Shown: one piece after another, positions 1 to 64,000 of the stretch
Position numbering within the stretch: the first letter of the stretch is position 1
How the letters are laid out: every line of letters begins with the position of its first letter
Source of the DNA: Evansella clarkii
GTDB taxonomy: Bacteria; Bacillota; Bacilli; Bacillales; Salisediminibacteriaceae
Length of the DNA: 64,000 nt
Reading direction: 5' to 3'
NCBI RefSeq assembly: GCF_002019695.1
Contig: NZ_KV917376.1
Location: 4,164,974-4,228,973 of the forward strand
Translations under genes and position numbers: made by a program
The notes under the pieces: generated by a model
What the model saw: only the letters and a program-made list of their open reading frames with translations
Told to the model about the DNA's origin: nothing
Database searches by the model: none

Positions 1-8
1 ATCGTTTG

Positions 9-835
9 CTGGACAAATTTCAGGGATTCCGTCTGGATTTGTCCAGAATAATTGCTCATTTTTAACCATTTGCCATTTCCTGTTAGTTTATCTGGACATA
101 CCCTGCTGCCCTTCCGCATATTTGTCCAGCAAGTCATTTTTGCTGGTCAAATCTCCTTCGTTCACGACGGATTTGTCCAGATTCCATCGTTTGCTGGACA
201 AATTTCAGGGATTCCGTCTGCATTTGTCCAGAATAATTGCTCATTTTTAACCATTTGCCATTTCCTGTTAGTTTATCTGGACAAACCCTGCTGACCTTCC
301 ACATATTTGTCCAGCAAGTCATTTTTGCTGGTCAAATTCCTTCGTTCACGATGGATTTGTCCAGATTCCACCGTTTGCTGGACAAATTTCAGGGATTCCG
401 TCTGGATTTGTCCAGAATAATTGCTCATTTTTAACCATTTGCCATTTCCTGTTAGTTTGTCTGGACAAATCCTGCTGACCTTCCACATATTTGTCCAGCA
501 AGTCATTTTTGCTGGTCAAATCTCCTTCGTTCACGACGGATTTGTCCAGATTCCATCGTTTGCTAGACAAATTTCAGGGATTCCGCCTGGATTTGTCCAG
601 AATAATTGCTCATTTTTAACCATTTACCATTTCCTGTTAGTTTATCTGGACAAACCCTGCTGACCTTCCGCATATTTGTCCAGCAAGTCATTTTTGCTGG
701 TCAAATCTCCTTCTTTCTCGACGGATTTGTCCAGATTCCATCGTTTGCTGGACAAATTTCAGGGATTCCGTCTGGATTTGTCCAGATTCCATCGTTTGCT
801 AGACAAATTTCAGGGATTCCGCCTGGACTTGTCCA
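9..835. repeat. Tandem array of 38-bp inverted-repeat modules, 185-bp higher-order period
   Basis: Fourteen modules of about 38 bp are visible. Each is CTGGACAAAT, an 18-20 bp centre, then ATTTGTCCAG, so each can form a 9-10 bp stem. Three modules with spacers of 45, 13 and 13 bp make one 185-bp unit; unit starts are near 9, 194, 378 and 563, and two extra first-type modules begin near 748 and 799. Modules whose left arm reads CTGGTCAAAT or CTAGACAAAT are slight variants. The array runs off the left edge, so its full size is unknown. Its rightmost module is the most degenerate, and it ends in unique sequence; 836-998 holds nothing I recognise. The array is free of stops in several frames because of its repeat structure, not because it codes. 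Confidence 0.93.
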
Positions 836-998
836 GAGTAATAACTTTCTTAAAACAGTTTCAATTTAGGGTCTTTTAATGTGACGGATACATCTCCATT
901 TTCACAGGTCTGTCCTTATTAACACTTTCTCTCAGCAAATTTTAAAACCCAGCTATCTGGTTCTACCTGCTGTAACTGTCTACTGTTATCAACAAAAA

Positions 999-1919
999 TT
1001 AATTTTTTTCATAAAATATACTTCTTCCTTTCCCATTCTTTTTATAACGATCAGTTAAATACCTTTGAACAGTTTTCCTGGATATACATCCCCCTGACCA
1101 ATTAAAAATCCTATTCACTGTCAGGGGCTCGTTAGGAAAAAGCAGCTTAAATTCTTCTACACTTCTTTCAATAGCTGACAAATAGAATTCTTCTTTGCTG
1201 CAATGGGAGCACTTTACTCTACCCTGGATACTTACTTCCATCCAGCCCATACAATGGCTGCATACTAAGCCTTTTTTAAGTTTTCTGTAGTTATATTCAG
1301 GAATTTGCATATATGGTGTTTCAGTTTTATGGAGCTTAATGAGCTGATTAGCTATACCCTTTTGCCTGGGATAGATAAAATTTTGGGTATTGTCATCTTT
1401 AAATAGCTTCTTGAGGAATCTGTTTATTTGAGAGGGTAGAATCACAGGCAGGCTTTGAGAGGCGCTGTATAATGTAAACTCCTGGTTAATAAAAATCAAG
1501 TAGGAGTCAACTTTCATGTTTGCTTTCATTTTGTACAGAAGCTGATTCAGCAGATTTTCACTTCTTTTCAGCTGCAGCAGGGGATTTTTAATTTGTTTTC
1601 CAGTGGAAGTGTACCAAGCTTCAGTTTCAATATAATGTTCCCCTTCAAAATTTTTTACTTCAAGCTGGTAAATTCTCTCTGGAGTGAATAATAAGTTATC
1701 CAGCTGAAAGTCTGACTTGTTACACGTTAGAAATAAATCCCTGATTAATAAATGCTCTCTCTTCTGATTGTCCATCAATGCATCGAATTTAAGCTCACCT
1801 TCATAACCTTTTTCTAAATTAATATAATCTTCCATCTGTTCTTCTGTAAACATCATACGAGGACTCAATGTGCGGAGAAATAAAAGTTCACGGGGGGTAG
1901 TGCGGGGTTTTAGCAGCAT
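999..1919 (-). CDS. NERD-domain protein with C-terminal zinc ribbon
   Basis: A 306-residue protein with an N-terminal nuclease-related NERD domain at about 37-150. It shows the family's acidic residues: E40-G-E42, D74 and the ExK pair E87/K89. The NERD fold is related to Holliday-junction resolvase-type nucleases, but activity of Bacillus members is largely untested. A zinc ribbon follows (C220, C223, C237, C240), then a basic tail at about 255-293 that could be a DNA-binding helix pair. The ATG is preceded by AAAGGAGG at 6-nt spacing. It stands alone between the repeat array and a 300-bp gap, so it is probably monocistronic. A DNA-processing role is inferred from the domain only. Confidence 0.82.
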   Translation of the reverse strand: MLLKPRTTPRELLFLRTLSPRMMFTEEQMEDYINLEKGYEGELKFDALMDNQKREHLLIRDLFLTCNKSDFQLDNLLFTPERIYQLEVKNFEGEHYIETEAWYTSTGKQIKNPLLQLKRSENLLNQLLYKMKANMKVDSYLIFINQEFTLYSASQSLPVILPSQINRFLKKLFKDDNTQNFIYPRQKGIANQLIKLHKTETPYMQIPEYNYRKLKKGLVCSHCMGWMEVSIQGRVKCSHCSKEEFYLSAIERSVEEFKLLFPNEPLTVNRIFNWSGGCISRKTVQRYLTDRYKKNGKGRSIFYEKN

Positions 1920-2150
1920 CGTAAACCTCCTTTAAAATTTGGCTCTCTTATACTTTGTGGTCGATATCTGCTGCAGGCGTCTCGCACCTTTCACAAAAAT
2001 CAGCATTACTTTATCCATATCATTTTATAAAAGCGCCTTAAATTAAATTTTACAAAAATTCAGTTCTTTGAGCAACTAAATAGTTAAAGTTCAATCTACT
2101 GGGTTACTTAAGAGCTAAGTCTCTTAAACTACTAAGTAAAGTTAACTCTT

Positions 2151-2179
2151 AGCAGGAGACTTCTATGGAGTCTCCTGCT
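2151..2179 (-). terminator. Hairpin downstream of the 2220-2483 gene
   Basis: Perfect 10-bp stem AGCAGGAGAC / GTCTCCTGCT with a 9-nt loop, 40 bp past the stop of the minus-strand gene. The U-run is poor on the minus strand, so it may act as an RNA-stabilising hairpin rather than an efficient terminator. The rest of 1920-2219 holds only AT-rich sequence and a fragment of the gtctcgcacc-type repeat near 1970. Confidence 0.55.
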
Positions 2180-2219
2180 GTGTTATTTACAAAACCAGAA
2201 AAAACAGGATTCAATTAAA

Positions 2220-2483
2220 TTAACGATACATCCCGCGCAGCTCTTCCAACTCACTAAGGAGCTGAACGACTTCTTCCTGGTTTAATGGGACGAGAAGCTG
2301 GTCATAGAGTGTAACGATCTGCCCGTCTGGCTCGTCACGATGCTTTTCCAGATAGTCACAAAGTGTTTTCAGCTGTTTTTCAGTCAGTGCAGACTCTGTC
2401 TGTGAATGTTTAATTTGCTGAAGCACAAATTGATTCGCTGATTCATCGAACTCTCCTGAAATAATCTGCCCGTTAACCTGCAT
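2220..2483 (-). CDS. Small hypothetical protein, 87 aa
   Basis: I do not recognise a family. The start is placed at the ATG at 2483 because ACAGGAGTGAGC lies just before it; an in-frame start at 2537 lacks a ribosome binding site. The predicted protein is soluble and acidic, with a leucine-rich C-terminal half that is probably helical (QLLSELEELRG near the end). It follows the 2546-2764 ORF by 62 nt on the same strand and may share its transcript. No signal peptide or membrane segment is seen. Confidence 0.6.
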   Translation of the reverse strand: MQVNGQIISGEFDESANQFVLQQIKHSQTESALTEKQLKTLCDYLEKHRDEPDGQIVTLYDQLLVPLNQEEVVQLLSELEELRGMYR

Positions 2484-2545
2484 TATGCTCACTCCTGTGA
2501 AATGTTTTTCATTCAGCCTAGTTTTCCCGCTATCCACTCGTTTAT

Positions 2546-2764
2546 TTATTCGGCAATCATTTCGAAAGTGTCTTCCAGTTCAAGCCACTTCAGGTTCACT
2601 GTCACAACGGTATCAGCCCTCATCCTTTTGTTAACACCTCTTGAAAAAACCGGGTTTGCGGTCAGGCTATCGTAAGAAATAACCCCGTTGCTCCCGCTTT
2701 GATCCGGCCATAAGTCATATCTGGTACCATCTGTTACAGTTCTGTGCAGCTGCCCGTCATCCAT
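2546..2764 (-). CDS. Small hypothetical protein, 72 aa
   Basis: Short ORF with GGGGAG close to its ATG. It lies 14 nt downstream of comB, which suggests translation from the comB transcript. The sequence has no motif I can name; the C-terminal half looks beta-rich and ends in an acidic stretch. It is weakly supported as a gene: size, spacing and ribosome binding site fit, but no homology is evident to me. Confidence 0.5.
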   Translation of the reverse strand: MDDGQLHRTVTDGTRYDLWPDQSGSNGVISYDSLTANPVFSRGVNKRMRADTVVTVNLKWLELEDTFEMIAE

Positions 2765-2778
2765 TTACTCCCCGCCCC

Positions 2779-3534
2779 CTAAGAATAAAAATTTGCTGTA
2801 AAAATACCATTTTCCAAAACGGGCACTATTTTATAAACATCCAGCTGGCTGCAATGCTCTACATCAGCTCCATGTCCTCTTTCCCGCAGTTCTCTGCCGC
2901 TTCCGCATTCCCAAAGCAGTTCTGAGAGGCGGTCTGCTGAACTGTTAAAAGCCGCTGCACACACTTCCGCTTCTGGAGATTTCCCGCCTTCCATTTTGGC
3001 AAGCACTGCCCCTGCACCTAAATAATCCTCGACTGACGGCCTAAGGGCATCTTCGTCTTCCTTAACTTCGGCCCACCGTTCCCCGCAAGCTACGACAGTT
3101 ACAGGTTTTTTCAGCTCTTTTCTCAGTCGATTGGCTGCCTCTGCGACAGAGGATGCATTCAGCAGTGATCCGATTAACAAAGCAGGAACATCTGAAGCAA
3201 CCCAGGTACAAAAAGCCCCGTTTAGAGAAGTCAGAACAAATTTTCCACCTGCATGTTCTTTGTTAAACGTGACAGGGGATAATGTAGGCTTGCCGGCCTT
3301 TGCTGCCTCGGCTCTTCCAAGAATGAGCTCAGCCCCAACTTTTTCAGCATAAGCCTTACCGTCCTCTTCAGGAGGAAATGGATAAATTACAGCACCAAAA
3401 TTAACAGCTGTAACGACAGTGGATGAAAAGCTGAGTACATCAACAATAATTATGATTTCACCCCGTTTTGCTGCTTCTTTTGCTCCCCGTCGTCCCCACT
3501 CAAACTTACAGTCATACGGCATCTGATCAAACAT
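2779..3534 (-). CDS. comB: 2-phosphosulfolactate phosphatase family protein (ComB)
   Basis: A 251-residue ComB-family protein. Characterised members hydrolyse 2-phosphosulfolactate to sulfolactate with Mg2+; in archaea this serves coenzyme M synthesis, while in Bacillus sulfolactate is a spore-associated metabolite. Visible signatures are VDVLSFSSTV at 31-40, the TSLNG loop at 102-106, the GERW segment near 150, an acidic EDYLGAG-like stretch and a C-terminal CSQLD before the final strand. Length matches the family at about 230-250. GGAGGCGGAGAG precedes the ATG. It leads a short minus-strand run with the two small ORFs after it and follows the 3559-4077 membrane-anchored protein by 24 nt. 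Confidence 0.85.
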   Translation of the reverse strand: MFDQMPYDCKFEWGRRGAKEAAKRGEIIIIVDVLSFSSTVVTAVNFGAVIYPFPPEEDGKAYAEKVGAELILGRAEAAKAGKPTLSPVTFNKEHAGGKFVLTSLNGAFCTWVASDVPALLIGSLLNASSVAEAANRLRKELKKPVTVVACGERWAEVKEDEDALRPSVEDYLGAGAVLAKMEGGKSPEAEVCAAAFNSSADRLSELLWECGSGRELRERGHGADVEHCSQLDVYKIVPVLENGIFTANFYS

Positions 3535-3558
3535 CTCTCCGCCTCCAGCTAAATCCTG

Positions 3559-4077
3559 TTAATTTATTTCCTCAAAAGGATGGTATACTTCCGTCCCGTC
3601 TTTCAATATGGCACTGAACTGGCTATCAATAAAGCTGCCATCGCTTCCATCTTGTAATGCAGGTATCACCCAGAAATGGGAGGTCACCTTACTGCTCATT
3701 TCCATCCCATCAGCCTGAAACTTAACAGCCTCTACTTTCGCCCCATCTGCATACCCATAGTGGAAGCCCATATTTTTGTCTGATACATATCCGATGCTTT
3801 CCGGACGGATAATAGTTTCATTTTTCCGGTCATTAACTGCCTGGCTGAAGAAAACTGCTTTCCATCCGAGAAGGCCTTTTTCATATATTTCACCAGAGAT
3901 AAAATCACCTGTATCTGCCAGCACGAAAATACCTCCGCCCGTATCAATCATTTCTAAAATCTCGATTACCCCGTTCCTCGCAGAAACTTTCTCTATTGCA
4001 GAGTTTTGAAAATATATTACTCCCCAAGCTAAAAACACTATAGCTGTTAAACCAGCGATGAAATACACAGGCCTCAT
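3559..4077 (-). CDS. Membrane-anchored hypothetical protein, 172 aa
   Basis: One hydrophobic segment at residues 5-23 without an obvious cleavage site suggests an N-terminal anchor with the rest outside the membrane. The extracytoplasmic part is predicted beta-rich, with no catalytic motif or repeats that I recognise. GGGGAGATGG lies ahead of the ATG. It sits 21 nt after the GNAT acetyltransferase gene and 24 nt before comB, consistent with one minus-strand operon. Function unknown. Confidence 0.65.
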   Translation of the reverse strand: MRPVYFIAGLTAIVFLAWGVIYFQNSAIEKVSARNGVIEILEMIDTGGGIFVLADTGDFISGEIYEKGLLGWKAVFFSQAVNDRKNETIIRPESIGYVSDKNMGFHYGYADGAKVEAVKFQADGMEMSSKVTSHFWVIPALQDGSDGSFIDSQFSAILKDGTEVYHPFEEIN

Positions 4078-4098
4078 TAATTTTCCATCTCCCCTACT

Positions 4099-4599
4099 TT
4101 ATACCGCCCTCCGGAAAGCTTTTACGACTATTCCGTCATCCGCTGGCACAAAGTCATTCTCAGGCACCCTTTCAAAACCCATCCGTTCATATAATTTCAT
4201 TGCATCCTTCATAAATTCCCCTGTGTGGAGTCCAATGTATTTGTAACCTTTCTTTTTCGCTCTGCTGATACATTCTGCAACAAGTCCGTACGCTGCACCT
4301 TTCCCTCTCGCTTTCCGGTCAACAGCAAGCATTCGTATTTCCGGATAAGCGAGTTTATCCACATAACCCTCATAGGCATCTGATTCAGCTGGAAACAACA
4401 CCACACTGCCGACGATGCTCCCTTCGATTTCAGCCACAATTACTTCCACTTCAGCCTGACTGTCCGCCTCAGAGGAAATTGCACCTTTGAGAGCTTCCCA
4501 GTGTTCAGGAGGAACGGCTTGCACGTGGTCCCGATATGCCTCAACCCTCTGTTTTCTGATAAACTCTAATTCTTGCTTTTTCGCATCTCTAATCATCAT
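4099..4599 (-). CDS. GNAT-family N-acetyltransferase
   Basis: A 166-residue Gcn5-related acetyltransferase, which transfers acetyl from acetyl-CoA to an amine of unknown identity. Motif A is visible as VDRKARGKGAAYGLV, carrying the acetyl-CoA pyrophosphate loop R/K-x-x-G-x-G/A, followed by a helix and IGLHTGEFM. The C-terminal segment with YERMGFERV is typical of the family. The start is one of two adjacent ATG codons; GGAGGT lies 13 nt upstream, which is longer than usual. It is the first gene of a probable operon with the anchored protein and comB. Substrate cannot be inferred. Confidence 0.85.
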   Translation of the reverse strand: MMIRDAKKQELEFIRKQRVEAYRDHVQAVPPEHWEALKGAISSEADSQAEVEVIVAEIEGSIVGSVVLFPAESDAYEGYVDKLAYPEIRMLAVDRKARGKGAAYGLVAECISRAKKKGYKYIGLHTGEFMKDAMKLYERMGFERVPENDFVPADDGIVVKAFRRAV

Positions 4600-4633
4600 T
4601 TTGCACTATATACCTCCATTTGCTTCCTATATA

Positions 4634-5650
4634 TTAGCGGTTAAAAAGCAGGAACTTATCAGCTTTATCACTAAGTTTTTCCCGGTTATGCGGTGTTTCC
4701 CATACTGATAAATCAGGCCCCTTTGGCAATATTCTCTCTTCAGTATTATTTGGGTTAATAGTAATAGATAAGTGATAATGCTCTTTTATCGCCTGAAAAT
4801 CAGTCGTGTCATCAAACCCGGGAGTCTGATAAAGATCCCTGGCATAGCCCCATAGATTCTTGTATTCCCGAATTAAATTCCTGTTGGTGTTAAAAGCATT
4901 ATAGTAAGCTGCATCAAAACGGACTAGTGTTGAATACAGCCGAATATCCGAGTCGGTAATAAAATCACCGAACAGGAACCTTCGTGAGTCAAGACGTTCT
5001 TCAAACTCATCCAGTCTTGTAAAGAGACTGTCAAAAGCTGTTTCATAAGCTTCCTGAGACTGAGCAAACCCGCATTTATAAACACCATTATTTATATCGT
5101 GAAAAATCGTCTCATTCAGCACATCAATCTCAGCACGCAAATCTTTCGGATACAAATTTGGGGCATTCTTTTTAAAATATGGCGACCAGACTGTTTCAAG
5201 ATAGTTAGTCAGCTTAAAATAGTCATTGTTCACAGCCTGCTTTGTCTTTTCATCCACAATAACTGGCACCGTCGGGCGGCCGGAATAATTCAGGTCAGAA
5301 TTAACATAAACTTCACTTATGTACTTTATGCCTAACACTGGGTCCCTGCCTTCCCCATCAAGGGAAAACTCCCAATCTACCCGGTCAATCTTCGGGCGAA
5401 TCGGGCTGGCTGTACCAAGACTAATAACCTCCTCAAGTCCGAGAAGTCTGCGGACAATTACTGCACGGTGTGCCCACGGGCATGCAGAGGACCACAACAG
5501 CCTGTACCTTCCTGCCTCTACTGGCAGTTCCCCAGGTTTCTCTCCAAATGGAGTAGTAAACCTGTTTTTCTGCCGCTTGAATGCTCCGTCTTTCGAGATT
5601 TCCTCAGGCTTCTTATTTTGTTTTGCAGCATTATATTTATCTTCACTCAC
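4634..5650 (-). CDS. Xi-class glutathione transferase / glutathionyl-hydroquinone reductase-like (YqjG/ECM4 family)
   Basis: A 338-residue homologue of xi-class GSTs, which reduce glutathionyl-hydroquinones using a catalytic cysteine. The thioredoxin-fold half carries SSACPWAHR with the expected catalytic C57. The all-alpha half carries SDIRLYSTLVRFDAAYY and the YPKDLRAEID segment of the family. Length matches (about 320-350). Bacillaceae generally make bacillithiol rather than glutathione, so the physiological thiol partner is uncertain. The gene is separated by a 34-nt gap from the GNAT gene downstream and by about 650 bp from the divergent M14 peptidase. Confidence 0.85.
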   Translation of the reverse strand: MSEDKYNAAKQNKKPEEISKDGAFKRQKNRFTTPFGEKPGELPVEAGRYRLLWSSACPWAHRAVIVRRLLGLEEVISLGTASPIRPKIDRVDWEFSLDGEGRDPVLGIKYISEVYVNSDLNYSGRPTVPVIVDEKTKQAVNNDYFKLTNYLETVWSPYFKKNAPNLYPKDLRAEIDVLNETIFHDINNGVYKCGFAQSQEAYETAFDSLFTRLDEFEERLDSRRFLFGDFITDSDIRLYSTLVRFDAAYYNAFNTNRNLIREYKNLWGYARDLYQTPGFDDTTDFQAIKEHYHLSITINPNNTEERILPKGPDLSVWETPHNREKLSDKADKFLLFNR

Positions 5651-6296
5651 TTAAACTCCCCCTTAAATATCTTAATTTATAATTCTCTTAGGAAAGTAAG
5701 GATACCTTTATTTTACAAAAGAAAACAACTTGATCTATGATTGAGTATTGAGATATGGTGGAGAAAATCAAAATAACTGTGAATGTGCCTCTTTGCGGAT
5801 CGGATTCGTAAGCACTACGCTTACAGACGGATTGAATCCTCATTCCGCTATGCCATTCACGAAACTAAAGTCCTGGTAATTTAATCACAAAACCCTCTCA
5901 CATCCATGCCATTTGAACTTAATAATGCTTATATTTAAATTAAAATATATTAAATCATATATTATTAAAAAGGACTAAAGAACTGTTTTTAGGCAATGGG
6001 ATTCCATTATCTTCAAAATAGTAAGGAAATGACGCTTATCTCATGGAACTACTTCCCAATCATCTAGTTATTTCAATGATTACAATATTCTTAATATTGA
6101 AAATTATAAGTTTATTAGTTCTTCAGTATGGTTAACGCCTGCTATCTTATTTTCATATATACAAAAGCCCAACTATAGGTGCATGTTCCCCCTTTTTCCC
6201 TCTACTATAATTTAGACAACCGAAACAAATGGAGGTGAAAATTACATACATCAAGAACATTGCAAGTGATTACAAAACTAAAAGGAGGTTGATTTT
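5651..6296. other. 646-bp divergent intergenic region
   Basis: Lies between the divergent GST and M14 genes. At 5790-5880 there is a GC-richer patch with nested inverted repeats (GTAAGC/GCTTAC inside GCGGAT / ATCC-type arms) that looks like a decayed dispersed repeat. 5900-6200 is AT-rich with no coding signal. Near its end an ATG at 6229 opens a 23-codon frame whose TGA overlaps the TTG start of the M14 gene; it has no good ribosome binding site and may be chance. Confidence 0.5.
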
Positions 6297-7454
6297 TTGA
6301 AGAAGACGCTAATTTCCCTGTTGAGTATCCTGATGCTTCTGTCTGTTTTCTCTGCTTCTGCTTTTGCTGTGAAAAACCATCCATCAACGGAAGGTAATAC
6401 GAATCTATCAAGCATCATAGGCTATGATGATATGATTAAGGAACTGGAAAACCTTGAGAGAAGAAGTAAAGGTGCCCTTGAGCTCTTCACTCTGGAGGAT
6501 CTTGGTTATGAGTACAGTAAAAGCGAACAAGGCCGCGACCTTTACGTAGCAAAAGTTGGTAATGGTGACAAAAAGGTATGGGTGCAGAGCCGGATTCACG
6601 GGGATGAGCCATACGGTACAGAAGCTACCCTTCATCTTTTAAAAATGTATGTGAATAACCAGTCAGCTGAAAACCGGGAAATCATGGATGAACTGACGAT
6701 GTACTTTATTCCGATGTATAACCCAGATGGCAGCGAAATGAATACCCGTACAACTATGCTGATAGATCAGGAAACTGGCGAGCCTCGTGTGGGAACTAAC
6801 GGCAGACCACTTACAATCGACCTTAACAGAGACTGGGCAACTGGTGCTTTCCGTGCTGTAGAATCTATTGCATGGTTCGAATACTGGTCAGACATTCAGC
6901 CTGACTATGCCCTTGATATCCATCACCAGGGTTTGAAAACAGACGCAGAAACCGGGGACGCAATTACTATGTCTTTAGGTATCTCTTTAGCTCCGGGAGG
7001 CCCGACACTTCCAGGAATTAAAGATGGTCTTTATGAGGATATTGCCCGCCAGATGAATGTGTATGTTTATGACGGTCTAAAAGATTACGGCTATATGAGT
7101 ATTGACCGTTACACTGTTGGAAATGCCAGAACTGGTTTCCATGAAATCGACATTCATGGCGGTGTTGTTTCTGCGATGATGCTCGGCCTCCAATATGATG
7201 GAATGAACGCAGATGGACACAGCAACCCGGCGATTTTCTTTGAAACTTCCGGAAATACAAGAGACGGAAACCTGGGACAGCGTGCCAGAGGACGAAATAT
7301 TCAGCTTAATGCCAATGGAATTCACGAGTGGCTCTATGGTTTAGCTTCTGAAGAAATATTCGAAGTAGACCCTGAGCGCTGGAACGAAATTCCCCGTCCG
7401 GATATTATCGGCTATAACACTGACCACTCCGGTTTCGTCCCTGTTGGTTACTAA
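6297..7454 (+). CDS. Secreted M14-family zinc carboxypeptidase-like peptidase
   Basis: A 385-residue exported metallopeptidase. A signal peptide covers about residues 1-24 (basic start, hydrophobic core, SAFA). M14 features are H101-x-x-E104 (HGDE, first zinc ligands), NPDG at 142-145, the DLNRDW substrate-binding arginine motif at about 175-180, the third zinc ligand in DIHHQG at 209-210 and a catalytic glutamate in FFETSG near 318. These support a complete active site. The start is TTG with AGGAGG 8 nt upstream. It is monocistronic and ends at a perfect bidirectional terminator. It probably trims C-terminal residues from peptides outside the cell; specificity is unknown. Confidence 0.88.
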   Translation: MKKTLISLLSILMLLSVFSASAFAVKNHPSTEGNTNLSSIIGYDDMIKELENLERRSKGALELFTLEDLGYEYSKSEQGRDLYVAKVGNGDKKVWVQSRIHGDEPYGTEATLHLLKMYVNNQSAENREIMDELTMYFIPMYNPDGSEMNTRTTMLIDQETGEPRVGTNGRPLTIDLNRDWATGAFRAVESIAWFEYWSDIQPDYALDIHHQGLKTDAETGDAITMSLGISLAPGGPTLPGIKDGLYEDIARQMNVYVYDGLKDYGYMSIDRYTVGNARTGFHEIDIHGGVVSAMMLGLQYDGMNADGHSNPAIFFETSGNTRDGNLGQRARGRNIQLNANGIHEWLYGLASEEIFEVDPERWNEIPRPDIIGYNTDHSGFVPVGY

Positions 7455-7464
7455 AACACTACTG

Positions 7465-7499
7465 AAAAGGAACAGCGCTCTCATTGCGCTGTTCCTTTT
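7465..7499. terminator. Bidirectional terminator between M14 and RDD genes
   Basis: Perfect 14-bp stem AAAAGGAACAGCGC / GCGCTGTTCCTTTT with a 7-nt loop. The A and T runs at the two stem bases let it serve both converging genes. Confidence 0.9.
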
Positions 7500-7500
7500 G

Positions 7501-8310
7501 TTATAGTTCATATTCCCATTCTTCTTTCATCTTCAGATACAAAACGAGAAGCATGCTTTCCAGCTCATCATTACTTTTACCTTCTGTTACAAGCCCTGCT
7601 TTTGGAAGGAGTGCAGCTGCCATTCTGCGGGACATTTCTCTTCTCTCCTCTTCAGGCAGCTGCCTGAAGCGCTCACTGTATGCTTTAAGCAAATTCCATT
7701 CTTTTTTCCCAAAAGATCTCATAGCAAACTCATCGACTTCAATATCATTAGCTGAAAGTCCCCGCTCCTTAATTTCTGTCTCAATATCCCCTTCTCTTTT
7801 CTTCCCCTTCTTCCCCCGTTCATGAACTACGAGAGTTCCGGCAACGATATCCCCGAGCCGTTTATGCCTTGAGTGGAAAAAAATCATCAGGATTCCTGTC
7901 AAATAAGCGGCGGGCAGAGAATCGATCAGACGAAGCAGATTACGGATCAAGCTGGAAAGAAGCGTTATGCTGTGTCCGTTTTCCTGGATGACACGTACGC
8001 CAAGGATTTTTTTTCCGATAGTTCTGCCGCCAGTAAAGTATTCAAGGACAAGGAAATAACCGCTGTTAATGATAAAAACCAGGATGATTGCTCCCGCAAG
8101 GACAGAGGGAACGGCGTCAAATACGAGATTAAATTCCTGCTGGCCGCTCATAATTAAAAACGCCGAAACAATTATCAGCAGATTTACTAGCATTAATATA
8201 AGCTGATCTATTAAAAATGCCGCTGCACGGCTCCCAAGCCCGGCAGGATGAAACTGGAGGGACACAAATTCAGGTGTTTTTACAGAGATTTTGTTCTCAG
8301 CTTTTTCCAT
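7501..8310 (-). CDS. RDD-family membrane protein
   Basis: A 269-residue polytopic protein. The RDD domain covers about 15-170: an R-x-x-A-x-x-x-D opening (GSRAAAFLIDQL), two long hydrophobic segments, the FTGGRTIGKKILGVRV loop and an R/D-containing last helix (RNLLRLIDSLPAAYL). About 95 charged C-terminal residues follow and are probably cytosolic. RDD proteins are of unclear function; some have been linked to ion transport. It lies divergent from the SpoIIM-like gene (100-bp spacer) and next to the DUF58/MoxR cluster, an arrangement common in Bacillaceae. Confidence 0.85.
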   Translation of the reverse strand: MEKAENKISVKTPEFVSLQFHPAGLGSRAAAFLIDQLILMLVNLLIIVSAFLIMSGQQEFNLVFDAVPSVLAGAIILVFIINSGYFLVLEYFTGGRTIGKKILGVRVIQENGHSITLLSSLIRNLLRLIDSLPAAYLTGILMIFFHSRHKRLGDIVAGTLVVHERGKKGKKREGDIETEIKERGLSANDIEVDEFAMRSFGKKEWNLLKAYSERFRQLPEEERREMSRRMAAALLPKAGLVTEGKSNDELESMLLVLYLKMKEEWEYEL

Positions 8311-8410
8311 TTATTTCACCTCGATTCATTGGATAATCTGCATGTCAGTGGTAGTATTATTAATAAATATATCAGTTTATCAATCTATATTTGCAGAAGA
8401 AGGTGCTAAA

Positions 8411-9409
8411 GTGAATGTTAATCAATTTGTAAAACAGCATCGTGAAGAATGGAAAGAGCTTGAGGAGCTGACTTTTAAATTCCATAAAAACAAATCCACG
8501 CTCACCGGCTCAGATATCGACCGCTTCCACAGCCTTTACCAGAAAACCGCCCAGCATTTATCCTACTCGCAAACGTACTTTGCAAACGAAGATGTCTCGG
8601 CATATTTAAACGAACTAACTGCGAAAGCCCATAATCTTCTTTATAAAGACCAGATTTCAAGTATGAAGCAGATACGTTATTTTTTCAGTACTAAGTTTAT
8701 CGGTCTTCTTGCCGAACAGTGGAAATTCGCCGTGGCTGCACTGTTTCTCTTCTTTATCGGAGGAGCAGGTGCTTTCTGGTCGGTGGCCAGCGAGCCTCTT
8801 AATCTCTATTCCGTCGTGCCGGCTGAGATGGCTCAGGCGGTTGACCCGCAACAGCTCGGGGCTGGACACGACTCAATTGATTCATCTCTTATGTCAGCGA
8901 GCATAATGACTAACAATATTCAGGTTGCCATCCTTGCGTTTGCCGGCGGAATTACTTTTGGCCTGTTAACTGTTTACATACTTATCTATAACGGCATTAT
9001 TGTAGGAGCACTTGCAGCTTTATACTGGCATTACGGAATGACATATGAATTCTGGGCTTACATTGTCCCCCACGGAATGATAGAGCTCGCGGCCATTTTT
9101 ATCGCCGGCGGTGCAGGGCTGATGATGGGCTACAAGCTTTTTGTGCCTGGGCCGTTTAAAAGATCTTACCAGTTAAAGGAACAGGCGAAACGTTCTGTAC
9201 AGCTGTTGCTGGGAACGATTCCCCTGTTTATCATCGCCGGGATCGTTGAAGGCTATATTACCCCGGCAGCTATTTCCCTTGAAGCTAAGTACTTTACAGC
9301 GATCCTTACAGTTGCAGGTCTTATACTGTACGTGGCTATTGGGAGCGCTCTATTGAAAAAAAAAGAATCAGAAACTTACAGTAACCCCCGGTTCATAATA
9401 TCAATATAA
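8411..9409 (+). CDS. Stage II sporulation protein M-like (DUF95/SpoIIM family) membrane protein
   Basis: A 332-residue DUF95 protein related to SpoIIM. The GTG at 8411 is chosen because it gives the family N-terminus (MNVNQFVKQHREEWKELEEL) and AGAAGG lies 8 nt upstream; earlier in-frame ATGs lie in hydrophobic sequence without a ribosome binding site. A soluble helical N-terminal third is followed by about five to six membrane helices, with a conserved glycine-rich segment (FAGGITFG) and HGMIELAAIFIAGGAG. Paralogues of this type accompany DUF58/MoxR clusters rather than the spoIIM locus itself. Its 3' end overlaps the convergent DUF58 gene by 34 nt. Confidence 0.83.
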   Translation: MNVNQFVKQHREEWKELEELTFKFHKNKSTLTGSDIDRFHSLYQKTAQHLSYSQTYFANEDVSAYLNELTAKAHNLLYKDQISSMKQIRYFFSTKFIGLLAEQWKFAVAALFLFFIGGAGAFWSVASEPLNLYSVVPAEMAQAVDPQQLGAGHDSIDSSLMSASIMTNNIQVAILAFAGGITFGLLTVYILIYNGIIVGALAALYWHYGMTYEFWAYIVPHGMIELAAIFIAGGAGLMMGYKLFVPGPFKRSYQLKEQAKRSVQLLLGTIPLFIIAGIVEGYITPAAISLEAKYFTAILTVAGLILYVAIGSALLKKKESETYSNPRFIISI

Positions 9410-10734
9410 TTGGAAACTGCTGCGCTGGCCAGCCGTTCCTCCCTGGCCTCCATCATGTGGAGGCCTTGTTTTTCCCACTTCACCTTTTCCCGTTGTTTAA
9501 TGAGCAGCTGATGCTGGGCCATACTCCTCACCATTGCTGCCTGAACGTCGGCTGGTGAAGCATCTGCATGCTGTTTCAGCCTCTCATCTTCTATTCCGAG
9601 CATAAGAAACAAATGGCGCTGCCTGAGCCGTTTTATATAATGAAGAGCACTTTCCTCATGAAGAAATGTTCTCACATCACTGAACAGCAGCAGGAGACTT
9701 CTTTTTTTCTGCACTGTCTGCAAATAATTGAGAACTTCCCCGTAATTCGGTTCAGCAGCCTCTGCTTCAAGGCTGTATACTGCCTGCAAAATCGTCTGTA
9801 AGTGCCCCATCCCTTTTGCAGGTGGCACATACGTTTTTACATCTTTTCCGAAAGCTATGACAGAAACATAATCCCCTTTTTGCAGGGCGGCAGCTGCCAC
9901 TGTAAGGCCGGCTTCGAGGGACCTTTCCAGCCGGTTCCCTTTCTTCAGTTCTGCGCCCATCATTCTGCCACAGTCGATTAAAACAGTAATATACTTGCCG
10001 TGCTCAGGTTCGTATTCGTTAGCCATGACTTCCTGAAGTTTTGCCGTCTGCCGCCAGTTAATCGTTCTTGGATCGTCCCCGACAACGTAATTTCTTACCT
10101 TGGCAAATTCTCCTGATCCGCTTCTCCGCCTCCGAATCTTTTCCCCTTCATACATAAGGAATCGCTGAGCGTTTTCCAGATACTCCTTCACATCGGTTAA
10201 ATCGGGAATCACTTTTACCTGGCATTGGATATCAGAGGACAACTGCTTTTCCCAAAGTCCGAGACGGCTTTTGTACCTTATATAAAGTTTATTAATCTCG
10301 TAATCTCCTCTGACAGGCGCACGAGTTTCATAAATAATAGCAGTTTTTTTACGGCCCTCCGCAGTTCCCCTTAACGGAAATGGCCTTTTGAATGACTGAG
10401 GCAATCCATCTGTGATCGTAAATTGACAGTCGTAAGGGGAATGGTTGTCTATTTCCAACTTTACAGAGTAATCTTTGCCTCTCTCCAGTTCTTCAGCCAT
10501 TATCCGGCGTATGCCTACATCCTTTTTCCCTGGTGAAAATAGCAAGTCAAGCAGACTTACTGCCAGTAAAAGTAAATTTCCTGAAATTATAAAAACCCAC
10601 GGAACACCTGCGAAAGCAGCAGCAATAATTATGAATGACAGAACTATTGCGGCAATCAGAAGATTTAGGGCAGGAAGTACACCTCTATCTCGGAACAGGA
10701 ACCGCCCCCACAAGTTCGTTAATGATCTGGTCAA
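9376..10734 (-). CDS. DUF58 domain-containing protein
   Basis: A membrane-anchored protein of about 452 residues with two hydrophobic segments near the N-terminus and a von Willebrand factor A-like DUF58 region. The DUF58 hallmark is visible in GDDPRTINWRQTAK, followed by VLIDCGRMM where a MIDAS-type D-x-S/G would sit. DUF58 proteins are partnered with MoxR AAA+ ATPases and are thought to act in assembly or maturation of envelope proteins. TTG 10734 is preferred (GGAGGGG 7 nt upstream), though an ATG at 10758 is also in frame; either start overlaps the end of moxR. Last gene of the minus-strand cluster. Confidence 0.85.
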   Translation of the reverse strand: MTRSLTNLWGRFLFRDRGVLPALNLLIAAIVLSFIIIAAAFAGVPWVFIISGNLLLLAVSLLDLLFSPGKKDVGIRRIMAEELERGKDYSVKLEIDNHSPYDCQFTITDGLPQSFKRPFPLRGTAEGRKKTAIIYETRAPVRGDYEINKLYIRYKSRLGLWEKQLSSDIQCQVKVIPDLTDVKEYLENAQRFLMYEGEKIRRRRSGSGEFAKVRNYVVGDDPRTINWRQTAKLQEVMANEYEPEHGKYITVLIDCGRMMGAELKKGNRLERSLEAGLTVAAAALQKGDYVSVIAFGKDVKTYVPPAKGMGHLQTILQAVYSLEAEAAEPNYGEVLNYLQTVQKKRSLLLLFSDVRTFLHEESALHYIKRLRQRHLFLMLGIEDERLKQHADASPADVQAAMVRSMAQHQLLIKQREKVKWEKQGLHMMEAREERLASAAVSNYIDIMNRGLL

Positions 10735-11614
10735 CAGTAGCCCCCTCCAATTCCGCATGCGGTGACAGCTGAATCCGGTGCCTTAATGCTGGTTTTGCTG
10801 TCATCTTAATATCATCCGGAGTCACGTAATTTCGCCCGCCAAGATACGCCCATGCTTTAGCGGCTTTCCCGATGGAAATTGCCGCTCTTGTACTTGCACC
10901 TAACCGCACAGCTTCTGTGTCCCTCGTTTTTCTCACTATCTCCATTGTATAACGAAGCACCTCATCACTAATTGTTACTTCCTCAATTTCCTTACGTATT
11001 TGAAGAAAGGCATTAAGGTCCAGGATACTTTCCAGATTATCAGGAGACAGTCTGTTTTCAAGAACCTGCTTTAATACATTTTGCTCCTCATCAAAGGAAG
11101 GGAACTCTATGTGCAGTTTAAAGAGAAACCTGTCCTGCTGTGCCTCCGGCAGCGGATATGTCCCTTCATATTCAATCGGATTTTGTGTTGCCGCTACAAA
11201 GAATACTTCATCAAGTCTGTATGTTTCTCCCTGGATTGTCAACTGCTATTCTTCCATCGCTTCCAGGAGGGCGGCCTGGGTTTTTGCCGGAGTTCGGTTT
11301 ATTTCATCAGCTAACAATATATTAGTAAAAACAGGGCCCTTCACTGTTTTAAAAGTGCTTTCTTTCATATTAAATATGGTACTGCCAGTGATATCACTTG
11401 GCAAAAGGTCAGGAGTGAACTGAATCCGTTTAAATTCTCCCCCAATTAGTCCAGCAAGAGTACGGACCATCTGAGTTTTACCCGTTCCCGGCACTCCTTC
11501 AAGGAGAACATGCCCGCCGGCAAGGGCTGCTGCCACCATGAGTTTCAGATTAGTACGCTGCCCTAGTATTCTGCTATCATAACTTTCAAGTAATGCTGCT
11601 AATTCGGTTTTCAT
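10685..11614 (-). pseudogene. MoxR-family AAA+ ATPase interrupted by one in-frame TAG
   Basis: Read through position 11246-11248 this is a full-length 309-codon MoxR ATPase. Walker A GVPGTGKT lies near residue 40, Walker B LLADEINR near 100, and sensor 1 ATQNP lies past the break. A single TAG follows EAMEE, exactly where homologues have an arginine or lysine, and the same frame continues as CAG TTG ACA without any shift. The break separates Walker B from sensor 1 and the lid domain, so neither half should work alone. It could be a true nonsense mutation, a sequencing error or a read-through site; a TTG just after the stop could also allow internal reinitiation. Flanking cluster genes are intact. 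Confidence 0.88.
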
Positions 11615-12747
11615 TCTTTCTCCACCTCTTTCTTCAGGCTGTCTAATTTCCTGGACCAGTGCAGATATTCCTGTCTGCTTACTTTTTCTTTGTACAGCAC
11701 TTCTTCAAGCCCCAAAACAAATGCTGCGATTTCTGTTTCTGACTTTCCCTGCCATTTAAGTTTCAGCTGGTCTTCTGTCTCTTTCCAGCTATATTTACCT
11801 GGAATTCTCCAGTGATGCTGCATAAGCATCCTCAGGTAGTCCGCCTGAATCTGAAGGGACTCGTTGAAACGGCCCCCCTTCAGGCGTAAATACCATGCAG
11901 CTAAAGCTCTGATACTTTCATCACTATATCTGACACTTTCCTCCCGGGGCTCAAAAACAGGTCCGAACCGTTTACCTTTAGACCATAGCCATAAAAGAGC
12001 GACAATCGCTCCCTGAAGGAGAAAAACCAGAAAAGCCATTGGGTAAACTGCTGTTACAGCTGGACCGTCACCATGAAGATATTCGTCAAATAATATTATT
12101 CCCTCCTGGTTTCCTTGACTAATTAAAAATAGAGCAAGAGGGATGTTGTCATTATCAAGCAGGTTGCCGTTAACAAGCCAGCCCGACGAAAGTGAGATAA
12201 TCAACTCACCATCTCCAGCAGGGCGGCGGACAGCTGCAGCCCCAAAGTCGTCGGACAGAAGGATCTCATCTTCGTCTAATGTCTGTATACGGACCGGAGA
12301 GCCTAGTGCCGCACTGAACTCATTACCGTCATTCCTTTCCAGCTCCACCGGTTGTTCCAGTGGTTCAGCTCCATATTCGGCTCTTATATCAAACATTCCC
12401 ACAGGGTTTTCCATAAATAAAAGAACAGTATTCCCGGACTCTATGTATTCCCGGTAAGCATCCATTTCTTCCTGGTCAGGTGTAAACCGGGGCTCAACCA
12501 TAATGAGCAGCTGCCCTGCACCTCCCCCAGGAAGAAGTTCAGGTTCATTACTCCACCGTTCAACAGCTTCATATTCATTTTCCAGATATGTAAAAATTGC
12601 TTTCGTCCCAGTAGGAGAAGGCGAGTGTGATACATAAGGAGGGAATTCTTCGGGCTGGCCGGCGAAACCAATATAGCTGAAAATCGCAAACAAAGCGAAT
12701 ACAGCTGCCCATAGCCATGTTTTTATGTTGAATAATTTTTTATTCAA
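11611..12747 (-). CDS. DUF4350 domain-containing membrane protein
   Basis: About 378 residues. An N-terminal membrane helix is followed by an extracytoplasmic DUF4350 domain with the family opening [17 protein letters not shown], and a second membrane helix near the middle precedes a cytosolic helical tail. DUF4350 is a GldG-like domain consistently found beside MoxR and DUF58. The start is uncertain: TTG 12747 lies 12 nt after AGGAGG, while a GTG at 12771 would overlap the preceding gene. The 3' end overlaps moxR by 4 nt, so translation is coupled. Confidence 0.8.
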
Positions 12748-12754
12748 AACAGAT

Positions 12755-13402
12755 TCATCCCTCCTGCACACTTTCTTGTTCCTGCTGACCGGCTTTAAGC
12801 CATTTTGCTGCCTGTTCTTTATACCGTCTGTACTCTTCTTTTCCTACAGTCCGCTTCCCATACGTTACCTGATCAAACAGAAGAACAAACTCATAGAAAA
12901 ATTGCGCACTTTGCTTATTTGTACTTTTCAGTTCTTCGTAGTACTCAAGGTTTGTTTTCCAGATTCTTGCCTCCAGCCAGCTGATCTCGTGAAAATGAAG
13001 AAGCAGTGCCAGAAACATATGCCTGGCAGCGAGTGTAAATTCTCCGGCCTCCTCATGCTTTTCCGCTTCAGCCAGATGATTATCAACAGTCAATACAAGC
13101 TCACCTGTACTCTGCAGAGGCTTGCGATCCCGAAAAGCCTTCTGCTGTTTCCGGCTCCTTCCCATCTTTATCATTATCACTGCCATAACACCAAGGACTG
13201 CAATGATAAACAGGAGAAAAGCTATTGCTGAAATGTTACCTGCCGGCTCTATTCCTGGAAATAAAGCTGAGAGCAGTTCTCCGATCCAGTGATCGATTCT
13301 TTCAATCAGCCATGCTGTTAAACTTTGAGATTCCTCATAATAGATTTGATATTCCCTGTCGCTCAGTATCTCTTCTATCTTCCGCCTCGCCTGATCAGAC
13401 AT
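12755..13402 (-). CDS. DUF4129 domain-containing membrane protein
   Basis: A 215-residue protein with a helix-rich N-terminus, one strong membrane segment (about 57-76) and a C-terminal DUF4129 domain showing WKTNLEYYEELK and YRRYKEQAAKWL. DUF4129 is the C-terminal module of transglutaminase-like envelope proteins and is a regular member of MoxR/DUF58 clusters. It sits 7 nt ahead of the DUF4350 gene. The long gap to the next upstream cluster gene is filled by a palindromic repeat element, so a separate promoter or read-through is needed. Confidence 0.8.
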   Translation of the reverse strand: MSDQARRKIEEILSDREYQIYYEESQSLTAWLIERIDHWIGELLSALFPGIEPAGNISAIAFLLFIIAVLGVMAVIMIKMGRSRKQQKAFRDRKPLQSTGELVLTVDNHLAEAEKHEEAGEFTLAARHMFLALLLHFHEISWLEARIWKTNLEYYEELKSTNKQSAQFFYEFVLLFDQVTYGKRTVGKEEYRRYKEQAAKWLKAGQQEQESVQEG

Positions 13403-13438
13403 TTATCCATCACCCAGCTTTCTTGGGTTTGAGACCAT

Positions 13439-13610
13439 GTCTCTTCCTCTGCCAGTATTGCTCTGGGGCAGTATGAGTCGAGACAACTCGCAGTGCTTCA
13501 TGATGCTTTGCTCGTTGCTATTTCCGACCGGCAAGAGCAACGCTCCTCAGCAAATGCGTCGATTTGTCTCGACGGATACTCTCCGAAGCTACGCTGGAAG
13601 AGGAAGAGAC
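13439..13610. repeat. 172-bp palindromic (MITE-like) dispersed element
   Basis: The left arm begins GTCTCTTCCTCTGCCAG and reaches GTCGAGACAA. The right arm is its approximate reverse complement, TTGTCTCGAC to CTGGAAGAGGAAGAGAC. A nested CGTTGCT / AGCAACG pair inside lets the whole element fold into one long hairpin. Related arms occur at 14880-14957 and 33381-33446. No coding capacity is seen. It separates the DUF4129 gene from the 13731-14645 membrane gene. Confidence 0.8.
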
Positions 13611-13730
13611 AGTCTCGCACCTTACACTAAAATTAACACAGTTTACATAAAAAACAGAGCTATCTCAAAGCCCCTCGTTTAATATACAGACAAAGCTCAG
13701 GCGGACGAGCCGCCTAAGCAGTGATTTCAA

Positions 13731-14645
13731 TTAACTGTCTTTATTATAATCGTCAAGCATCCCTTTCAGATCATCGGAACTGTTCCTTGTTTTTGCATCA
13801 AGAAACATCACTGCGTATCCTACTGACATAATCATTGTTGTGAAAAGAAGCGCTATATTCTGCACGATGTTAAATAGTACACTATTACCGAGAAGCGCTC
13901 CAAAAGTTGTCTCAATCGCGAAGCTAATCGCAGTAATAATAAGGAAGAACACAATATATAACCCTAGTAAAAACCACGTACGCCCTTTGGTTAACCCCCA
14001 GCTTCGGTCAAATCCAGGGGTGACTTTATCAAGAACTACGGAACCGAAATAAAAGCTGAGCCTTGTAACGAGAAGGCCGGTCCCTAAACCGATTCCCAGC
14101 AGTAGCAGAAGGATAAAAATAATCGTGCCCGCAATTCCCATACCGCCAGCATCGAAAGTAAGCATAGTAATCAGCAATATAGTGACTATAAATATCCCTG
14201 TTAAGATGAGGATAAATAAAATTGTGCTTCCAAGTATACCCCAAAACCTTGAAAAAGCCCGTTTGATTACCGTGCCAACGGTAAAGGTTTCGCCAAGTCT
14301 TATGTCATTTACAGTAAAAAGTACAGCTGCCTGAGCAATCGGGAAAAGGAGGAGGCTGATGAATTCAAGAGATAATAATCCAAGGGCAGCTCCAAGTCCC
14401 CCTGCAAACAACTCTTCCTCTGCTTCACCTGCTATGAATTCTTCAAACCAGGCTGCACCGCTGCCGGCAGCATCTCTGAAAAAACTGACCCCTGACGCCA
14501 GCTGAATTATTGCTTCAAGAGCAATCAGCGGGCCTATAAGAAGAAAGAAAATCTTCATTAAATGTTTAAAATACTGTTTACTTAACTGAAACGTATGATC
14601 CAGGATTTGCCCAAAGCGCTTCGGTTTACTAAACTGTTCATTCAT
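13731..14645 (-). CDS. Polytopic membrane protein of the DUF58/MoxR cluster
   Basis: About 304 residues with six or so hydrophobic segments and a family-typical opening (RFGQILDHTFQLSKQYF) like that of glycerophosphoryl-diester-phosphodiesterase membrane-domain-type proteins; no catalytic domain is attached. The start at ATG 14645 has GGGGAG 7 nt upstream, better than the ATG two codons earlier. In related bacilli such a protein heads the DUF4129-DUF4350-MoxR-DUF58 run, which fits the position here. It is bracketed on both sides by copies of the same palindromic repeat. Confidence 0.72.
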   Translation of the reverse strand: MNEQFSKPKRFGQILDHTFQLSKQYFKHLMKIFFLLIGPLIALEAIIQLASGVSFFRDAAGSGAAWFEEFIAGEAEEELFAGGLGAALGLLSLEFISLLLFPIAQAAVLFTVNDIRLGETFTVGTVIKRAFSRFWGILGSTILFILILTGIFIVTILLITMLTFDAGGMGIAGTIIFILLLLLGIGLGTGLLVTRLSFYFGSVVLDKVTPGFDRSWGLTKGRTWFLLGLYIVFFLIITAISFAIETTFGALLGNSVLFNIVQNIALLFTTMIMSVGYAVMFLDAKTRNSSDDLKGMLDDYNKDS

Positions 14646-14759
14646 TGACATACTCCCCTCTATTATTCTTTTATTCTGTTATTCTGTTATGTAGGTGAAT
14701 AAATGAATTTCATAATTTGGATTTTAACATTACAACATTATCTTAAAATGTTACTTTGT

Positions 14760-14960
14760 TGTTCGATTTACTCTTCAGACGGACGCGTTCTGCGGGCACG
14801 GCTTCAACTAATTTTTGACGGTCAAATGCCGTCAAAAATGGATTTTCAGCTTCTCATGCTTTTCCCGCAGGAACGAGCATCTTCTTCGCCGCAAATGCAT
14901 CGAGTTGTCTCGACGGATATTCTTCGGAGCTAAGCTGGAAGAGGTAGAGACAGTCGCCAT
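14760..14960. repeat. Partial copy of the palindromic element plus perfect hairpin
   Basis: 14885-14957 matches the right arm of the 13439-13610 element (TTGTCTCGACGGATA through CTGGAAGAGG). At 14811-14839 there is a perfect 11-bp stem ATTTTTGACGG / CCGTCAAAAAT with a 7-nt loop. Apart from this, 14646-15095 is AT-rich and carries no gene that I can see. Confidence 0.7.
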
Positions 14961-15095
14961 CTTATGCTGCAATCGAAAAGTAATGTTCGTCATATTTATA
15001 CAAAGCCTATATATGAAATTCAATTTATTTGAATAAGTGTTAAGATAATTTTAACATTAATTTACAGGCTAATCGATTGTTTTGTCATGTAAAAT

Positions 15096-15125
15096 GCCGC
15101 CTGGCTTCCTAATGAACCAGACGGC
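15096..15125 (-). terminator. Terminator after the M20 peptidase
   Basis: Stem GCCGTCTGG / CCAGGCGGC (one mismatch) on the minus strand, followed by a short T-run, 15 bp past the stop codon. Confidence 0.75.
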
Positions 15126-15139
15126 TTAAGATGATTTTG

Positions 15140-16263
15140 TTACATTTTTTTTATCAGGTTGGCTATAAACGCTGTTCTTCTCGGCAGCTCGTTTATGAGG
15201 ATATGTTCATATTCTGCATGGGGGCCTTCGCCTGGCACACCTAAACCGTCAAGTGTGGGAACTCCTAGTGCGGCAGTAAAGTTACCGTCACTAGCTCCTC
15301 CTACTTGTGATTCCTCCAGCTGAAATCCTGTTTCCAGGGCAGCTTCCCTTGCTTTGTGGAATAATTCCACATTTGTTTTAGTACGTTCCATCGGAGGCCT
15401 GTTCATCCCTCCTTCCACTTCCAGCTCAATGCCGGGAGTAAAAGGTTTTAATGTAGTTAGTATTTGCCCCATTCTGTATGCTTCATCCATTGTTTTCACC
15501 CGGAGATCCACTGTAGCTTCCGCATAATCAGGAACTATATTTGACCGTCTTCCTCCGCTAATAACACCTGTGTTAACAGTGGTCCCTTTTTCATAATCTG
15601 TCATATTTTCCAGATGGATAATCTGATGTGCAAGCTCCTTGATGGCGCTGATTCCCTCTTCATGGTGCGCCCCTGCATGGGAGCTTTTCCCTTTAACCTT
15701 CAAATGATAACGGCCAACGCCTTTTCTCCCCGTTTTTGCAGCACCTGTCCCTGAATCCGGGTCTCCATTACTAATACTGCATCACTTTCCTTGGCTCGTT
15801 CTTCGATTATTTCTCTTGAAGTGCCGCTTCCAACCTCTTCGTCTGAGGTTAAAAGAAAGTTGATTTCTTTATCATGAAGCATGTCATTATCGCATAATGC
15901 TTTTACGCCCCACATGGACTGGATAATGCCAGCTTTCATATCCAGCACTCCCGGACCGTAGAATTTTTCGTCTTTAATCCGGATCGGCAGCTGACCTTTT
16001 TCCCAGACAGTATCGAAGTGTCCGAGGACGAGAATTTTTTTGCTTCCTTTACCAATAGTAAAGCAAAGATGATTCCCCCGCTCCACTTGTACATGGACAA
16101 AGGGGTCTGCACCTAGTCTTTCTTTAAATAAATCAATAAGCAAAATTCCGCACTCATCCACAAGCTTTTTATCGTGTGTTGGTGATTCTGCCTTAACTAC
16201 ATTAATTAAATCATCTTGTATTTGTGCTTTATTTTTATTTGCGAAATCTTTTAAAACTGACAA
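15140..16263 (-). pseudogene. M20 metallopeptidase (carboxypeptidase G2 / glutamate carboxypeptidase-like), frameshifted
   Basis: Two overlapping frames together give a complete M20 peptidase of about 373 residues. The first half has the zinc motif GHFDTVW and the D-M-K-A-G and DEEVGS metal and catalytic motifs. The second half has the dimerisation lid (VKGKSSHAGAHHEEG) and the closing HAEYE zinc site. Near 15761-15767 the first frame (VMETRIQ) should pass into DPDSGTGAAKTGRKG in the next frame; without the shift it ends at 15700. One indel explains this. The start is TTG with AGGAGGTG upstream. All metal ligands survive, so the damage is recent or is a sequencing error. Members remove C-terminal glutamate or cleave di- and tripeptides. 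Confidence 0.87.
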
Positions 16264-16408
16264 AATAACACCTCCTGCATCTTATCAACTACGTTTTCCC
16301 GGAAAATCCATTATTTTAACCTGACTGCATAAAGCTTGTTCCACGGTAAAAATAATCTTTTAAAAAAAATGCATAAGGGTATTAGATAAAAAAGCGGAGG
16401 TGAAGGTG

Positions 16409-16765
16409 TTGATAAAAGAACTTCCAGTGAGCGGCGGTAAGCTGATTGCTTTTGAAGTAAAAGAAGATGTTACTGAAGAGGAATTCAATAAAGCTGCCCA
16501 GCTTATGAAAAACCGAATGGAAGAGCACGGAAAGATCAGGCTATTAGCAAAATTCCATGAGCTTCCGGTACGGGAAGTTTCGAGCATAACTGACAGGATT
16601 AGTTTTGCGAAGGATAATCTGAAACACATTGAAAAATATGCAATTGTCGGAGACAATAAAGCCTTTGAAGCTGCTGCTAAAATTGTTGGATCTGCCTCTG
16701 ACATTGAAATAAAGAGATTTGAGATTAAGGATGAAGAGAAAGCTCTGGAATGGGTCCGTGAATAG
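16409..16765 (+). CDS. SpoIIAA-like STAS-fold protein
   Basis: A protein of about 118 residues of the SpoIIAA-like (DUF3478) family, recognisable from EEHGKIRLLAKF, VVGDNKAFEAAAKI and a closing EEKALEWVRE. These are STAS-like folds of unknown, possibly lipid- or nucleotide-binding, function; they lack the SpoIIAA phosphorylation role. GGAGG at 16396-16400 overlaps the GTG at 16400, so TTG 16409 (8-nt spacing) or GTG 16406 is the better start. It is followed by the 57-residue membrane peptide gene and a shared terminator. Confidence 0.8.
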   Translation: MIKELPVSGGKLIAFEVKEDVTEEEFNKAAQLMKNRMEEHGKIRLLAKFHELPVREVSSITDRISFAKDNLKHIEKYAIVGDNKAFEAAAKIVGSASDIEIKRFEIKDEEKALEWVRE

Positions 16766-16816
16766 TCCAAACTCTGTCAAAATACAATTGAATTCTGCTG
16801 AAAGAGGTGAAAAACT

Positions 16817-16990
16817 ATGAAATGGTATAACATTCTGTTTCTTGCTGTATTTTTCCCAATCGGTTTATTTGTTCTGATGAGTAAGTTAGGTACTTGGGCG
16901 AAAATTAAACTCCTTACTTCTTCCTTCCTCGCTTTGTGGAAGGGTAAAGATGCAGCTAAAGAGGCTGACAAATCAATGCAGACAAGTTAA
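16817..16990 (+). CDS. 57-residue single-pass membrane peptide
   Basis: ATG with AGAGGTGA upstream opens a 57-codon frame. Residues 3-22 form one membrane helix, followed by a basic amphipathic stretch and a polar lysine-rich tail (KGKDAAKEADKS). It lies 51 nt after the SpoIIAA-like gene and directly before a perfect terminator, so it is very probably a real cotranscribed gene. I do not recognise a family; a membrane-bound partner for the SpoIIAA-like protein is a guess. Confidence 0.68.
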   Translation: MKWYNILFLAVFFPIGLFVLMSKLGTWAKIKLLTSSFLALWKGKDAAKEADKSMQTS

Positions 16991-17006
16991 TCATTTTAAG
17001 AAATTG

Positions 17007-17036
17007 CAGCCCGGGACTTTTAAAAGTCCCGGGCTG
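17007..17036 (+). terminator. Rho-independent terminator
   Basis: Perfect 15-bp palindrome (CAGCCCGGGACTTTT and its complement) followed by TTTC, just after the small membrane peptide gene. Confidence 0.85.
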
Positions 17037-17186
17037 TTTCATTATTACTGGCCTTTCCCGTCTTTATATACCATTACATACTCTTATACAAAGTTAAATT
17101 TCTGAATATTTAAAATTATAATTGACTTTATAAAACCCTTACATTAGACTCGTAACTGAAAGCCACATTAATCATGGAGGGATTAG

Positions 17187-17816
17187 ATGAGCTTTACCCT
17201 GGACGTTTCGAAAACAGTTTTATTGTCGCTTCATATGCAGCATGATATTGTTTTCAAAAATGGAAAGTTCGGTGATTTTTTCGGTGAACAGGCTGAGAAG
17301 AGAAACGTTGTCGTTAAAGCAAGGAACTTGTTAAATGAAGCAAGAACCCATAACGTGAATGTCATCCATGCAGCTGTATGCTTTAAAGAAAACCATTCAG
17401 ACCTCCATGCGAACAGCCCATTACTCTTGATGGTCCAGCAGACGGATGCTCTTGTGAAAGGAACATGGGGAGCGGACTTTATCAACGGACTACATCCAGA
17501 AGAAAGGGAAGTAGTTATAGAAAGCCAGCGTGTGGGTCCGTTTGAAGGAACCGACCTCGCTGCCAGAATTCAGGACACTGGTGCAGACACCGTTATTCTG
17601 TTTGGAGTGGCTACGGACATTGTTGTTTCATCGGCGACCAGAGTTCTCTCTGACATGGGTTATAATGTAGTCATTGCTGAAGACTGCTGCTCAGCAGGCA
17701 GCCAGGAAGCCCATGAAGCAGCGCTTGCTACCCTCGGTTTACTGGCTCATGTTTCAAACTCAGAAGACATCACCGAAAAATTCCACACAGCTTCCGGTAT
17801 CCAGCCTAATCCATAA
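17187..17816 (+). CDS. Isochorismatase-fold protein with altered catalytic residues
   Basis: A 209-residue member of the isochorismatase / cysteine-hydrolase superfamily. The fold is clear: LLSLHMQHDIV opening, the KGTWGADF loop with the conserved lysine, and GVATDIVVSSATRVLSDMGY. In active hydrolases the opening has aspartate (D-M/V-Q) where this protein has histidine, and the GVATD-I-C motif carries the nucleophilic cysteine where this protein has valine. Two of three catalytic residues are therefore replaced, so it may be a non-cysteine subfamily or a binding protein. GGAGG lies 7 nt before the ATG. Monocistronic, ending at a hairpin shared with the convergent S15 gene. Confidence 0.8.
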   Translation: MSFTLDVSKTVLLSLHMQHDIVFKNGKFGDFFGEQAEKRNVVVKARNLLNEARTHNVNVIHAAVCFKENHSDLHANSPLLLMVQQTDALVKGTWGADFINGLHPEEREVVIESQRVGPFEGTDLAARIQDTGADTVILFGVATDIVVSSATRVLSDMGYNVVIAEDCCSAGSQEAHEAALATLGLLAHVSNSEDITEKFHTASGIQPNP

Positions 17817-17848
17817 TAATAATAATAAATTTAACAATTAAGCAATAA

Positions 17849-17882
17849 ACACCTGGCCTCTACCATGGAGACCAGGTGTCTG
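17849..17882. terminator. Bidirectional terminator
   Basis: Stem ACACCTGG-CTC / GAG-CCAGGTGT, followed by CTGTTTT on the plus strand. Placed between convergent genes ending at 17816 and 17894. Confidence 0.82.
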
Positions 17883-17893
17883 TTTTGCTATTA

Positions 17894-19780
17894 TTAAAAG
17901 TCCACTGCTTTTTTACCGCCGGAAACTGGCAGTGTAATTCCGCTCTGTCCAAGACGGATTTCCACTTCCACTTCCTCTCTGTTTGGAACGGTGCGGCTTC
18001 TTGTACTGCTTGCTAAGACAACACCGATACGGTGCCCTTCTTTGAATACGTAATCATGCGTGTAAGCGTCCCACTGGAACCGGTAATGTTTATGGTCTCG
18101 GAGAGGGTTGCTTTCCCAGAAGTTTTTATAGTTTTGGGCATCCATAAATCCTCGTGTTACGATTTCATAATCTCTCGTATGTGTAAGAATTTCATGCTTC
18201 AGATAGCAGGCGCTGTCTCTCTCCGTACTCTGTCCCCAGCAATCCCGCTCAGAGAGTTGTCTGAGTCCGCTGGAGCCACCCTGATGGTTTACCCGCTCAT
18301 CTGTCCCGTAGTCAACAAGATAAGCGGTAAGATTCGCTGCTTCCCCATTTATTGTAGCTCTTACATCAAGCTCCGGTGTTCCGCTTATTCGCAGATCTTC
18401 CGTAAGAACATCTGAAAGGAAAACGAGTCTGTTTTCACTTGGCTCCTCAGGATTTGTCACAAGCTGTGTTTCTGTTAAAGACCAGTCGTTCACAAGTGTA
18501 TCGACATTGTTCCCCTGGACAGGTCCTGATGTAAGCACACCTGGCGCTCCATCTTCAGCCCCTGGACCGAAACGAAGGTTTACATCCTTAGCATCCTCTG
18601 CAGGCCACGTTTCATAAGTTTCCCATTCATTTGCAGCCCTTTCTACGTCTGCCATTGGCTCGTCCATTATGCCGTTATCAATATCGAGAAGCCAGTAATC
18701 AAACCAGCGGTGAATGGTATCTACCCACTCTTCTCGCCGGAAATCAAACGGCTCGGTATGTGCTGTCTGTGTAAGCCAGATCTTTCTCGGCACATCATTT
18801 CTTTCAAGACCTTCCCACCACTCGCCAAAATGGTTTGTTTGTACATTCAGATCATTTAATCCATGAACTAAAAAGACACTTGCTTTTACATTATCAACGT
18901 CTTTGACATAGTTACGCTCATCCCAGAATTCATTATAGTTTCCGGAAGGGTCGTCCATTAAGTCAAAAATCTCGCTTCGTACAGGAGCACATAACTGCCT
19001 TCTTTCTGAAGCAACGACTGTGTTTGCAAGCCCGCTTGCTCCGTTGTTTCTTAATGTAACTCCATTTTGGCGGTAGTAGTTATACCAGCTGCTGATAGCT
19101 ACAATCGGTACGATTGTCTCAAGGCCGTCCACTCCTGTGGCAGCAACTGCGTTGGCTAAAGTACCGTCATAGGACTTACCATACATACCAACTTTTCCTG
19201 TACTCCAGTAAGCCTCTGCTTCATTGTCATCTCTGTCAACTGCATCAGCACGCCCGTTAAGCCAGTCAACAACTGCTTTTACTCCTTCTGTTTCTTCATA
19301 CCCTCCAGTCGTTGGGCAGCCATCGGAGTTGTTTGTCCCTATCATATCTACAAGCGCTACTGCATATCCTCTCGGAACGAAATAGTTATCATAGTAGAGA
19401 GGAAACTTCACTGGTACACCATCTTCAAATTCCTTCAGCTGTGATTCATTCCCTCGCCCAAGTCTCTCATAATATGGGCTGGGTACCATAATTACTGGTA
19501 CTTCAAGTCCTTCCTCTGTTTCAGCTGGCCGGATAATATCCACAGCAATCCGGTCGTTTACCCCATCGCCGTCTGTATCAAGAGTTGTTTCTACGAAAAC
19601 ACTTTCTCTTACCGCATCTTCATAAGAGAAAGCTTCCTGGGTTACCCCATCTTCCACTACATGTGCGGGTACTGTCCCGGTATCATCTGCCAGAACAGAA
19701 AATCCTCCAGTGAATGGGGCAGAAAATAACATGGTAAAAATCAGAGTGACGAGTATAAGCTTCTTTTTAGTTTTTTTCAA
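17894..19780 (-). CDS. Secreted X-Pro dipeptidyl-peptidase (S15 family)
   Basis: A 628-residue exported serine peptidase. The signal peptide covers about 1-31, with TTG as start and GAGGTGG upstream. The alpha/beta-hydrolase domain (about 60-380) has the nucleophile elbow GKSYDG, an oxyanion region near YERLGRGN and a catalytic histidine in LTQTAHTEPF. The C-terminal X-Pro C domain follows (about 400-615). S15 enzymes release X-Pro dipeptides from N-termini. Unlike cytosolic PepX, this one is exported and would supply peptides for uptake. It stands next to the wall-salvage island, but no sequence evidence ties it to wall peptides. Confidence 0.87.
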   Translation of the reverse strand: MKKTKKKLILVTLIFTMLFSAPFTGGFSVLADDTGTVPAHVVEDGVTQEAFSYEDAVRESVFVETTLDTDGDGVNDRIAVDIIRPAETEEGLEVPVIMVPSPYYERLGRGNESQLKEFEDGVPVKFPLYYDNYFVPRGYAVALVDMIGTNNSDGCPTTGGYEETEGVKAVVDWLNGRADAVDRDDNEAEAYWSTGKVGMYGKSYDGTLANAVAATGVDGLETIVPIVAISSWYNYYRQNGVTLRNNGASGLANTVVASERRQLCAPVRSEIFDLMDDPSGNYNEFWDERNYVKDVDNVKASVFLVHGLNDLNVQTNHFGEWWEGLERNDVPRKIWLTQTAHTEPFDFRREEWVDTIHRWFDYWLLDIDNGIMDEPMADVERAANEWETYETWPAEDAKDVNLRFGPGAEDGAPGVLTSGPVQGNNVDTLVNDWSLTETQLVTNPEEPSENRLVFLSDVLTEDLRISGTPELDVRATINGEAANLTAYLVDYGTDERVNHQGGSSGLRQLSERDCWGQSTERDSACYLKHEILTHTRDYEIVTRGFMDAQNYKNFWESNPLRDHKHYRFQWDAYTHDYVFKEGHRIGVVLASSTRSRTVPNREEVEVEIRLGQSGITLPVSGGKKAVDF

Positions 19781-20080
19781 AATCAGCCACCTCTTTTTAA
19801 TAGATTATTAGAAAAGCTTTCCACATGCTTACACAAAACGAGAGTGTGATTTTCAAGAGGAATTCGGTGAAAAAAGCATAATTTCACCATCCTTCCCCTT
19901 CTTCTCTTCTGCCTCCCTTCCAGGGAAATGTTTTGAATGACGAAATATTAGTTACTTTAATAATCTAAAAAACTGCTTTAATTGCCAATAGGTAATTATT
20001 GCACTATTTTCAGAAAATTCTTAACGAGGTATCAAACCCAAGTCTGAAGGCATAGTAGTTTCGTCCCTTTAAAAGAAAAA
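19781..20080. other. 300-bp intergenic region upstream of the S15 gene
   Basis: AT-rich sequence that must hold the S15 promoter; I see no clear consensus promoter or operator. No gene is seen. Confidence 0.4.
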
Positions 20081-20104
20081 GAAGGCAGCTGGTGAGCTGC
20101 CTTC
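20081..20104 (-). terminator. Terminator of the 1621-residue secreted protein
   Basis: Perfect 10-bp stem GAAGGCAGCT / AGCTGCCTTC with a 4-nt loop, followed on the minus strand by TTTTTCTTTT. Confidence 0.92.
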
Positions 20105-20110
20105 GTACAA

Positions 20111-23100
20111 TTAGTTATTATTCCTTCCTGGTCTCGCCTGCTCAGGGACAAAAACAGCATTGAAGCTGTCTTCAGCAGTTCCGCCTCTTCCGTCATCAGC
20201 GGTCAGAGTAATCTCTGTTCTGCCCTTGGATACAGGGTCTATTATTAATTCCTCATTTTCCACAACAGCTGTGGCAATATCTTCACGACTTGATGATACT
20301 GAATATACAAGAGTGTCTCCATCTTCGTCTGTAAATGTTTCGCTTATATCGATAACGAGCTGTTGATTAATATTGCTTACTTGATTTTCAACAGGCTTAT
20401 TAACGCTTGGGGGAGTGTTCACCGGTTCTTCTGTATCCTTCTCAAACGACACAGCATCTACAACATGACCGTCTATTGTAGTTACTTCAAGGCTGATTTC
20501 ATTACTGTCCACTGTTAACGCTGAGAAAATCTGGATATCCTCATCAAAGAGTTTTTCAATGTAATCATACTCTTCCCCAGGGTAAAACTTCGGTCCTGCA
20601 GAGCCTCCCGTAATATACACAGTACCTTCTTCCGCAGGTGCACCGTAAAACATAGGATAAGTGCGTGAATATGCATGGTCATGGCCGACTAACACGAGAT
20701 CCACTCCTGATTCTTCAAGGGCTGGAGCCAGTATTTCTTTCGTCAGATCATCCCCTCGCAGCGGATTGCTCAAGTAAGGAGGTCTGTGAAACATAGCGAT
20801 CTGCCACGTTTTACCGGAATTATTGACTTCCTCTTTCAGCCAGTCCGCCTGCTGTTCCATTTCTTCTCTTGTTGATTCGGAATTCAGCATAAGGAAGTTT
20901 GCCTCACCATATTCAAAGGAATAAACGAACTCCTCCTGGCCTTCCGGACCGTTTTGCGGGTACTGGAAAACACTTCTGAAGGTTTCTTCTCCATCTCCGT
21001 AAACATCATGGTTGCCAAGGACTGCCATAAATGGAATCCGTGAAATTAATCCTTCAGAGGCCTCAAAGAAATACTCCCATTCCTGCAGCAGATTTCCGTT
21101 TTCCACAATATCACCCCCATGGAGCATAAATCTTGCATCCGGGTGTTTAACGAGTGCGTTATTAAACAACTCAGTCCATATACTAAACTGTTCTCTCGTT
21201 ACTGCCTGGCTGTCTGCGGTGAATAAAAATGTGTAGGCTTCGTCCCCGGCAGGTTCAGTTGTAAACGAATAAGGCTCACTCCAGCCATCCGGTTCACCAT
21301 TGCCTGTCCGGTAAATATACGTAGTGCCTGGTTCGAGGCCAGTTGCTTCTGCTTCATGAATTCGCATTTCTCCGAGATTATCAGTAAATAAAAAGCTGGT
21401 TCCTTCTGCTCTTTGAACATTATCAGCAGAAAAGTCGGTAAACTCACTTTCCGGCACAAATTCTGCCACACTCCCCTCAACAGGAGGAGCTGTCCGCCAT
21501 GTGAAACTCTGGGTAGTTTTAGGAGACTGCTGCCATGTTAAAACAAGATTTTCAGGTGTTTTCCCCCCGAGCTGAGGAACTATCGATATTTCTGCAATCT
21601 GGCTGACAAGCTCATCTTTGACGGCCTGAATCCTGTAGGTGAGAACGGATAGTGCCAGAGTATCTGTTATAAACACTCCATTATTGTCCGTAATGCCGAG
21701 TGGAGTTCCCCAGTCCTCTGTGCTTGCAGCAGATGAAGAAACCCAGCCTGGCGAGCCGTCAGGTAAATAGATTCTGTAATAATTTTGTCTTGTCTCGCTG
21801 AATAAATAACGGTCACCTGCCAGCGCCTCTCCTGTAACATTTCCTCCAATAGCACTGTAAACTGGTGTATCCTCATCAATAGTTAATAAACCAAGCTCCG
21901 GATCTATTATGTGTACTTCCGCTCCTTCAACAGGTTCGTCTGTCTGCTGGTTTATGACTTGAATTTCACTTGTGGAACCATAGGATACTCCCTTCACAGA
22001 CAAGGATAACGGTTGTCCCACCGTTGCTGTGTGAGGGAGAAGTCTTGTTGTCATGCTTCTTCCATCACTGTACGCGATTTCTCCATAAACAAAATTCAGT
22101 ACAAAATTACCTGCAGCCTCTCTGTTAACTGAGAAAGTAATTTCTGCAGCAGTTTCTTGAGTATCCAGATTACCTAATTCCAGTAAATTATCAAAAGCAA
22201 GGAATATACGGCCATTTTCATTATCTGCTTCATTAGTTATTATTTGTTCATCCCCAAACTTTTCCCCAATATGAACCTGTACGCCTTCACGATCCGGGTC
22301 CCCATCGACTACCTGGACAATATCCGGATCGAATGTCAATTCTGTATTCATTCCCTGAAGCTGTGAGGGCTCATCAATTGTAAGTTCCACGGTAAATTCC
22401 AGTCCCGCGTATATTTCTTCAGGTCCGGAAAAGCGGTATTGAGGGCCTCCTGATTCTACATGGAAAGACCACTCAGCGAACGCAGGATTTCCGGAAAGGT
22501 CTTTTACTGCCGCATAAACGACATTGTAACCATCAGCCATGGCTTCTTCAGGGGTGTAGCTGATCTCACCTGTACTTTCGTCAAATTCAGCATTCACCGC
22601 CTCCCCATTTATTAAGAGCTCGACAGATTCCGGATCAATTCCGGATCCTCCTTCATCGTCGCTTGCCACTATGCTTATCTCGGGAGTATTTGTATTAACA
22701 ATGCTGCCGTCCTCCGGTTTCATATCTGTTAACGAAGGGTTTATTAAATCTTCATTTGTTTCACCGTACACTGCCCTGATCTGATCAATATAAAGAGTGC
22801 CCGCAGTTTTATTGTCGTCATACGTTGCCATATATCGCACTGGTATTTCCATTTCCAGCGGGGCAGGGCGCCCTTTTGGCACATCAGCTTCGACATATTT
22901 CCAGCCTTCCCACGTTAACCCGTCTGGATGGTTTTCCGTGAAGTTTACGGGAAACCAGTTATTGTCCCCGTCCCGCATTTGTGCTCTGAGCCATTGGTTA
23001 TTGCCATCACCATATACCCACATGCCGATTCTCTCAGGATACCCTTCCACTTCGATCCGTTCATACGGGGAAGCGTACACTCCCGAAGTTCCCTGCTGGC

Positions 23101-24976
23101 CGGTAAAATCATAATCAAGGCGCATCGCATGATTTCCAAACCTGACAGGATCTGCCGGAGCTGTGGCAAGGCTCATATCTATCGAAGTATACCGGGCCCC
23201 GTGAACGTACCAGTGGTCAATACCATTTTCAAAGTCTTCCAGGATCACTGGTTCTTTTCCAACTTCAACTTTAACGGTGGCCTCGACTGATCCATAGCTT
23301 ACAGTTATAGTCCCGCTCCCTGTCCTGTCAGCAGCAGTAAAGACTCCCTCATTGTCAATTGTTCCAATATTACCTTCCACGTTCCAGGTGAATTGTTCAT
23401 TATCAGCGTATACCTTTTGTCTGTCATTATATGCAGATACTTCAAGTACTATTGTGTCGGCAGGATCCACTGTTATTTCTGACTGAGGAAAAGCAAGGTC
23501 TGTCAACTCATTCACTAATTCAATGGCTGATATGCCTGATGCCTCTCCTGCTGAAGCATGAATCGTTCCCCTGCCCGCTTCAGATCCGGCTGTAAATATT
23601 CCATCATCGGTTATTGAGCCTGAAAGGTTTGCTACTGACCATTCTGGTTCCCCTTCTATTTCGGCTGGATTATGAAATTCATCCATCCCTTTTACAGTAA
23701 AGCTGTAGCTGCTTCCTGAAAGTATCCTTAGCTGCTGCGGAAGAACTGCCAGCTGACTGAGCGACCCTTCCTTTGCATTACTCACAAGCAGCAGAGAATT
23801 AGCAACCTCCCGTTCCACCCCGTCTGATGGGACATTAACAATATCTGCTTCCGTTTCACCAGGCTGCCTTGCAAGCATAGTGGAGGATCCACCACCGTCA
23901 AGATTCACTGCCTTTTCAGCGCCATATTCTTTCATTAACTGAGCTGTTTCTTTTATTGTTATTCCTTCGCTGTATCCTGGGTTTCTTCCGTCAACAACTG
24001 CAAAAAAGACAGATCCGTCTTCTCTGATACCTGCGGCTGTTCTCGGTGCAACCGCATTACCTGCACCAGCTGCTTCTAAAGTTACTTCCCCCTGGTCAAC
24101 AAGGAGGTGATTTCCTCCTACCGCTTCCTGTACATCTCCCCATTCATCAGATAAAGTAAAAGAGATTTCCAATTGATCATTATCAGACAAGGATGTTAAT
24201 AATGCTTCCGAATTTCCCCTTGCTGACAAAACGAAATATCCTTCCTCAAGCGCTGAATTACCAGTATTTTCTTCAACGCTTACCACTGTTCCTGATATTT
24301 TATTTCCTGAGCGGACCTCCCCTTCGTCAATCCTGACAATTACTTCCGTACCTTCATCACTCGTTTTTGTACTGTCGCTAAAAGTTTCAGAATACAATAC
24401 AAGATCATTTGCTCCCCGGCCCTTATTAAGAGTAAACTGGCCGGGAACATCTTCATATTCACCATTTATCTTTATTGACATTGCCAGCTGTGGAACACCG
24501 ATCACTGCTTCCCCGTTCTCTTTAAAGCCTAATGCGGTTCGGTTTACCGGACTCGTATAAATTTCACCTTTGTGAATCATTAAATGAATTGGCAATCCAT
24601 TGGATGTATTATAAAAATCACCGTTGACTGCCCCGATAACACGGTGTCCGTCCCTGCTGACAGACTGGGCCTGTTCGGTAGTTTTCTGCATGCCCAGCAC
24701 CTTGCCGTTTGAAAGACCGGTTTCGAAAGAAAGATGTTCCTTTCCACCTTCTATATCAAGAACATGCAGATGCTGCTTCCCTGCCTCACTTTCCAATTCC
24801 AGTGTACTCTGAAGGACTCCCGGTGCTACAGGGCTTGTCCATTCATCAATTATTTCCCCAAGCGATAATGATACTTCTTCTGCGGAAGTTTCGGGAGTGT
24901 TTGCCGGTATACCGCTCAAAAATACTAACATCGCGAAAAAAACATAGATCGTCCGTTTCCACTTGTATCCTGTCAT
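20111..24976 (-). CDS. Giant secreted phosphodiester glycosidase / calcineurin-like phosphoesterase, multidomain
   Basis: A 1621-residue exported protein joining two enzymes. Order: signal peptide 1-31; phosphodiester glycosidase (NAGPA/DUF2233) about 95-400 with VNLDGGGSST at 357-366; two Big-type Ig domains 405-573; a carbohydrate-binding-like beta sandwich 578-738; an Ig-like domain 748-840; a cohesin-like domain 846-985; an SH3-like stretch about 1037-1083; a purple-acid-phosphatase-type Fn3 domain 1140-1240; a metallophosphoesterase 1248-1480 (D1255, GGD 1287-1289, GNHD 1321-1324, H1397, GHDH 1431-1434); and a cadherin-like Ig domain 1520-1610. NAGPA cleaves GlcNAc from a phosphodiester and the second domain could remove phosphate. 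No anchor motif is seen. GGAGG precedes the ATG. Confidence 0.88.
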   Translation of the reverse strand: MTGYKWKRTIYVFFAMLVFLSGIPANTPETSAEEVSLSLGEIIDEWTSPVAPGVLQSTLELESEAGKQHLHVLDIEGGKEHLSFETGLSNGKVLGMQKTTEQAQSVSRDGHRVIGAVNGDFYNTSNGLPIHLMIHKGEIYTSPVNRTALGFKENGEAVIGVPQLAMSIKINGEYEDVPGQFTLNKGRGANDLVLYSETFSDSTKTSDEGTEVIVRIDEGEVRSGNKISGTVVSVEENTGNSALEEGYFVLSARGNSEALLTSLSDNDQLEISFTLSDEWGDVQEAVGGNHLLVDQGEVTLEAAGAGNAVAPRTAAGIREDGSVFFAVVDGRNPGYSEGITIKETAQLMKEYGAEKAVNLDGGGSSTMLARQPGETEADIVNVPSDGVEREVANSLLLVSNAKEGSLSQLAVLPQQLRILSGSSYSFTVKGMDEFHNPAEIEGEPEWSVANLSGSITDDGIFTAGSEAGRGTIHASAGEASGISAIELVNELTDLAFPQSEITVDPADTIVLEVSAYNDRQKVYADNEQFTWNVEGNIGTIDNEGVFTAADRTGSGTITVSYGSVEATVKVEVGKEPVILEDFENGIDHWYVHGARYTSIDMSLATAPADPVRFGNHAMRLDYDFTGQQGTSGVYASPYERIEVEGYPERIGMWVYGDGNNQWLRAQMRDGDNNWFPVNFTENHPDGLTWEGWKYVEADVPKGRPAPLEMEIPVRYMATYDDNKTAGTLYIDQIRAVYGETNEDLINPSLTDMKPEDGSIVNTNTPEISIVASDDEGGSGIDPESVELLINGEAVNAEFDESTGEISYTPEEAMADGYNVVYAAVKDLSGNPAFAEWSFHVESGGPQYRFSGPEEIYAGLEFTVELTIDEPSQLQGMNTELTFDPDIVQVVDGDPDREGVQVHIGEKFGDEQIITNEADNENGRIFLAFDNLLELGNLDTQETAAEITFSVNREAAGNFVLNFVYGEIAYSDGRSMTTRLLPHTATVGQPLSLSVKGVSYGSTSEIQVINQQTDEPVEGAEVHIIDPELGLLTIDEDTPVYSAIGGNVTGEALAGDRYLFSETRQNYYRIYLPDGSPGWVSSSAASTEDWGTPLGITDNNGVFITDTLALSVLTYRIQAVKDELVSQIAEISIVPQLGGKTPENLVLTWQQSPKTTQSFTWRTAPPVEGSVAEFVPESEFTDFSADNVQRAEGTSFLFTDNLGEMRIHEAEATGLEPGTTYIYRTGNGEPDGWSEPYSFTTEPAGDEAYTFLFTADSQAVTREQFSIWTELFNNALVKHPDARFMLHGGDIVENGNLLQEWEYFFEASEGLISRIPFMAVLGNHDVYGDGEETFRSVFQYPQNGPEGQEEFVYSFEYGEANFLMLNSESTREEMEQQADWLKEEVNNSGKTWQIAMFHRPPYLSNPLRGDDLTKEILAPALEESGVDLVLVGHDHAYSRTYPMFYGAPAEEGTVYITGGSAGPKFYPGEEYDYIEKLFDEDIQIFSALTVDSNEISLEVTTIDGHVVDAVSFEKDTEEPVNTPPSVNKPVENQVSNINQQLVIDISETFTDEDGDTLVYSVSSSREDIATAVVENEELIIDPVSKGRTEITLTADDGRGGTAEDSFNAVFVPEQARPGRNNN

Positions 24977-25007
24977 TATAAAACCTCCTTAATTTTTATA
25001 CAGAAAT

Positions 25008-25037
25008 AGATCCGGCCCTGCATGTTGAGCCGGATCT
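25008..25037 (-). terminator. Hairpin after the AmiE-like gene
   Basis: Stem AGATCCGGC / GCCGGATCT (9 bp, 12-nt loop) 38 bp past the stop. The U-run is weak, so read-through into the 1621-residue gene, which begins only 32 bp further on, is likely. Confidence 0.65.
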
Positions 25038-25074
25038 GAGAGTTGCTAAAACGGTATAATAGACTTATATTTTA

Positions 25075-26778
25075 TCAATAACTCCTCTTACTCCATCCCT
25101 CACCTGAAAACTCAGGGTTTGCTTCCATTCCATCAGAGGTAAGCTTAATATTATGAACGTACCAGCCTCTTCCGTTCACTCCGCCGTCAGTACTGTAGCG
25201 GAACCTTATAAAACTAGTATCTTCAGGAATAATAACTTCATTTTCCAGCCACGTGCCGCTGCTGCCGTCCGCAATTTCACCAGCGTTAGTCCAGTTCTCC
25301 CCATCAGCAGAAACTTCCACATACCCTCTGTCATAACCAGCTTCTGTGCGATACCATGTATTATAAGAAAGGACAGCAGGTCCATTCAGTTCCACCTCAG
25401 CTGTCAGAGACCTGTTCAGGTTGTTCCCATAACCTGAGAACCAGGCATCATCTCTGCCTGGAACAGCTACAGGAATGGCGTCTGCAACAGCACGGGCAAA
25501 TTCCTGTCTTCCAGGATTTGTAGAAGGATTAGAACGAGATGGATGGACACGGTTTGTCAGTAATATGGCAATCGTTCCGTTATTTTTATTGATGACAAGA
25601 GAGGTTCCTGTAAAGCCTGTATGTCCAAAAGTTGTTCCTTCTGAAAGGGCATCCATATAAAAGCCCTGTGCCAGCTGCCATCCTAACGCACGGTTGGCAC
25701 CTGGGAATTCTTCCGTCTGGTTTGCCGTCATTATTTCCACTGTCTCAGGTTCAAGAATCCGTGTTCCTCCATACCGGCCTTCATTAAGAAACATATGGGC
25801 GAATACAGCCAGATCTTCAGCAGTTGAAAAAATACCAGCATGTCCCGCTACACCATCAAGAGCCCATGCATTTTCGTCATGTACTTCCCCCCAGACCATT
25901 CCTCTTGCGGGGAAAGACTGATATTCTGCTGCGGCAATTCGGGGTTTCAAAGATTCAGGGGGATTATACATCGTATCTGACATTCCAAGGGGCCCGGTAA
26001 TATTTTCATAGACGAATTCGTCCAGCCGCTGCCCTGAAAGAGTTTCAATTAACGTTGCAAGGGCGATCATATTTAAATCACTGTATCTGTGTGTTGCTCC
26101 CGGCTGAGACTGGAGTCCGTATTCATTAACATACTGGATCCTGTCTTCTCTCGTTTCACCATAACTGTACAGTGGTATCCATGCTGCAAAGCCGGATGTG
26201 TGATTCATCAGCTGGCGGATCGTCACGTTTTCTTTTCCGTTTTGTGCGAATTCAGGGATGTATTGCGCTACGGGGTCATCAAGGTTAAAGTAATTTTGTT
26301 CGTAGAGCTGCATAGCAGCTGTAGTTGTAAACATTTTACTTATCGATGCCATATCAAAAATAGTATCTTTCTCCATAGAAACAGGCTTGTCCATTACTGT
26401 GCCGGAACTGTCACTGTACAAGGCGGCATGCCCGTAAGCTTCATGCTGCACTATATGACCTCTGCGGGCTACAAAAGTTACTGCTCCAGGAGTAACATTA
26501 TTCTCAATCATTCCTTCTATTGCCTGGTCAATGCTATTAAGGGGCTCCTGCCTCAACCCGGCTCCCCGTGCAGAACCAGGGTGAAGCACGGGAGAGAATT
26601 TTCCGGGAGAGTCCCATGAAAACACAGGGTGGGCTTTTGCGTATGAGTTTTTATCCACTTGCTTCTCCATTGTTGGCTGAAAAGTCTGCTCACCATCGGG
26701 TCCCGCTAGAGCAGCTCCAGGAAGAATTAGTGAAGTACCTACTATTACAGCCAGCGTTGACAACGTTAACTTTTTCAT
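25075..26778 (-). CDS. amiE: Secreted beta-lactamase-fold serine hydrolase, AmiE-like (N-acetylmuramoyl-L-alanine amidase)
   Basis: A 567-residue exported class C beta-lactamase-fold hydrolase. The signal peptide covers about 1-26. The active-site S145-x-x-K148 lies in MASISKMF, with a YSD triad element in HRYSDLN and a HTGFTGT motif in place of the KTG loop. A carbohydrate-binding-like beta-sandwich occupies about 445-560. In Bacillus subtilis amiE sits with namZ, nagZ, murR and murQ and removes stem peptides from MurNAc; the same neighbours here support that role. It is longer than the subtilis protein because of the C-terminal module. AGGAGG precedes the ATG. The gene symbol rests on context plus fold, so another esterase activity is possible. 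Confidence 0.82.
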   Translation of the reverse strand: MKKLTLSTLAVIVGTSLILPGAALAGPDGEQTFQPTMEKQVDKNSYAKAHPVFSWDSPGKFSPVLHPGSARGAGLRQEPLNSIDQAIEGMIENNVTPGAVTFVARRGHIVQHEAYGHAALYSDSSGTVMDKPVSMEKDTIFDMASISKMFTTTAAMQLYEQNYFNLDDPVAQYIPEFAQNGKENVTIRQLMNHTSGFAAWIPLYSYGETREDRIQYVNEYGLQSQPGATHRYSDLNMIALATLIETLSGQRLDEFVYENITGPLGMSDTMYNPPESLKPRIAAAEYQSFPARGMVWGEVHDENAWALDGVAGHAGIFSTAEDLAVFAHMFLNEGRYGGTRILEPETVEIMTANQTEEFPGANRALGWQLAQGFYMDALSEGTTFGHTGFTGTSLVINKNNGTIAILLTNRVHPSRSNPSTNPGRQEFARAVADAIPVAVPGRDDAWFSGYGNNLNRSLTAEVELNGPAVLSYNTWYRTEAGYDRGYVEVSADGENWTNAGEIADGSSGTWLENEVIIPEDTSFIRFRYSTDGGVNGRGWYVHNIKLTSDGMEANPEFSGEGWSKRSY

Positions 26779-26884
26779 ATTTCCTCCTATTTGGCCTGAA
26801 GCCTTTATAGTTTTATTTTAAAAACTAGTATCTTTTCAATAACGCATGTTTGTTTACAGTGAGCTGGTTATATCTGTAACGGAA

Positions 26885-26919
26885 GAAAACCGCCGCCAGA
26901 TTACTGGAAGGCGGTTTTC
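26885..26919 (-). terminator. Terminator of namZ
   Basis: Perfect 10-bp stem GAAAACCGCC / GGCGGTTTTC, followed on the minus strand by TTCC. It separates namZ from the AmiE-like gene. Confidence 0.82.
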
Positions 26920-26925
26920 TCTAAA

Positions 26926-28194
26926 TTAATAAAGCAGATAGTTTTCACGCTTCGTTTTGAATTCTTCCAGATCATCTTCCCATTCAGCCATAATTTGAGC
27001 TACAGAATAACCATCAAGAATTTGCTGGCGAACTTCTCCATTGCCGATCAGGTTATCGAAGAAGGATCTGAAAATAATATCTTCCGGATAAAGGTCATGT
27101 ATTGTCTTGACTAAGTGGAGCCCCATTTCCACACTATTAAAATTATCAGGATCTGTCACATGAATCTGAACACCATGGCTCAGCGTGTTGGCATTTTTCG
27201 AGAACGTCGGTGTAAAGGACGCTGCACGGAAAATAACTCCATTAAGGCCAATAGCATTCATTTCAGCCGCTAATTCTGTACTGTTAATAAACGGTGCCCC
27301 AACAAGTTCAAACGGTTTTGTTGTTCCACGTCCCTCAGAGACATTGGTTGTACCTTCAATGAGAGCAGCACCAGGGTAAACTAAAGCAGTTTCCAGAGTA
27401 GGCATATTCGGTGAAGGCAGAACCCATTCTAATGGAAGATCATCATATTTAAAGGAGCGGTTCCATCGTTTCATTTCCACAACGGTCAGGTCAGCGCCAA
27501 TTTCAAATTCTTCATTAAAATAAAGAGCAAGCTCCCCTACAGTCATACCGTGTCGAAGTGGAATCGGATATAATCCTACAAATGAACTGTAATTCGGATC
27601 TAATACCGGCCCTTCTACGTCAAGTCCTCCTAAAGGATTTGGTCTGTCCAGCACAACAAATTCAATATCATTTTCCTGAGCCGCTTCCATCGCGTACGCC
27701 ATTGTGTAAATATAAGTGTAGAAGCGTGTTCCTACATCCTGAATATCAAAAAGGAGGACGTCCACATCTTCAAGCATTTCCGGTGTTGGCTTTCTTGTCT
27801 GCCCGTATAAGCTGTACACAGGCAGATTTGTTACTTCATCAATATAAAATGGCACATAAGCACCTGCCTGCGCATCCCCACGCACCCCGTGCTCAGGACC
27901 ATAAAGAGCTGTAAGATTAACCCGGTCATCATTATGAAGGAGGTCCACAATGCTGTTCAGGCTGCGGTCAACACCAGTCGGATTCGTAATCAGTCCAACA
28001 TTTTTTCCTTCAATAACATCAAACTGTTCTTCCAGAAGCATTTCAATACCAAGTTTGAATTGCTTTTTATGCCCTTCTTTATTTCCCTGCCCCTGCGTGC
28101 TTCCGTTGCCAATCCCCTGGCCAAAGGCAACGGTGTAAGTTGAGATAAGTAAAACGATCGTTAAGAACATTATAAGAAAGCGCTTACTTTTCAT
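26926..28194 (-). CDS. namZ: Secreted exo-beta-N-acetylmuramidase NamZ (DUF1343)
   Basis: A protein of about 422 residues. The start at ATG 28194 (GGAGTGG upstream) gives a clean signal peptide MKSKRFLIMFLTIVLLIS; an in-frame ATG at 28215 is less well placed. A short glycine- and glutamine-rich linker follows. DUF1343 features are VGLITNPTGVD, YGPEHGVRGDAQAG, LLFDIQDVGTRFYTYIYTM and DRPNPLGG. NamZ enzymes release MurNAc from the non-reducing end of MurNAc-GlcNAc chains after AmiE removes the peptide. The sequence covers a complete family domain with no break. It has its own terminator and a NagR-like operator upstream. Confidence 0.92.
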   Translation of the reverse strand: MKSKRFLIMFLTIVLLISTYTVAFGQGIGNGSTQGQGNKEGHKKQFKLGIEMLLEEQFDVIEGKNVGLITNPTGVDRSLNSIVDLLHNDDRVNLTALYGPEHGVRGDAQAGAYVPFYIDEVTNLPVYSLYGQTRKPTPEMLEDVDVLLFDIQDVGTRFYTYIYTMAYAMEAAQENDIEFVVLDRPNPLGGLDVEGPVLDPNYSSFVGLYPIPLRHGMTVGELALYFNEEFEIGADLTVVEMKRWNRSFKYDDLPLEWVLPSPNMPTLETALVYPGAALIEGTTNVSEGRGTTKPFELVGAPFINSTELAAEMNAIGLNGVIFRAASFTPTFSKNANTLSHGVQIHVTDPDNFNSVEMGLHLVKTIHDLYPEDIIFRSFFDNLIGNGEVRQQILDGYSVAQIMAEWEDDLEEFKTKRENYLLY

Positions 28195-28338
28195 TGGTTC
28201 ATCCACTCCGTTCATAATTTAGTTTCACAAATAAGAATAGCCCACTGTGCCATCATGCAGCTGGCAGCTAATTCACCTCCCTGCCATATGTAAATGGAAT
28301 TCTTGCATACACTGTAACGTAAATACTCAATTAACTTT

Positions 28339-28354
28339 AGTGGACTAGACCTCA
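28339..28354. promoter_or_regulatory. NagR/DasR-type (dre-like) operator upstream of namZ
   Basis: AGTGGACTAGACCTCA keeps 12 of 16 positions of the DasR/NagR-type dre consensus as I recall it, including the CTAGAC core. It lies 145 bp before the namZ start. NagR represses GlcNAc genes and is released by GlcN-6P or GlcNAc-6P. Binding here is inferred from sequence. Confidence 0.6.
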
Positions 28355-28523
28355 ATACAACTATACATATGAAATCAACATATTTATATGGGAGTTAAGA
28401 TATGTTTTCTTAAATTCCCTGTTATTTTTATTACTTATGATCTAGTAAATTTATCTAAATTTTCTTAATTTTTATTATATTAATTTGTTTAATAGATTAT
28501 TGGCCTTAAATCCTTGCTGTATA

Positions 28524-28677
28524 AATTGAACCTTCAATCAGTGGGGGTTTTATTCATCCCCCACTGATTGTTAGTTGAACTAATCGGGATGTTAGCGTCA
28601 GTTATCTCCAACCTGCACATCACCGGTTCAACCCATGTTTTGAGGTGGGATTACGGACGGTTACATCGGGATAAATA
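28524..28677 (+). repeat. Structured dispersed element, copy 1
   Basis: About 153 bp beginning TTGAACCTT and ending ATCGGGATAAA. Its first hairpin is a perfect 12-bp stem AATCAGTGGGGG / CCCCCACTGATT. The second pairs GATGT-tag-CGTCAGT with ACGGACG-gtt-ACATC with one mismatch. Close relatives lie at 39176 and 51051, all in the same orientation. The rest of 28195-28733 is AT-rich. Confidence 0.85.
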
Positions 28678-28683
28678 GTAAAA

Positions 28684-28708
28684 ACCCTCCTGAAAAATTC
28701 AGGAGGGT
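28684..28708 (-). terminator. Terminator of nagZ
   Basis: Perfect 11-bp stem ACCCTCCTGAA / TTCAGGAGGGT with a TTTTTAC tail on the minus strand. Confidence 0.9.
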
Positions 28709-28733
28709 CCATTAAGATTTATCCTTTGCTAGC

Positions 28734-30857
28734 TTAATACGTTAAACCGTGCCCAAACTCGTAAAGGACATTTCCATTAAAATCAGGAATCGTGATCGGG
28801 AGCTGTCCTGTTGGTGCATTCTCACCAAAAATTGTCGCTGCTGTTGCGGCAAAGCTGGCTGGCCTGAAACCGTACTGTGCGATATAGGCATCTACATTCG
28901 GATATGCCATAATGTCATACGGGTTACGAATTCCCACGGCAATAACAGGTGCTTCTGTTTCTTTAACAATGTTCTGCACCATTACCATTTGTGCGTTGGT
29001 AGCCGATCTTGCAGCCACTGTTGCAGTAGTTGTTCCAACAATAACTTTATCCGCATTTCTGATTTGATCCCACTGAGCTGAACTAATCGCACCAGTTGAT
29101 GAGGCATTAATTGCAGCAGCATCTGGCTGATACTCTCTGATTGCCCTCACAAAATCTGCATGATAGCTTCCCGCAACCACAACAATATTCTCATCTTCCC
29201 CAGCTTCCAATGGTAAAACATTATCGTTTTTAACCAGAGTAATAGATCTTTCAGAAGCTTCCTGCTCAACCTGCTTGTGTTCCTCGGAACCTACTACCTG
29301 GACAGCATTCGCAATTTTTTCATCAAGAGGCTGAGGGCTTTCTTCTTTAAAAATACCACGCTCAACTTTTAGAGTGAGGATTCGTTCTACGGAAGCTTCC
29401 ACTCGCTCTTCCGTAATTTCCCCTTCATCTACCGCATTGTACAGCCCTTCCGCTACAGCCTGAAGGCCTACTGGCATCAGAACGATATCAGATCCAGCCT
29501 GTACTGTACGGATAGCTGCATCAACCGGACCGAAGTGATCACTGATAGCCTGCATATTCATAGCATCAGTAATGATGACACCTTCATATTCCATTTCATC
29601 TCTCATTAATTCAGTGAGCACTTTATAAGAAAGAGTTGCCGGTAATGCGATTTCCTGACCAGTTTTCCGAGAGATCGCTTTAGTGCCGTCAATTTGCGGG
29701 AATGTGACATGTGCCGTCATAATCGCGTCAATTCCCGCATCCATCGCCTGCTGGAACGGATATAATTCCACTTCCAGAAGTCTTTCTTTATCGTGAGGCA
29801 CTTCAGGAAGGCCTAAGTGAGAGTCTACATCTGTATCCCCGTGGCCCGGAAAGTGCTTAGCTGTTGCAGCCACACCAGTATCCTGTAACCCATTTGTATA
29901 TGCGACTCCCAGTTCTCCTACAAGCTCCGGATCTTCACTGAAAGATCTTACACCAATTACCGGATTGTCTGGATTATTATTTACATCAAGCACAGGAGCA
30001 AGGTTCATATTTATTCCCAATGAAGCAAGCTCTTCCCCAATGGCATGCCCTACATCATAAGAAATCTCCGCTGACCGGGTAGCGCCAAGTGCCATGTTTC
30101 CTGGCATATCCGTACCAGACTGAAGACGTGTAACGATTCCGCCCTCCTGGTCAATAGTAAGGAGGAGCCCAAATTTTTCAGCAGCATCCTGGTACTGGGA
30201 AACTAACTTGGCTGTCTGCTCAGTTGTTACTACGTTTTCCCTGAATAAAATTACACCTCCAAGATGATAGTCCTTAACCAGCTGCTCTATTTCAGGAAGC
30301 ATTTCTGTTACATTACTGCCATTCCAGTTACGGAAGTCCGGCATTAGCATCTGTCCGATCTTTTCTTCAATAGTCATATTTTCGATCGCATGGCCGATAA
30401 TATCATATTTCTCACCCTGTTGTTTTATCACGGCCGGCACACGTTCGGGCTGTCCTTTTGTATTTCTTCCATCCCGTGCAGGTTTATAGTCCAGTGCAAT
30501 CCGGTCAGTAAAAGTGCCATCTGTTACTGACACAAAGGTTCTTCCTGGCTGTCCAGTAAATGTAACTGTTCCCTCTTCGTCAACCTGCGCTACATTCTTA
30601 TTCGAAGAGTGCCATTCCAGTCCCTCCTGGATACTGGTAAAATGCCCTTCGTGATAAATATTAAGCGCTTTCAAATTAATCTGGTCTTCCTCCACCTCTA
30701 TTACTGCCTGCGGAACATTCTGTAAGATCACAATGTCTTTTACTCCAACTGTTTCTGCAGCTTCAGCATAGCTGAGTGCCGCACCTGTAAATAGCTGTGA
30801 AACTGTGAGGACGGAAGCGAGCATAGCAGCCATCAGGGGTTTATGTAGCCTTTTCAC
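28734..30857 (-). CDS. nagZ: Secreted beta-N-acetylglucosaminidase NagZ (GH3)
   Basis: A 707-residue exported enzyme; GTG start with AAAAGGAGG upstream. Layout: signal peptide 1-33, a Big-type beta domain at about 40-125, the GH3 barrel at about 155-500 and a second alpha/beta domain at about 550-705. The diagnostic bacterial NagZ motif KHFPGHGDTD lies at 334-343 with the downstream SHLGLP, supplying the catalytic histidine-aspartate dyad used instead of a normal acid/base; a nucleophile aspartate is expected in ITDAMNMQAI. It removes GlcNAc from peptidoglycan fragments. The N-terminal Ig-like domain is extra relative to the subtilis enzyme. A dre-like operator stands in its upstream region. 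Confidence 0.93.
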   Translation of the reverse strand: MKRLHKPLMAAMLASVLTVSQLFTGAALSYAEAAETVGVKDIVILQNVPQAVIEVEEDQINLKALNIYHEGHFTSIQEGLEWHSSNKNVAQVDEEGTVTFTGQPGRTFVSVTDGTFTDRIALDYKPARDGRNTKGQPERVPAVIKQQGEKYDIIGHAIENMTIEEKIGQMLMPDFRNWNGSNVTEMLPEIEQLVKDYHLGGVILFRENVVTTEQTAKLVSQYQDAAEKFGLLLTIDQEGGIVTRLQSGTDMPGNMALGATRSAEISYDVGHAIGEELASLGINMNLAPVLDVNNNPDNPVIGVRSFSEDPELVGELGVAYTNGLQDTGVAATAKHFPGHGDTDVDSHLGLPEVPHDKERLLEVELYPFQQAMDAGIDAIMTAHVTFPQIDGTKAISRKTGQEIALPATLSYKVLTELMRDEMEYEGVIITDAMNMQAISDHFGPVDAAIRTVQAGSDIVLMPVGLQAVAEGLYNAVDEGEITEERVEASVERILTLKVERGIFKEESPQPLDEKIANAVQVVGSEEHKQVEQEASERSITLVKNDNVLPLEAGEDENIVVVAGSYHADFVRAIREYQPDAAAINASSTGAISSAQWDQIRNADKVIVGTTTATVAARSATNAQMVMVQNIVKETEAPVIAVGIRNPYDIMAYPNVDAYIAQYGFRPASFAATAATIFGENAPTGQLPITIPDFNGNVLYEFGHGLTY

Positions 30858-31007
30858 AAAAATTCCTCCTTTTGTTTTTGGACTGAATGAAAAGCTGGCC
30901 TCCCTTCAATTTTTTTCCTGAAAAAAATGAACGAAAGAGGTTTTGCAAAACAGATGACTAGTAAACTATGTTATAAAACCTAATAATAACTTACATAATT
31001 TATGTAT

Positions 31008-31023
31008 AGTTGTCTATACCACT
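31008..31023. promoter_or_regulatory. NagR/DasR-type (dre-like) operator upstream of nagZ
   Basis: On the minus strand this reads AGTGGTATAGACAACT, which matches the NagR-type dre pattern at most positions. It overlaps a perfect palindrome GTATAG-ttgt-CTATAC at 31004-31019. It lies about 150 bp before the nagZ GTG. Repression by NagR with release by GlcNAc-6P is inferred. Confidence 0.68.
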
Positions 31024-31294
31024 AAAACACTATAACATTTAATACAATCTGCTAATTCAGGGAAAGTACTTCAATAGACTTAGTCGGTTAGACACTATTT
31101 TTCTGCACAATTAAATGGGCACAGCCTGGTTTCCCGCATCATAACTTATCATTGCTGAAGTATTCCATATGATACTTATTACCTGCTTAATAAATATATT
31201 TAGAAATTTCGGAAAACTTATGCAGAAAAGTCACATATATATAGCTTTACTCTTCGATATTATTTAATTTATTATGAATAAAGGTCACTATATA

Positions 31295-31370
31295 CAAAAC
31301 GACATTCTTCCTTTTCATCAATCAGGCTAGATAACCACCATTTCATCAAAAAAGGAGAATGTCGTTGTTT
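31295..31370. repeat. 76-bp imperfect inverted repeat between murR and nagZ
   Basis: The left arm ACGACATTCTTCCTTTT is mirrored by AAAAGGAGAATGTCGT, with a looser inner part including two FTCATC-like segments. It could be a small MITE or a terminator after murR. The rest of 30858-31451 is AT-rich with AAGTAT-ATACTT near 31163 and no gene. Confidence 0.65.
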
Positions 31371-31451
31371 TACTGATAAAGGATCAATGTATCCTTGTTT
31401 TTCTATTTTTATCCCTTTAGTCAAGGTCTGACCTAAAGCCTGCGTTATTCC

Positions 31452-32330
31452 TTATTTCCGGCTTTTTATAAAATCCATGGATTCTTTAATTTCCTTTAAA
31501 TAGTCAGAAGCCAATGCATACTGGTCTGTAACTACGCATACAAAAAGAATGTCGATCATATGGAGCTGGGCGAGGCGGGAAGAAGTTGCCCCGCTTCTGA
31601 ATGGGGCGGGTACTTCTCTTGTAGCGGATATAAATAAAGGGATGTCCGCACTATCTGAAATAGCTGACTGTCCATAGCGGGTAAGACTGATCGTGGCAGC
31701 CCCTTTCTGGTTAGCAAGTTCAATAATTTTAAGTGTTTCAAGCGTTTCTCCTGAAAAAGAGATAACGAACACAACATCATTTTCGCTTACATTTGCGATA
31801 TACATAGCAGCGTTATGGATATCGGTAAAACAGGAGACAGACTTATTCATACGAAGAAATTTCTGCTGGGCATCCTGTGCAATAATCCCGGAGGCTCCTA
31901 CCCCGAAAAAATGAATTCTGTCAGCTTTTTTCAAGGCTTTTACAGCCATGCCAAGCGCTTCATAATTCACCAGCTCAGAAGTTTCCTTCAGTGCCTGAGT
32001 AGCGTTGTTCGTCAGCTTTTCTACTATTGCTTCCTGCGTTTCACCTGGCTCAATATTACTGTACTGGACAGCCGGGGATTTCATTAAATCCCCTGAGACC
32101 CTGAGCTTCAACTCCTGAAATCCTTTTAGTCCGAGAGATTTGCAAAGTCTGATAACTGCCGCACTGCTCGTACCGCTTTCTTCTCCAAGAGAAGTTGCAG
32201 TCAGCTGAATTGCATGGTGCGGCTTTTTAATAATATATTCTGCCACTTTTCTTTCTGAAGGAGGCAGTTTGCGCTTATATTCATTTAACATTATTAATCC
32301 GCCTGAAAAAGAGTTAGCTGTTGTCCCCAA
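31452..32330 (-). CDS. murR: RpiR-family transcriptional regulator MurR
   Basis: About 292 residues: an N-terminal HTH of RpiR type (LPPSERKVAEYI, SSAAVIRLCKSLGLKGFQELK) and a C-terminal SIS domain (FFGVGASGIIAQDAQQKF, SFSGETLET) that binds a sugar phosphate. It closely resembles Bacillus subtilis MurR, which senses MurNAc-6P. TTG 32330 keeps the GGL-x-x-L opening shared with MurR and has GAGGGAG 6 nt upstream; ATG 32345 and ATG 32291 are alternatives. It follows the second permease by about 29 nt, so it belongs to the operon it probably controls. The likely target is the murK promoter at 38033. Confidence 0.88.
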   Translation of the reverse strand: MGTTANSFSGGLIMLNEYKRKLPPSERKVAEYIIKKPHHAIQLTATSLGEESGTSSAAVIRLCKSLGLKGFQELKLRVSGDLMKSPAVQYSNIEPGETQEAIVEKLTNNATQALKETSELVNYEALGMAVKALKKADRIHFFGVGASGIIAQDAQQKFLRMNKSVSCFTDIHNAAMYIANVSENDVVFVISFSGETLETLKIIELANQKGAATISLTRYGQSAISDSADIPLFISATREVPAPFRSGATSSRLAQLHMIDILFVCVVTDQYALASDYLKEIKESMDFIKSRK

Positions 32331-32358
32331 TTGTATCTCCCTCATTTACTTGTTCTTC

Positions 32359-33204
32359 TTATCCTTTGATTGCACCTTCTGTCATCCCTTTGGAAATCCT
32401 GCGCTGGAAAATAGCGTACAGAATAATAACCGGAATGATCGCAATTGTCAAGCTGGCAAACAGCGTTCCCCAGGCATTTGTATAAGCTGCCTCCCTGCTT
32501 ATAAAGTCGATCGCCAGACCTAAAGTGTAATTTTCTCTTGTCTGCAGAAAAATAAGCGCCATGAAATATTCATTCCAGAATTGTATCGCGTTCATAATTG
32601 TAACAGTAATAATTCCGGACATGGATAAAGGAGTAATGATCTTCCACAATATCCTGTAGGGAGACATGCCATCAATTGCCGCTGCTTCCTCCAGCTCTTT
32701 AGGAATGGAACCCATAAACGTAGTTAATACAAAAATACTGAAAGGCAGCTGAGAAACAGCATATACAATAGCAAGCCCAAATAAATTATCCAGCATGCCA
32801 ATATTCATAAGCAGGAAAAACAAAGGAATCCATCCGAGCACCATAGGAATCATCATTGCCGCTATGTACAAATTAAATAAAACTGTGCTCCCTTTGAAGG
32901 TCAGTCTTTCCAGTGCGTAAGATGTTGGAACAGCCAGTATAAGTGTGAGCAGAGCGCCAACAACTGTCACAAACAGACTGTTAAACACACCTAGATCAAT
33001 ATTGTAATTATTCCAGGCGTCAAAAAAGTTCTGAAAGTTAAACGATGCCGGGAGGCCCCACGGATTCGCATAAATTTCCGCATTTGATTTAAAAGACCCT
33101 ATGATCATCCATATAATAGGATATAATACAGCAACAGACCAGATAATTAAAGGAAGTCGGATACCTGTGCGTTTTAATATATGGCCTTTTGGTTTCCTGT
33201 CCAC
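32359..33204 (-). CDS. Sugar ABC transporter permease (MalG/CUT1 type)
   Basis: A 281-residue integral membrane protein with six hydrophobic segments and the EAA loop EEAAAIDGMSPYRILWKIITPL that docks the ATPase. GTG start preceded by AAAGGAGG. It pairs with the 33590-34483 permease and the 34602-36014 binding protein. No ATPase gene is present, so a shared MsmX-type ATPase encoded elsewhere is expected. Context suggests MurNAc or amino-sugar uptake. Confidence 0.9.
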   Translation of the reverse strand: MDRKPKGHILKRTGIRLPLIIWSVAVLYPIIWMIIGSFKSNAEIYANPWGLPASFNFQNFFDAWNNYNIDLGVFNSLFVTVVGALLTLILAVPTSYALERLTFKGSTVLFNLYIAAMMIPMVLGWIPLFFLLMNIGMLDNLFGLAIVYAVSQLPFSIFVLTTFMGSIPKELEEAAAIDGMSPYRILWKIITPLSMSGIITVTIMNAIQFWNEYFMALIFLQTRENYTLGLAIDFISREAAYTNAWGTLFASLTIAIIPVIILYAIFQRRISKGMTEGAIKG

Positions 33205-33239
33205 TTCGTTAACCTCCTTTATTTTAATAGCTTAGTTAA

Positions 33240-33512
33240 TTTGCTGTTGATTTCCGCTAAAAATGCTCGCTTGCACCGCAAGGGTACAAGGGCCACATCC
33301 GTTCTTGCTTCACTTCATTCGCATTCACGGTGTCTTCTTTGCCTCGGGCATTGCTTCAGCTTCCTCGGGAAAAAAACATGTGTCTCTTCCTCTGCTAGTA
33401 TTGCTTTGAAGCTGCATCCGTCGAGACAACTCGCAGCGGATTCATGAAGTAACGCTCGTCCCTGCGGGATCTTCAGCTAATGCTATTCCCGAAGGCGTCT
33501 CACACTTTTATC
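33240..33512. repeat. Decayed dispersed repeat inside the ABC operon
   Basis: 33381-33446 repeats the left arm of the 13439 palindrome (GTCTCTTCCTCTGCTAG to GTCGAGACAACTCG). The flanks resemble the common Bacillus gttgatttccgct-type repeat ending in gcgtctcaca. It fills most of the 385-bp gap between the two permease genes and contains no gene. Confidence 0.72.
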
Positions 33513-33589
33513 TACAATCAATATTATTTTTAAGATAAACGTTCAATTAAACAGAGCCAATATAATCAATACTTCCACTGTCCTGTAAG

Positions 33590-34483
33590 CTAGTAATCCA
33601 CTTTCTCTCTCCTGAGGAGCTTTTGCAGTATGAACACAGTCAGCAGTGAGATTACCAGAATCATAACGCCGATCGTTGCTCCGTAACCGAAGTTGTATTG
33701 CTGAAACGCCTGCTGGTATAAATAGGAGCCCATGACATGTGTAGAATTATTCGGGCCTCCCCCTGTCATGATCTGCACGATAATGAATGACCCGTTTAAT
33801 GTGGTGATGACGATATAGAGAATGGAAACTTTAATTTGCGGCCATAACAATGGCACTGTAACTTTCCAGAACTGCTGCCATTCACTGGCCCCATCAAGCT
33901 CAGCCGCTTCATAATAGCTCTTGGAAATGGTTCCGATTCCACCCATTAACATAAGCATAAATAAACCAATACCAGCCCAGACGGAAGGGAGCACTAATGA
34001 TGGCAGGGCCCAGGTCTCACTGCCCAGCCACGGACGTGTCCAGTTTTCCAGACCGATGGCTTCAAGAGCCGAGTTAACCAGCCCTAAACTCGGGTTATAA
34101 ATGAACGTCCATAATATCCCAATAACAACAACGGACATTATATTTGGGAAAAAGAAAATGATACGGTAAAATGGGGCTTCCTTTAGTTTCATCTGCATTA
34201 TTGCTACTGCAAAATACATGGAAAGAATCATAATTCCGAATACTTTTGTTACTACTAAAAAGTAATCATGCATAATGGTTCTTGGGATAATTCCGTCATT
34301 GAAAAGGCGTACATAGTTGCTGACACCTACAAACTCTCTGTTTGCAGCTGATCCTGACCAGCTGAAGAAAGAGTAATAAAGCCCGCTGATCAAAGGGTAC
34401 AGCGTAAAAACAGCAAACAGAATAAACGTAGGTACTAAGCAAAATGCCAGAAATAAGTATTTTTGTTTTTTTGTTTGTACCAT
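33590..34483 (-). CDS. Sugar ABC transporter permease (MalF/CUT1 type)
   Basis: About 297 residues with six membrane segments and an EAA loop (YYEAAELDGASEWQQFWKV). ATG 34483 is chosen because GAGGAGGGG lies 8 nt upstream; the longer frame starting at 34519 includes this ribosome binding site in its coding sequence. It follows the binding-protein gene by about 118 nt, typical of differential expression of importer parts. Confidence 0.9.
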   Translation of the reverse strand: MVQTKKQKYLFLAFCLVPTFILFAVFTLYPLISGLYYSFFSWSGSAANREFVGVSNYVRLFNDGIIPRTIMHDYFLVVTKVFGIMILSMYFAVAIMQMKLKEAPFYRIIFFFPNIMSVVVIGILWTFIYNPSLGLVNSALEAIGLENWTRPWLGSETWALPSLVLPSVWAGIGLFMLMLMGGIGTISKSYYEAAELDGASEWQQFWKVTVPLLWPQIKVSILYIVITTLNGSFIIVQIMTGGGPNNSTHVMGSYLYQQAFQQYNFGYGATIGVMILVISLLTVFILQKLLRREKVDY

Positions 34484-34601
34484 AAAAATTCCCCTCCTCT
34501 CCGGACTCACAACTTTCAAGGAACTTTCCGGTAATCGAGTAAATTAAAGAAGGAATGTAAAAGCAAAGACGATACTTTGCCTTTACATTCCATAAAACGT
34601 A

Positions 34602-36014
34602 TTATTCTCCCCTGTAATCAGCTGTGGCCGCTTCCGCTCTTTCAGTAAATTCTTCCACTGAGGAATTCCCAAGCATCAGGGCAATAAGTGCATCGCCGAT
34701 TGGTGTTTCAAGATCAGCACTCATTGGGTGCGGACGATGATAAATTTGCACCTGGTCAGGGTCATTAATCATTGCATTTGCTTCTATTAAGTACGGTGGC
34801 ACATTTTCATTTTCGGAAAGGTCGACACCTTCCAGGTTCATAATTGCTCCAGTATGCTCAGAGAACAATGTTGCATATTCCTGAGTGAAAACAAACTGGA
34901 CAAATGCTTTAGCTGCTTCCGGGTTTTCTGCATTTTCAGCTATTGCTAAAGGTCGAAGGTCCGGAACGATAGCATAAGGCTCACCCTCATCCTGAATAGG
35001 AGATGGTATAAAACCAAATTCAAATCCATCAGGTACATCATTCGCCATTTCATTCGGCAGCCAGAAGCCAACCGGGATAAAGGAATGGTCGCCAAGGAGG
35101 AAGTTCATTTGTGACTGTGTATGGTTATATGCACCAAAGCCGTCATAGATGTATCCTGCTTCCTGCATTTCAGCGACTTTTTCCATTTGGGCTACTACTT
35201 CATCTCTTTCCCAGACTCCTTCAGCTCCTGTTACAATATCTGCAAGGAGTTCATCTCCGCCGGCAGCTCCAAAGGCCGGTGTTAACACTCCGCGGAGGAA
35301 GTAATAAGGATGCTGCCCAGTTGTAACAAATGGTGCAATTCCTTCGTTATCCTGAATCTCCCCCATCGTACTCATCCAGCTGTCAAAACCGGTTGGCACT
35401 TCATAGCCTTGTTCCTCAAAATTTGCTCTGTTATACCATGTACCCCAAGTATCAAATACGAGCGGAAGGCTGTAAATCTCCCCGTCATAAGTTGCAGGGT
35501 CTACAATAAAACTGTCAGCAAGCATATTACCATCGGCAGTTTCCACTTCCTGAAGCCATTCCGTTAAGTTCATAAGCTGTCCGTCTTCCACCATCTGCGT
35601 TTCGCTGGACCCTGCCCCATCGATGTAAACAACATCAGGAGGATTATCGGAAACCCAGCGGGATCTCATTTCGTCATTAATATTCGGGCCTGCATGTTCA
35701 ACAATAGTGACATCAGGGTACTGCTCCTGGAAATCACTGATTACTTCTTTCCACCAGGAATCCCCGTAACCTCCTACGAAGTACTGGATTTCCAGTTCGC
35801 CCGAAACCTCTCCGTCTCCTCCGGCATCAGCATTTGCATTGGCGTTGTCATCTGCATTGTTATTGGCATCGGAACCATTATTAACGGCATTGTTGTTTCC
35901 ACCATTATTTTCCTCTCCGCCTGTTTCATCATTCCCGCCGCATGCTGCTAATGTACCAGCCATCAACCCAGCTGAAAAAGCTACAGTAAACAATTTTTTC
36001 CATGATCTCTTCAA
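34602..36014 (-). CDS. Sugar-binding lipoprotein of the ABC importer
   Basis: A 470-residue extracellular solute-binding protein (family 1). A lipobox TLAAC with C25 predicts lipid anchoring. An asparagine- and aspartate-rich low-complexity linker covers about 28-68, followed by a typical two-lobe binding fold opening LEIQYFVGGYGDSWW. The start is TTG with GGGGG 9 nt upstream. A CRE-like site lies in the upstream gap. The ligand cannot be read from sequence; MurQ, MurR and a BadF-type kinase next door point to MurNAc or GlcNAc-MurNAc. Confidence 0.9.
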   Translation of the reverse strand: MKRSWKKLFTVAFSAGLMAGTLAACGGNDETGGEENNGGNNNAVNNGSDANNNADDNANANADAGGDGEVSGELEIQYFVGGYGDSWWKEVISDFQEQYPDVTIVEHAGPNINDEMRSRWVSDNPPDVVYIDGAGSSETQMVEDGQLMNLTEWLQEVETADGNMLADSFIVDPATYDGEIYSLPLVFDTWGTWYNRANFEEQGYEVPTGFDSWMSTMGEIQDNEGIAPFVTTGQHPYYFLRGVLTPAFGAAGGDELLADIVTGAEGVWERDEVVAQMEKVAEMQEAGYIYDGFGAYNHTQSQMNFLLGDHSFIPVGFWLPNEMANDVPDGFEFGFIPSPIQDEGEPYAIVPDLRPLAIAENAENPEAAKAFVQFVFTQEYATLFSEHTGAIMNLEGVDLSENENVPPYLIEANAMINDPDQVQIYHRPHPMSADLETPIGDALIALMLGNSSVEEFTERAEAATADYRGE

Positions 36015-36077
36015 CTTTATTATCCCCCTTTTGAAAGTTAGTTATCTATGAAACACTTCAATTCTTAATTTTCAGAA

Positions 36078-36091
36078 TTAAAGCGGTTTCA
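36078..36091. promoter_or_regulatory. CRE-like site (CcpA) upstream of the binding protein
   Basis: TTAAAGCGGTTTCA; on the minus strand TGAAACCGCTTTAA fits the broad CcpA pattern TGNAANCGNWNNCW with one mismatch. It lies in the short gap between murQ and the binding-protein gene, about 65 bp before the TTG. Confidence 0.5.
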
Positions 36092-36096
36092 AAAAG

Positions 36097-37011
36097 TTAA
36101 GTATTTAATCTTGCAAACTGAATGGCCTCTCCAACATAGCCGTCGTTTTGTTCGATTGCTTTCAGTGCTTCTCTGAGATTTACCTTTGCTTCTACCATTA
36201 CAATGGCAGGTTTTACTTTCCATTGTGCCTCTTCCAGAACCTTCTGTGCTTCCTGGTAAGTAATATCCGTAAGCTCCATAAGTATAGATTTAGCCCGCTC
36301 TTTCAGCTTGTGGTTGCTCGCATGCAGGTCCACCATCAGGTTCTCATGTACTTTCCCCAGCTTTACCATCACAGTCGTGCTGATCATATTCAGTATCATT
36401 TTGTGGGCTGTAGCCGCTTTCATTCTTGTAGAACCTGTAAGCACTTCCGGACCTACCAGTACTTCGATTGGACAATCTGCTAATCTGCTTATCTCGGAAT
36501 CTCTGTTGCAGCTTAATGAAATAGTCTTAGCTCCTGCCTTGTTAGCATATTTCAAGGCTCCGATTGGGAAAGGTGTTCTGCCGCTTGCCGTAATTCCCAC
36601 CACAACATCGTTTTGCTTAAGATTTTTCGCTTTCATTTCCAGGATTGCCTGCTCTTCATCATCCTCTGAGCCTTCAACCGCATTCGTGAAAGCTCCTTTG
36701 CCACCGGCCATGACCGTCTGTACCATTTCAGGCGGAGTCATAAAGGTAGGCGGGCATTCTGAAGCATCAATCACACCAAGACGCCCGCTGGTACCTGCGC
36801 CTACATAAAATAACCGTCCACCACTTTTCAAAGATTCATAAACCAGCTCTACTGCTCGTTCCACAAAGGGAAGGACATCTTCCACTGCTGCAGCTACCTT
36901 TTTATCTTCATTATTGATCGTTTTGAGGATCCCCGTTGTAGGCATTTCACTCAGGTTCATGCTGTTTGGATTCCTGCTCTCTGTTTTAAGCCTTGACAGC
37001 TCTTTCACCAT
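36097..37011 (-). CDS. murQ: N-acetylmuramic acid 6-phosphate etherase MurQ
   Basis: A 304-residue SIS-domain etherase that converts MurNAc-6P to GlcNAc-6P and D-lactate in the cytosol. Signatures are TESRNPNSMNLSEM, YVGAGTSGRLGVIDASECPP and GSTRMKAATAHK, with the catalytic glutamate in the first of these regions (E of ASECPP). Length is as expected for MurQ (about 300). It starts 6 nt after the kinase stop, so the two are translated together. It provides the committed step of MurNAc use. Confidence 0.96.
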   Translation of the reverse strand: MVKELSRLKTESRNPNSMNLSEMPTTGILKTINNEDKKVAAAVEDVLPFVERAVELVYESLKSGGRLFYVGAGTSGRLGVIDASECPPTFMTPPEMVQTVMAGGKGAFTNAVEGSEDDEEQAILEMKAKNLKQNDVVVGITASGRTPFPIGALKYANKAGAKTISLSCNRDSEISRLADCPIEVLVGPEVLTGSTRMKAATAHKMILNMISTTVMVKLGKVHENLMVDLHASNHKLKERAKSILMELTDITYQEAQKVLEEAQWKVKPAIVMVEAKVNLREALKAIEQNDGYVGEAIQFARLNT

Positions 37012-37017
37012 GTCTCA

Positions 37018-37995
37018 TCACCTGACTTTTCTGTTCTTGTTATACTGTTCTTTCGCAATTGCAACCGCACCCTCAGCAGGGCTTTTACAGGGTATTGAAA
37101 ACTGTCCAAGGTTTCTTACCTGAAGCTGCTTCCTAAAAAATTCTGTTACAATCGACGAATGGGTAAATATGGAGCCTGTAACCATTACTGGGGTTGATTT
37201 ACTAAAGGTTTCCGACTGTTTATGCAGGCTTTCCACATGAATAATCAGTTCCTCAGCTGCTTCCTCTAAAATGCCGGTTGCCACTTTATCCCCTTTCGCA
37301 GAAGCTTCAATAACTACTTCAGCAAAGTTAGCGATGACTTTTTTATCCAGTGGCTGGGAATAAATAAAATTTCTTATTTCCCCTAACTCGGTCCAGCCGT
37401 ATTTTTCCTGTGCCATCTTAGTCATAATCGTTGGTTCCCCACGTAAGTCATACGCTCTTGTTAAATGGTTCAAAGCTTTGAGGCCAATCTGAAAGCCTCC
37501 TCCTTCATCCCCGAGAATATGACCCCACCCACCGCTTTTAAACGTCCTGCCGGAGGAAGCCATCCCAATAGAGTTTGAGCCGGTTCCTGAAATTACAAGA
37601 ATGCCTTCCTGTGCATCTGGCGGAAGTGCACCATGGAGAGCTACATATGTATCTGAATAAACAGAAATGGTAATACCTTCAGGAAATTTCAATTCATCAG
37701 CAGCTTCCTGAATGAGGGCTGCTGCCTGCTTTTCATCATCCGGCCTCCCCACACCTGCCAGGCCAGCGCATATGCCAGCGCAATGCCGAGGGGATAAGGA
37801 CCATTTTCCCATTCCTTCCTGGAACATTAGCTTCAGGCGGTTTTTCATTTCAGGGAAACTAACTGCATGGGGATTAGTCGCATCCCCTTTAATAGTGAAC
37901 TTACTATTTTCCGGAGATAGATGGCTGTCTCCGGCTGCACTGAACAAACAGGCTGTTTTTGTGCCCCCACCGTCAATGCCAATAAAATACTCCAT
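37018..37995 (-). CDS. murK: N-acetylmuramic acid / N-acetylglucosamine kinase (BadF/BadG-type, MurK-like)
   Basis: A 325-residue ASKHA-fold sugar kinase. The phosphate-1 loop is GIDGGGTKTACLF at the N-terminus, with an ILVISGTGSNSIG phosphate-2 region and a GDEGGGFQIG segment as in GlcNAc kinases. Paired with an ABC importer and MurQ, it should phosphorylate imported MurNAc at O6, replacing the PTS step done by MurP in subtilis; Clostridium MurK accepts both MurNAc and GlcNAc. CTGGAGG precedes the ATG. First gene of the operon, with a strong sigma-A promoter. The symbol is assigned by context. Confidence 0.87.
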   Translation of the reverse strand: MEYFIGIDGGGTKTACLFSAAGDSHLSPENSKFTIKGDATNPHAVSFPEMKNRLKLMFQEGMGKWSLSPRHCAGICAGLAGVGRPDDEKQAAALIQEAADELKFPEGITISVYSDTYVALHGALPPDAQEGILVISGTGSNSIGMASSGRTFKSGGWGHILGDEGGGFQIGLKALNHLTRAYDLRGEPTIMTKMAQEKYGWTELGEIRNFIYSQPLDKKVIANFAEVVIEASAKGDKVATGILEEAAEELIIHVESLHKQSETFSKSTPVMVTGSIFTHSSIVTEFFRKQLQVRNLGQFSIPCKSPAEGAVAIAKEQYNKNRKVR

Positions 37996-38032
37996 AATTA
38001 TCCTCCAGAGAATATTTGTTTAAGTTAAAGAA

Positions 38033-38061
38033 AGTATAATACCATTAAAATTTTTTGTCAA
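38033..38061 (-). promoter_or_regulatory. Sigma-A promoter of the murK operon
   Basis: TTGACA (38061-38056), 17-bp spacer, TATACT (38038-38033) on the minus strand, 38 bp before the murK ATG. Confidence 0.88.
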
Positions 38062-38071
38062 TATTCAGAAA

Positions 38072-38090
38072 AAATTTTGTAATAAAATTT
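38072..38090. promoter_or_regulatory. Candidate MurR operator
   Basis: Perfect inverted repeat AAATTTT-GTAAT-AAAATTT placed 10 bp upstream of the -35 box of the murK promoter. RpiR regulators bind AT-rich dyads of this kind, and murR is in the operon. Assignment is inferred. Confidence 0.55.
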
Positions 38091-38199
38091 CAGTTGCGAG
38101 GCACCGTGCTGAAATACCTCGCCATTCTCTGTGTCACAAACAATTCTGGAAAAAACGCTGGAGTTTGTTGATTTTAAAAAGTTATTTAAAACTACAAGA

Positions 38200-38221
38200 A
38201 AGGCCTGGGTATCCCAGCCTT
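38200..38221 (-). terminator. Hairpin after the pentapeptide / small ORF unit
   Basis: AAGGC-TGGG / CCCA-GCCTT with one bulge, followed on the minus strand by TTTCTTG. Confidence 0.6.
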
Positions 38222-38254
38222 CCTTGTTAATTGTTATGCTTATCTGCTTACGCC

Positions 38255-38399
38255 CTATATTGTAACCATGTCTTCATTCGGCCACTTTTCCAGTCTGTAT
38301 GCTATATCCCGGAAAGAGTATTCCTACTCGCTGCTGATTAAAAAGCTTTTTGTACAATTCCCCGGCAATCTTTAACAGACGTGTATCTCGCAGCTCCAT
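38255..38399 (-). pseudogene. Small frameshifted ORF after the pentapeptide gene
   Basis: The ATG at 38399 lies 5 nt after the pentapeptide stop and opens a 41-codon frame (MELRDTRLLKIAGELYKKLF) ending at 38274. In the adjacent frame EYSFRDIAYRLEKWPNEDM runs to a stop at 38255 and looks like the natural continuation of the same protein. One indel near 38325-38335 would restore a product of about 47 residues. I do not recognise a family. It could instead be a short intact peptide. Confidence 0.45.
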
Positions 38400-38404
38400 A
38401 CTAT

Positions 38405-39067
38405 TTATGTAATATCTTCTTCATGAGTTTCTCCATTTATTTTCAGACCGAGTGCCTTTGCAAATCCGACAGCCTGTTCAGCAGTTACAGTACAGCCTGT
38501 CAGCTTATCAAGCGACACATGAAGCCTCTCAAATTCACAGGTGCTTAAATCCACCTCTTCAAGAGAAGTGCCGGTATAGTTCACGTCGTTTATATCACAT
38601 TTTAAAAATGAAAGATACTTAAACTTTGCTTCAAAAAATTCAGCCTGATTGAGCTGACAGCCTTTAAATATTACGTTCTTCATATCCGAATAACCAAATG
38701 ATCCATACCTTGCCATACAATTGCTGAATAATACGTTACGAAGAGTACTATCTGCTGCATTAAACCCTATTAACTTAGAGTGCAGGAATTCTGTTCTGTG
38801 AATAAGTGCTTCTGTAAAATCAGCATTAGATAAATCACACTTCTCAAAAATAACATCCGTTAATTCAATACCCCGGAAGCTTACTTCTGTAAATTGAACA
38901 TTTCTGAAAATGACTTGAGAAGCCCTTAATTTATATATTTCCTCCCCATAAATTTCTGTATCCTCAATTATCACATTGCCTATGGAATTGTCTTCCATAC
39001 TATTAAATGAAGCAGAATTTAATGCTATTGGTATTTTCGGTCTGACAACTTTAGTTTTCCGAGTCAT
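38405..39067 (-). CDS. Pentapeptide-repeat protein
   Basis: A 220-residue protein built of A(D/N)LXX-like pentapeptides from about residue 30 to 185 (for example FRGIELTDVIFEKCDLSNADF), forming a right-handed quadrilateral beta helix. Some members mimic DNA and protect gyrase; most have no known role, and nothing here selects one. The N-terminal 20 residues are basic (TRKTKVVRPK). AAGGAGG precedes the ATG. It probably shares a transcript with the small ORF after it. Upstream lies dispersed element copy 2. Confidence 0.9.
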   Translation of the reverse strand: MTRKTKVVRPKIPIALNSASFNSMEDNSIGNVIIEDTEIYGEEIYKLRASQVIFRNVQFTEVSFRGIELTDVIFEKCDLSNADFTEALIHRTEFLHSKLIGFNAADSTLRNVLFSNCMARYGSFGYSDMKNVIFKGCQLNQAEFFEAKFKYLSFLKCDINDVNYTGTSLEEVDLSTCEFERLHVSLDKLTGCTVTAEQAVGFAKALGLKINGETHEEDIT

Positions 39068-39175
39068 TTGCTTCCTCCTTTCCTTTACTTAACCGTACAA
39101 AGGTAAAATTTCAGCATAAATCTCCATTCTTTTTGAATGATAAAGGAATTCTATTCCAGGTGATAGAATAGTATC

Positions 39176-39332
39176 AAGTGAACCTTCCATCTGTGGGGGG
39201 ATTCATCCCCCACTGATTGTTAGTTGAACCAATCGGGATGTTAGCGTCCGTTATCTCACGCATAAAGAACATCTTCGCTTCCACTTATGTTTAGAGGCGG
39301 GAGTTTTACGGACCGTTACAGCGGGATAAATA
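39176..39332 (+). repeat. Structured dispersed element, copy 2
   Basis: About 155 bp, same layout and orientation as the copies at 28524 and 51051. The first hairpin here has one T-T mismatch, and the second stem CGTCCGT / ACGGAC is preserved. It ends only 24 bp before the glycerophosphodiesterase start and could be part of its leader. Confidence 0.85.
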
Positions 39333-39356
39333 TTCTATATGAAGGAGTTGCTTGAT

Positions 39357-40109
39357 TTGGCTGGCAAAACACAGATTTTTGGACACAGGGGATCTGCTGG
39401 TACACATCCTGAAAACACGCTGGTATCATTCCAGGCTGCATCAGAGGCGGGAGCAGATGGAATAGAACTTGATATTCAGCTGACTAAAGACCGCATACCA
39501 GTAATTATCCATGACGAAACAATTGACCGCACTACAGACGGAACAGGCTGGGTGAAAGATTTTACATACGACGAACTGAAAGAATTTGATGCTGGTTCGA
39601 AATTCCATAAAGATTTTAAGGGAGAAACTGTCCCCTCACTGGAAGAGTTCCTTGACTGGGCAGCGGATAAAAGCCTTCTGCTAAACCTTGAGCTTAAAAA
39701 CGGAATTGTCCGTTATCCTGGACTGGAAAAAATGGTTCTGCAGCTTGCAGGCAAATATCAGCTTAAAGACAGAATGATAATCTCATCTTTCAACCATTAC
39801 AGTTTAAAAGAAATCCGCAAGCTTGACCAGGAAATAGAAACAGCTGTGCTGTTTATGGAAGGTCTTTATGAACCATGGAATTACGCAAAAACAGTAGAAG
39901 CTCAGGCTCTTCATTGTTTTCTTCCTGTTGCTGTTCCTGAACTGCTGGCGGGCGCAGCAGAAGCCCGGATGCCTGTCCGGCCGTTTACAGTGAATGAAGA
40001 AAAGCATATAGACTCACTGATCAATGCAGGCTGTTCAGCTATTATTACTGACTGGCCTGAAAAAGCTTTAAGAATACGGCAAGACCTCACCCACTCCGGA
40101 CAGGAATAA
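39357..40109 (+). CDS. Glycerophosphodiester phosphodiesterase (GDPD/UgpQ type)
   Basis: About 250 residues; cleaves glycerophosphodiesters to glycerol-3-phosphate and an alcohol. The catalytic motif GHRGSAGTHPENT carries the active-site histidine and arginine, followed by GIELDIQLTKD (metal ligands E and D) and HDETIDRTTDGTG (second histidine). TTG 39357 has AAGGAG 9 nt upstream, whereas the ATG at 39339 has no ribosome binding site. There is no signal peptide, so it is cytosolic. It is cotranscribed with the MFS transporter that follows by 24 nt. Confidence 0.92.
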   Translation: MAGKTQIFGHRGSAGTHPENTLVSFQAASEAGADGIELDIQLTKDRIPVIIHDETIDRTTDGTGWVKDFTYDELKEFDAGSKFHKDFKGETVPSLEEFLDWAADKSLLLNLELKNGIVRYPGLEKMVLQLAGKYQLKDRMIISSFNHYSLKEIRKLDQEIETAVLFMEGLYEPWNYAKTVEAQALHCFLPVAVPELLAGAAEARMPVRPFTVNEEKHIDSLINAGCSAIITDWPEKALRIRQDLTHSGQE

Positions 40110-40133
40110 AAATCAATTGTGGAGGTGCGTCAC

Positions 40134-41414
40134 TTGAAAGAGAAGCAGCCCTTTTCCTATGGTAAAATTTTTGTGATCGGAAGCGGATTTTTTGCTTTAA
40201 TGTTAATCTGGACCTTCTACAATGCCTATATGCCGCTTATCCTTGGGGACTTTATCGAAAGCCGTGCAATTCGCGGAGCTATTATGGGTCTTGATAACCT
40301 CCTGGCAGTATTGCTTATTCCCGTAATCGGGGCCTGGTCAGACAGAGTCGACACTCGTATTGGCAACAGGCTTCCGTTTATTGTCGTCGGTATGCCTGTT
40401 GCAGCTATATTTTTTATTCTTATCCCATACGGGGCCCAGGTAACTCTGTGGGTACTTCTTGTTATTGATATTATATTCCTTCTTGCAATGACAATTTATC
40501 GTGCGCCGGTTATTGCGCTCATGCCCGATCATACTCCAACGGAAAGGCGGTCGACAGCTAACGGGATTATAAATTTAATGGGAGGTGTTGGAGCAATAAT
40601 TGCTCTTTTCGGCCTGTCAGCGCTCTACGGTATCGACAGGGCATATCCTTTTGCTATTGCCGGCCTGCTTCTCTTTTTGTCCTTCCTGCTCCTTTATTTT
40701 ACTGTGGACAGAAACCCGCCATATGTCGGTTCCTCTAAAGATGAAATGGAAGAAACGATGGCATCTGAGTCATTCTTCAAAGGGTTGAGTCATTTGAAAA
40801 AGCCCGAATTCAGGGGGCATCTTTTCATTCTCACAGCTATTTTTTTATACTTTATCGGTTATTCCGGAGTGGAAGCACAATTCACGGTGTATGCTGTGGA
40901 ATACCTAAATATGGAAGGAAGTGCAGCAGGCTTTACGCTTGGTTTTTTCAGCCTGGCCTTTGTTATTTTCGCCGTCCCTGCTGGTTTGCTCGGCAGTAAA
41001 CTTGGCAAAACCCCCATTATGCTGCTGGGTCTGATAGCCCTTCCGCTCATATTTATCTGCATACCTTTCCTGCCATTGTTAAGTTCTCCTTTCCCAGTTG
41101 TTAACCAGGTGCTCTTACTTCAGATTGTTCTGTTTACTGGTGGAGTTGCCTGGGCTTTAATAAATGTTCAGGCATATCCTCTTGTAGCCGATCTAGGTGG
41201 GAAAAATAAAATTGGTTATTTTACTGGGCTGTATTATTTATTCTCCATGGCGTCCTCAATTATCGCTCCGGCATTTCTGGGACTTCTAATGGATATATTC
41301 ACGCATCCAGCTCTCTTTTTCGGTGCCGCCGCAAGTTTCCTTGCTGGATTTTACTTTTTGAGAAAAGGAAGCATACTTATTAGAAAACAAGATAAAAAGG
41401 CAGCTTCCGCATAA
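40134..41414 (+). CDS. MFS transporter (SLC45 / GPH-like)
   Basis: About 426 residues with twelve predicted membrane helices. The loop GAWSDRVDTRIGNRLPFI after helix 2 matches the glycoside-pentoside-hexuronide / SLC45-type motif A (D-R-x-x-x-R-x-G-R). TTG 40134 has GGAGG 8 nt upstream. It lies just after the glycerophosphodiesterase gene, so import of a glycerophosphodiester or glycerol-linked sugar is plausible, but the substrate is not shown by sequence. Confidence 0.87.
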   Translation: MKEKQPFSYGKIFVIGSGFFALMLIWTFYNAYMPLILGDFIESRAIRGAIMGLDNLLAVLLIPVIGAWSDRVDTRIGNRLPFIVVGMPVAAIFFILIPYGAQVTLWVLLVIDIIFLLAMTIYRAPVIALMPDHTPTERRSTANGIINLMGGVGAIIALFGLSALYGIDRAYPFAIAGLLLFLSFLLLYFTVDRNPPYVGSSKDEMEETMASESFFKGLSHLKKPEFRGHLFILTAIFLYFIGYSGVEAQFTVYAVEYLNMEGSAAGFTLGFFSLAFVIFAVPAGLLGSKLGKTPIMLLGLIALPLIFICIPFLPLLSSPFPVVNQVLLLQIVLFTGGVAWALINVQAYPLVADLGGKNKIGYFTGLYYLFSMASSIIAPAFLGLLMDIFTHPALFFGAAASFLAGFYFLRKGSILIRKQDKKAASA

Positions 41415-41461
41415 CGTTTTATTTTTTACCGGGCCTGTCATGATGATCTGTCCTAAAAATA

Positions 41462-41513
41462 AAAACGGCTGCCCCTTCATTCCTCTTGTTTAAGAATGTC
41501 AGGACAGCCTTTT
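41462..41513. terminator. Bidirectional terminator between MFS and prs-like genes
   Basis: AAAACGGCTG / CAGCCTTTT outer stem with an inner CATTC / GAATG pair. Lies between convergent genes. Confidence 0.72.
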
Positions 41514-41521
41514 AATTCCCT

Positions 41522-42472
41522 TTAATCAAATAAAGTACTTACTGATTTGTTATGTTGTACTCTCAATATTGCTTCTGCCAGTAATGGGGCAACGGAAAGA
41601 GCTGTATGTTTTTCAATTCGTTTCTGGTCGGGAATATGGATAGTGTTCGTTGTGACAAGCTCTTTAAGTTCTGAATTCTGCACCCAGTCAGGAGCAGGTC
41701 CGGAAAGTACAGGATGAGTACAGCAAGCATAAACTTCCTTCGCACCCTTTTCCATCAGAGCCGCAGCACCTGTAGTGATCGTTCTGGCTGTATCTACCAT
41801 ATCATCAATGATAATCGCACTCTTCCCTTTAATTTCCCCAATTATATCAATGCTTTCAATAATATTTGGTTCTCTCGATCTCTTTTTATCAATAAACGCA
41901 ATGGAAGCACCAAGACGGTTGGCAAGCTGCCTGGATCGTGTTACTCCAGCATTTTCCGGAGCTACCACTACAATTTCTTCCAGTTTCTTTTCCGTGAAAT
42001 ATTTGGCCATCAAAGGGAATACTTCAAGCTTGTCTACTGGGATATTAAAGAAGCCCTGCACTTGCGGTGCGTGTATATCAACAGAAATGACCCGGTCTGC
42101 ACCGGCGGCTTCGATTAAGTTCGCGATTAGCTTAGCTGTTATAGGTTCTCTGGACCTTGCTTTCCTGTCCTGCCTCGAATACCCGTAATACGGAATTACT
42201 ACATTAATAGTTTTCGCGGAAGCCCGCTTAACCGCGTCAATCATAATCAATAGTTCCATTAAATATTCATTGCCGGGCTCAGAAGTGGACTGAATTAAGT
42301 ATACATCACATCCTCTGATACTTTCCTCGATATTCATCTGTATTTCCCCGTCACTGAATCTCTTTATCGTACTTTTGCCCATATTGATTCCAATATGGTC
42401 TACTATTTCCCTGGCGAGAGCTGGGTTTGAGTTCAAAGTAAAAACCCGCATATTTGAAATATCTGAACTCAT
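41522..42472 (-). CDS. Ribose-phosphate pyrophosphokinase paralogue
   Basis: A 316-residue PRPP synthetase homologue; the enzyme makes PRPP from ribose-5-phosphate and [27 protein letters not shown] and [13 protein letters not shown] are standard. Differences from the canonical Bacillus enzyme are [10 protein letters not shown] for [20 protein letters not shown] for IDKRRPRPN, and [10 protein letters not shown] for IDDIIDTAGT in the phosphate-binding loop. The main prs usually sits with glmU and ctc, so this is probably a second copy. It is monocistronic with a CGAAC half-site upstream that might be a PurBox. Activity should be retained or altered; I cannot tell. Confidence 0.88.
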
Positions 42473-42722
42473 ATTAACGCCTCCAATTTGAATTATTTAT
42501 AAAAAATGTTCAGTTGTCAGTTCTTTAAGTTCGAATAAGAGCAAGCCTGTTATTAAGCAGGTTATAAGAAGTTTTCCTATTTTCAGCGGAGCAGCAATTA
42601 TGTATTCATTAAAAAGCCTGCAATTATGTGCTAGTTGTAATTATAATATAAAAAGTAACCTCGTGATAGTAATATCCATTCCTCTTTTGTTTGACCACAC
42701 CCAGTTCTTTTACATATGAAAA

Positions 42723-42748
42723 AACCATGCCTCAATGCGGACATGGTA
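42723..42748 (-). terminator. Terminator of the coiled-coil protein gene
   Basis: ACCATG-CC / GG-CATGGT stem on the minus strand with a TTTTTTC tail, 15 bp past the stop. Confidence 0.78.
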
Positions 42749-42761
42749 TGGAGCGCTCAAA

Positions 42762-43517
42762 TTATTGTTTACTAACCACCTCGTTTAATTCAATTAGTTT
42801 ATGGAGATAAGTTACATTCCCTCGAAGCTCCTCAAGCATAGCTGTAAGGTGTTTTTGTTCTTCAAGCTGCCTTTCTTCCATTTCTATATAATGCTCCCTT
42901 AATTTAAAGAGCAAATCATTGTTTGCCTTGCTGTTTTGAAGATGTATATCATTCGATTCTTCCATGTCTGCTTTTGTTTCATTGAGTTTCATTAAGATAT
43001 TAGTTATTTCCTCTTTTTGCTCCTCCTGTACATCTTCAATTTTCCTGCCTAATTTCTCCATGATAACTTTTAAAATCTCATATTCATTGGCCATATTTAT
43101 TTTAGACATTTCCTGATCTGCTTTTAGTTCATCAAATTTGCTCTGAATAAACCTTATCTGGCCCGCTATTTTCTTCTGTTGTTTTTTCTGCAGTTCGTAT
43201 AAGTTCTGCTGCATCATTTCTAACGACTTTTGCTGCTGTGTGCTTAAACTGTTCACTCTGGAACTGAGATTGCCTAATTCTTCTTCCTGAGTTTCCTTAA
43301 GCGTTGAAGCTACACTATACAGATCTTCTGTCTGTGCACCGATTTTTTCTGTAGACTTTAATAGTCCGTCGATGTTCTCTTTGATTAAAGTATTGGTGGA
43401 CTCAAGACTTGCAATCGACTTTAAAACTTTATTGCTGTAAAAGTGCTGCTGGTTGCTGCTGTTAGTCTCTTTTTTTCTGAACAAGCCAGGCACAGCTTTA
43501 AAGAAAATATTTTTCAT
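42762..43517 (-). CDS. Coiled-coil hypothetical protein, 251 aa
   Basis: Glutamine-, glutamate- and lysine-rich protein that is almost wholly helical; heptads run from about residue 28 to 245. There is no membrane segment or catalytic motif. The N-terminal 20 residues (NIFFKAVPGLFRKK) are basic and hydrophobic and may bind a membrane or partner. GGGGG precedes the ATG. Monocistronic. Similar proteins with this opening occur in bacilli without assigned function. The 480-bp gap up to 43996 contains no other gene I can see. Confidence 0.75.
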   Translation of the reverse strand: MKNIFFKAVPGLFRKKETNSSNQQHFYSNKVLKSIASLESTNTLIKENIDGLLKSTEKIGAQTEDLYSVASTLKETQEEELGNLSSRVNSLSTQQQKSLEMMQQNLYELQKKQQKKIAGQIRFIQSKFDELKADQEMSKINMANEYEILKVIMEKLGRKIEDVQEEQKEEITNILMKLNETKADMEESNDIHLQNSKANNDLLFKLREHYIEMEERQLEEQKHLTAMLEELRGNVTYLHKLIELNEVVSKQ

Positions 43518-43932
43518 TATACCCCCGCCATTTTGGATTTTTTAAAACAGGGACTGGAGTCTCCCTTTATAAACGTGAAAATCAGATTCATGCAGTATCC
43601 CTTCAAGTTACCCGCTCATAACAACTTGTTAAAACGTCTTGGCTAAAAAACGTGATAACTGCCCCCTCCTTTTACTGTATGAATCGTACATATAAAGTGA
43701 CAGTGAATATTAAAGTGCAGTTGCTTCGATTTAGAAGATCATTGCCCTCTCTTCTGTCCAGTTTTGTTATAAAACTTTGAATCTGAGCTAGTTTCCAATG
43801 AAATATCTTATATTTTATTTATTTATCAGTTGTGTTATTCTCCTGTATAAGTTATTTTTCTAATTATTTTCCATGTTTATTTATTTAATATTAAATACGG
43901 TATGTGAAATATTATGGCTGGTAGTAAAGAAA

Positions 43933-43956
43933 CACCTGCTGACAATACAGCAGGTG
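43933..43956 (-). terminator. Terminator of the ketone-body operon
   Basis: Perfect 9-bp stem CACCTGCTG / CAGCAGGTG, then TTTCTTT on the minus strand, 40 bp past the gntP-like stop. Confidence 0.85.
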
Positions 43957-43996
43957 CGGATAGTGGTAACTATGCCATGGAGCATACTTCAGTTTT

Positions 43997-45280
43997 TTAC
44001 ACAAGGCCAACAGCAGCTAGTGCAATAGCAACTGCTGTAGCTGCAATCGGAATAGCAACTGCAACTACGAAAATATCCTTATAGCTCTCTTTATGGGAAA
44101 GACCGGTAATAGTGAGCAGTGTCAGGACAGCCCCGTTGTGAGGCAGAGCGTCCAGACCGCCGGAAGCAAGGGATGCAACCCGGTGGAATGCTTCTGTACT
44201 GATCCCTGTATCCAGGGCAAGCTGGTAATACCGCTCACCGAGTGCCTCCAGGGCAATACCCATCCCCCCGGATGCAGAACCGGTTGCCCCTGCCAGTATA
44301 TTCACGGCAACTGCTTCTGAAATCAGCGGGTTTCCACGGATTCCTAACAGAAGCTCGGTTAACCTTTCAAACCCGGGAACCTCCCTGACAACTGTACCGA
44401 AACCGACTGCTGCACTTGTATTAATTATAGCGGTAACTGACCCGACAGCTCCTGCGTTTATTGCTTTTACAAAGTTTTTGAATTTCGAGATATTAAGGAG
44501 CAATATTAAAATTATGCCGGATATCAGTGCCACAACTATGTGCCAGTCTAATATATTCAGAGTTACAAGAACAGTGATCAACGGCAGCAATGATAAAACG
44601 AAGTTTGGTGCTTCACCTTCAAATCCTGCAATTTTCTGATCTTTCGGTTCTGTGAACAATTCTCCTTTTTCAGTAAGCTGCTTTTCACGCCAGCGAAGAT
44701 AATAGTATCCTCCCACCCCCATTACCAGTGCTGCAACGATCCCCATTATTGGTGCAGCAGTAGCAGAAGTATCAAAATACGGAATCGGGATAAGATTCTG
44801 GATTTGCGGCGTGCCAGGTATAGCAGTCATTGTAAACGTAAAGGCCCCCAGCGCCACCGCCGCAGGCATAAGCCGCCTTGAGATATTTGCTTCCCTGAAC
44901 AGTGACAGTGCAAGAGGGTATACTGCGAAAACAACGACAAACAGACTGACTCCGCCATATGTTAACACCGCACAGGCAACAATTACCCCTAGAATTGCCC
45001 GTTTTGTTCCAATTAATTTTGTGAGAGCTACGGCAACGGACTTTGCCATCCCTGTATCTTCCATCAGTTTACCGAAGATCGCCCCCAGCATAAAAACTGG
45101 AAACCAGTCCCGGGCAAAACCTACAAATCCACCCATATACGTATCCGTATAAGCATCAAGGAGATCCAGTCCCCCTGTTAGGGCCACAACTCCAGCCGCA
45201 ATCGGTGCGACCCAGATAATTGACCAGCCTAAATATGCTAATGCCATTAATACTATAAGTCCAAGTAATATACCAAACAT
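43997..45280 (-). CDS. GntP-family permease, likely 3-hydroxybutyrate/acetoacetate uptake
   Basis: A 427-residue polytopic carboxylate:H+ symporter of the GntP family with about twelve hydrophobic segments and the family signatures GGFVGFARDWFPVFMLGAIFG, AIPGTPQIQN and GSASGGMGIALEAL. It is the last gene of the scoA-scoB-hbd operon, as YxjC is in Bacillus subtilis, which supports a short-chain hydroxy- or keto-acid substrate rather than gluconate. GGAGG lies 7 nt before the ATG. Confidence 0.9.
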   Translation of the reverse strand: MFGILLGLIVLMALAYLGWSIIWVAPIAAGVVALTGGLDLLDAYTDTYMGGFVGFARDWFPVFMLGAIFGKLMEDTGMAKSVAVALTKLIGTKRAILGVIVACAVLTYGGVSLFVVVFAVYPLALSLFREANISRRLMPAAVALGAFTFTMTAIPGTPQIQNLIPIPYFDTSATAAPIMGIVAALVMGVGGYYYLRWREKQLTEKGELFTEPKDQKIAGFEGEAPNFVLSLLPLITVLVTLNILDWHIVVALISGIILILLLNISKFKNFVKAINAGAVGSVTAIINTSAAVGFGTVVREVPGFERLTELLLGIRGNPLISEAVAVNILAGATGSASGGMGIALEALGERYYQLALDTGISTEAFHRVASLASGGLDALPHNGAVLTLLTITGLSHKESYKDIFVVAVAIPIAATAVAIALAAVGLV

Positions 45281-45383
45281 TTGTGGCCTCCTTTTTCATG
45301 AAAATAGTGCATTCTCGGTTAGAATATCTGCATGAATTTTTTATTCTCCAGCTGAAGCCGGCAGGCGGCTAACAGCAAATTCC

Positions 45384-46160
45384 TTATTGCGCTGTATAGC
45401 CGCCGTCAAGTACAGCCGCCTGGCCAGTAACACCCTTTGCTTTGTCACTGGCGAGAAACATAGCATACTCCGCAATTTCCTGGACATCCAGGAGACGTTT
45501 TTGCGGTACTAGGGGATAAATAACATCCTCGAGAACTTTATCCAGTGATACATTTCTCGTAGCTGCAAGATCTTTCAGCTGGTTCCGCACAAGCGGTGTA
45601 TCCACATAACCTGGGCAAATAGCATTGACAGTAATTCCGTGCTCAGCACCTTCAAGGGCAGCAACCTTCGTAAATCCGATAACGCCGTGTTTAGCACTGT
45701 TATATGCAGATTTTCCTGCAAATCCGATAAGCCCATTAATGGAAGCCATATTAAGTATTCGTCCACTGCCTTGTTTTTTCATAATCGGAAAAACATGTTT
45801 TGTTGCTACAAAAGGAGCAACGAGCATCACCTTTATTAAAAATTCAAACCTCTCGGTAGGGAAATCTTCTATATTTGCCACATGCTGAAGACCGGCATTA
45901 TTAATCAGAACATCAATCCGGCCGTATTTTTCCACTGTCTGATTAACTGCCTGCCTGATGTCTTCTTCGTTTGTAACATCGCATCTAATCCCTAGGCATG
46001 AATAGCCTTCATCTCTCAGCTTTTCTGATACTTCATGGACTTTTTCTTCATTCACATCTGTAAAAACAGTTTTTGCACCGTTCTTTACAAACTCCAGGCC
46101 AATTTCATAGCCAATGCCGCTCGCCGCTCCAGTGATAAGAACAACCTTATCATTTACCAT
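45384..46160 (-). CDS. 3-hydroxybutyrate dehydrogenase (SDR family)
   Basis: A 258-residue short-chain dehydrogenase oxidising D-3-hydroxybutyrate to acetoacetate with NAD+. Cofactor loop TGAASGIGYEIG near the N-terminus, NNAG, the catalytic serine in NMASINGLIG and the Y-x-x-x-K pair in SAYNSAKHG; the segment VPQKRLLDVQEIAEY before the C-terminus matches bacterial hydroxybutyrate dehydrogenases. It follows scoB by a 166-bp gap that holds a remnant of a Bacillus dispersed repeat (ttgctccagaacgctggc). Neighbours confirm the ketone-body assignment. Confidence 0.92.
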   Translation of the reverse strand: MVNDKVVLITGAASGIGYEIGLEFVKNGAKTVFTDVNEEKVHEVSEKLRDEGYSCLGIRCDVTNEEDIRQAVNQTVEKYGRIDVLINNAGLQHVANIEDFPTERFEFLIKVMLVAPFVATKHVFPIMKKQGSGRILNMASINGLIGFAGKSAYNSAKHGVIGFTKVAALEGAEHGITVNAICPGYVDTPLVRNQLKDLAATRNVSLDKVLEDVIYPLVPQKRLLDVQEIAEYAMFLASDKAKGVTGQAAVLDGGYTAQ

Positions 46161-46325
46161 TTCATATCCCCTCCAGGTTAATTTAAAATGAATCGTAGTG
46201 TATCAGGCGCGCGCCCTCTTTATTACTCCTAAATATGTGTAATTTAACTTTGTTGTTGATTTTTGCTCCAGAACGCTGGCTTCCAGCAGTACTAAAGCAA
46301 TACGCCTCTCTATCGAAGTGTTCAA

Positions 46326-47000
46326 TTAAAATGCCTCGGTTTTTAAATCAGGGCTGATATTCAGTTCTGCTTCTGTAGATTCAACGATCTCTTCTTTTGT
46401 AAAGCCTTTCGCCGTCTCTACGAGCAGAAGGCCGTTTTCCTCAACATCGATTACAGCACGGTCAGTAATGATTCGGTCCACTACCCCTTTTCCGGTGAGA
46501 GGAAGACTGCACTCCTTCAGAATTTTCGGTTCTCCATGCTTATTGACATGATCCATAATGATGACGATCTTTTGTGCACCATGGACAATGTCCATTGCCC
46601 CTCCCATTCCTTTAATCATCTTTCCGGGAATCATCCAGTTTGCTAAGTCTCCCTTCTCGGAAACTTCCATTCCCCCCAGAATTGCGAGGTTAATATGGCC
46701 TCCCCGAATCATTGCAAAAGATTCCGCACTGCTGAAATAAGAGGCGCCTGGTGCTGCTGTGACAGTTTCTTTCCCTGCATTAATCAGATCAGGATCGAGC
46801 TCTTCCTCTGTTGGATACTTGCCAATTCCAAGGAGACCATTCTCTGACTGAAGGACAACCTCTTTGTTATCCTGAATAAAATTCGCAACCATAGTAGGCA
46901 TTCCAATACCTAAGTTCACGTAGAAACCGCTTTCAATTTCCTGTTCAGCCCGTCTTGCGATCTTTTCTCTCACTGCTGCTTTGTCTGCTTGTTTTCCCAT
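46326..47000 (-). CDS. scoB: 3-oxoacid CoA-transferase subunit B
   Basis: A 224-residue beta subunit of succinyl-CoA:3-ketoacid CoA-transferase. The catalytic glutamate lies in [12 protein letters not shown], preceded by [23 protein letters not shown] and [17 protein letters not shown] are family-specific. It transfers CoA from succinyl-CoA to acetoacetate in the cytosol. It starts 27 nt after scoA with a strong GGAGGAGG region. Confidence 0.95.
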
Positions 47001-47027
47001 GGTTTACCTCCTCCTTTGTTCAGAAAA

Positions 47028-47714
47028 TCAATTTCTTACTGTTTTCCGTTCGACACGTTTTTCCTGTTCTCCCTTAATCAATGACTGAACGTAAATTCCT
47101 GGCGTATGGATTTGTTCCGGATGTAACGCTTCGTCTTCCAGGTTCTCCACCTCTGCTATCGTTACTTTTCCGGCAGCAGCGATCATAGGGTTAAAGTTTT
47201 GTGCAGTTTTTCTGTATATCAAGTTTCCATATTTATCCGCTCTCGCAGCACGGACAAGACTGAAATCAGCTTTGAGCGCTTCCTGAAGCAGATACTCTTT
47301 TCCGTCAAATTCCCTCACTTCCACACCTTCTGCCAGCGGGGTTCCTGTCCCGGCTGGAGTATAGAACGCAGGAATCCCTGCTCCTCCTGCCCTGATTCTT
47401 TCTGCAAGAGTTCCCTGAGGTATTAGTTCCACCTCCAGTTCTCCTGACAGCACCTGTCTTTCAAACTCTTTGTTTTCTCCAACATAGGAGCCTACCATTT
47501 TCTTAATCTGCCTGTCTTTCAACAGCAGGCCAAGCCCCCAGTCATCAACTCCGCAGTTATTAGATATAACTGTTAAGTCTTTTACTTTTGACTCTACCAG
47601 CGCCTTTATTAGATTTTCAGGTATGCCTACTAACCCGAACCCTCCTACCATGATCGTCGCACCGTCATGGATTTCCTTAACCGCCTGTTCAAAAGATGAG
47701 TAAATCGTTTTCAT
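47028..47714 (-). CDS. scoA: 3-oxoacid CoA-transferase subunit A
   Basis: A 228-residue alpha subunit, partner of scoB. Visible motifs are [27 protein letters not shown] and [16 protein letters not shown]. First gene of the operon, 30 bp from the sigma-54 promoter, with GAAGGAGGGAG upstream of the ATG. With scoB and the dehydrogenase it feeds acetoacetyl-CoA into central metabolism. Confidence 0.95.
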
Positions 47715-47743
47715 TCATTCTCCCTCCTTCATGAGGTTAATAA

Positions 47744-47760
47744 TGCAAGTATCATGCCAA
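47744..47760 (-). promoter_or_regulatory. Sigma-54 (SigL) -24/-12 promoter of scoA operon
   Basis: The minus strand reads TTGGCATGATACTTGCA. The GG and GC elements are exactly 10 bp apart, matching the TTGGCA-N5-TTGCA consensus at nearly every position. It sits 30 bp before the scoA ATG. Confidence 0.93.
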
Positions 47761-47822
47761 TAGTGAAAAACGCTGATAATGCAGAACTTTGCTATATATT
47801 GCTGCATAGGAGGGAGTCTCTA

Positions 47823-47842
47823 TTTTCCGAATAAACGGAAAA
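47823..47842. promoter_or_regulatory. Enhancer dyad 1 for the sigma-54 activator
   Basis: Perfect inverted repeat TTTTCCG-AATAAA-CGGAAAA, about 80 bp upstream of the -24/-12 promoter. Shares the TTCCG-N6-CGGAA core with the pair at 47902-47938. Confidence 0.75.
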
Positions 47843-47870
47843 CTCACCGAGATACTTATACAAGTTGATA

Positions 47871-47884
47871 TGTAAGCCCTTACA
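47871..47884. promoter_or_regulatory. CRE-like palindrome between enhancer and promoter
   Basis: TGTAAGCCCTTACA is a perfect 6-2-6 palindrome and differs from the CcpA consensus TGWAARCGYTWNCW only at the central G. Catabolite repression of ketone-body use would make sense. It could also be another activator site. Confidence 0.55.
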
Positions 47885-47901
47885 TTCTAGCAATAAAAAT
47901 C

Positions 47902-47938
47902 ATTCCGCTTTTCCGGAATGATTTCCGTAAAGGCGGAA
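47902..47938. promoter_or_regulatory. Enhancer dyads 2 and 3 for the sigma-54 activator
   Basis: Two adjacent copies: ATTCCG-CTTTTC-CGGAAT at 47902-47919 and TTCCG-TAAAGG-CGGAA at 47923-47938, 21-22 bp centre to centre. They are 150-185 bp upstream of the promoter and directly after the activator stop codon. Confidence 0.78.
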
Positions 47939-47944
47939 TGTGAT

Positions 47945-49300
47945 TTAAAAGCCGTATTTCTTAAGTTTATCGTAGAAGCTTGTCTTTCCGAGGCCAAGCA
48001 TTTTTGCAGCTTCAAGTTTATTTCCATCTGATTTTCTTAAGGCATCTTTTATAGCCTTCTTCTCCGTACGTTCAATTATTTCTTTTAAGCTGCTTCCCTC
48101 GTAATGCTCTTCTTCATCCTGCAGAAGCTGGGGAAGATCTTCAAGCTTTATATTCTCCGTATTTGTTAAATGAACAGCAGATTCAATAACATTTTCAAGT
48201 TCTCTTATATTCCCTGGCCATGTGTACTTCAACAGTCTGTCTGTCACTTCGTTTTCAAAGTCTATTACTCTTTTTCCAAGACGCAGTGTCACTGTATGTA
48301 ATATATATTTAGCCAGAAGGCGTATATCTTGTTTCCTTTCTTTTAGTGGAGGGATTTCCAGCTTCACTACATTAATCCGATAAAATAAATCTTCCCTGAA
48401 CTTGTTTTCTTCCACCAGTTTTTCAAGGGGCTGATTTGTAGCAGCAATAATTCTTACATCTATTTCATCCGGCTTCACTGCCCCTACCGCCTCTACTTCT
48501 CTTTCCTGTATAGCACGTAATATCTTCACCTGGGCTCCTAAAGGCATATCCCCGATTTCATCAAGGAAGATCGTGCCTCCATCAGCAAGCTGAAATTTCC
48601 CCTTTTTCCCGCCTTTTCTGGCACCGGTGAACGCTCCTTCTTCGTAACCGAACAGCTCTGATTCAATCAGGTGCTCAGGTATTGCCGCACAGTTAACTTT
48701 GACAAAAGGTTTACTGTTCCGTTCACTCAAATGATGAAGGCTGTGGGCTACAAGTTCTTTGCCCGTTCCGCTTTCTCCCCTTATAAGAACAGATACATCG
48801 CTTCCCGCTACCTTCTTTATCTTCCTTTTTAACTCTGTAATTTTCACGGAGCTGCCGACTATATCATTTAATGTGTATTTTGCCCCATGCTGCTGTTGCG
48901 CCTGGTTTCTGTAAAATTCCAATTCACTGAGCAGGCTCTTAATATGGCTGTTCATTTTCTGCCATTCTTCTGTATCCCGAAAAACAACCATCCCAGCCGC
49001 GCCAATCAGCTTTCCGTCTGAAAAAACGGGTATTCTGTTAGCAATCATATAGTTGCCCCGTATGTACTGAAGCTCCGCAATTTCTTCCTTTCCAGTTTGT
49101 GCGACTATATGCATTCTCGTGTTCTCGATAACTTCAGTTACATGCTTTCCGACAGCTTCTTCTTTAGTGGTGTTAATAAAACGGCAATAATTGTCATTGA
49201 GAAAAGTTATAAATCCGTCCTTATCCACTGCAACAAAGCAGTAATACATATTTTCCATTACTGCATCAAAGATCTCTGCTTTATATTCCTTAAGTTTCAT
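47945..49300 (-). CDS. Sigma-54-dependent transcriptional activator (PAS, AAA+, Fis HTH)
   Basis: About 451 residues. A PAS sensor occupies about 5-115 (NMYYCFVAVDKDGFITFLND). The AAA+ domain follows with Walker A GESGTGKE, the sigma-54 contact loop EGAFTGA, Walker B GGTIFLDEIG and an arginine-finger region, then a Fis-type HTH at the C-terminus (KLEAAKMLGLGKTSFYDKL). ATG 49300 has AGGGGTG upstream; a longer frame to 49345 lacks one. It is placed immediately upstream of the scoA operon with dyad enhancer sites between, so it should activate that operon. The ligand of its PAS domain is unknown. Confidence 0.93.
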   Translation of the reverse strand: MKLKEYKAEIFDAVMENMYYCFVAVDKDGFITFLNDNYCRFINTTKEEAVGKHVTEVIENTRMHIVAQTGKEEIAELQYIRGNYMIANRIPVFSDGKLIGAAGMVVFRDTEEWQKMNSHIKSLLSELEFYRNQAQQQHGAKYTLNDIVGSSVKITELKRKIKKVAGSDVSVLIRGESGTGKELVAHSLHHLSERNSKPFVKVNCAAIPEHLIESELFGYEEGAFTGARKGGKKGKFQLADGGTIFLDEIGDMPLGAQVKILRAIQEREVEAVGAVKPDEIDVRIIAATNQPLEKLVEENKFREDLFYRINVVKLEIPPLKERKQDIRLLAKYILHTVTLRLGKRVIDFENEVTDRLLKYTWPGNIRELENVIESAVHLTNTENIKLEDLPQLLQDEEEHYEGSSLKEIIERTEKKAIKDALRKSDGNKLEAAKMLGLGKTSFYDKLKKYGF

Positions 49301-49430
49301 TTTATTAACACCCCTAATATTCAGAAAAGTAAGTCTGAAAATCATTATACTATATTGAAAGGGATTAAATCATCGGATTATGGGTGAATTCAGCATAATT
49401 TGAGTGGTTATTTTTGGTGGAGGGTTGATA

Positions 49431-49481
49431 TATCGGCGAAAAAATTGTTTTATCGGCGAATTTTATCTTTTTATCGGCGAA
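49431..49481 (+). repeat. TATCGGCGAA phased array, left part
   Basis: Three copies of TATCGGCGAA at 49431, 49451 and 49472, spaced 20 and 21 bp. Further copies at 51011 and 51031 lie on the far side of the IS3-family element, so one array was split. Between 49301 and 49430 there is only AT-rich sequence. Confidence 0.88.
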
Positions 49482-49533
49482 TTCGGTTTGGCCCCTTCAA
49501 TTTAGACACCTACTGCTCACTTTTAGGTAGTCA

Positions 49534-49633
49534 CTTCTTCACCTTTCGAAGGATAGTTGATTGCGCGCAAGCATCAAGCCAACACCGCTTGACCCTTACG
49601 CTTAATCAACTGCTGGGTAGTTAGGTGAAGAAG
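49534..49633. repeat. Nested hairpin inside the IS left end
   Basis: Three collinear complementary pairs: CTTCTTCACC / GGTGAAGAAG, AGTTGATT / AATCAACT and TCAAGC / GCTTGA. Together they form a 100-nt rod between the inverted repeat and the end of orfB. Confidence 0.82.
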
Positions 49634-49655
49634 AGGAAAATCACTCCCCTTGGTT

Positions 49656-50564
49656 CTATAAGTTAATTATTTGTGGACAGTTTCCTTTGCTATATAATTT
49701 ATAGAACTTTGCCGGCGATAAATATTTTAGGCTTCCATGGTAGCGCCGGTTATTATAAAAATCCATATACTCATCAATCCTGTAATAGGCTTCTTCGAAG
49801 CATTCAAAACGGTAACGTTGGTAACACTCCCTTTCGATGACGCTATGGAACGATTCAATATAGGCGTTTAAATCCGGTGATTTGCTTGGTATGCGTTCAT
49901 GATATAGGTGTTGATGCTCACAAAATCTGCCAAAATGTTCACTGACAAATTGTGGGCCGTTATCTGTACGAATAATCAACTTCGAAGAAGTCTCACTTTC
50001 ATAGTGAATACCGCGTCTCAATAACGCCCCTTGAAGCATTTTCGTAATGTTTGTTGCTTTACATTCTGGACCGCGATAGTATCCAACGATACACCGGTCA
50101 TATACATCAATAGCACTAGCTAGAAAAACGAATCGTCCACTACCTTCAATCGAGCCATACTTTATATCCACTTGCCAAAGCTGGTTAGAAGCTGTTATCG
50201 TGTGCTGCTTCGCCAACCTTCGAGGATACTTAGATTTTCTTCGCTGAGGTAACAGAATATTTAACTTTTCACAGAGGCGATAGACCTTTTTAGGGTTTAT
50301 TACCAACTTATGTTGGTCTTTAAGGTAGTTGGTGAGTTTTCGGTATCCGTAGATACCTTCCTCACCCTCTACAGCTTCCATTAGGAATTCTTCAATCTGC
50401 TCATCAGATATTTTTATACCAGTCTGAGCCAAGGAAAATCCTGGTACTGGCCGGCCCTGGAAGGACTCTTCTGTGACCTGTTTATTTTTTTGATGGTAAT
50501 AATACAACGAACGTTCCACGTTTAATGCTCTTGTAGTTCTAGTTACTGGAAAACCGTCTTTCAC
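49656..50564 (-). CDS. IS3-family transposase OrfB (DDE integrase core)
   Basis: 302 residues from the GTG at 50564, though the active protein is probably the OrfAB fusion. An HTH_21-like segment precedes the rve integrase core. The DDE residues fit in WQVDIKYG (first D), IRTDNGPQFVS (second D) and SPDLNAYIESFHSVIERE (E), and it ends in the usual YHGSLKYLSPAKFY. Upstream in the same frame coding continues (RVPLILLLKEIEEWVKDG) back to the A-run at 50607, as expected for -1 frameshifting. Confidence 0.95.
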   Translation of the reverse strand: MKDGFPVTRTTRALNVERSLYYYHQKNKQVTEESFQGRPVPGFSLAQTGIKISDEQIEEFLMEAVEGEEGIYGYRKLTNYLKDQHKLVINPKKVYRLCEKLNILLPQRRKSKYPRRLAKQHTITASNQLWQVDIKYGSIEGSGRFVFLASAIDVYDRCIVGYYRGPECKATNITKMLQGALLRRGIHYESETSSKLIIRTDNGPQFVSEHFGRFCEHQHLYHERIPSKSPDLNAYIESFHSVIERECYQRYRFECFEEAYYRIDEYMDFYNNRRYHGSLKYLSPAKFYKLYSKGNCPQIINL

Positions 50565-50593
50565 CCACTCCTCGATTTCTTTTAGCAGGAGGA

Positions 50594-50902
50594 TTAGAGG
50601 AACTCGTTTTTTTTTATAACATTCTTGAGCATGGCAACTTCCAACTCTTTTTCGCCTAATAGAAGCATCGCCTGCTCATATTTCTTTTGAAGTTCCTCCT
50701 TTGTGGGGTTATCGGATAAACCCGTTGATCCTTCGGTTTCCATCACGTCACGAACTTCATCTTCGTAAAGTTTGAACCAATTCCTAAGAGTTTCTCTGGA
50801 TATTCCAGCCTTTCTGGCGATAGAGGTATAATTCCCAGTCTCCAAGGCCATGCGAACGTATTTCTTTTTTACATCTTCAATAACATCAATTCTCTTAGCC
50901 AT
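50594..50902 (-). CDS. IS3-family OrfA (HTH DNA-binding)
   Basis: A 102-residue protein with an N-terminal HTH (YTSIARKAGISRETLRNWFKL) and a C-terminal leucine-zipper-like helix (EELQKKYEQAMLLLGEKELE). Near its end the mRNA has nine As (50607-50615) read as ATA AAA AAA AAC, a classic slippery site. The orfB frame is exactly -1 relative to orfA, so an OrfAB fusion is made by slippage. Confidence 0.94.
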   Translation of the reverse strand: MAKRIDVIEDVKKKYVRMALETGNYTSIARKAGISRETLRNWFKLYEDEVRDVMETEGSTGLSDNPTKEELQKKYEQAMLLLGEKELEVAMLKNVIKKNEFL

Positions 50903-51010
50903 TCTGTACTTTCTCCCTTTTTTAAATCATTTTTGCCATCATCTAGGTGTTTTCATAACCTGTATATGGTGTCTAAATGATTAAGGGGGCTTAAAAGAAT
51001 TCACCAAGTT

Positions 51011-51040
51011 TATCGGCGAAATCCTGATTTTATCGGCGAC
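51011..51040 (+). repeat. TATCGGCGAA phased array, right part
   Basis: TATCGGCGAA at 51011 and TATCGGCGAC at 51031, 20 bp apart. Continuation of the array at 49431 across the IS. Confidence 0.86.
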
Positions 51041-51050
51041 CCGCCAATAA

Positions 51051-51203
51051 AGTGAACCTTTAATCAGTGGGGGTTATCCATCTCCCACTGATTGTTAGTT
51101 GAACTAATCGGGATGTTAGCGTCCGTTATCCCCCTCCTAAACTTCTTCGCTTCCACTCCTGTTTTGAGGCGGGAGTTTTACGGACGGTTACATCGGGATA
51201 AAC
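51051..51203 (+). repeat. Structured dispersed element, copy 3
   Basis: About 153 bp. The first stem AATCAGTGGGGG / C-T-CCCACTGATT keeps pairing through a G-U wobble on the plus strand. The second stem GATGT-tag-CGTCCGT / ACGGACG-gtt-ACATC is fully paired. It follows the phased array by 11 bp. Confidence 0.87.
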
Positions 51204-51244
51204 AGCCTGACCAGCACTGCAATCTAATTTAAAACAATAAAAAT

Positions 51245-51268
51245 ACAGCCCGCTCAGGCGGACTGTAC
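51245..51268 (-). terminator. Terminator of chaB-like gene
   Basis: ACAG-CCGC / GCGG-CTGT stem on the minus strand with a TATTTTTATTGTTTT tail, directly after the stop. Confidence 0.8.
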
Positions 51269-51277
51269 CTTCTTCAT

Positions 51278-51484
51278 TTAATCACCTTCTTTTCTCACCC
51301 AGTGACCTTGCTCTTTCTTTTCATACTTTTCTTTCACTGCGCTCCAGGCTACCTGAAACGGGGTTTCTTCATCATCGTACTGCTCCTCTGCGGAATTGAA
51401 TGCTTCTTTAAAAATTTCCTGTCCGTGTTTGGGCAGGGAATTTTGCACGTTATCAGGCAGATCGTTCAGGGAATCGTATGGCAT
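51278..51484 (-). CDS. ChaB-family protein
   Basis: A 68-residue ChaB-like protein. The family signature is MPYDSLNDLPDNVQNSLPKHGQEIFKEAFN and VAWSAVKEKYEK. ATG 51484 has AAGGAGG 8 nt upstream. ChaB was named as a regulator of the ChaA cation antiporter in enterobacteria, but no chaA is present here and the role in bacilli is unknown. Small, soluble and cytosolic; probably monocistronic. Confidence 0.9.
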   Translation of the reverse strand: MPYDSLNDLPDNVQNSLPKHGQEIFKEAFNSAEEQYDDEETPFQVAWSAVKEKYEKKEQGHWVRKEGD

Positions 51485-51568
51485 TTTCAAATCCTCCTTA
51501 GTACTTGTATTAGCTTTGTTTACTTCAATTCCTCAACTTCCGTCCCGATAAACATTTTAAAAAAGAAA

Positions 51569-51603
51569 AAAGTTAACAGCTTATACAGTAAGCCATTAAC
51601 TTT
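51569..51603 (-). terminator. Terminator overlapping the stop of the 51596-51916 gene
   Basis: AAAGTTAA-GCTTA / TAAGC-TTAACTTT stem with a TTTTTTCTTTTTT tail on the minus strand. The stop codon lies within the stem. Confidence 0.83.
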
Positions 51604-51916
51604 CCGTTTTGTTTCTTCTCTTTGACAAGTATACAAAGAAGGCAAGTGCCAGTGTTGAGAATAACACCAGAAGAGTGGCTATGGCTCCAATGTTTCTTCC
51701 ATCATCCCGGGCCAGTTCGTTCTGTGCAACTTTGTTTCTGATAACGTCCTCATATTGTTCCTCGTGCTCTGTCAATGGTTCTGCATCGAAAGCATATTCA
51801 GCCGCCGTTCCCTCAATTCCTCCCAAAAAAGCGTGTCCGTCCGATTGGAAGGCAGCAAAAAATCCGACAGTAAGGAGAACTGCAGCAAACAGCAACAAAA
51901 ATTGTCTTTCGTTCAT
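51596..51916 (-). CDS. Small two-helix membrane protein, 106 aa
   Basis: Hydrophobic segments at about 5-24 and 76-95 bracket an acidic extracytoplasmic loop (EPLTEHEEQYEDV), followed by a basic tail (SKRRNKTES) that should be cytosolic. No family recognised. The gene has a good AAGGAG-type upstream site and its own terminator. Function unknown. Confidence 0.7.
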   Translation of the reverse strand: MNERQFLLLFAAVLLTVGFFAAFQSDGHAFLGGIEGTAAEYAFDAEPLTEHEEQYEDVIRNKVAQNELARDDGRNIGAIATLLVLFSTLALAFFVYLSKRRNKTES

Positions 51917-52013
51917 TATACTTAACTCCTTTCTCTTGCCTGATTCTCAGCTTGTTTTTATTAGCATGTCCATCAATAAATAAGAAATGCGGATAGTTTT
52001 GTCCCTTTCAAAT

Positions 52014-52040
52014 AAAAAAACGAACAGCCCCCCGCTGTTC
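52014..52040 (-). terminator. Second terminator in the 51917-52105 gap
   Basis: GAACAGC / GCTGTTC stem followed on the minus strand by GTTTTTTTATTT. Confidence 0.8.
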
Positions 52041-52075
52041 CTCCCCGCTGATAAGTTTGTTTCCAGGCACAAACT

Positions 52076-52107
52076 AAAAAAACGAACTGCTTAAAGTCCG
52101 TTTTTTT
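52076..52107 (-). terminator. Terminator of the 52106-52783 gene
   Basis: AACGGACT / AGTTCGTT stem with one mismatch and a TTTTTTTAG tail on the minus strand, beginning at the stop codon. Confidence 0.82.
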
Positions 52108-52783
52108 AAAGTCTCCGTTCTCTTCCGTTGTTATCTCTAATTTGAACGTTAATATGATTTGACTGGCTCCACTGATAATAATCACCTGCAGCAGGTACCT
52201 CCACAATACTCTTGATTCTGATCAGGCGGTTCTCGCCCGGATATAATTCGATAATATGAGGACCAGTTTCGTTTAACAGTGAATAAGTAGGCACTTCCTC
52301 ATCACCATAAACCGGTTCTGAAAAAATCATTTCAAATTCAGCTTTTCTTGTACCGTTGTTTTTTAAGGGAATCAGGCATTCGATATTTGCTGCCTGTTCT
52401 TCTTCCACGTACTCATATAAACATTCACTCCAGGTTTTTTCATAGGAAACCCCGTAAATCCCTGTTGCGAAAGTGGCCTGGTACGCGGAGACCAGTGCTG
52501 ATGGAAGGAGGAATACTGCTGCAAGCGCAGTCAGAATTACCCTCCCGTTATACTTGTTTAAAGAATGATTTACAAAAAACAGTCCTGCGAGCAGCAAGAA
52601 AAAACTAGTTAACCCTGCAAAATGAATTCCTGTTTCTGTTTCCATATTAGAATATGGCGGTATTCCCACTGCATTCAAGATCAGCTCCCCGAAAGGTGTG
52701 TGATGGGGAAAAGATAAGCCAAACAGCATAGAAAAGAATAAACATACTCCCGCTGCAGCAAGCAACCGGTAGTTTTCTATCAT
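52106..52783 (-). CDS. Membrane protein with extracytoplasmic beta domain, 225 aa
   Basis: Three membrane helices occupy roughly 8-25, 50-70 and 80-100. The C-terminal 120 residues look beta-rich and Ig/CARDB-like (CLIPLKNNGTRKAEFEMIF ... YPGENRLIRIKSIVEV), the kind of domain that contacts ligands outside the cell. No enzyme motif is present. Probably monocistronic. I do not recognise a named family. Confidence 0.72.
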   Translation of the reverse strand: MIENYRLLAAAGVCLFFSMLFGLSFPHHTPFGELILNAVGIPPYSNMETETGIHFAGLTSFFLLLAGLFFVNHSLNKYNGRVILTALAAVFLLPSALVSAYQATFATGIYGVSYEKTWSECLYEYVEEEQAANIECLIPLKNNGTRKAEFEMIFSEPVYGDEEVPTYSLLNETGPHIIELYPGENRLIRIKSIVEVPAAGDYYQWSQSNHINVQIRDNNGRERRL

Positions 52784-52856
52784 AATAATTTCTCCTCTCC
52801 TGTTAATTTATTCGGCAGGCCAGCATCAGATTCCTGTTTTTCCCACATAAAGAAAA

Positions 52857-52872
52857 CCCGCCGATTGGCGGG
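52857..52872 (-). terminator. Hairpin in the gap upstream of the 52106 gene
   Basis: CCCGCC / GGCGGG stem with a TTTTC tail on the minus strand. Confidence 0.7.
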
Positions 52873-52920
52873 CCTTAAGGAAAAGAAAGAGGCTTAGTTG
52901 TACTGATACTAAAGGGCAAA

Positions 52921-52955
52921 AGGTCGTCTTCCTTCACAAGAAGACGACCTTTTTC
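52921..52955. terminator. Terminator of the HAD gene
   Basis: Perfect 10-bp stem AGGTCGTCTT / AAGACGACCT with T-runs in both directions, just after the HAD stop. Confidence 0.9.
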
Positions 52956-52959
52956 ATGC

Positions 52960-53700
52960 TTACTGCTGAGTATTCACTGCCTCTTTAAATAAGCCTTCTT
53001 TATTTTTCAGCTTTTCATACAGTTCCTCAAGTGTTCCCTGATCATCAACCGGATATTGCGGTTCACCGCGGTCAATCACATAACCTTCTACGAGGTACGT
53101 TTTCATCCCCAGCTTTCCGGCAACCATATCCTCCTGTTTGTCATTTCCCACCATAATACATTCTTCAGGAGCGACTCCCAGCTTATCCGTAATATATTTA
53201 TAATATTGAGCGTGAGGTTTTGTGAAAATACTTTCTTCGTATACAGTTACAAGTTCAAAGGGAAGGTCATCAATACCTGCCCAATTCAGCCGGTGATAGA
53301 TCGCAGCTTTCGGAAAGACAGGATTCGTGGCTACTGCGACTTTATACCCCTGTTTTACTGCTTCCTCCACAACCTGCCTCGCAACAGGAGTCGGCTCACA
53401 TAAATGGGAAAAGGAAGGAAAGACTTTTTCATAAAATTCATCCAGTGCCGGCCATATTTCTTCTTTTTTCACATCCACCAGTGAAAGGAACGTCGCTTCA
53501 AATACCTGCTCATTCGTTTTTTCCCCATCCGTGCTTTTCATCATCGCTTCGGTGCCCGCCCAGAGCGCCTTAACGAATATTTCAGGCTCCACGATATGAG
53601 CTACCCTCGGAGCCAGCTCTTTAATATAATTCTGTACAAATGCTTCTGTATCCATTGGCAGCAAAGTACCGTCCAGATCGAATAAAATTACTTTCGCCAT
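52960..53700 (-). CDS. HAD-superfamily hydrolase
   Basis: A 246-residue HAD phosphatase. Motif I DLDGTLLP with both aspartates near residue 8-10, a cap inserted at about 20-95, motif II VATNP, motif III lysine in TKPHAQYYK and motif IV GNDKQEDM. A helical C1 cap suggests a small phosphate substrate, but none can be named. GAGG precedes the ATG. Monocistronic with a strong terminator. Cytosolic. Confidence 0.87.
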   Translation of the reverse strand: MAKVILFDLDGTLLPMDTEAFVQNYIKELAPRVAHIVEPEIFVKALWAGTEAMMKSTDGEKTNEQVFEATFLSLVDVKKEEIWPALDEFYEKVFPSFSHLCEPTPVARQVVEEAVKQGYKVAVATNPVFPKAAIYHRLNWAGIDDLPFELVTVYEESIFTKPHAQYYKYITDKLGVAPEECIMVGNDKQEDMVAGKLGMKTYLVEGYVIDRGEPQYPVDDQGTLEELYEKLKNKEGLFKEAVNTQQ

Positions 53701-53839
53701 TCAAAAAACCTCATTTTCTCTGTAATTTAGTGCTTTCCTTTTTCAGGAATTATCTATCATTTTACTAAAGGCTGAGAGGAATATCGAATAAAACGAGCTC
53801 TGGATATTCCTTTATCCGGCAATAAGCATCCTGACTTAC

Positions 53840-54610
53840 CTAACGCTTTACTGCTCTGAGAAGAATCGCTTCCCCCTGAAAAGTGACAGTACGCCCTGAT
53901 TCATCTGTTTTTATGTTAAAATAGTTTTTTGTCTCTTTCGGTGCCTTTATAAATATATCGTTAAGCTCTTCTTTTTCCTCAGCTGGCAGCTGCATCCGGT
54001 CGCACCAGCTGTCAAACTTGAAAGTTTTTTCAAAACTGTACCAATCACTTATTTTGAAGCCAGTCAGTTCAATCTGCTTCAGCCATTCAGATTTTTTGTA
54101 TGCCCGCTGGTGGCTGTAATCTCTAAGTTTTTCTACTTTATTATAAAATTCGTCCAGTTTCTCATCTTCCGGTGCAACATTATCATCAAGAATAAATTGT
54201 CCCTCTTTTTTTAACACCCGGCTGACTTCCTTTACAAACTTCTCTGTATCCGAAAAATGATGTGCTGCTATCCGGCATGTCACTATATCGAATGATTCGC
54301 CCGGGAAAGGAAGCTGTTCCGCTTTGCCAAGTGTAAAGCTTACATTTTTATTCCCCTGGCCAGTGATGAACTGTTCAGCCTCGTTTAGCATTTCCGGTGT
54401 CACATCAAGAGCTGTCACATGCTTGACAGCTGGTGCAAGGGCATTTGCTGTGTGCCCGCCTCCTGTTGCCACGTCAAGCACCTGTTCCTCTCCTGTCATA
54501 CCTGTGATTTCCTTAAGCTTTTGTAAATCTGATCCTTTTTTGTGTATACTACTGTCTACATACGCCTTAGCACTTTTCCCGAACTGGGAAATAACATCTT
54601 TTTCTCCCAA
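53840..54610 (-). CDS. Class I SAM-dependent methyltransferase
   Basis: A 256-residue Rossmann methyltransferase with motif I VLDVATGGGHTAN, the acidic residue after strand 2 (ALDVTPEML), and CRIAAHHF in motif IV. It resembles UbiE/YcgJ-type enzymes. The start is TTG with GGAG 7 nt upstream. It starts 15 nt after the kinase-like gene stop and probably shares its transcript. Substrate unknown. Confidence 0.88.
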   Translation of the reverse strand: MGEKDVISQFGKSAKAYVDSSIHKKGSDLQKLKEITGMTGEEQVLDVATGGGHTANALAPAVKHVTALDVTPEMLNEAEQFITGQGNKNVSFTLGKAEQLPFPGESFDIVTCRIAAHHFSDTEKFVKEVSRVLKKEGQFILDDNVAPEDEKLDEFYNKVEKLRDYSHQRAYKKSEWLKQIELTGFKISDWYSFEKTFKFDSWCDRMQLPAEEKEELNDIFIKAPKETKNYFNIKTDESGRTVTFQGEAILLRAVKR

Positions 54611-54625
54611 CTTACATCTCCTCCA

Positions 54626-55570
54626 TTAGTTTAAAGTAATTTTTTCTAAAAAATTACGAGTGCAATCCTCATAAAGCTTCCTGAATATTTCTATTCCATT
54701 AAAAAAATTTTTATCATAATTCATGCCGTCGACGGTCCAGGAAGTTGACAGTACAGCATGAGCATAGCCCCAGAGCAGAAGCCGCTGCTTATTCAGCCCC
54801 AGTTCCTCCGTGAATATCCCGGCTCTCTCCTTAATCACTTCATAAGCTTTTTCCTTATCTTCCGGAAGCTTGTTCAGCATAAACTGAATCAGGTCCGCTT
54901 CCCTTTCCCCTGTCAGTCCTTTAGGGTCGATTGCTTTCCATTCATCCTTGCCTGTATCAAGTATATTGTAAGGGTGGAAATCTCCGTGAAGAATCCACCT
55001 TTCGCGAGAAGACCCATTTAAGTATGTATAGAGCTTCAACGCCTGATTCAGCATCTGTCTGGTTATCGGCCCGGTACCTTCTGGATAATTCCTTATAATT
55101 TCTTTCAGGCTTTCTTCTCTGTCCAATGTAGAAGGCAGTCCGCAGGCTTCAGCCGGTGATAGACGCCTGGTTATTTTTTTCATCACTATGGCTGAAATTC
55201 TGCAGGCTTCTTCATCATTCTCCAGTTCAGCAAGGCATGAGCCTGGCTCAAGTTTTTCAAGCAGGATAATTCCCCGCTGCTCATCCCAGTCGAGAACAGA
55301 TACCATTCTCTCCCCTTTCATCAGACGAAGTGCTTCCAGTTCATTTAAAAATTCTTTCCCTGGTATGCAGCACTTTACTACTAGCTTTTCACCAGTATTC
55401 TTTACAGCCGGTGCAACGTAATTGATGGAAAGGGAATAAGGGGCAAGCATCCGGAGCTGCCACCTTTCTTCACAATAATTTATAAGACTTGGCAATCCCA
55501 TCAGCCACTCTTCGCCCTGCCTCTGAAAATAGTGCTTCACTGTTTTAACAAAATGCTCCTGATACTTCAT
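54626..55570 (-). CDS. Aminoglycoside/hydroxyurea phosphotransferase-family kinase
   Basis: About 314 residues of the APH / streptomycin 6-kinase-like fold. The catalytic loop is WILHGDFHPYNIL (Brenner HGDxxxxN) and the metal-binding aspartate is in AIDPKGLTGE. ATG 55570 has GAGGGAC upstream; the longer frame to 55585 lacks a ribosome binding site. It could phosphorylate an antibiotic or a metabolite; genome context (a methyltransferase after it) does not decide. Such genes in bacilli are common and often not true resistance genes. Confidence 0.85.
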   Translation of the reverse strand: MKYQEHFVKTVKHYFQRQGEEWLMGLPSLINYCEERWQLRMLAPYSLSINYVAPAVKNTGEKLVVKCCIPGKEFLNELEALRLMKGERMVSVLDWDEQRGIILLEKLEPGSCLAELENDEEACRISAIVMKKITRRLSPAEACGLPSTLDREESLKEIIRNYPEGTGPITRQMLNQALKLYTYLNGSSRERWILHGDFHPYNILDTGKDEWKAIDPKGLTGEREADLIQFMLNKLPEDKEKAYEVIKERAGIFTEELGLNKQRLLLWGYAHAVLSTSWTVDGMNYDKNFFNGIEIFRKLYEDCTRNFLEKITLN

Positions 55571-55637
55571 ATCACTGTCCCTCATTTCTCTTATAAAGGA
55601 GGAGACTGGGAGCCGTGGGTGGATTACTGCGAGTAAT

Positions 55638-56879
55638 TCATCCTTTCATTACACCCTCCACTGCCTGAAGGAATGCCTCAACTTCTTCCGCTGTATTATA
55701 AGGTGCAAGCCCTGCCCGGACCCAGCCTCCTTTATCATTAATATCCAGCTTGCCAGCGAGTGTTGTAGCATAGAAATGCCCGTCCGCTGTAAAAATACCA
55801 TGTTCTTCTGCAATCCTTTTACATACATCCCTCGAGTTCATACCTTCCACGGTAAAAGCTATTGTAGGAGTTTTTGGAACATCGGGGGCAGCTTCATATA
55901 ATTTTACCTTACTGATTGTACGCAGTCCTTCCCTCATTTTATCAGCGAGGCTGTTTTCATATTCCTCGATAATTGCCATTCCTGCAAGGATCCTTTCTCT
56001 CCTGTCAGCCCCTTCGCCTAATTTTTCCACAAACTCCACGGCAGGCTTTATGCCGGCAATTCCTTCATGATTCTGCGTGCCAGTTTCAAGTTTATCCGGA
56101 AGGTAGTCAGGTGCAGGCTGTAATTTAAATGGATCGAGCTGTTCAAAAACATTTTCTTTAATAACGGCTATACCGACATGTGGACCGAAAAATTTATATG
56201 CGGAACAAAGTAGAATGTCCGCTCCTAATTTATTCCGGTCAATTGCAATATGCGGTGCAGCATGGACCGCATCAACCGCTGTCAGTGCCCCCGCTTCCCT
56301 TGCTCTTTCTGCTATCCTCTTCACGTCATTTATCGTTCCAACCGCATTAGAGGCTAACCCAACAGCAACGAGCTTAGTTTTTTCATTAATTACTTCATGT
56401 AAATTATCAAGATTTAGTGTAAGCGACTCTGGATCGACTTTTAGCCAGCGGACTGTTGCTCCCCGGTCCTCCGCCATGGAGATCCAAGGATCCACATTCG
56501 CTCTGTGGTCAATTTCAGTTACTACAATTTCATCCCCTTTATTTATTGTTTTTCCTAGTGCTCTTCCAACAGACAATGCAAGGGTAGTCATATTTGCTCC
56601 AAAAGCCACCTCACGTGCTTTAACACCGAATAAATCAGCAATTATATTTCTCGCATCGGCAATAATTTCCTCTGTCTCATAGCTCGTCGGAAATGAACCA
56701 TGCAGATTTGCTCCGCCCTTTTCCATATACTCCTTTATTGCCTGAACAGAACTGGCGACTACCTGTGTCCCGCCTGGCCCGTCAAGATATGTAACTGTTT
56801 TTTCTTTATAAGTCCTCTTTAATGCAGGGAACTGCTCTCTCACTTTTGTTAGTGGAAATGTTAATAACTCCTGTTTCAT
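55638..56879 (-). CDS. Cysteine desulfurase-like class V aminotransferase (VC1184 family)
   Basis: About 413 residues, PLP-dependent. FPALKRTYKEKTVTYLDGPGGTQV opening, the cofactor-binding TEIDHRANVDPW and ASNAVGTIND segments, the PLP aspartate in AVDAVHAAPH and the PLP lysine in CSAYKFFGPHVG. The family is close to SufS/kynureninase but its reaction is not settled. ATG 56879 has GAGGAG 7 nt upstream; an in-frame start at 56897 is less likely. No SUF genes nearby, so a housekeeping Fe-S role is unlikely. Confidence 0.88.
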   Translation of the reverse strand: MKQELLTFPLTKVREQFPALKRTYKEKTVTYLDGPGGTQVVASSVQAIKEYMEKGGANLHGSFPTSYETEEIIADARNIIADLFGVKAREVAFGANMTTLALSVGRALGKTINKGDEIVVTEIDHRANVDPWISMAEDRGATVRWLKVDPESLTLNLDNLHEVINEKTKLVAVGLASNAVGTINDVKRIAERAREAGALTAVDAVHAAPHIAIDRNKLGADILLCSAYKFFGPHVGIAVIKENVFEQLDPFKLQPAPDYLPDKLETGTQNHEGIAGIKPAVEFVEKLGEGADRRERILAGMAIIEEYENSLADKMREGLRTISKVKLYEAAPDVPKTPTIAFTVEGMNSRDVCKRIAEEHGIFTADGHFYATTLAGKLDINDKGGWVRAGLAPYNTAEEVEAFLQAVEGVMKG

Positions 56880-56897
56880 TTGCTGACTCCTCTCCAT

Positions 56898-57242
56898 TTC
56901 TTTTTTGAAAAATTTGTATATATTTAATTACTTCTTTATGACTAGAAGATATTCCTTTAAATTTTGTATGGCTTCTGACAAGGGCGGTATCTTTTTACCC
57001 AAATACATTAGGCAGCTGACTGGCTTCCTGTGCTCCTTTTTACCGCGCCCATTCAGTCAGTTGCTTTTCTTCCATACTTTACAAGCAGGAGTTTAAACAT
57101 AGAAGAAACCTAAAAGAGATATGCTAAAAATACAACTTACTTGCTAATTAAAGGACAACATTTGGCGTTATAACGAATAAACATAATTAAGATTAATTCA
57201 AGCCTTAAAAATCCCAGAGAGGAAAGTTGAAGGTGTAACTGA
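56898..57242. other. 345-bp intergenic region with a hairpin
   Basis: GCAGCTGACTG at 57009 is mirrored by CAGTCAGTTGC ending at 57064, an 11-bp stem with one wobble and a 34-nt loop. The rest is AT-rich and should carry the promoters for the divergent genes. No gene recognised. Confidence 0.5.
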
Positions 57243-57779
57243 ATGAATAATCTCCAGCTGCTTAACTACTCATTTGAAAATTTGCAGGAAAAGAACATGA
57301 CTTTTGAACAAGTATTTGAGCGGATCGTCCGTTTTATGAAACAGCATCCGGACAATGCCTACCGGCTTATGTGCGGCACCGATTCCCAGGCACATCCCAA
57401 ATCCACCAGGTTTGTAACAGGTATCGTTATTCAGAGGGAAGGAAAAGGAGCATGGGCATGCATAAGAAAAATAACTTACCCTCGGCAGATAACAAGCCTG
57501 CATGAAAAAATTTCATACGAAACTTCCCTTACTGAAGAAGTATTTGCAATGGTCACAGAAGAAAGAAAAGAAAGACTTTATAATATTGTCCTGCCTCATA
57601 TTTATAAAGGAGGATCTCTTACTATTGAAGGGCATTTGGATATCGGCGCCCGGGAAAGAAATAAAACGCGACTCTATGTCAGAGAAATGATGTCTCGTAT
57701 TGAATCTATGGGGATCGAACCAAAAATCAAACCTGAAGCCTTTGTAGCAAGCGCATATGCAAACCGATATACTAAATAA
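57243..57779 (+). CDS. ykuK: YkuK-family (DUF458) RNase H-like protein
   Basis: A 178-residue member of the YkuK/DUF458 family, predicted to adopt an RNase H-like fold. Visible family segments are YRLMCGTDSQAHPKSTRFVTGIV, with an acidic DSQ, and IEGHLDIGARERNKTR, with the conserved histidine and aspartates. Length matches (about 170). AGGTG lies ahead of the ATG. Monocistronic with a terminator. In bacilli the gene is sporulation- or stress-linked in some species; activity is unproven. Confidence 0.88.
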   Translation: MNNLQLLNYSFENLQEKNMTFEQVFERIVRFMKQHPDNAYRLMCGTDSQAHPKSTRFVTGIVIQREGKGAWACIRKITYPRQITSLHEKISYETSLTEEVFAMVTEERKERLYNIVLPHIYKGGSLTIEGHLDIGARERNKTRLYVREMMSRIESMGIEPKIKPEAFVASAYANRYTK

Positions 57780-57820
57780 CAGCCGGCCGGTATACTCGGG
57801 CGGCTGTTTCCCTGTTTTTT
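57780..57820 (+). terminator. Terminator of ykuK
   Basis: CAGCCG-CCG / CGG-CGGCTG stem followed by TTTCCCTGTTTTTT. Confidence 0.85.
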
Positions 57821-57841
57821 ATTTACTATAATATTATTATG

Positions 57842-58615
57842 TCAACTAATCCCCTCGTTTTCCAAATCAAAATAATAAATCCAGCCTTCCTGCATAACAA
57901 GATCTTTCAGATGTTCCGGCGGTCTTTTTAATTTTGGGAGGAGCTGCCCTTCGCTTCCAAGTGCAATAGCATATAGCGCACAAATACAAGCATCGTACGC
58001 GTCCGTTCCTGGAAATACATTACCCGGCATATGCTTAATCATCCATTCCGCCGCATCTCCGTCCCTCCTGCTTTTTACTAATGCAGGATAAACTTCAATA
58101 ATAATCCTGTTCATATCAGCTTCTTCAATCTTAGTGGGGTAAACCGTAAAATTGTTCTCTCTCTCCCATCGCCGTGCATGGGCTATAGCCAGAGTCGCGT
58201 TATTGCCAATCCGGTCAAAACTAGCTGATAATGGTTTTTTTCTGAACCTTTCGTAAATCTCCTGATCAGCGGCTCTGTATGCAAGCGGATTAAATATTTC
58301 TTTTTCAGGCTTAACTATCTGAGAAGGCTGGCCATTCAGTAAATTTATAAACTCTGCAGGAAAGCCAAGAGGTGCATCAATACCTATCACAGTTAAGGTA
58401 TCGTTATCTGCGAGTAGATTTTCATCAATTTCCGAACCTGAAAGTAACTTATCAAGGGAAAGAATGCCGGAATCCGGCAACCCTGTTTCAAAGGGTGTCC
58501 CATGCCAGCTAACTTTCTTACTGGCTGTATCCCAGGAACAAACTGCTATACCGTGGTTGGTCCCCATCCAGCCCCCTACATCCCAGCCGATGCCAATTAC
58601 TTTTGTATAATTCAT
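57842..58615 (-). CDS. DUF429 (predicted RNase H-fold nuclease) protein
   Basis: A 257-residue DUF429 protein: GIGWDVGGW opening, the conserved VIGIDAPLGFP, an internal ARRWERENN and the closing YDACICALYAIA with the acidic D. The family is predicted to be a nuclease related to RuvC, but biochemistry is sparse. Start ATG with GGGGAG upstream. Divergent from the small 58699-59016 gene with an 83-bp spacer. Not in any operon here. Confidence 0.85.
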   Translation of the reverse strand: MNYTKVIGIGWDVGGWMGTNHGIAVCSWDTASKKVSWHGTPFETGLPDSGILSLDKLLSGSEIDENLLADNDTLTVIGIDAPLGFPAEFINLLNGQPSQIVKPEKEIFNPLAYRAADQEIYERFRKKPLSASFDRIGNNATLAIAHARRWERENNFTVYPTKIEEADMNRIIIEVYPALVKSRRDGDAAEWMIKHMPGNVFPGTDAYDACICALYAIALGSEGQLLPKLKRPPEHLKDLVMQEGWIYYFDLENEGIS

Positions 58616-58698
58616 ATTTTCTCCCCTTTCGATTTACTGTGACTGATTACATATTGTCTGGTATGATAGACTTGACTATTTTTAAAGGAGTCCTGTGT

Positions 58699-59016
58699 AT
58701 GGATAAAAAAGAACTTGAAGAACAAATTATTAATAACTATAAACAAGATGAAACTATGATGGTTCTTGTTTTCGCCCAGTGGTGTGTAAATAATGATCTT
58801 GATCCTGCCGCTGTTTATAAAAAAGCTTATCCTGGCGAAAAAGGAGAAAATGAGGCACTCCGGCACGCTATAAGCCTTACTGTTCCAAAAGAAGAATCAG
58901 AGTATATCTCACCAGAAACACTCCTTGGGGTGTTATCTTTATTTGGCAACGACGACCTGGCATTTGTTGTTACCGAAGAAATGGATATGCTGAAAAAAAG
59001 AAAAAACGACGAGTAA
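58699..59016 (+). CDS. Hypothetical protein, 105 aa
   Basis: Soluble acidic protein. ATG 58699 has AAAGGAG 8 nt upstream, which decides it over a longer upstream frame. A short helical start (MDKKELEEQIINNYKQDE), VFAQWCVNNDLDPAAVYKKAYP and a leucine-rich C-terminal helix. I do not recognise a family, but the gene has a clear ribosome binding site and its own terminator. Function unknown. Confidence 0.75.
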   Translation: MDKKELEEQIINNYKQDETMMVLVFAQWCVNNDLDPAAVYKKAYPGEKGENEALRHAISLTVPKEESEYISPETLLGVLSLFGNDDLAFVVTEEMDMLKKRKNDE

Positions 59017-59104
59017 AATTAAAGCGCCTTGATGCACAATATCTGTTCACAGGTACGAACACCTAATGAACGGGATAAGAAAGTCAGGAATGCGGGTGTT
59101 ATAA

Positions 59105-59150
59105 AACGCAAAACATCCTTTTGTCAGGAATGTTTTGCGTTCATTTTTTA
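59105..59150 (+). terminator. Terminator of the 58699-59016 gene
   Basis: AACGCAAAACAT / ATGTTTTGCGTT, 12-bp perfect stem with a TCATTTTTT tail. About 90 bp after the stop. Confidence 0.85.
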
Positions 59151-59250
59151 TAAATATTCTCTGTGCTTATTACCGGCAATTGGAAAGGAATATTGCCTTA
59201 CTTTTCTTCCACAGGATAGATAATGAGTAAGCTTGTACTATCTTCTATGA

Positions 59251-60069
59251 TTATAAGCCAGAGTTCGCAAGATTAATTAACGAACGAATATATCTGAAAG
59301 CCGTTATGAAATCATCGCTTTCAAAGCGATGTGTTACCCCGTCAATTTTTTCTGCTATCGGCAGAACTTCCGCTGCGTCTGCAAAACCGGAATGAAGATA
59401 GGTTAGTTCTACAGAATACGGTCCCTCTATAACAAAAGGTTTGATACTCTTTCGCTTTTCCAGGGAGTTAATGACAGATTGCTTAATAAGCGAGCGTGCT
59501 TTTTTTGTACTGAGATTTTTAGCTGTAATCCGATTTAAGGTTTGTTTTACTTCCGCTGTTTCTATCTCCGGTATTAGCCCCTTCGCTTCGGCTCCTGCAT
59601 ACTGACAGCCTGTAACAAGCACTACAGGAACCTTAAACGTTCCGGCTATAGCTGCATTTATCCCAATCTCCCCGTAATCAACTCCGTTTATTTTGATGTT
59701 TCGTACTACCCTGCCGCTGTACGAATGATTCAGGATTCCGTCCTGTCCCATCCTTGCATGGTAGCCTAATAATATAGCAGCATCAAAACTCTCATCGATA
59801 CCTTCCATCATAGCAAGTTTTTTTGGAGTGCCTATAATATATTCAGCTTCTTCGTGAAGCAGTTCCGGGATTAAGTTTTTCATGGTACCATGTGAGTCAT
59901 TTACCAGGATTTCCTCTGCTCCAGCCTCGAGTGCCCCTTCAACAGCTACGTTTACCTCTTCAGTCATAAGCATCCTGGCCCTGTCATGCTCTCTTCCTTC
60001 CCTGCCTGTATGTTCTCCATGAACTATACCTGCCACACCTTCCATATCTGCTGAAATAAAAACTTTCAT
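59251..60069 (-). CDS. dppA: D-aminopeptidase DppA (M55)
   Basis: A 272-residue zinc D-aminopeptidase of the M55 family that cleaves D-Ala-D-Ala and related D-peptides, cytosolic in Bacillus. Zinc and catalytic residues are visible: D8-x-E10 in SADMEGVAG, the histidine in NDSHGTM, HARMG and the nucleophile region NHSYSG. Length is near the family norm. In subtilis it heads the dppABCDE operon, but here no transporter genes follow. It may join in D-amino acid recycling of wall peptides, although it lies far from the mur island. GGAGGG precedes the ATG. Confidence 0.94.
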   Translation of the reverse strand: MKVFISADMEGVAGIVHGEHTGREGREHDRARMLMTEEVNVAVEGALEAGAEEILVNDSHGTMKNLIPELLHEEAEYIIGTPKKLAMMEGIDESFDAAILLGYHARMGQDGILNHSYSGRVVRNIKINGVDYGEIGINAAIAGTFKVPVVLVTGCQYAGAEAKGLIPEIETAEVKQTLNRITAKNLSTKKARSLIKQSVINSLEKRKSIKPFVIEGPYSVELTYLHSGFADAAEVLPIAEKIDGVTHRFESDDFITAFRYIRSLINLANSGL

Positions 60070-60271
60070 AAAGATCCCTCCAATTTCCTGTTAATAAAAT
60101 CACACATTATTTTAAAAATTATAACTACTAAACTCTCTCTTGAAATTATAACACTATTAATTCTTATCTCAAAAATACCCATTTGGAAAATCATTTATAA
60201 AAAACCTAAGGAATACAAGCATTACCCTTCTCATAAGTATTAAAGTAGAACCTGGACAAGAGGTGATTTGT

Positions 60272-60553
60272 ATGAAGGACTGGCTCTCTGCATTTCAGGC
60301 AGCACTACTCGGAATGGTGCTTCTTCGGTTACTATCCGGCACCTTTGAAATTACTGCCGCATTATTAATGCTCAAGTTTAACAGCATCGAAAAGGCATTG
60401 GCTATAAATGCTATATTAGCTATTGTCGGCCCTTTGACTCTCATATTAACTATGACGTTAGGTCTCCTCGGCATAGCATCATCAATGCCGGCAGGAAAAC
60501 TGATAGTTATAGGGCTCGGTGTGGGGCTCATTTTACTCGGGCTAAAACTATAA
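60272..60553 (+). CDS. yqhV: YqhV-family (DUF2619) membrane protein
   Basis: A 93-residue protein with three membrane helices. It matches YqhV (LRLLSGTFEITAALLMLKFNSIEKALAINAILAIVGP is the conserved block). ATG 60272 with AGAGGTGA upstream is preferred to one 9 nt earlier. In subtilis yqhV sits beside spoIIIA genes, but here it stands alone. Function unknown. Confidence 0.9.
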   Translation: MKDWLSAFQAALLGMVLLRLLSGTFEITAALLMLKFNSIEKALAINAILAIVGPLTLILTMTLGLLGIASSMPAGKLIVIGLGVGLILLGLKL

Positions 60554-60662
60554 CACATCTTTTCTTCTATATACATATTATCCCCATGTTTTTGGTTTAC
60601 TGCACCAAATTCAATTGTCTCAATTTCTTCTGCTTTCTCAATACTGTTACTTCTGTCAACCT

Positions 60663-60721
60663 GGCACCGGCGGACCGGGGTCACTCGGACCGGGGTCACT
60701 CGGACCGGGTTCAGCGGTGCC
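60663..60721. repeat. 15-bp GC-rich tandem repeat inside an inverted repeat
   Basis: CGGACCGGGGTCACT is repeated at 60671 and 60686, with a partial third copy at 60701. It is framed by GGCACCG (60663) and CGGTGCC (60715). Its base composition is far above the neighbourhood. The rest of 60554-60850 holds no gene. Confidence 0.85.
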
Positions 60722-60854
60722 ACCTTGAGTTGGGCGCTTTTTCTCCCTGCTTAACCCTACAATTCAACACGCCGTTCAATTTTATCTTTTGCATTTTACT
60801 TATGTAAAATTTATTTCTACTATATAAATAACGCTTTTTACCTGCCTCTAGACT

Positions 60855-60947
60855 TATCGCGCCTAACAGAGGATTTATCACGCGTAACTTATACTTTATC
60901 GCGCCGAATTATCACATATACGCGCCAAAGTCTCTTCTTATCGCGCC
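60855..60947 (+). repeat. TATCGCGCC array at exact 21-bp spacing
   Basis: Copies begin at 60855, 60876, 60897, 60918 and 60939, each exactly 21 bp apart. Three read TATCGCGCC exactly; the others are TATCACGCG and ATACGCGCC. Spacer sequences differ, so the spacing is the conserved property. It lies just past the rRNA terminators. Confidence 0.92.
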
Positions 60948-60984
60948 AACTTCATAATTCTGCTACTTTTGCGATGAAAAGAAC

Positions 60985-61019
60985 AAAAAAAAGACACCCT
61001 CAAAAGAGAATGTCTTTTA
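60985..61019 (-). terminator. Duplicated rRNA-type terminator
   Basis: AAAAGACA-cc-CTC-aaaa-GAG-aa-TGTCTTTT, read on the minus strand. Same hairpin as at 61251-61285. Confidence 0.88.
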
Positions 61020-61020
61020 T

Positions 61021-61070
61021 CTGCCCAGCGGCGTCCTACTCTCACAGGGGCGAGCCCCAACTACCAGCGG
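61021..61070 (-). rRNA. Truncated 5S rRNA fragment (3' end only)
   Basis: The first 50 nt match the 3' portion of the real 5S gene at 61287 (CTGCCCAGCGGCGTCCTACT onward), then identity is lost. It is a non-functional remnant that together with its terminator repeats the end of the operon. 61071-61250 contains no recognisable rRNA. Confidence 0.85.
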
Positions 61071-61250
61071 CTTACTCGATTCCCGATGAACGGCGAATCT
61101 CTTCGTCAGCTGCACTCCTTCGATTCTCATGGGCAGAGCCCACTCCGAGTCTCTTTCGCTTGCTTCCTCGACCTTCTTGTTCCTCTGGCCTCTCGTACTT
61201 CCTTAACTAATTATAGATAAAACCACATCCACCTTATGGGGGAAGAACAC

Positions 61251-61285
61251 AAAAAAAGACACCCTCAAAAGAGAATGTCTTTTTA
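61251..61285 (-). terminator. Terminator of the rRNA operon
   Basis: AAAGACA-ccctcaaaagagaa-TGTCTTT with long T-runs on the minus strand, directly after the 5S gene. Confidence 0.92.
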
Positions 61286-61286
61286 T

Positions 61287-61404
61287 CTGCCCAGCGGCGT
61301 CCTACTCTCACAGGGGGAGAGCCCCCAACTACCATCGGCGCTGAAGAGCTTAACTACCGTGTTCGGCATGGGAACGGGTGTGACCTCTTCGCTATCGTCA
61401 CTGG
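61287..61404 (-). rRNA. 5S ribosomal RNA
   Basis: Complete 5S gene of about 117 nt. On the minus strand it has CGATAGCGAAGAGGTCACAC, CCCATGCCGAACACGG and GTGAGAGTAGGACG, with pairing ends. Last gene of the rRNA operon, 200 bp from the 23S 3' end. Confidence 0.97.
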
Positions 61405-61420
61405 ACTATAAAATTGAAAG

Positions 61421-61545
61421 GTGTCTAGCTTCAGCGCCTACTCGCTCGAGGTCACTTCGGTCCGTCAATCGAAGCTTAAATGCTTGCTTCTTCTTGCCGG
61501 TCCTCCAGTGCTTGTCGCTCGTGTACGAGGCGCTTACGCTTTTCG
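61421..61545. repeat. Bacillus-type dispersed repeat in the 23S-5S spacer
   Basis: GTGTCTAGCTTCAGCGCCTA through GGCGCTTACGCTTTT resembles the widespread Bacillus element (tgtctagctccagcgccta... / ...gcgcttncgcttttc) with self-complementary ends. It fills most of the 23S-5S spacer and would be transcribed with the operon. Confidence 0.82.
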
Positions 61546-61606
61546 TGTTGCCCTCTCAAAACTGGATAACTTTTCTGATTGGTGATCTTGCTTAGTAAGA
61601 CTTATT

Positions 61607-64000
<2,394 letters not shown>

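What the first reader, a model, noticed from the sequence alone, without database searches (positions are those of the whole stretch)
9..835. Array of 38-bp hairpin modules with a 185-bp higher-order repeat
Fourteen modules CTGGACAAAT-(18-20)-ATTTGTCCAG are placed with spacers of 45, 13 and 13 bp, giving 38+45+38+13+38+13 = 185. Both the modules and the larger unit are copied almost exactly, so the array grew by tandem duplication, yet arms inside modules stay complementary. It is not CRISPR: spacers repeat. It could be a multivalent protein-binding locus, a source of a structured RNA or a chromosomal organisation site. I know of no described element of this form.
Basis: partly seen in the sequence, partly recalled or inferred. 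Interest (0 to 1): 0.8.

Follow-up and report, generated by a model that had tools for sequence, protein, structure and literature searches.

The report
Bacillales TGTCC-capped tandem palindrome arrays
The repeat cluster at the start of the window is one of dozens in this genome and belongs to a widespread but, as far as I could find, undescribed family of evenly spaced DNA palindromes, probably landing sites for an unknown DNA-organising protein or a new kind of selfish repeat.

Summary
In detail: 14 modules at 9-836, gaps 45/13/13, 185-bp unit. The array starts upstream of the window (24 modules). The genome has 116 exact modules; I fetched 25 places, and 13 of a sister species pair with them.

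Relatives carry tandem palindromes TGTCC-N5-N7-N5'-GGACA at 51-52-bp pitch; here the same palindrome straddles the 13-bp gaps. A two-palindrome pattern hits 61 of 397 genomes of the order, reversed control 0, and 3 of 360 others in the class; a similar pair also turned up in Saprospiraceae contigs. Inner stems differ between arrays but covary (0.442 against 0.115, 0 of 500 shuffles) without a G:U signature.

Best reading: a BIME-like, DNA-level array with a new tag, read by an unidentified protein. Rivals: selfish hairpins, self-perfecting satellite DNA, RNA. A RAYT-type transposase is not required (47 of 61 array genomes have a match, the two richest none). The binder is unknown.

The parts
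9..836 (.). part of the palindrome array that lies in the window: 14 of 24 modules CTGGACAAAT-N17/18-ATTTGTCCAG, 185-bp higher-order unit
   Evidence: whole array G000:C1:4164376-4165809
9..46 (.). module with both arms exact; the other 13 modules start at 92, 143, 194, 277, 328, 378, 461, 512, 563, 646, 697, 748, 799
174..200 (.). TGTCC-N17-GGACA palindrome across a 13-bp gap, the unit shared with the rest of the order; exact cores also start at 358 and 728; the palindromes over the other 13-bp gaps of the window have a core mismatch
47..91 (.). 45-bp AT-rich gap that turns the 51-bp pitch into the 51+51+83 = 185 unit; further copies 232-276, 416-460, 601-645
999..1919 (-). neighbouring gene with a NERD (nuclease-related) domain; its 3' end faces the array; not thought to be part of the element

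Best explanation
The array is one locus of a family of DNA-level palindromic arrays found mainly in this order. The basic unit is a 27-bp palindrome TGTCC-N5-N7-N5'-GGACA repeated every 51-52 bp, separated by a 24-25-bp purine-polar gap with A-rich blocks about one helical turn apart. Shown: the anatomy, the fixed pitch, the covariation of the inner stem, the position between genes and mostly away from divergent promoters, and the slower change of arms than of loops. Inferred: an unidentified DNA-binding protein reads the TGTCC/GGACA half-sites, lined up about every five helical turns, together with the palindromic geometry, and builds a cooperative nucleoprotein patch between genes, a BIME-like site for local topology or nucleoid organisation. 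Arrays grow and shrink by tandem duplication. In the lineage of this genome an ancestral three-palindrome unit with one gap widened by 32 bp (about three turns) spread to 25 fetched places and at least one more.
For: Pitch: of 201 neighbouring distances up to 420 bp in 34 loci, 157 are 52, 33 are 51, 2 are 53; 7 lie at 102-104 or 155-156 and 2 (75, 87) do not fit. In G000/G005 185 of 273 pitches are 51 and 56 are 83. Specificity: 61 of 397 genomes of the order against 0 of 397 for the reversed pattern. Covariation 0.442 against 0.115, 0 of 500 shuffles; slides of 1-3 columns give at most 0.120. No G:U signature: of 120 non-Watson-Crick inner pairs 19 are G:T and 21 A:C, 20 expected each; on the purine-rich strand 19 against 15 of 107. 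In G000/G005 departures in the arms are one-sided, so base identity is what is kept there. Arms change more slowly than loops, gaps and aligned flanking non-coding DNA (pooled over 13 pairs). A-rich blocks in the gap repeat at about 10.4 bp (power 6.66 against 0.23, 0 of 5000 shuffles, 27 units). Position: G000 11 convergent, 13 tandem, 1 divergent of 25; other species 12, 15, 4, with 3 at edges, of 34. A terminator-like hairpin lies between gene end and array for 26 of 35 3'-facing gene ends in G000 (lax finder, no chance control).
Against: No binding protein was found, and no gene recurs beside arrays apart from orthologous neighbourhoods and common families (288 ORFs of 59 loci). The 185-bp unit is not a whole number of helical turns (17.6 at 10.5 bp), so strict phasing fails. 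In G000/G005 the stem across the 13-bp gap shows no covariation. Some N5 complementarity could come from template switching without selection. The strict pattern misses 336 of 397 genomes, so the family is dispensable. One of 13 orthologous pairs has arms less alike than loops (0.91 against 0.96) and one has them equal. The purine-rich strand agrees with the coding strand in 21 of 26 tandem settings (p 0.0025; 11 of 14 with p 0.057 alone, 10 of 12), which would also fit transcription or replication direction. The gap profile comes from partly related arrays, so its periodicity may be descent. An inverted doublet of the palindrome in Saprospiraceae contigs looks like a mobile REPIN-type unit and favours the selfish rival.
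Confidence: 0.42

Rival explanations
1. Selfish hairpin repeats like REPs/REPINs, copied as single-stranded hairpins by a HUH (Y1, RAYT-type) or other transposase; arrays are amplified by-products.
For: Palindromic, between genes, patchy across genera, up to 171 tandem pairs per genome; variable stems with a fixed cap resemble hairpin recognition; RAYT-type genes are somewhat commoner in array genomes (47 of 61 against 201 of 336, Fisher p 0.01); two contigs labelled Saprospiraceae carry an inverted doublet of the palindrome at 52-bp pitch and a third carries it cut by the contig end, in different surroundings.
Against: 14 of 61 array genomes, including the two richest (171 and 148 pairs), have no match to the REP-transposase family at E 0.001; no TGTCC palindrome within the 12 fetched RAYT loci; the cap is kept on both arms, unlike the one-sided GTAG/CGTC tag; a fixed pitch between genera is not predicted by hopping of single hairpins.
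Confidence: 0.28
2. Neutral bacterial satellite: tandem duplication grows the array and template switching at palindromes perfects the inner stems without selection.
For: Arrays differ in length between sister species (2 against 9 modules in one pair); quasi-palindrome correction is a known mutational process (recalled, from no call).
Against: Pooled over 13 pairs, arms change more slowly than aligned flanking non-coding DNA while loops and gaps change faster; cap and pitch recur in 28 genera (the letters are fixed by the query, the recurrence against a zero control is not); arm departures are not corrected inside G000/G005 modules.
Confidence: 0.15
3. A structured RNA: arrays are transcribed and the hairpins act in RNA as protein sponge, 3'-end stabiliser or processing sites.
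For: Covarying stems; the purine-rich strand follows the coding strand in 21 of 26 tandem settings; strong single-strand folding of the window array (z -15.5 with DNA parameters, 20 shuffles), which any inverted-repeat array would give.
Against: No excess of G:U-type pairs; no Rfam match at the arrays tested; constant 51-52-bp pitch with varying gap sequence is not expected of RNA; terminator-like hairpins lie between many genes and the array (26 of 35, lax finder without chance control).
Confidence: 0.12

Closest known systems
REP / BIME / REPIN repeats (GTAG- and CGTC-tagged palindromes, PMC3733652: passages seen)
   Same: 20-40-bp palindromes, extragenic, high copy, often clustered, stem sequences differ between groups
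   Different: TGTCC/GGACA on both arms instead of a one-sided GTAG or CGTC tag; fixed 51-52-bp tandem pitch; stems vary between arrays of one genome (G147); no consistent transposase partner
CRISPR arrays
   Same: regularly spaced repeats with dyad symmetry
   Different: gaps and loops are copied with the unit rather than unique; stems vary between arrays; cas genes were not searched for
Bacterial MITEs such as Bcr1 or RUP (named in PMC3733652, passage)
   Same: dispersed non-coding repeats with inverted-repeat ends
   Different: tandem arrays at fixed pitch; target duplications not tested
Eukaryotic satellite DNA
   Same: higher-order tandem units, dispersed related arrays, unit length kept while sequence drifts
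   Different: short arrays between bacterial genes; the resemblance is one of form only (recalled)

Membership tests
REP/BIME (GTAG- or CGTC-tagged) | 20-40-bp palindromic extragenic repeat in high copy | tested here: met
   27-bp palindromes, up to 171 tandem pairs per genome; between genes in the contexts read, by a mechanical ORF caller
REP/BIME (GTAG- or CGTC-tagged) | GTAG or CGTC tag at one end | tested here: not met
   of 183 exact palindromes in 34 loci, one has GTAG and none has CTAC, CGTC or GACG in the four bases next to either end; both arms carry TGTCC/GGACA (fixed by the query)
REP/BIME (GTAG- or CGTC-tagged) | partner RAYT transposase in the genome or next to the repeats | tested here: inconclusive
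   47 of 61 array genomes and 201 of 336 others have NF047646 matches at E 0.001; none of 12 fetched RAYT loci holds the palindrome
CRISPR | near-identical repeats separated by unique spacers | tested here: not met
   gaps and loops recur with the unit
Rfam RNA families | match at gathering score over the array | tested here: not met
   none at the arrays in the window or in 18 related loci
MITE | target-site duplication around each copy | not tested
   orthologous gaps without an array were seen at two loci in six species, but no duplication analysis was made

The most novel reading that the evidence does not exclude
Bacillales carry a hidden chromosome-architecture code: evenly pitched palindromes read by shape (a TGTCC cap plus any self-complementary stem), on which an unknown protein assembles a regular nucleoprotein fibre in the quiet gaps between genes. 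Because only the cap, the pairing and the pitch are kept, ordinary repeat searches miss the family.
Probability: 0.2. Interest if true: 0.88.

Novelty: new variant of a known kind. Interest (0 to 1): 0.7.

Why it matters
A family found in 61 of 397 sampled genomes of a well-studied order, with up to 171 tandem palindrome pairs in one genome and no description in the paper listings I saw, would be an unrecognised layer of bacterial chromosome organisation or a new class of selfish DNA. The cap, covarying stem and 52-bp pitch give a sharp signature for finding it in cultivable strains and fishing for the protein.

Tried and rejected
CRISPR: rejected, gaps are copied with the unit. Phage or plasmid origin: blastn of window 1-840 found nothing in the phage or plasmid collections; the exact module is in 0 viral contigs, the two-palindrome pattern in 2, which carry the same pair of palindromes, 53 bp apart, in opposite orientation and with a different stem. 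A scan of genome contigs with the exact module gave 15 stretches, each with one exact module. I first took all for chance; on re-reading, 11 of 15 have no TGTCC-N16/18-GGACA palindrome, L021 has one adjoining, and the three labelled Saprospiraceae carry TGTCC-N17-GGACA palindromes: two complete doublets at 52-bp pitch (L008, L013) and one cut by the contig end (L012). The distance between the two palindromes is partly set by that query, the outer arms are not. This lowered my best reading from 0.45 to 0.42 and raised the selfish rival from 0.25 to 0.28.

RAYT as necessary partner: not supported. A gene travelling with the arrays: none beyond orthologous neighbourhoods, common families and arrays read as ORFs. 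Strict helical phasing of the 185-bp unit: does not hold. Literature: nine searches; several matched hundreds or thousands of papers and only 7-20 rows each were listed (none, one). Passages of PMC3733652 were read; all other papers were seen as listings.

Rows dropped: of 38 loci L094-L131, four were left out of the 34 representatives (L096 no core, L099 and L100 from G000/G005, L101 overlapping L095). Three of 34 are edge cases in the context tally, and one of 15 tandem loci had no clear polarity. L044 (one module) is left out of the G000 orientation count. The model search listed arrays that I did not fetch: at least one in G000 (near 2.40 Mb) and six in G005 (capped list). G004 was not read at the two orthologous loci.

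Limits: G000 orientation was called from the 13-bp gaps and is weak for some arrays; several of the 34 loci come from sister species, so shuffles overstate independence; each pattern-fetched locus was chosen by one pair with 24-26 bp between palindromes; the 47-of-61 table was tallied by hand from two listings.

Full report
WHAT IS THERE. The window opens inside an array of modules CTGGACAAAT-N18-ATTTGTCCAG. Fourteen lie at 9-836 with gaps 45/13/13 and a 185-bp unit (TRF 4.3 copies, 96%); chance expectation for the fixed 38-bp pattern is 0.01 against 13 found. The array starts 598 bp upstream of the window and has 24 modules.

NOT A SINGLE LOCUS. The same genome has 116 modules with both arms exact, reversed control 0. 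I fetched 25 places of it (one, L044, is a single module) and 13 of a sister species G005; the model search lists at least one more in G000 and six more in G005. In the first 37 places there are 310 modules, weak ones included: 299 of 310 have an 18-bp loop, and of 273 gaps 189 are 13 bp and 60 are 45 bp. Arrays share arms and geometry while loops and gaps differ; across arrays the loops of modules 1, 2 and 3 and the 13-bp gap (CAAAT...TTTTT) keep a weak consensus, so one ancestral unit was dispersed and then diverged. The 13 G005 arrays pair with G000 arrays by flank alignment; for L031/L052 only part of the flank aligned.

CONSTRAINT. For the 13 orthologous pairs, comparing each module with its best match by loop, identity is arms 93.6%, loops 79.3%, 13-bp gaps 84.3%, 45-bp gaps 77.4%, aligned flanking non-coding 89.6%, coding 92.7%. 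Pooled, arms change more slowly than the rest of the array and than flank. One pair (L037/L048) goes the other way (arms 0.91, loops 0.96) and one (L033/L051) is equal (0.94). Within arms, departures are one-sided: at the freest position, of 142 distinct arm pairs, 51 are one-sided and 12 two-sided where independence predicts 9.6. The same holds across the 13-bp gap (129 distinct palindromes). So in G000 and G005 what is kept is the base sequence, not base pairing.

THE DEEPER UNIT. A covariance model of the triplet matched 7 of 35 genomes of the family. In G001, G002, G007 and G034 the locus inspected is a tandem array with 52-bp pitch. The G026 hit (L096) looks like a degenerate run of similar hairpins but has no TGTCC core and no tandem repeat was detected in it. 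The common core of the four is TGTCC-N17-GGACA, which in G000 is the palindrome across the 13-bp gap. Two such palindromes in tandem were found in 61 of 397 genomes of the order, in 28 of 135 genera, up to 171 per genome, with 0 of 397 for the reversed control; in the class sample in 7 of 38 genomes of the own order and 3 of 360 others, all of one family. Beyond the class I made only the scan with the exact module. Three of its 15 stretches, labelled Saprospiraceae (another phylum, from recall), carry the palindrome: two complete doublets at 52-bp pitch and one cut by the contig end. Breadth outside the class is therefore open.

ANATOMY OF THE FAMILY. In 34 loci the stem is TGTCC plus five further base pairs closing a 7-nt loop. 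TGTCC/GGACA are fixed by the query; the inner five are not. They form Watson-Crick pairs in 136 of 170 cells against 59.9 after shuffling, 0 of 5000, and by the pair counter the covariation score is 0.442 against 0.115 (0 of 500), at most 0.120 when slid. Sister species among the 34 make this less independent than it looks, but stems such as TTCAT/ATGAA, GAACT/AGTTC, AGTAG/CTACT, TCAAA/TTTGA and TTTTG/CAAAA are plainly separate, and one genome (G147) carries several kinds. Neighbour distances cluster at 52 (157) and 51 (33) of 201 up to 420 bp. Thirty of the 34 loci were fetched by one pair with 24-26 bp between palindromes, so part of this is selected, but the other distances are free.

DNA OR RNA. 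Non-Watson-Crick inner pairs show no excess of G:T or A:C (19 and 21 of 120, 20 expected each; 19 and 15 of 107 on the purine-rich strand), whereas RNA stems usually tolerate G:U (general knowledge). The gap is purine-polar (0.72 against 0.58 expected), with A-rich blocks near gap positions 1-3, 12-15 and 21-24 (27 units), about one helical turn apart. A 25-bp gap resolves the period poorly (power is also high from 9 to 13 bp), and shared descent contributes. The 52-bp pitch is close to five turns. The 83-bp step of G000 is close to eight, but the 185-bp sum is not integral at 10.5 bp.

POSITION. G000: 11 convergent, 13 tandem and 1 divergent gene pairs of 25. Other species: 12, 15 and 4, with 3 edges, of 34. 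In tandem settings the purine-rich strand is the coding strand in 10 of 12 and 11 of 14 (p 0.057); together p 0.0025. Neighbours look like ordinary chromosomal genes, judged by eye from the sequences; next to the window array is a NERD-domain gene. Terminator-like hairpins lie between gene and array for 26 of 35 facing 3' ends, by a lax finder without chance control.

MECHANISM. The caps, the pitch, the helical spacing of A-rich blocks, the lack of wobble and the scarcity of divergent settings point to DNA bound by a protein array. What remains unexplained is why inner stems pair: recognition of an extruded or single-stranded hairpin would need it; template switching would give it for free. 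I weigh a BIME-like protein-bound array at 0.42, selfish hairpins at 0.28, self-perfecting neutral satellite at 0.15 and RNA at 0.12.

COMPARISON. The nearest kind is REP/BIME. It fails the tag criterion (1 of 183 palindromes has a listed tag next to an end), and its partner transposase is not required (47 of 61 with a match, the two richest without). I therefore call it a new variant of a known kind, not a member. Rfam has no match at the arrays tested, and the rows listed by nine literature searches held no description of it.

Noticed in passing
L008 5355-5433, L013 5361-5439, L012 from 4987 (contigs labelled Saprospiraceae): A TGTCC-N17-GGACA palindrome doublet at 52-bp pitch with GCAAC/GTTGC-type stems; the two halves are nearly inverted copies, as in a REPIN; L012 is cut by the contig end.
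   Followed up: partly
L098 (G002) about 1275-1380: Beside the TGTCC array lies another short motif around CGGGAA with direct repeats 42 bp apart and sub-steps near 21 bp by eye; possibly a second phased intergenic repeat family.
   Followed up: no
L024 and L036 (G000): The same array with a 136-aa gene and an IS110-like transposase gene (named by eye) occurs twice in inverted orientation about 2.1 Mb apart, a duplicated segment carrying an array.
   Followed up: partly
L094 (G001) 758-862: AT-rich tandem repeat TTTTGGAAAAATTTTTTT of about 18-19 bp, some 200 bp before the 52-bp array.
   Followed up: no
window 60671-60713: 2.9 copies of CGGACCGGGGTCACT about 580 bp from the 5S rRNA gene at the end of an rRNA operon.
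   Followed up: no
window 34896: A lone CTGGACAAAT half-site outside the array.
   Followed up: no
L144 4632 and L145 7390 (viral contigs): Two viral contigs carry the same pair of TGTCCCC...GGGGACA palindromes 53 bp apart, in opposite orientation.
   Followed up: partly
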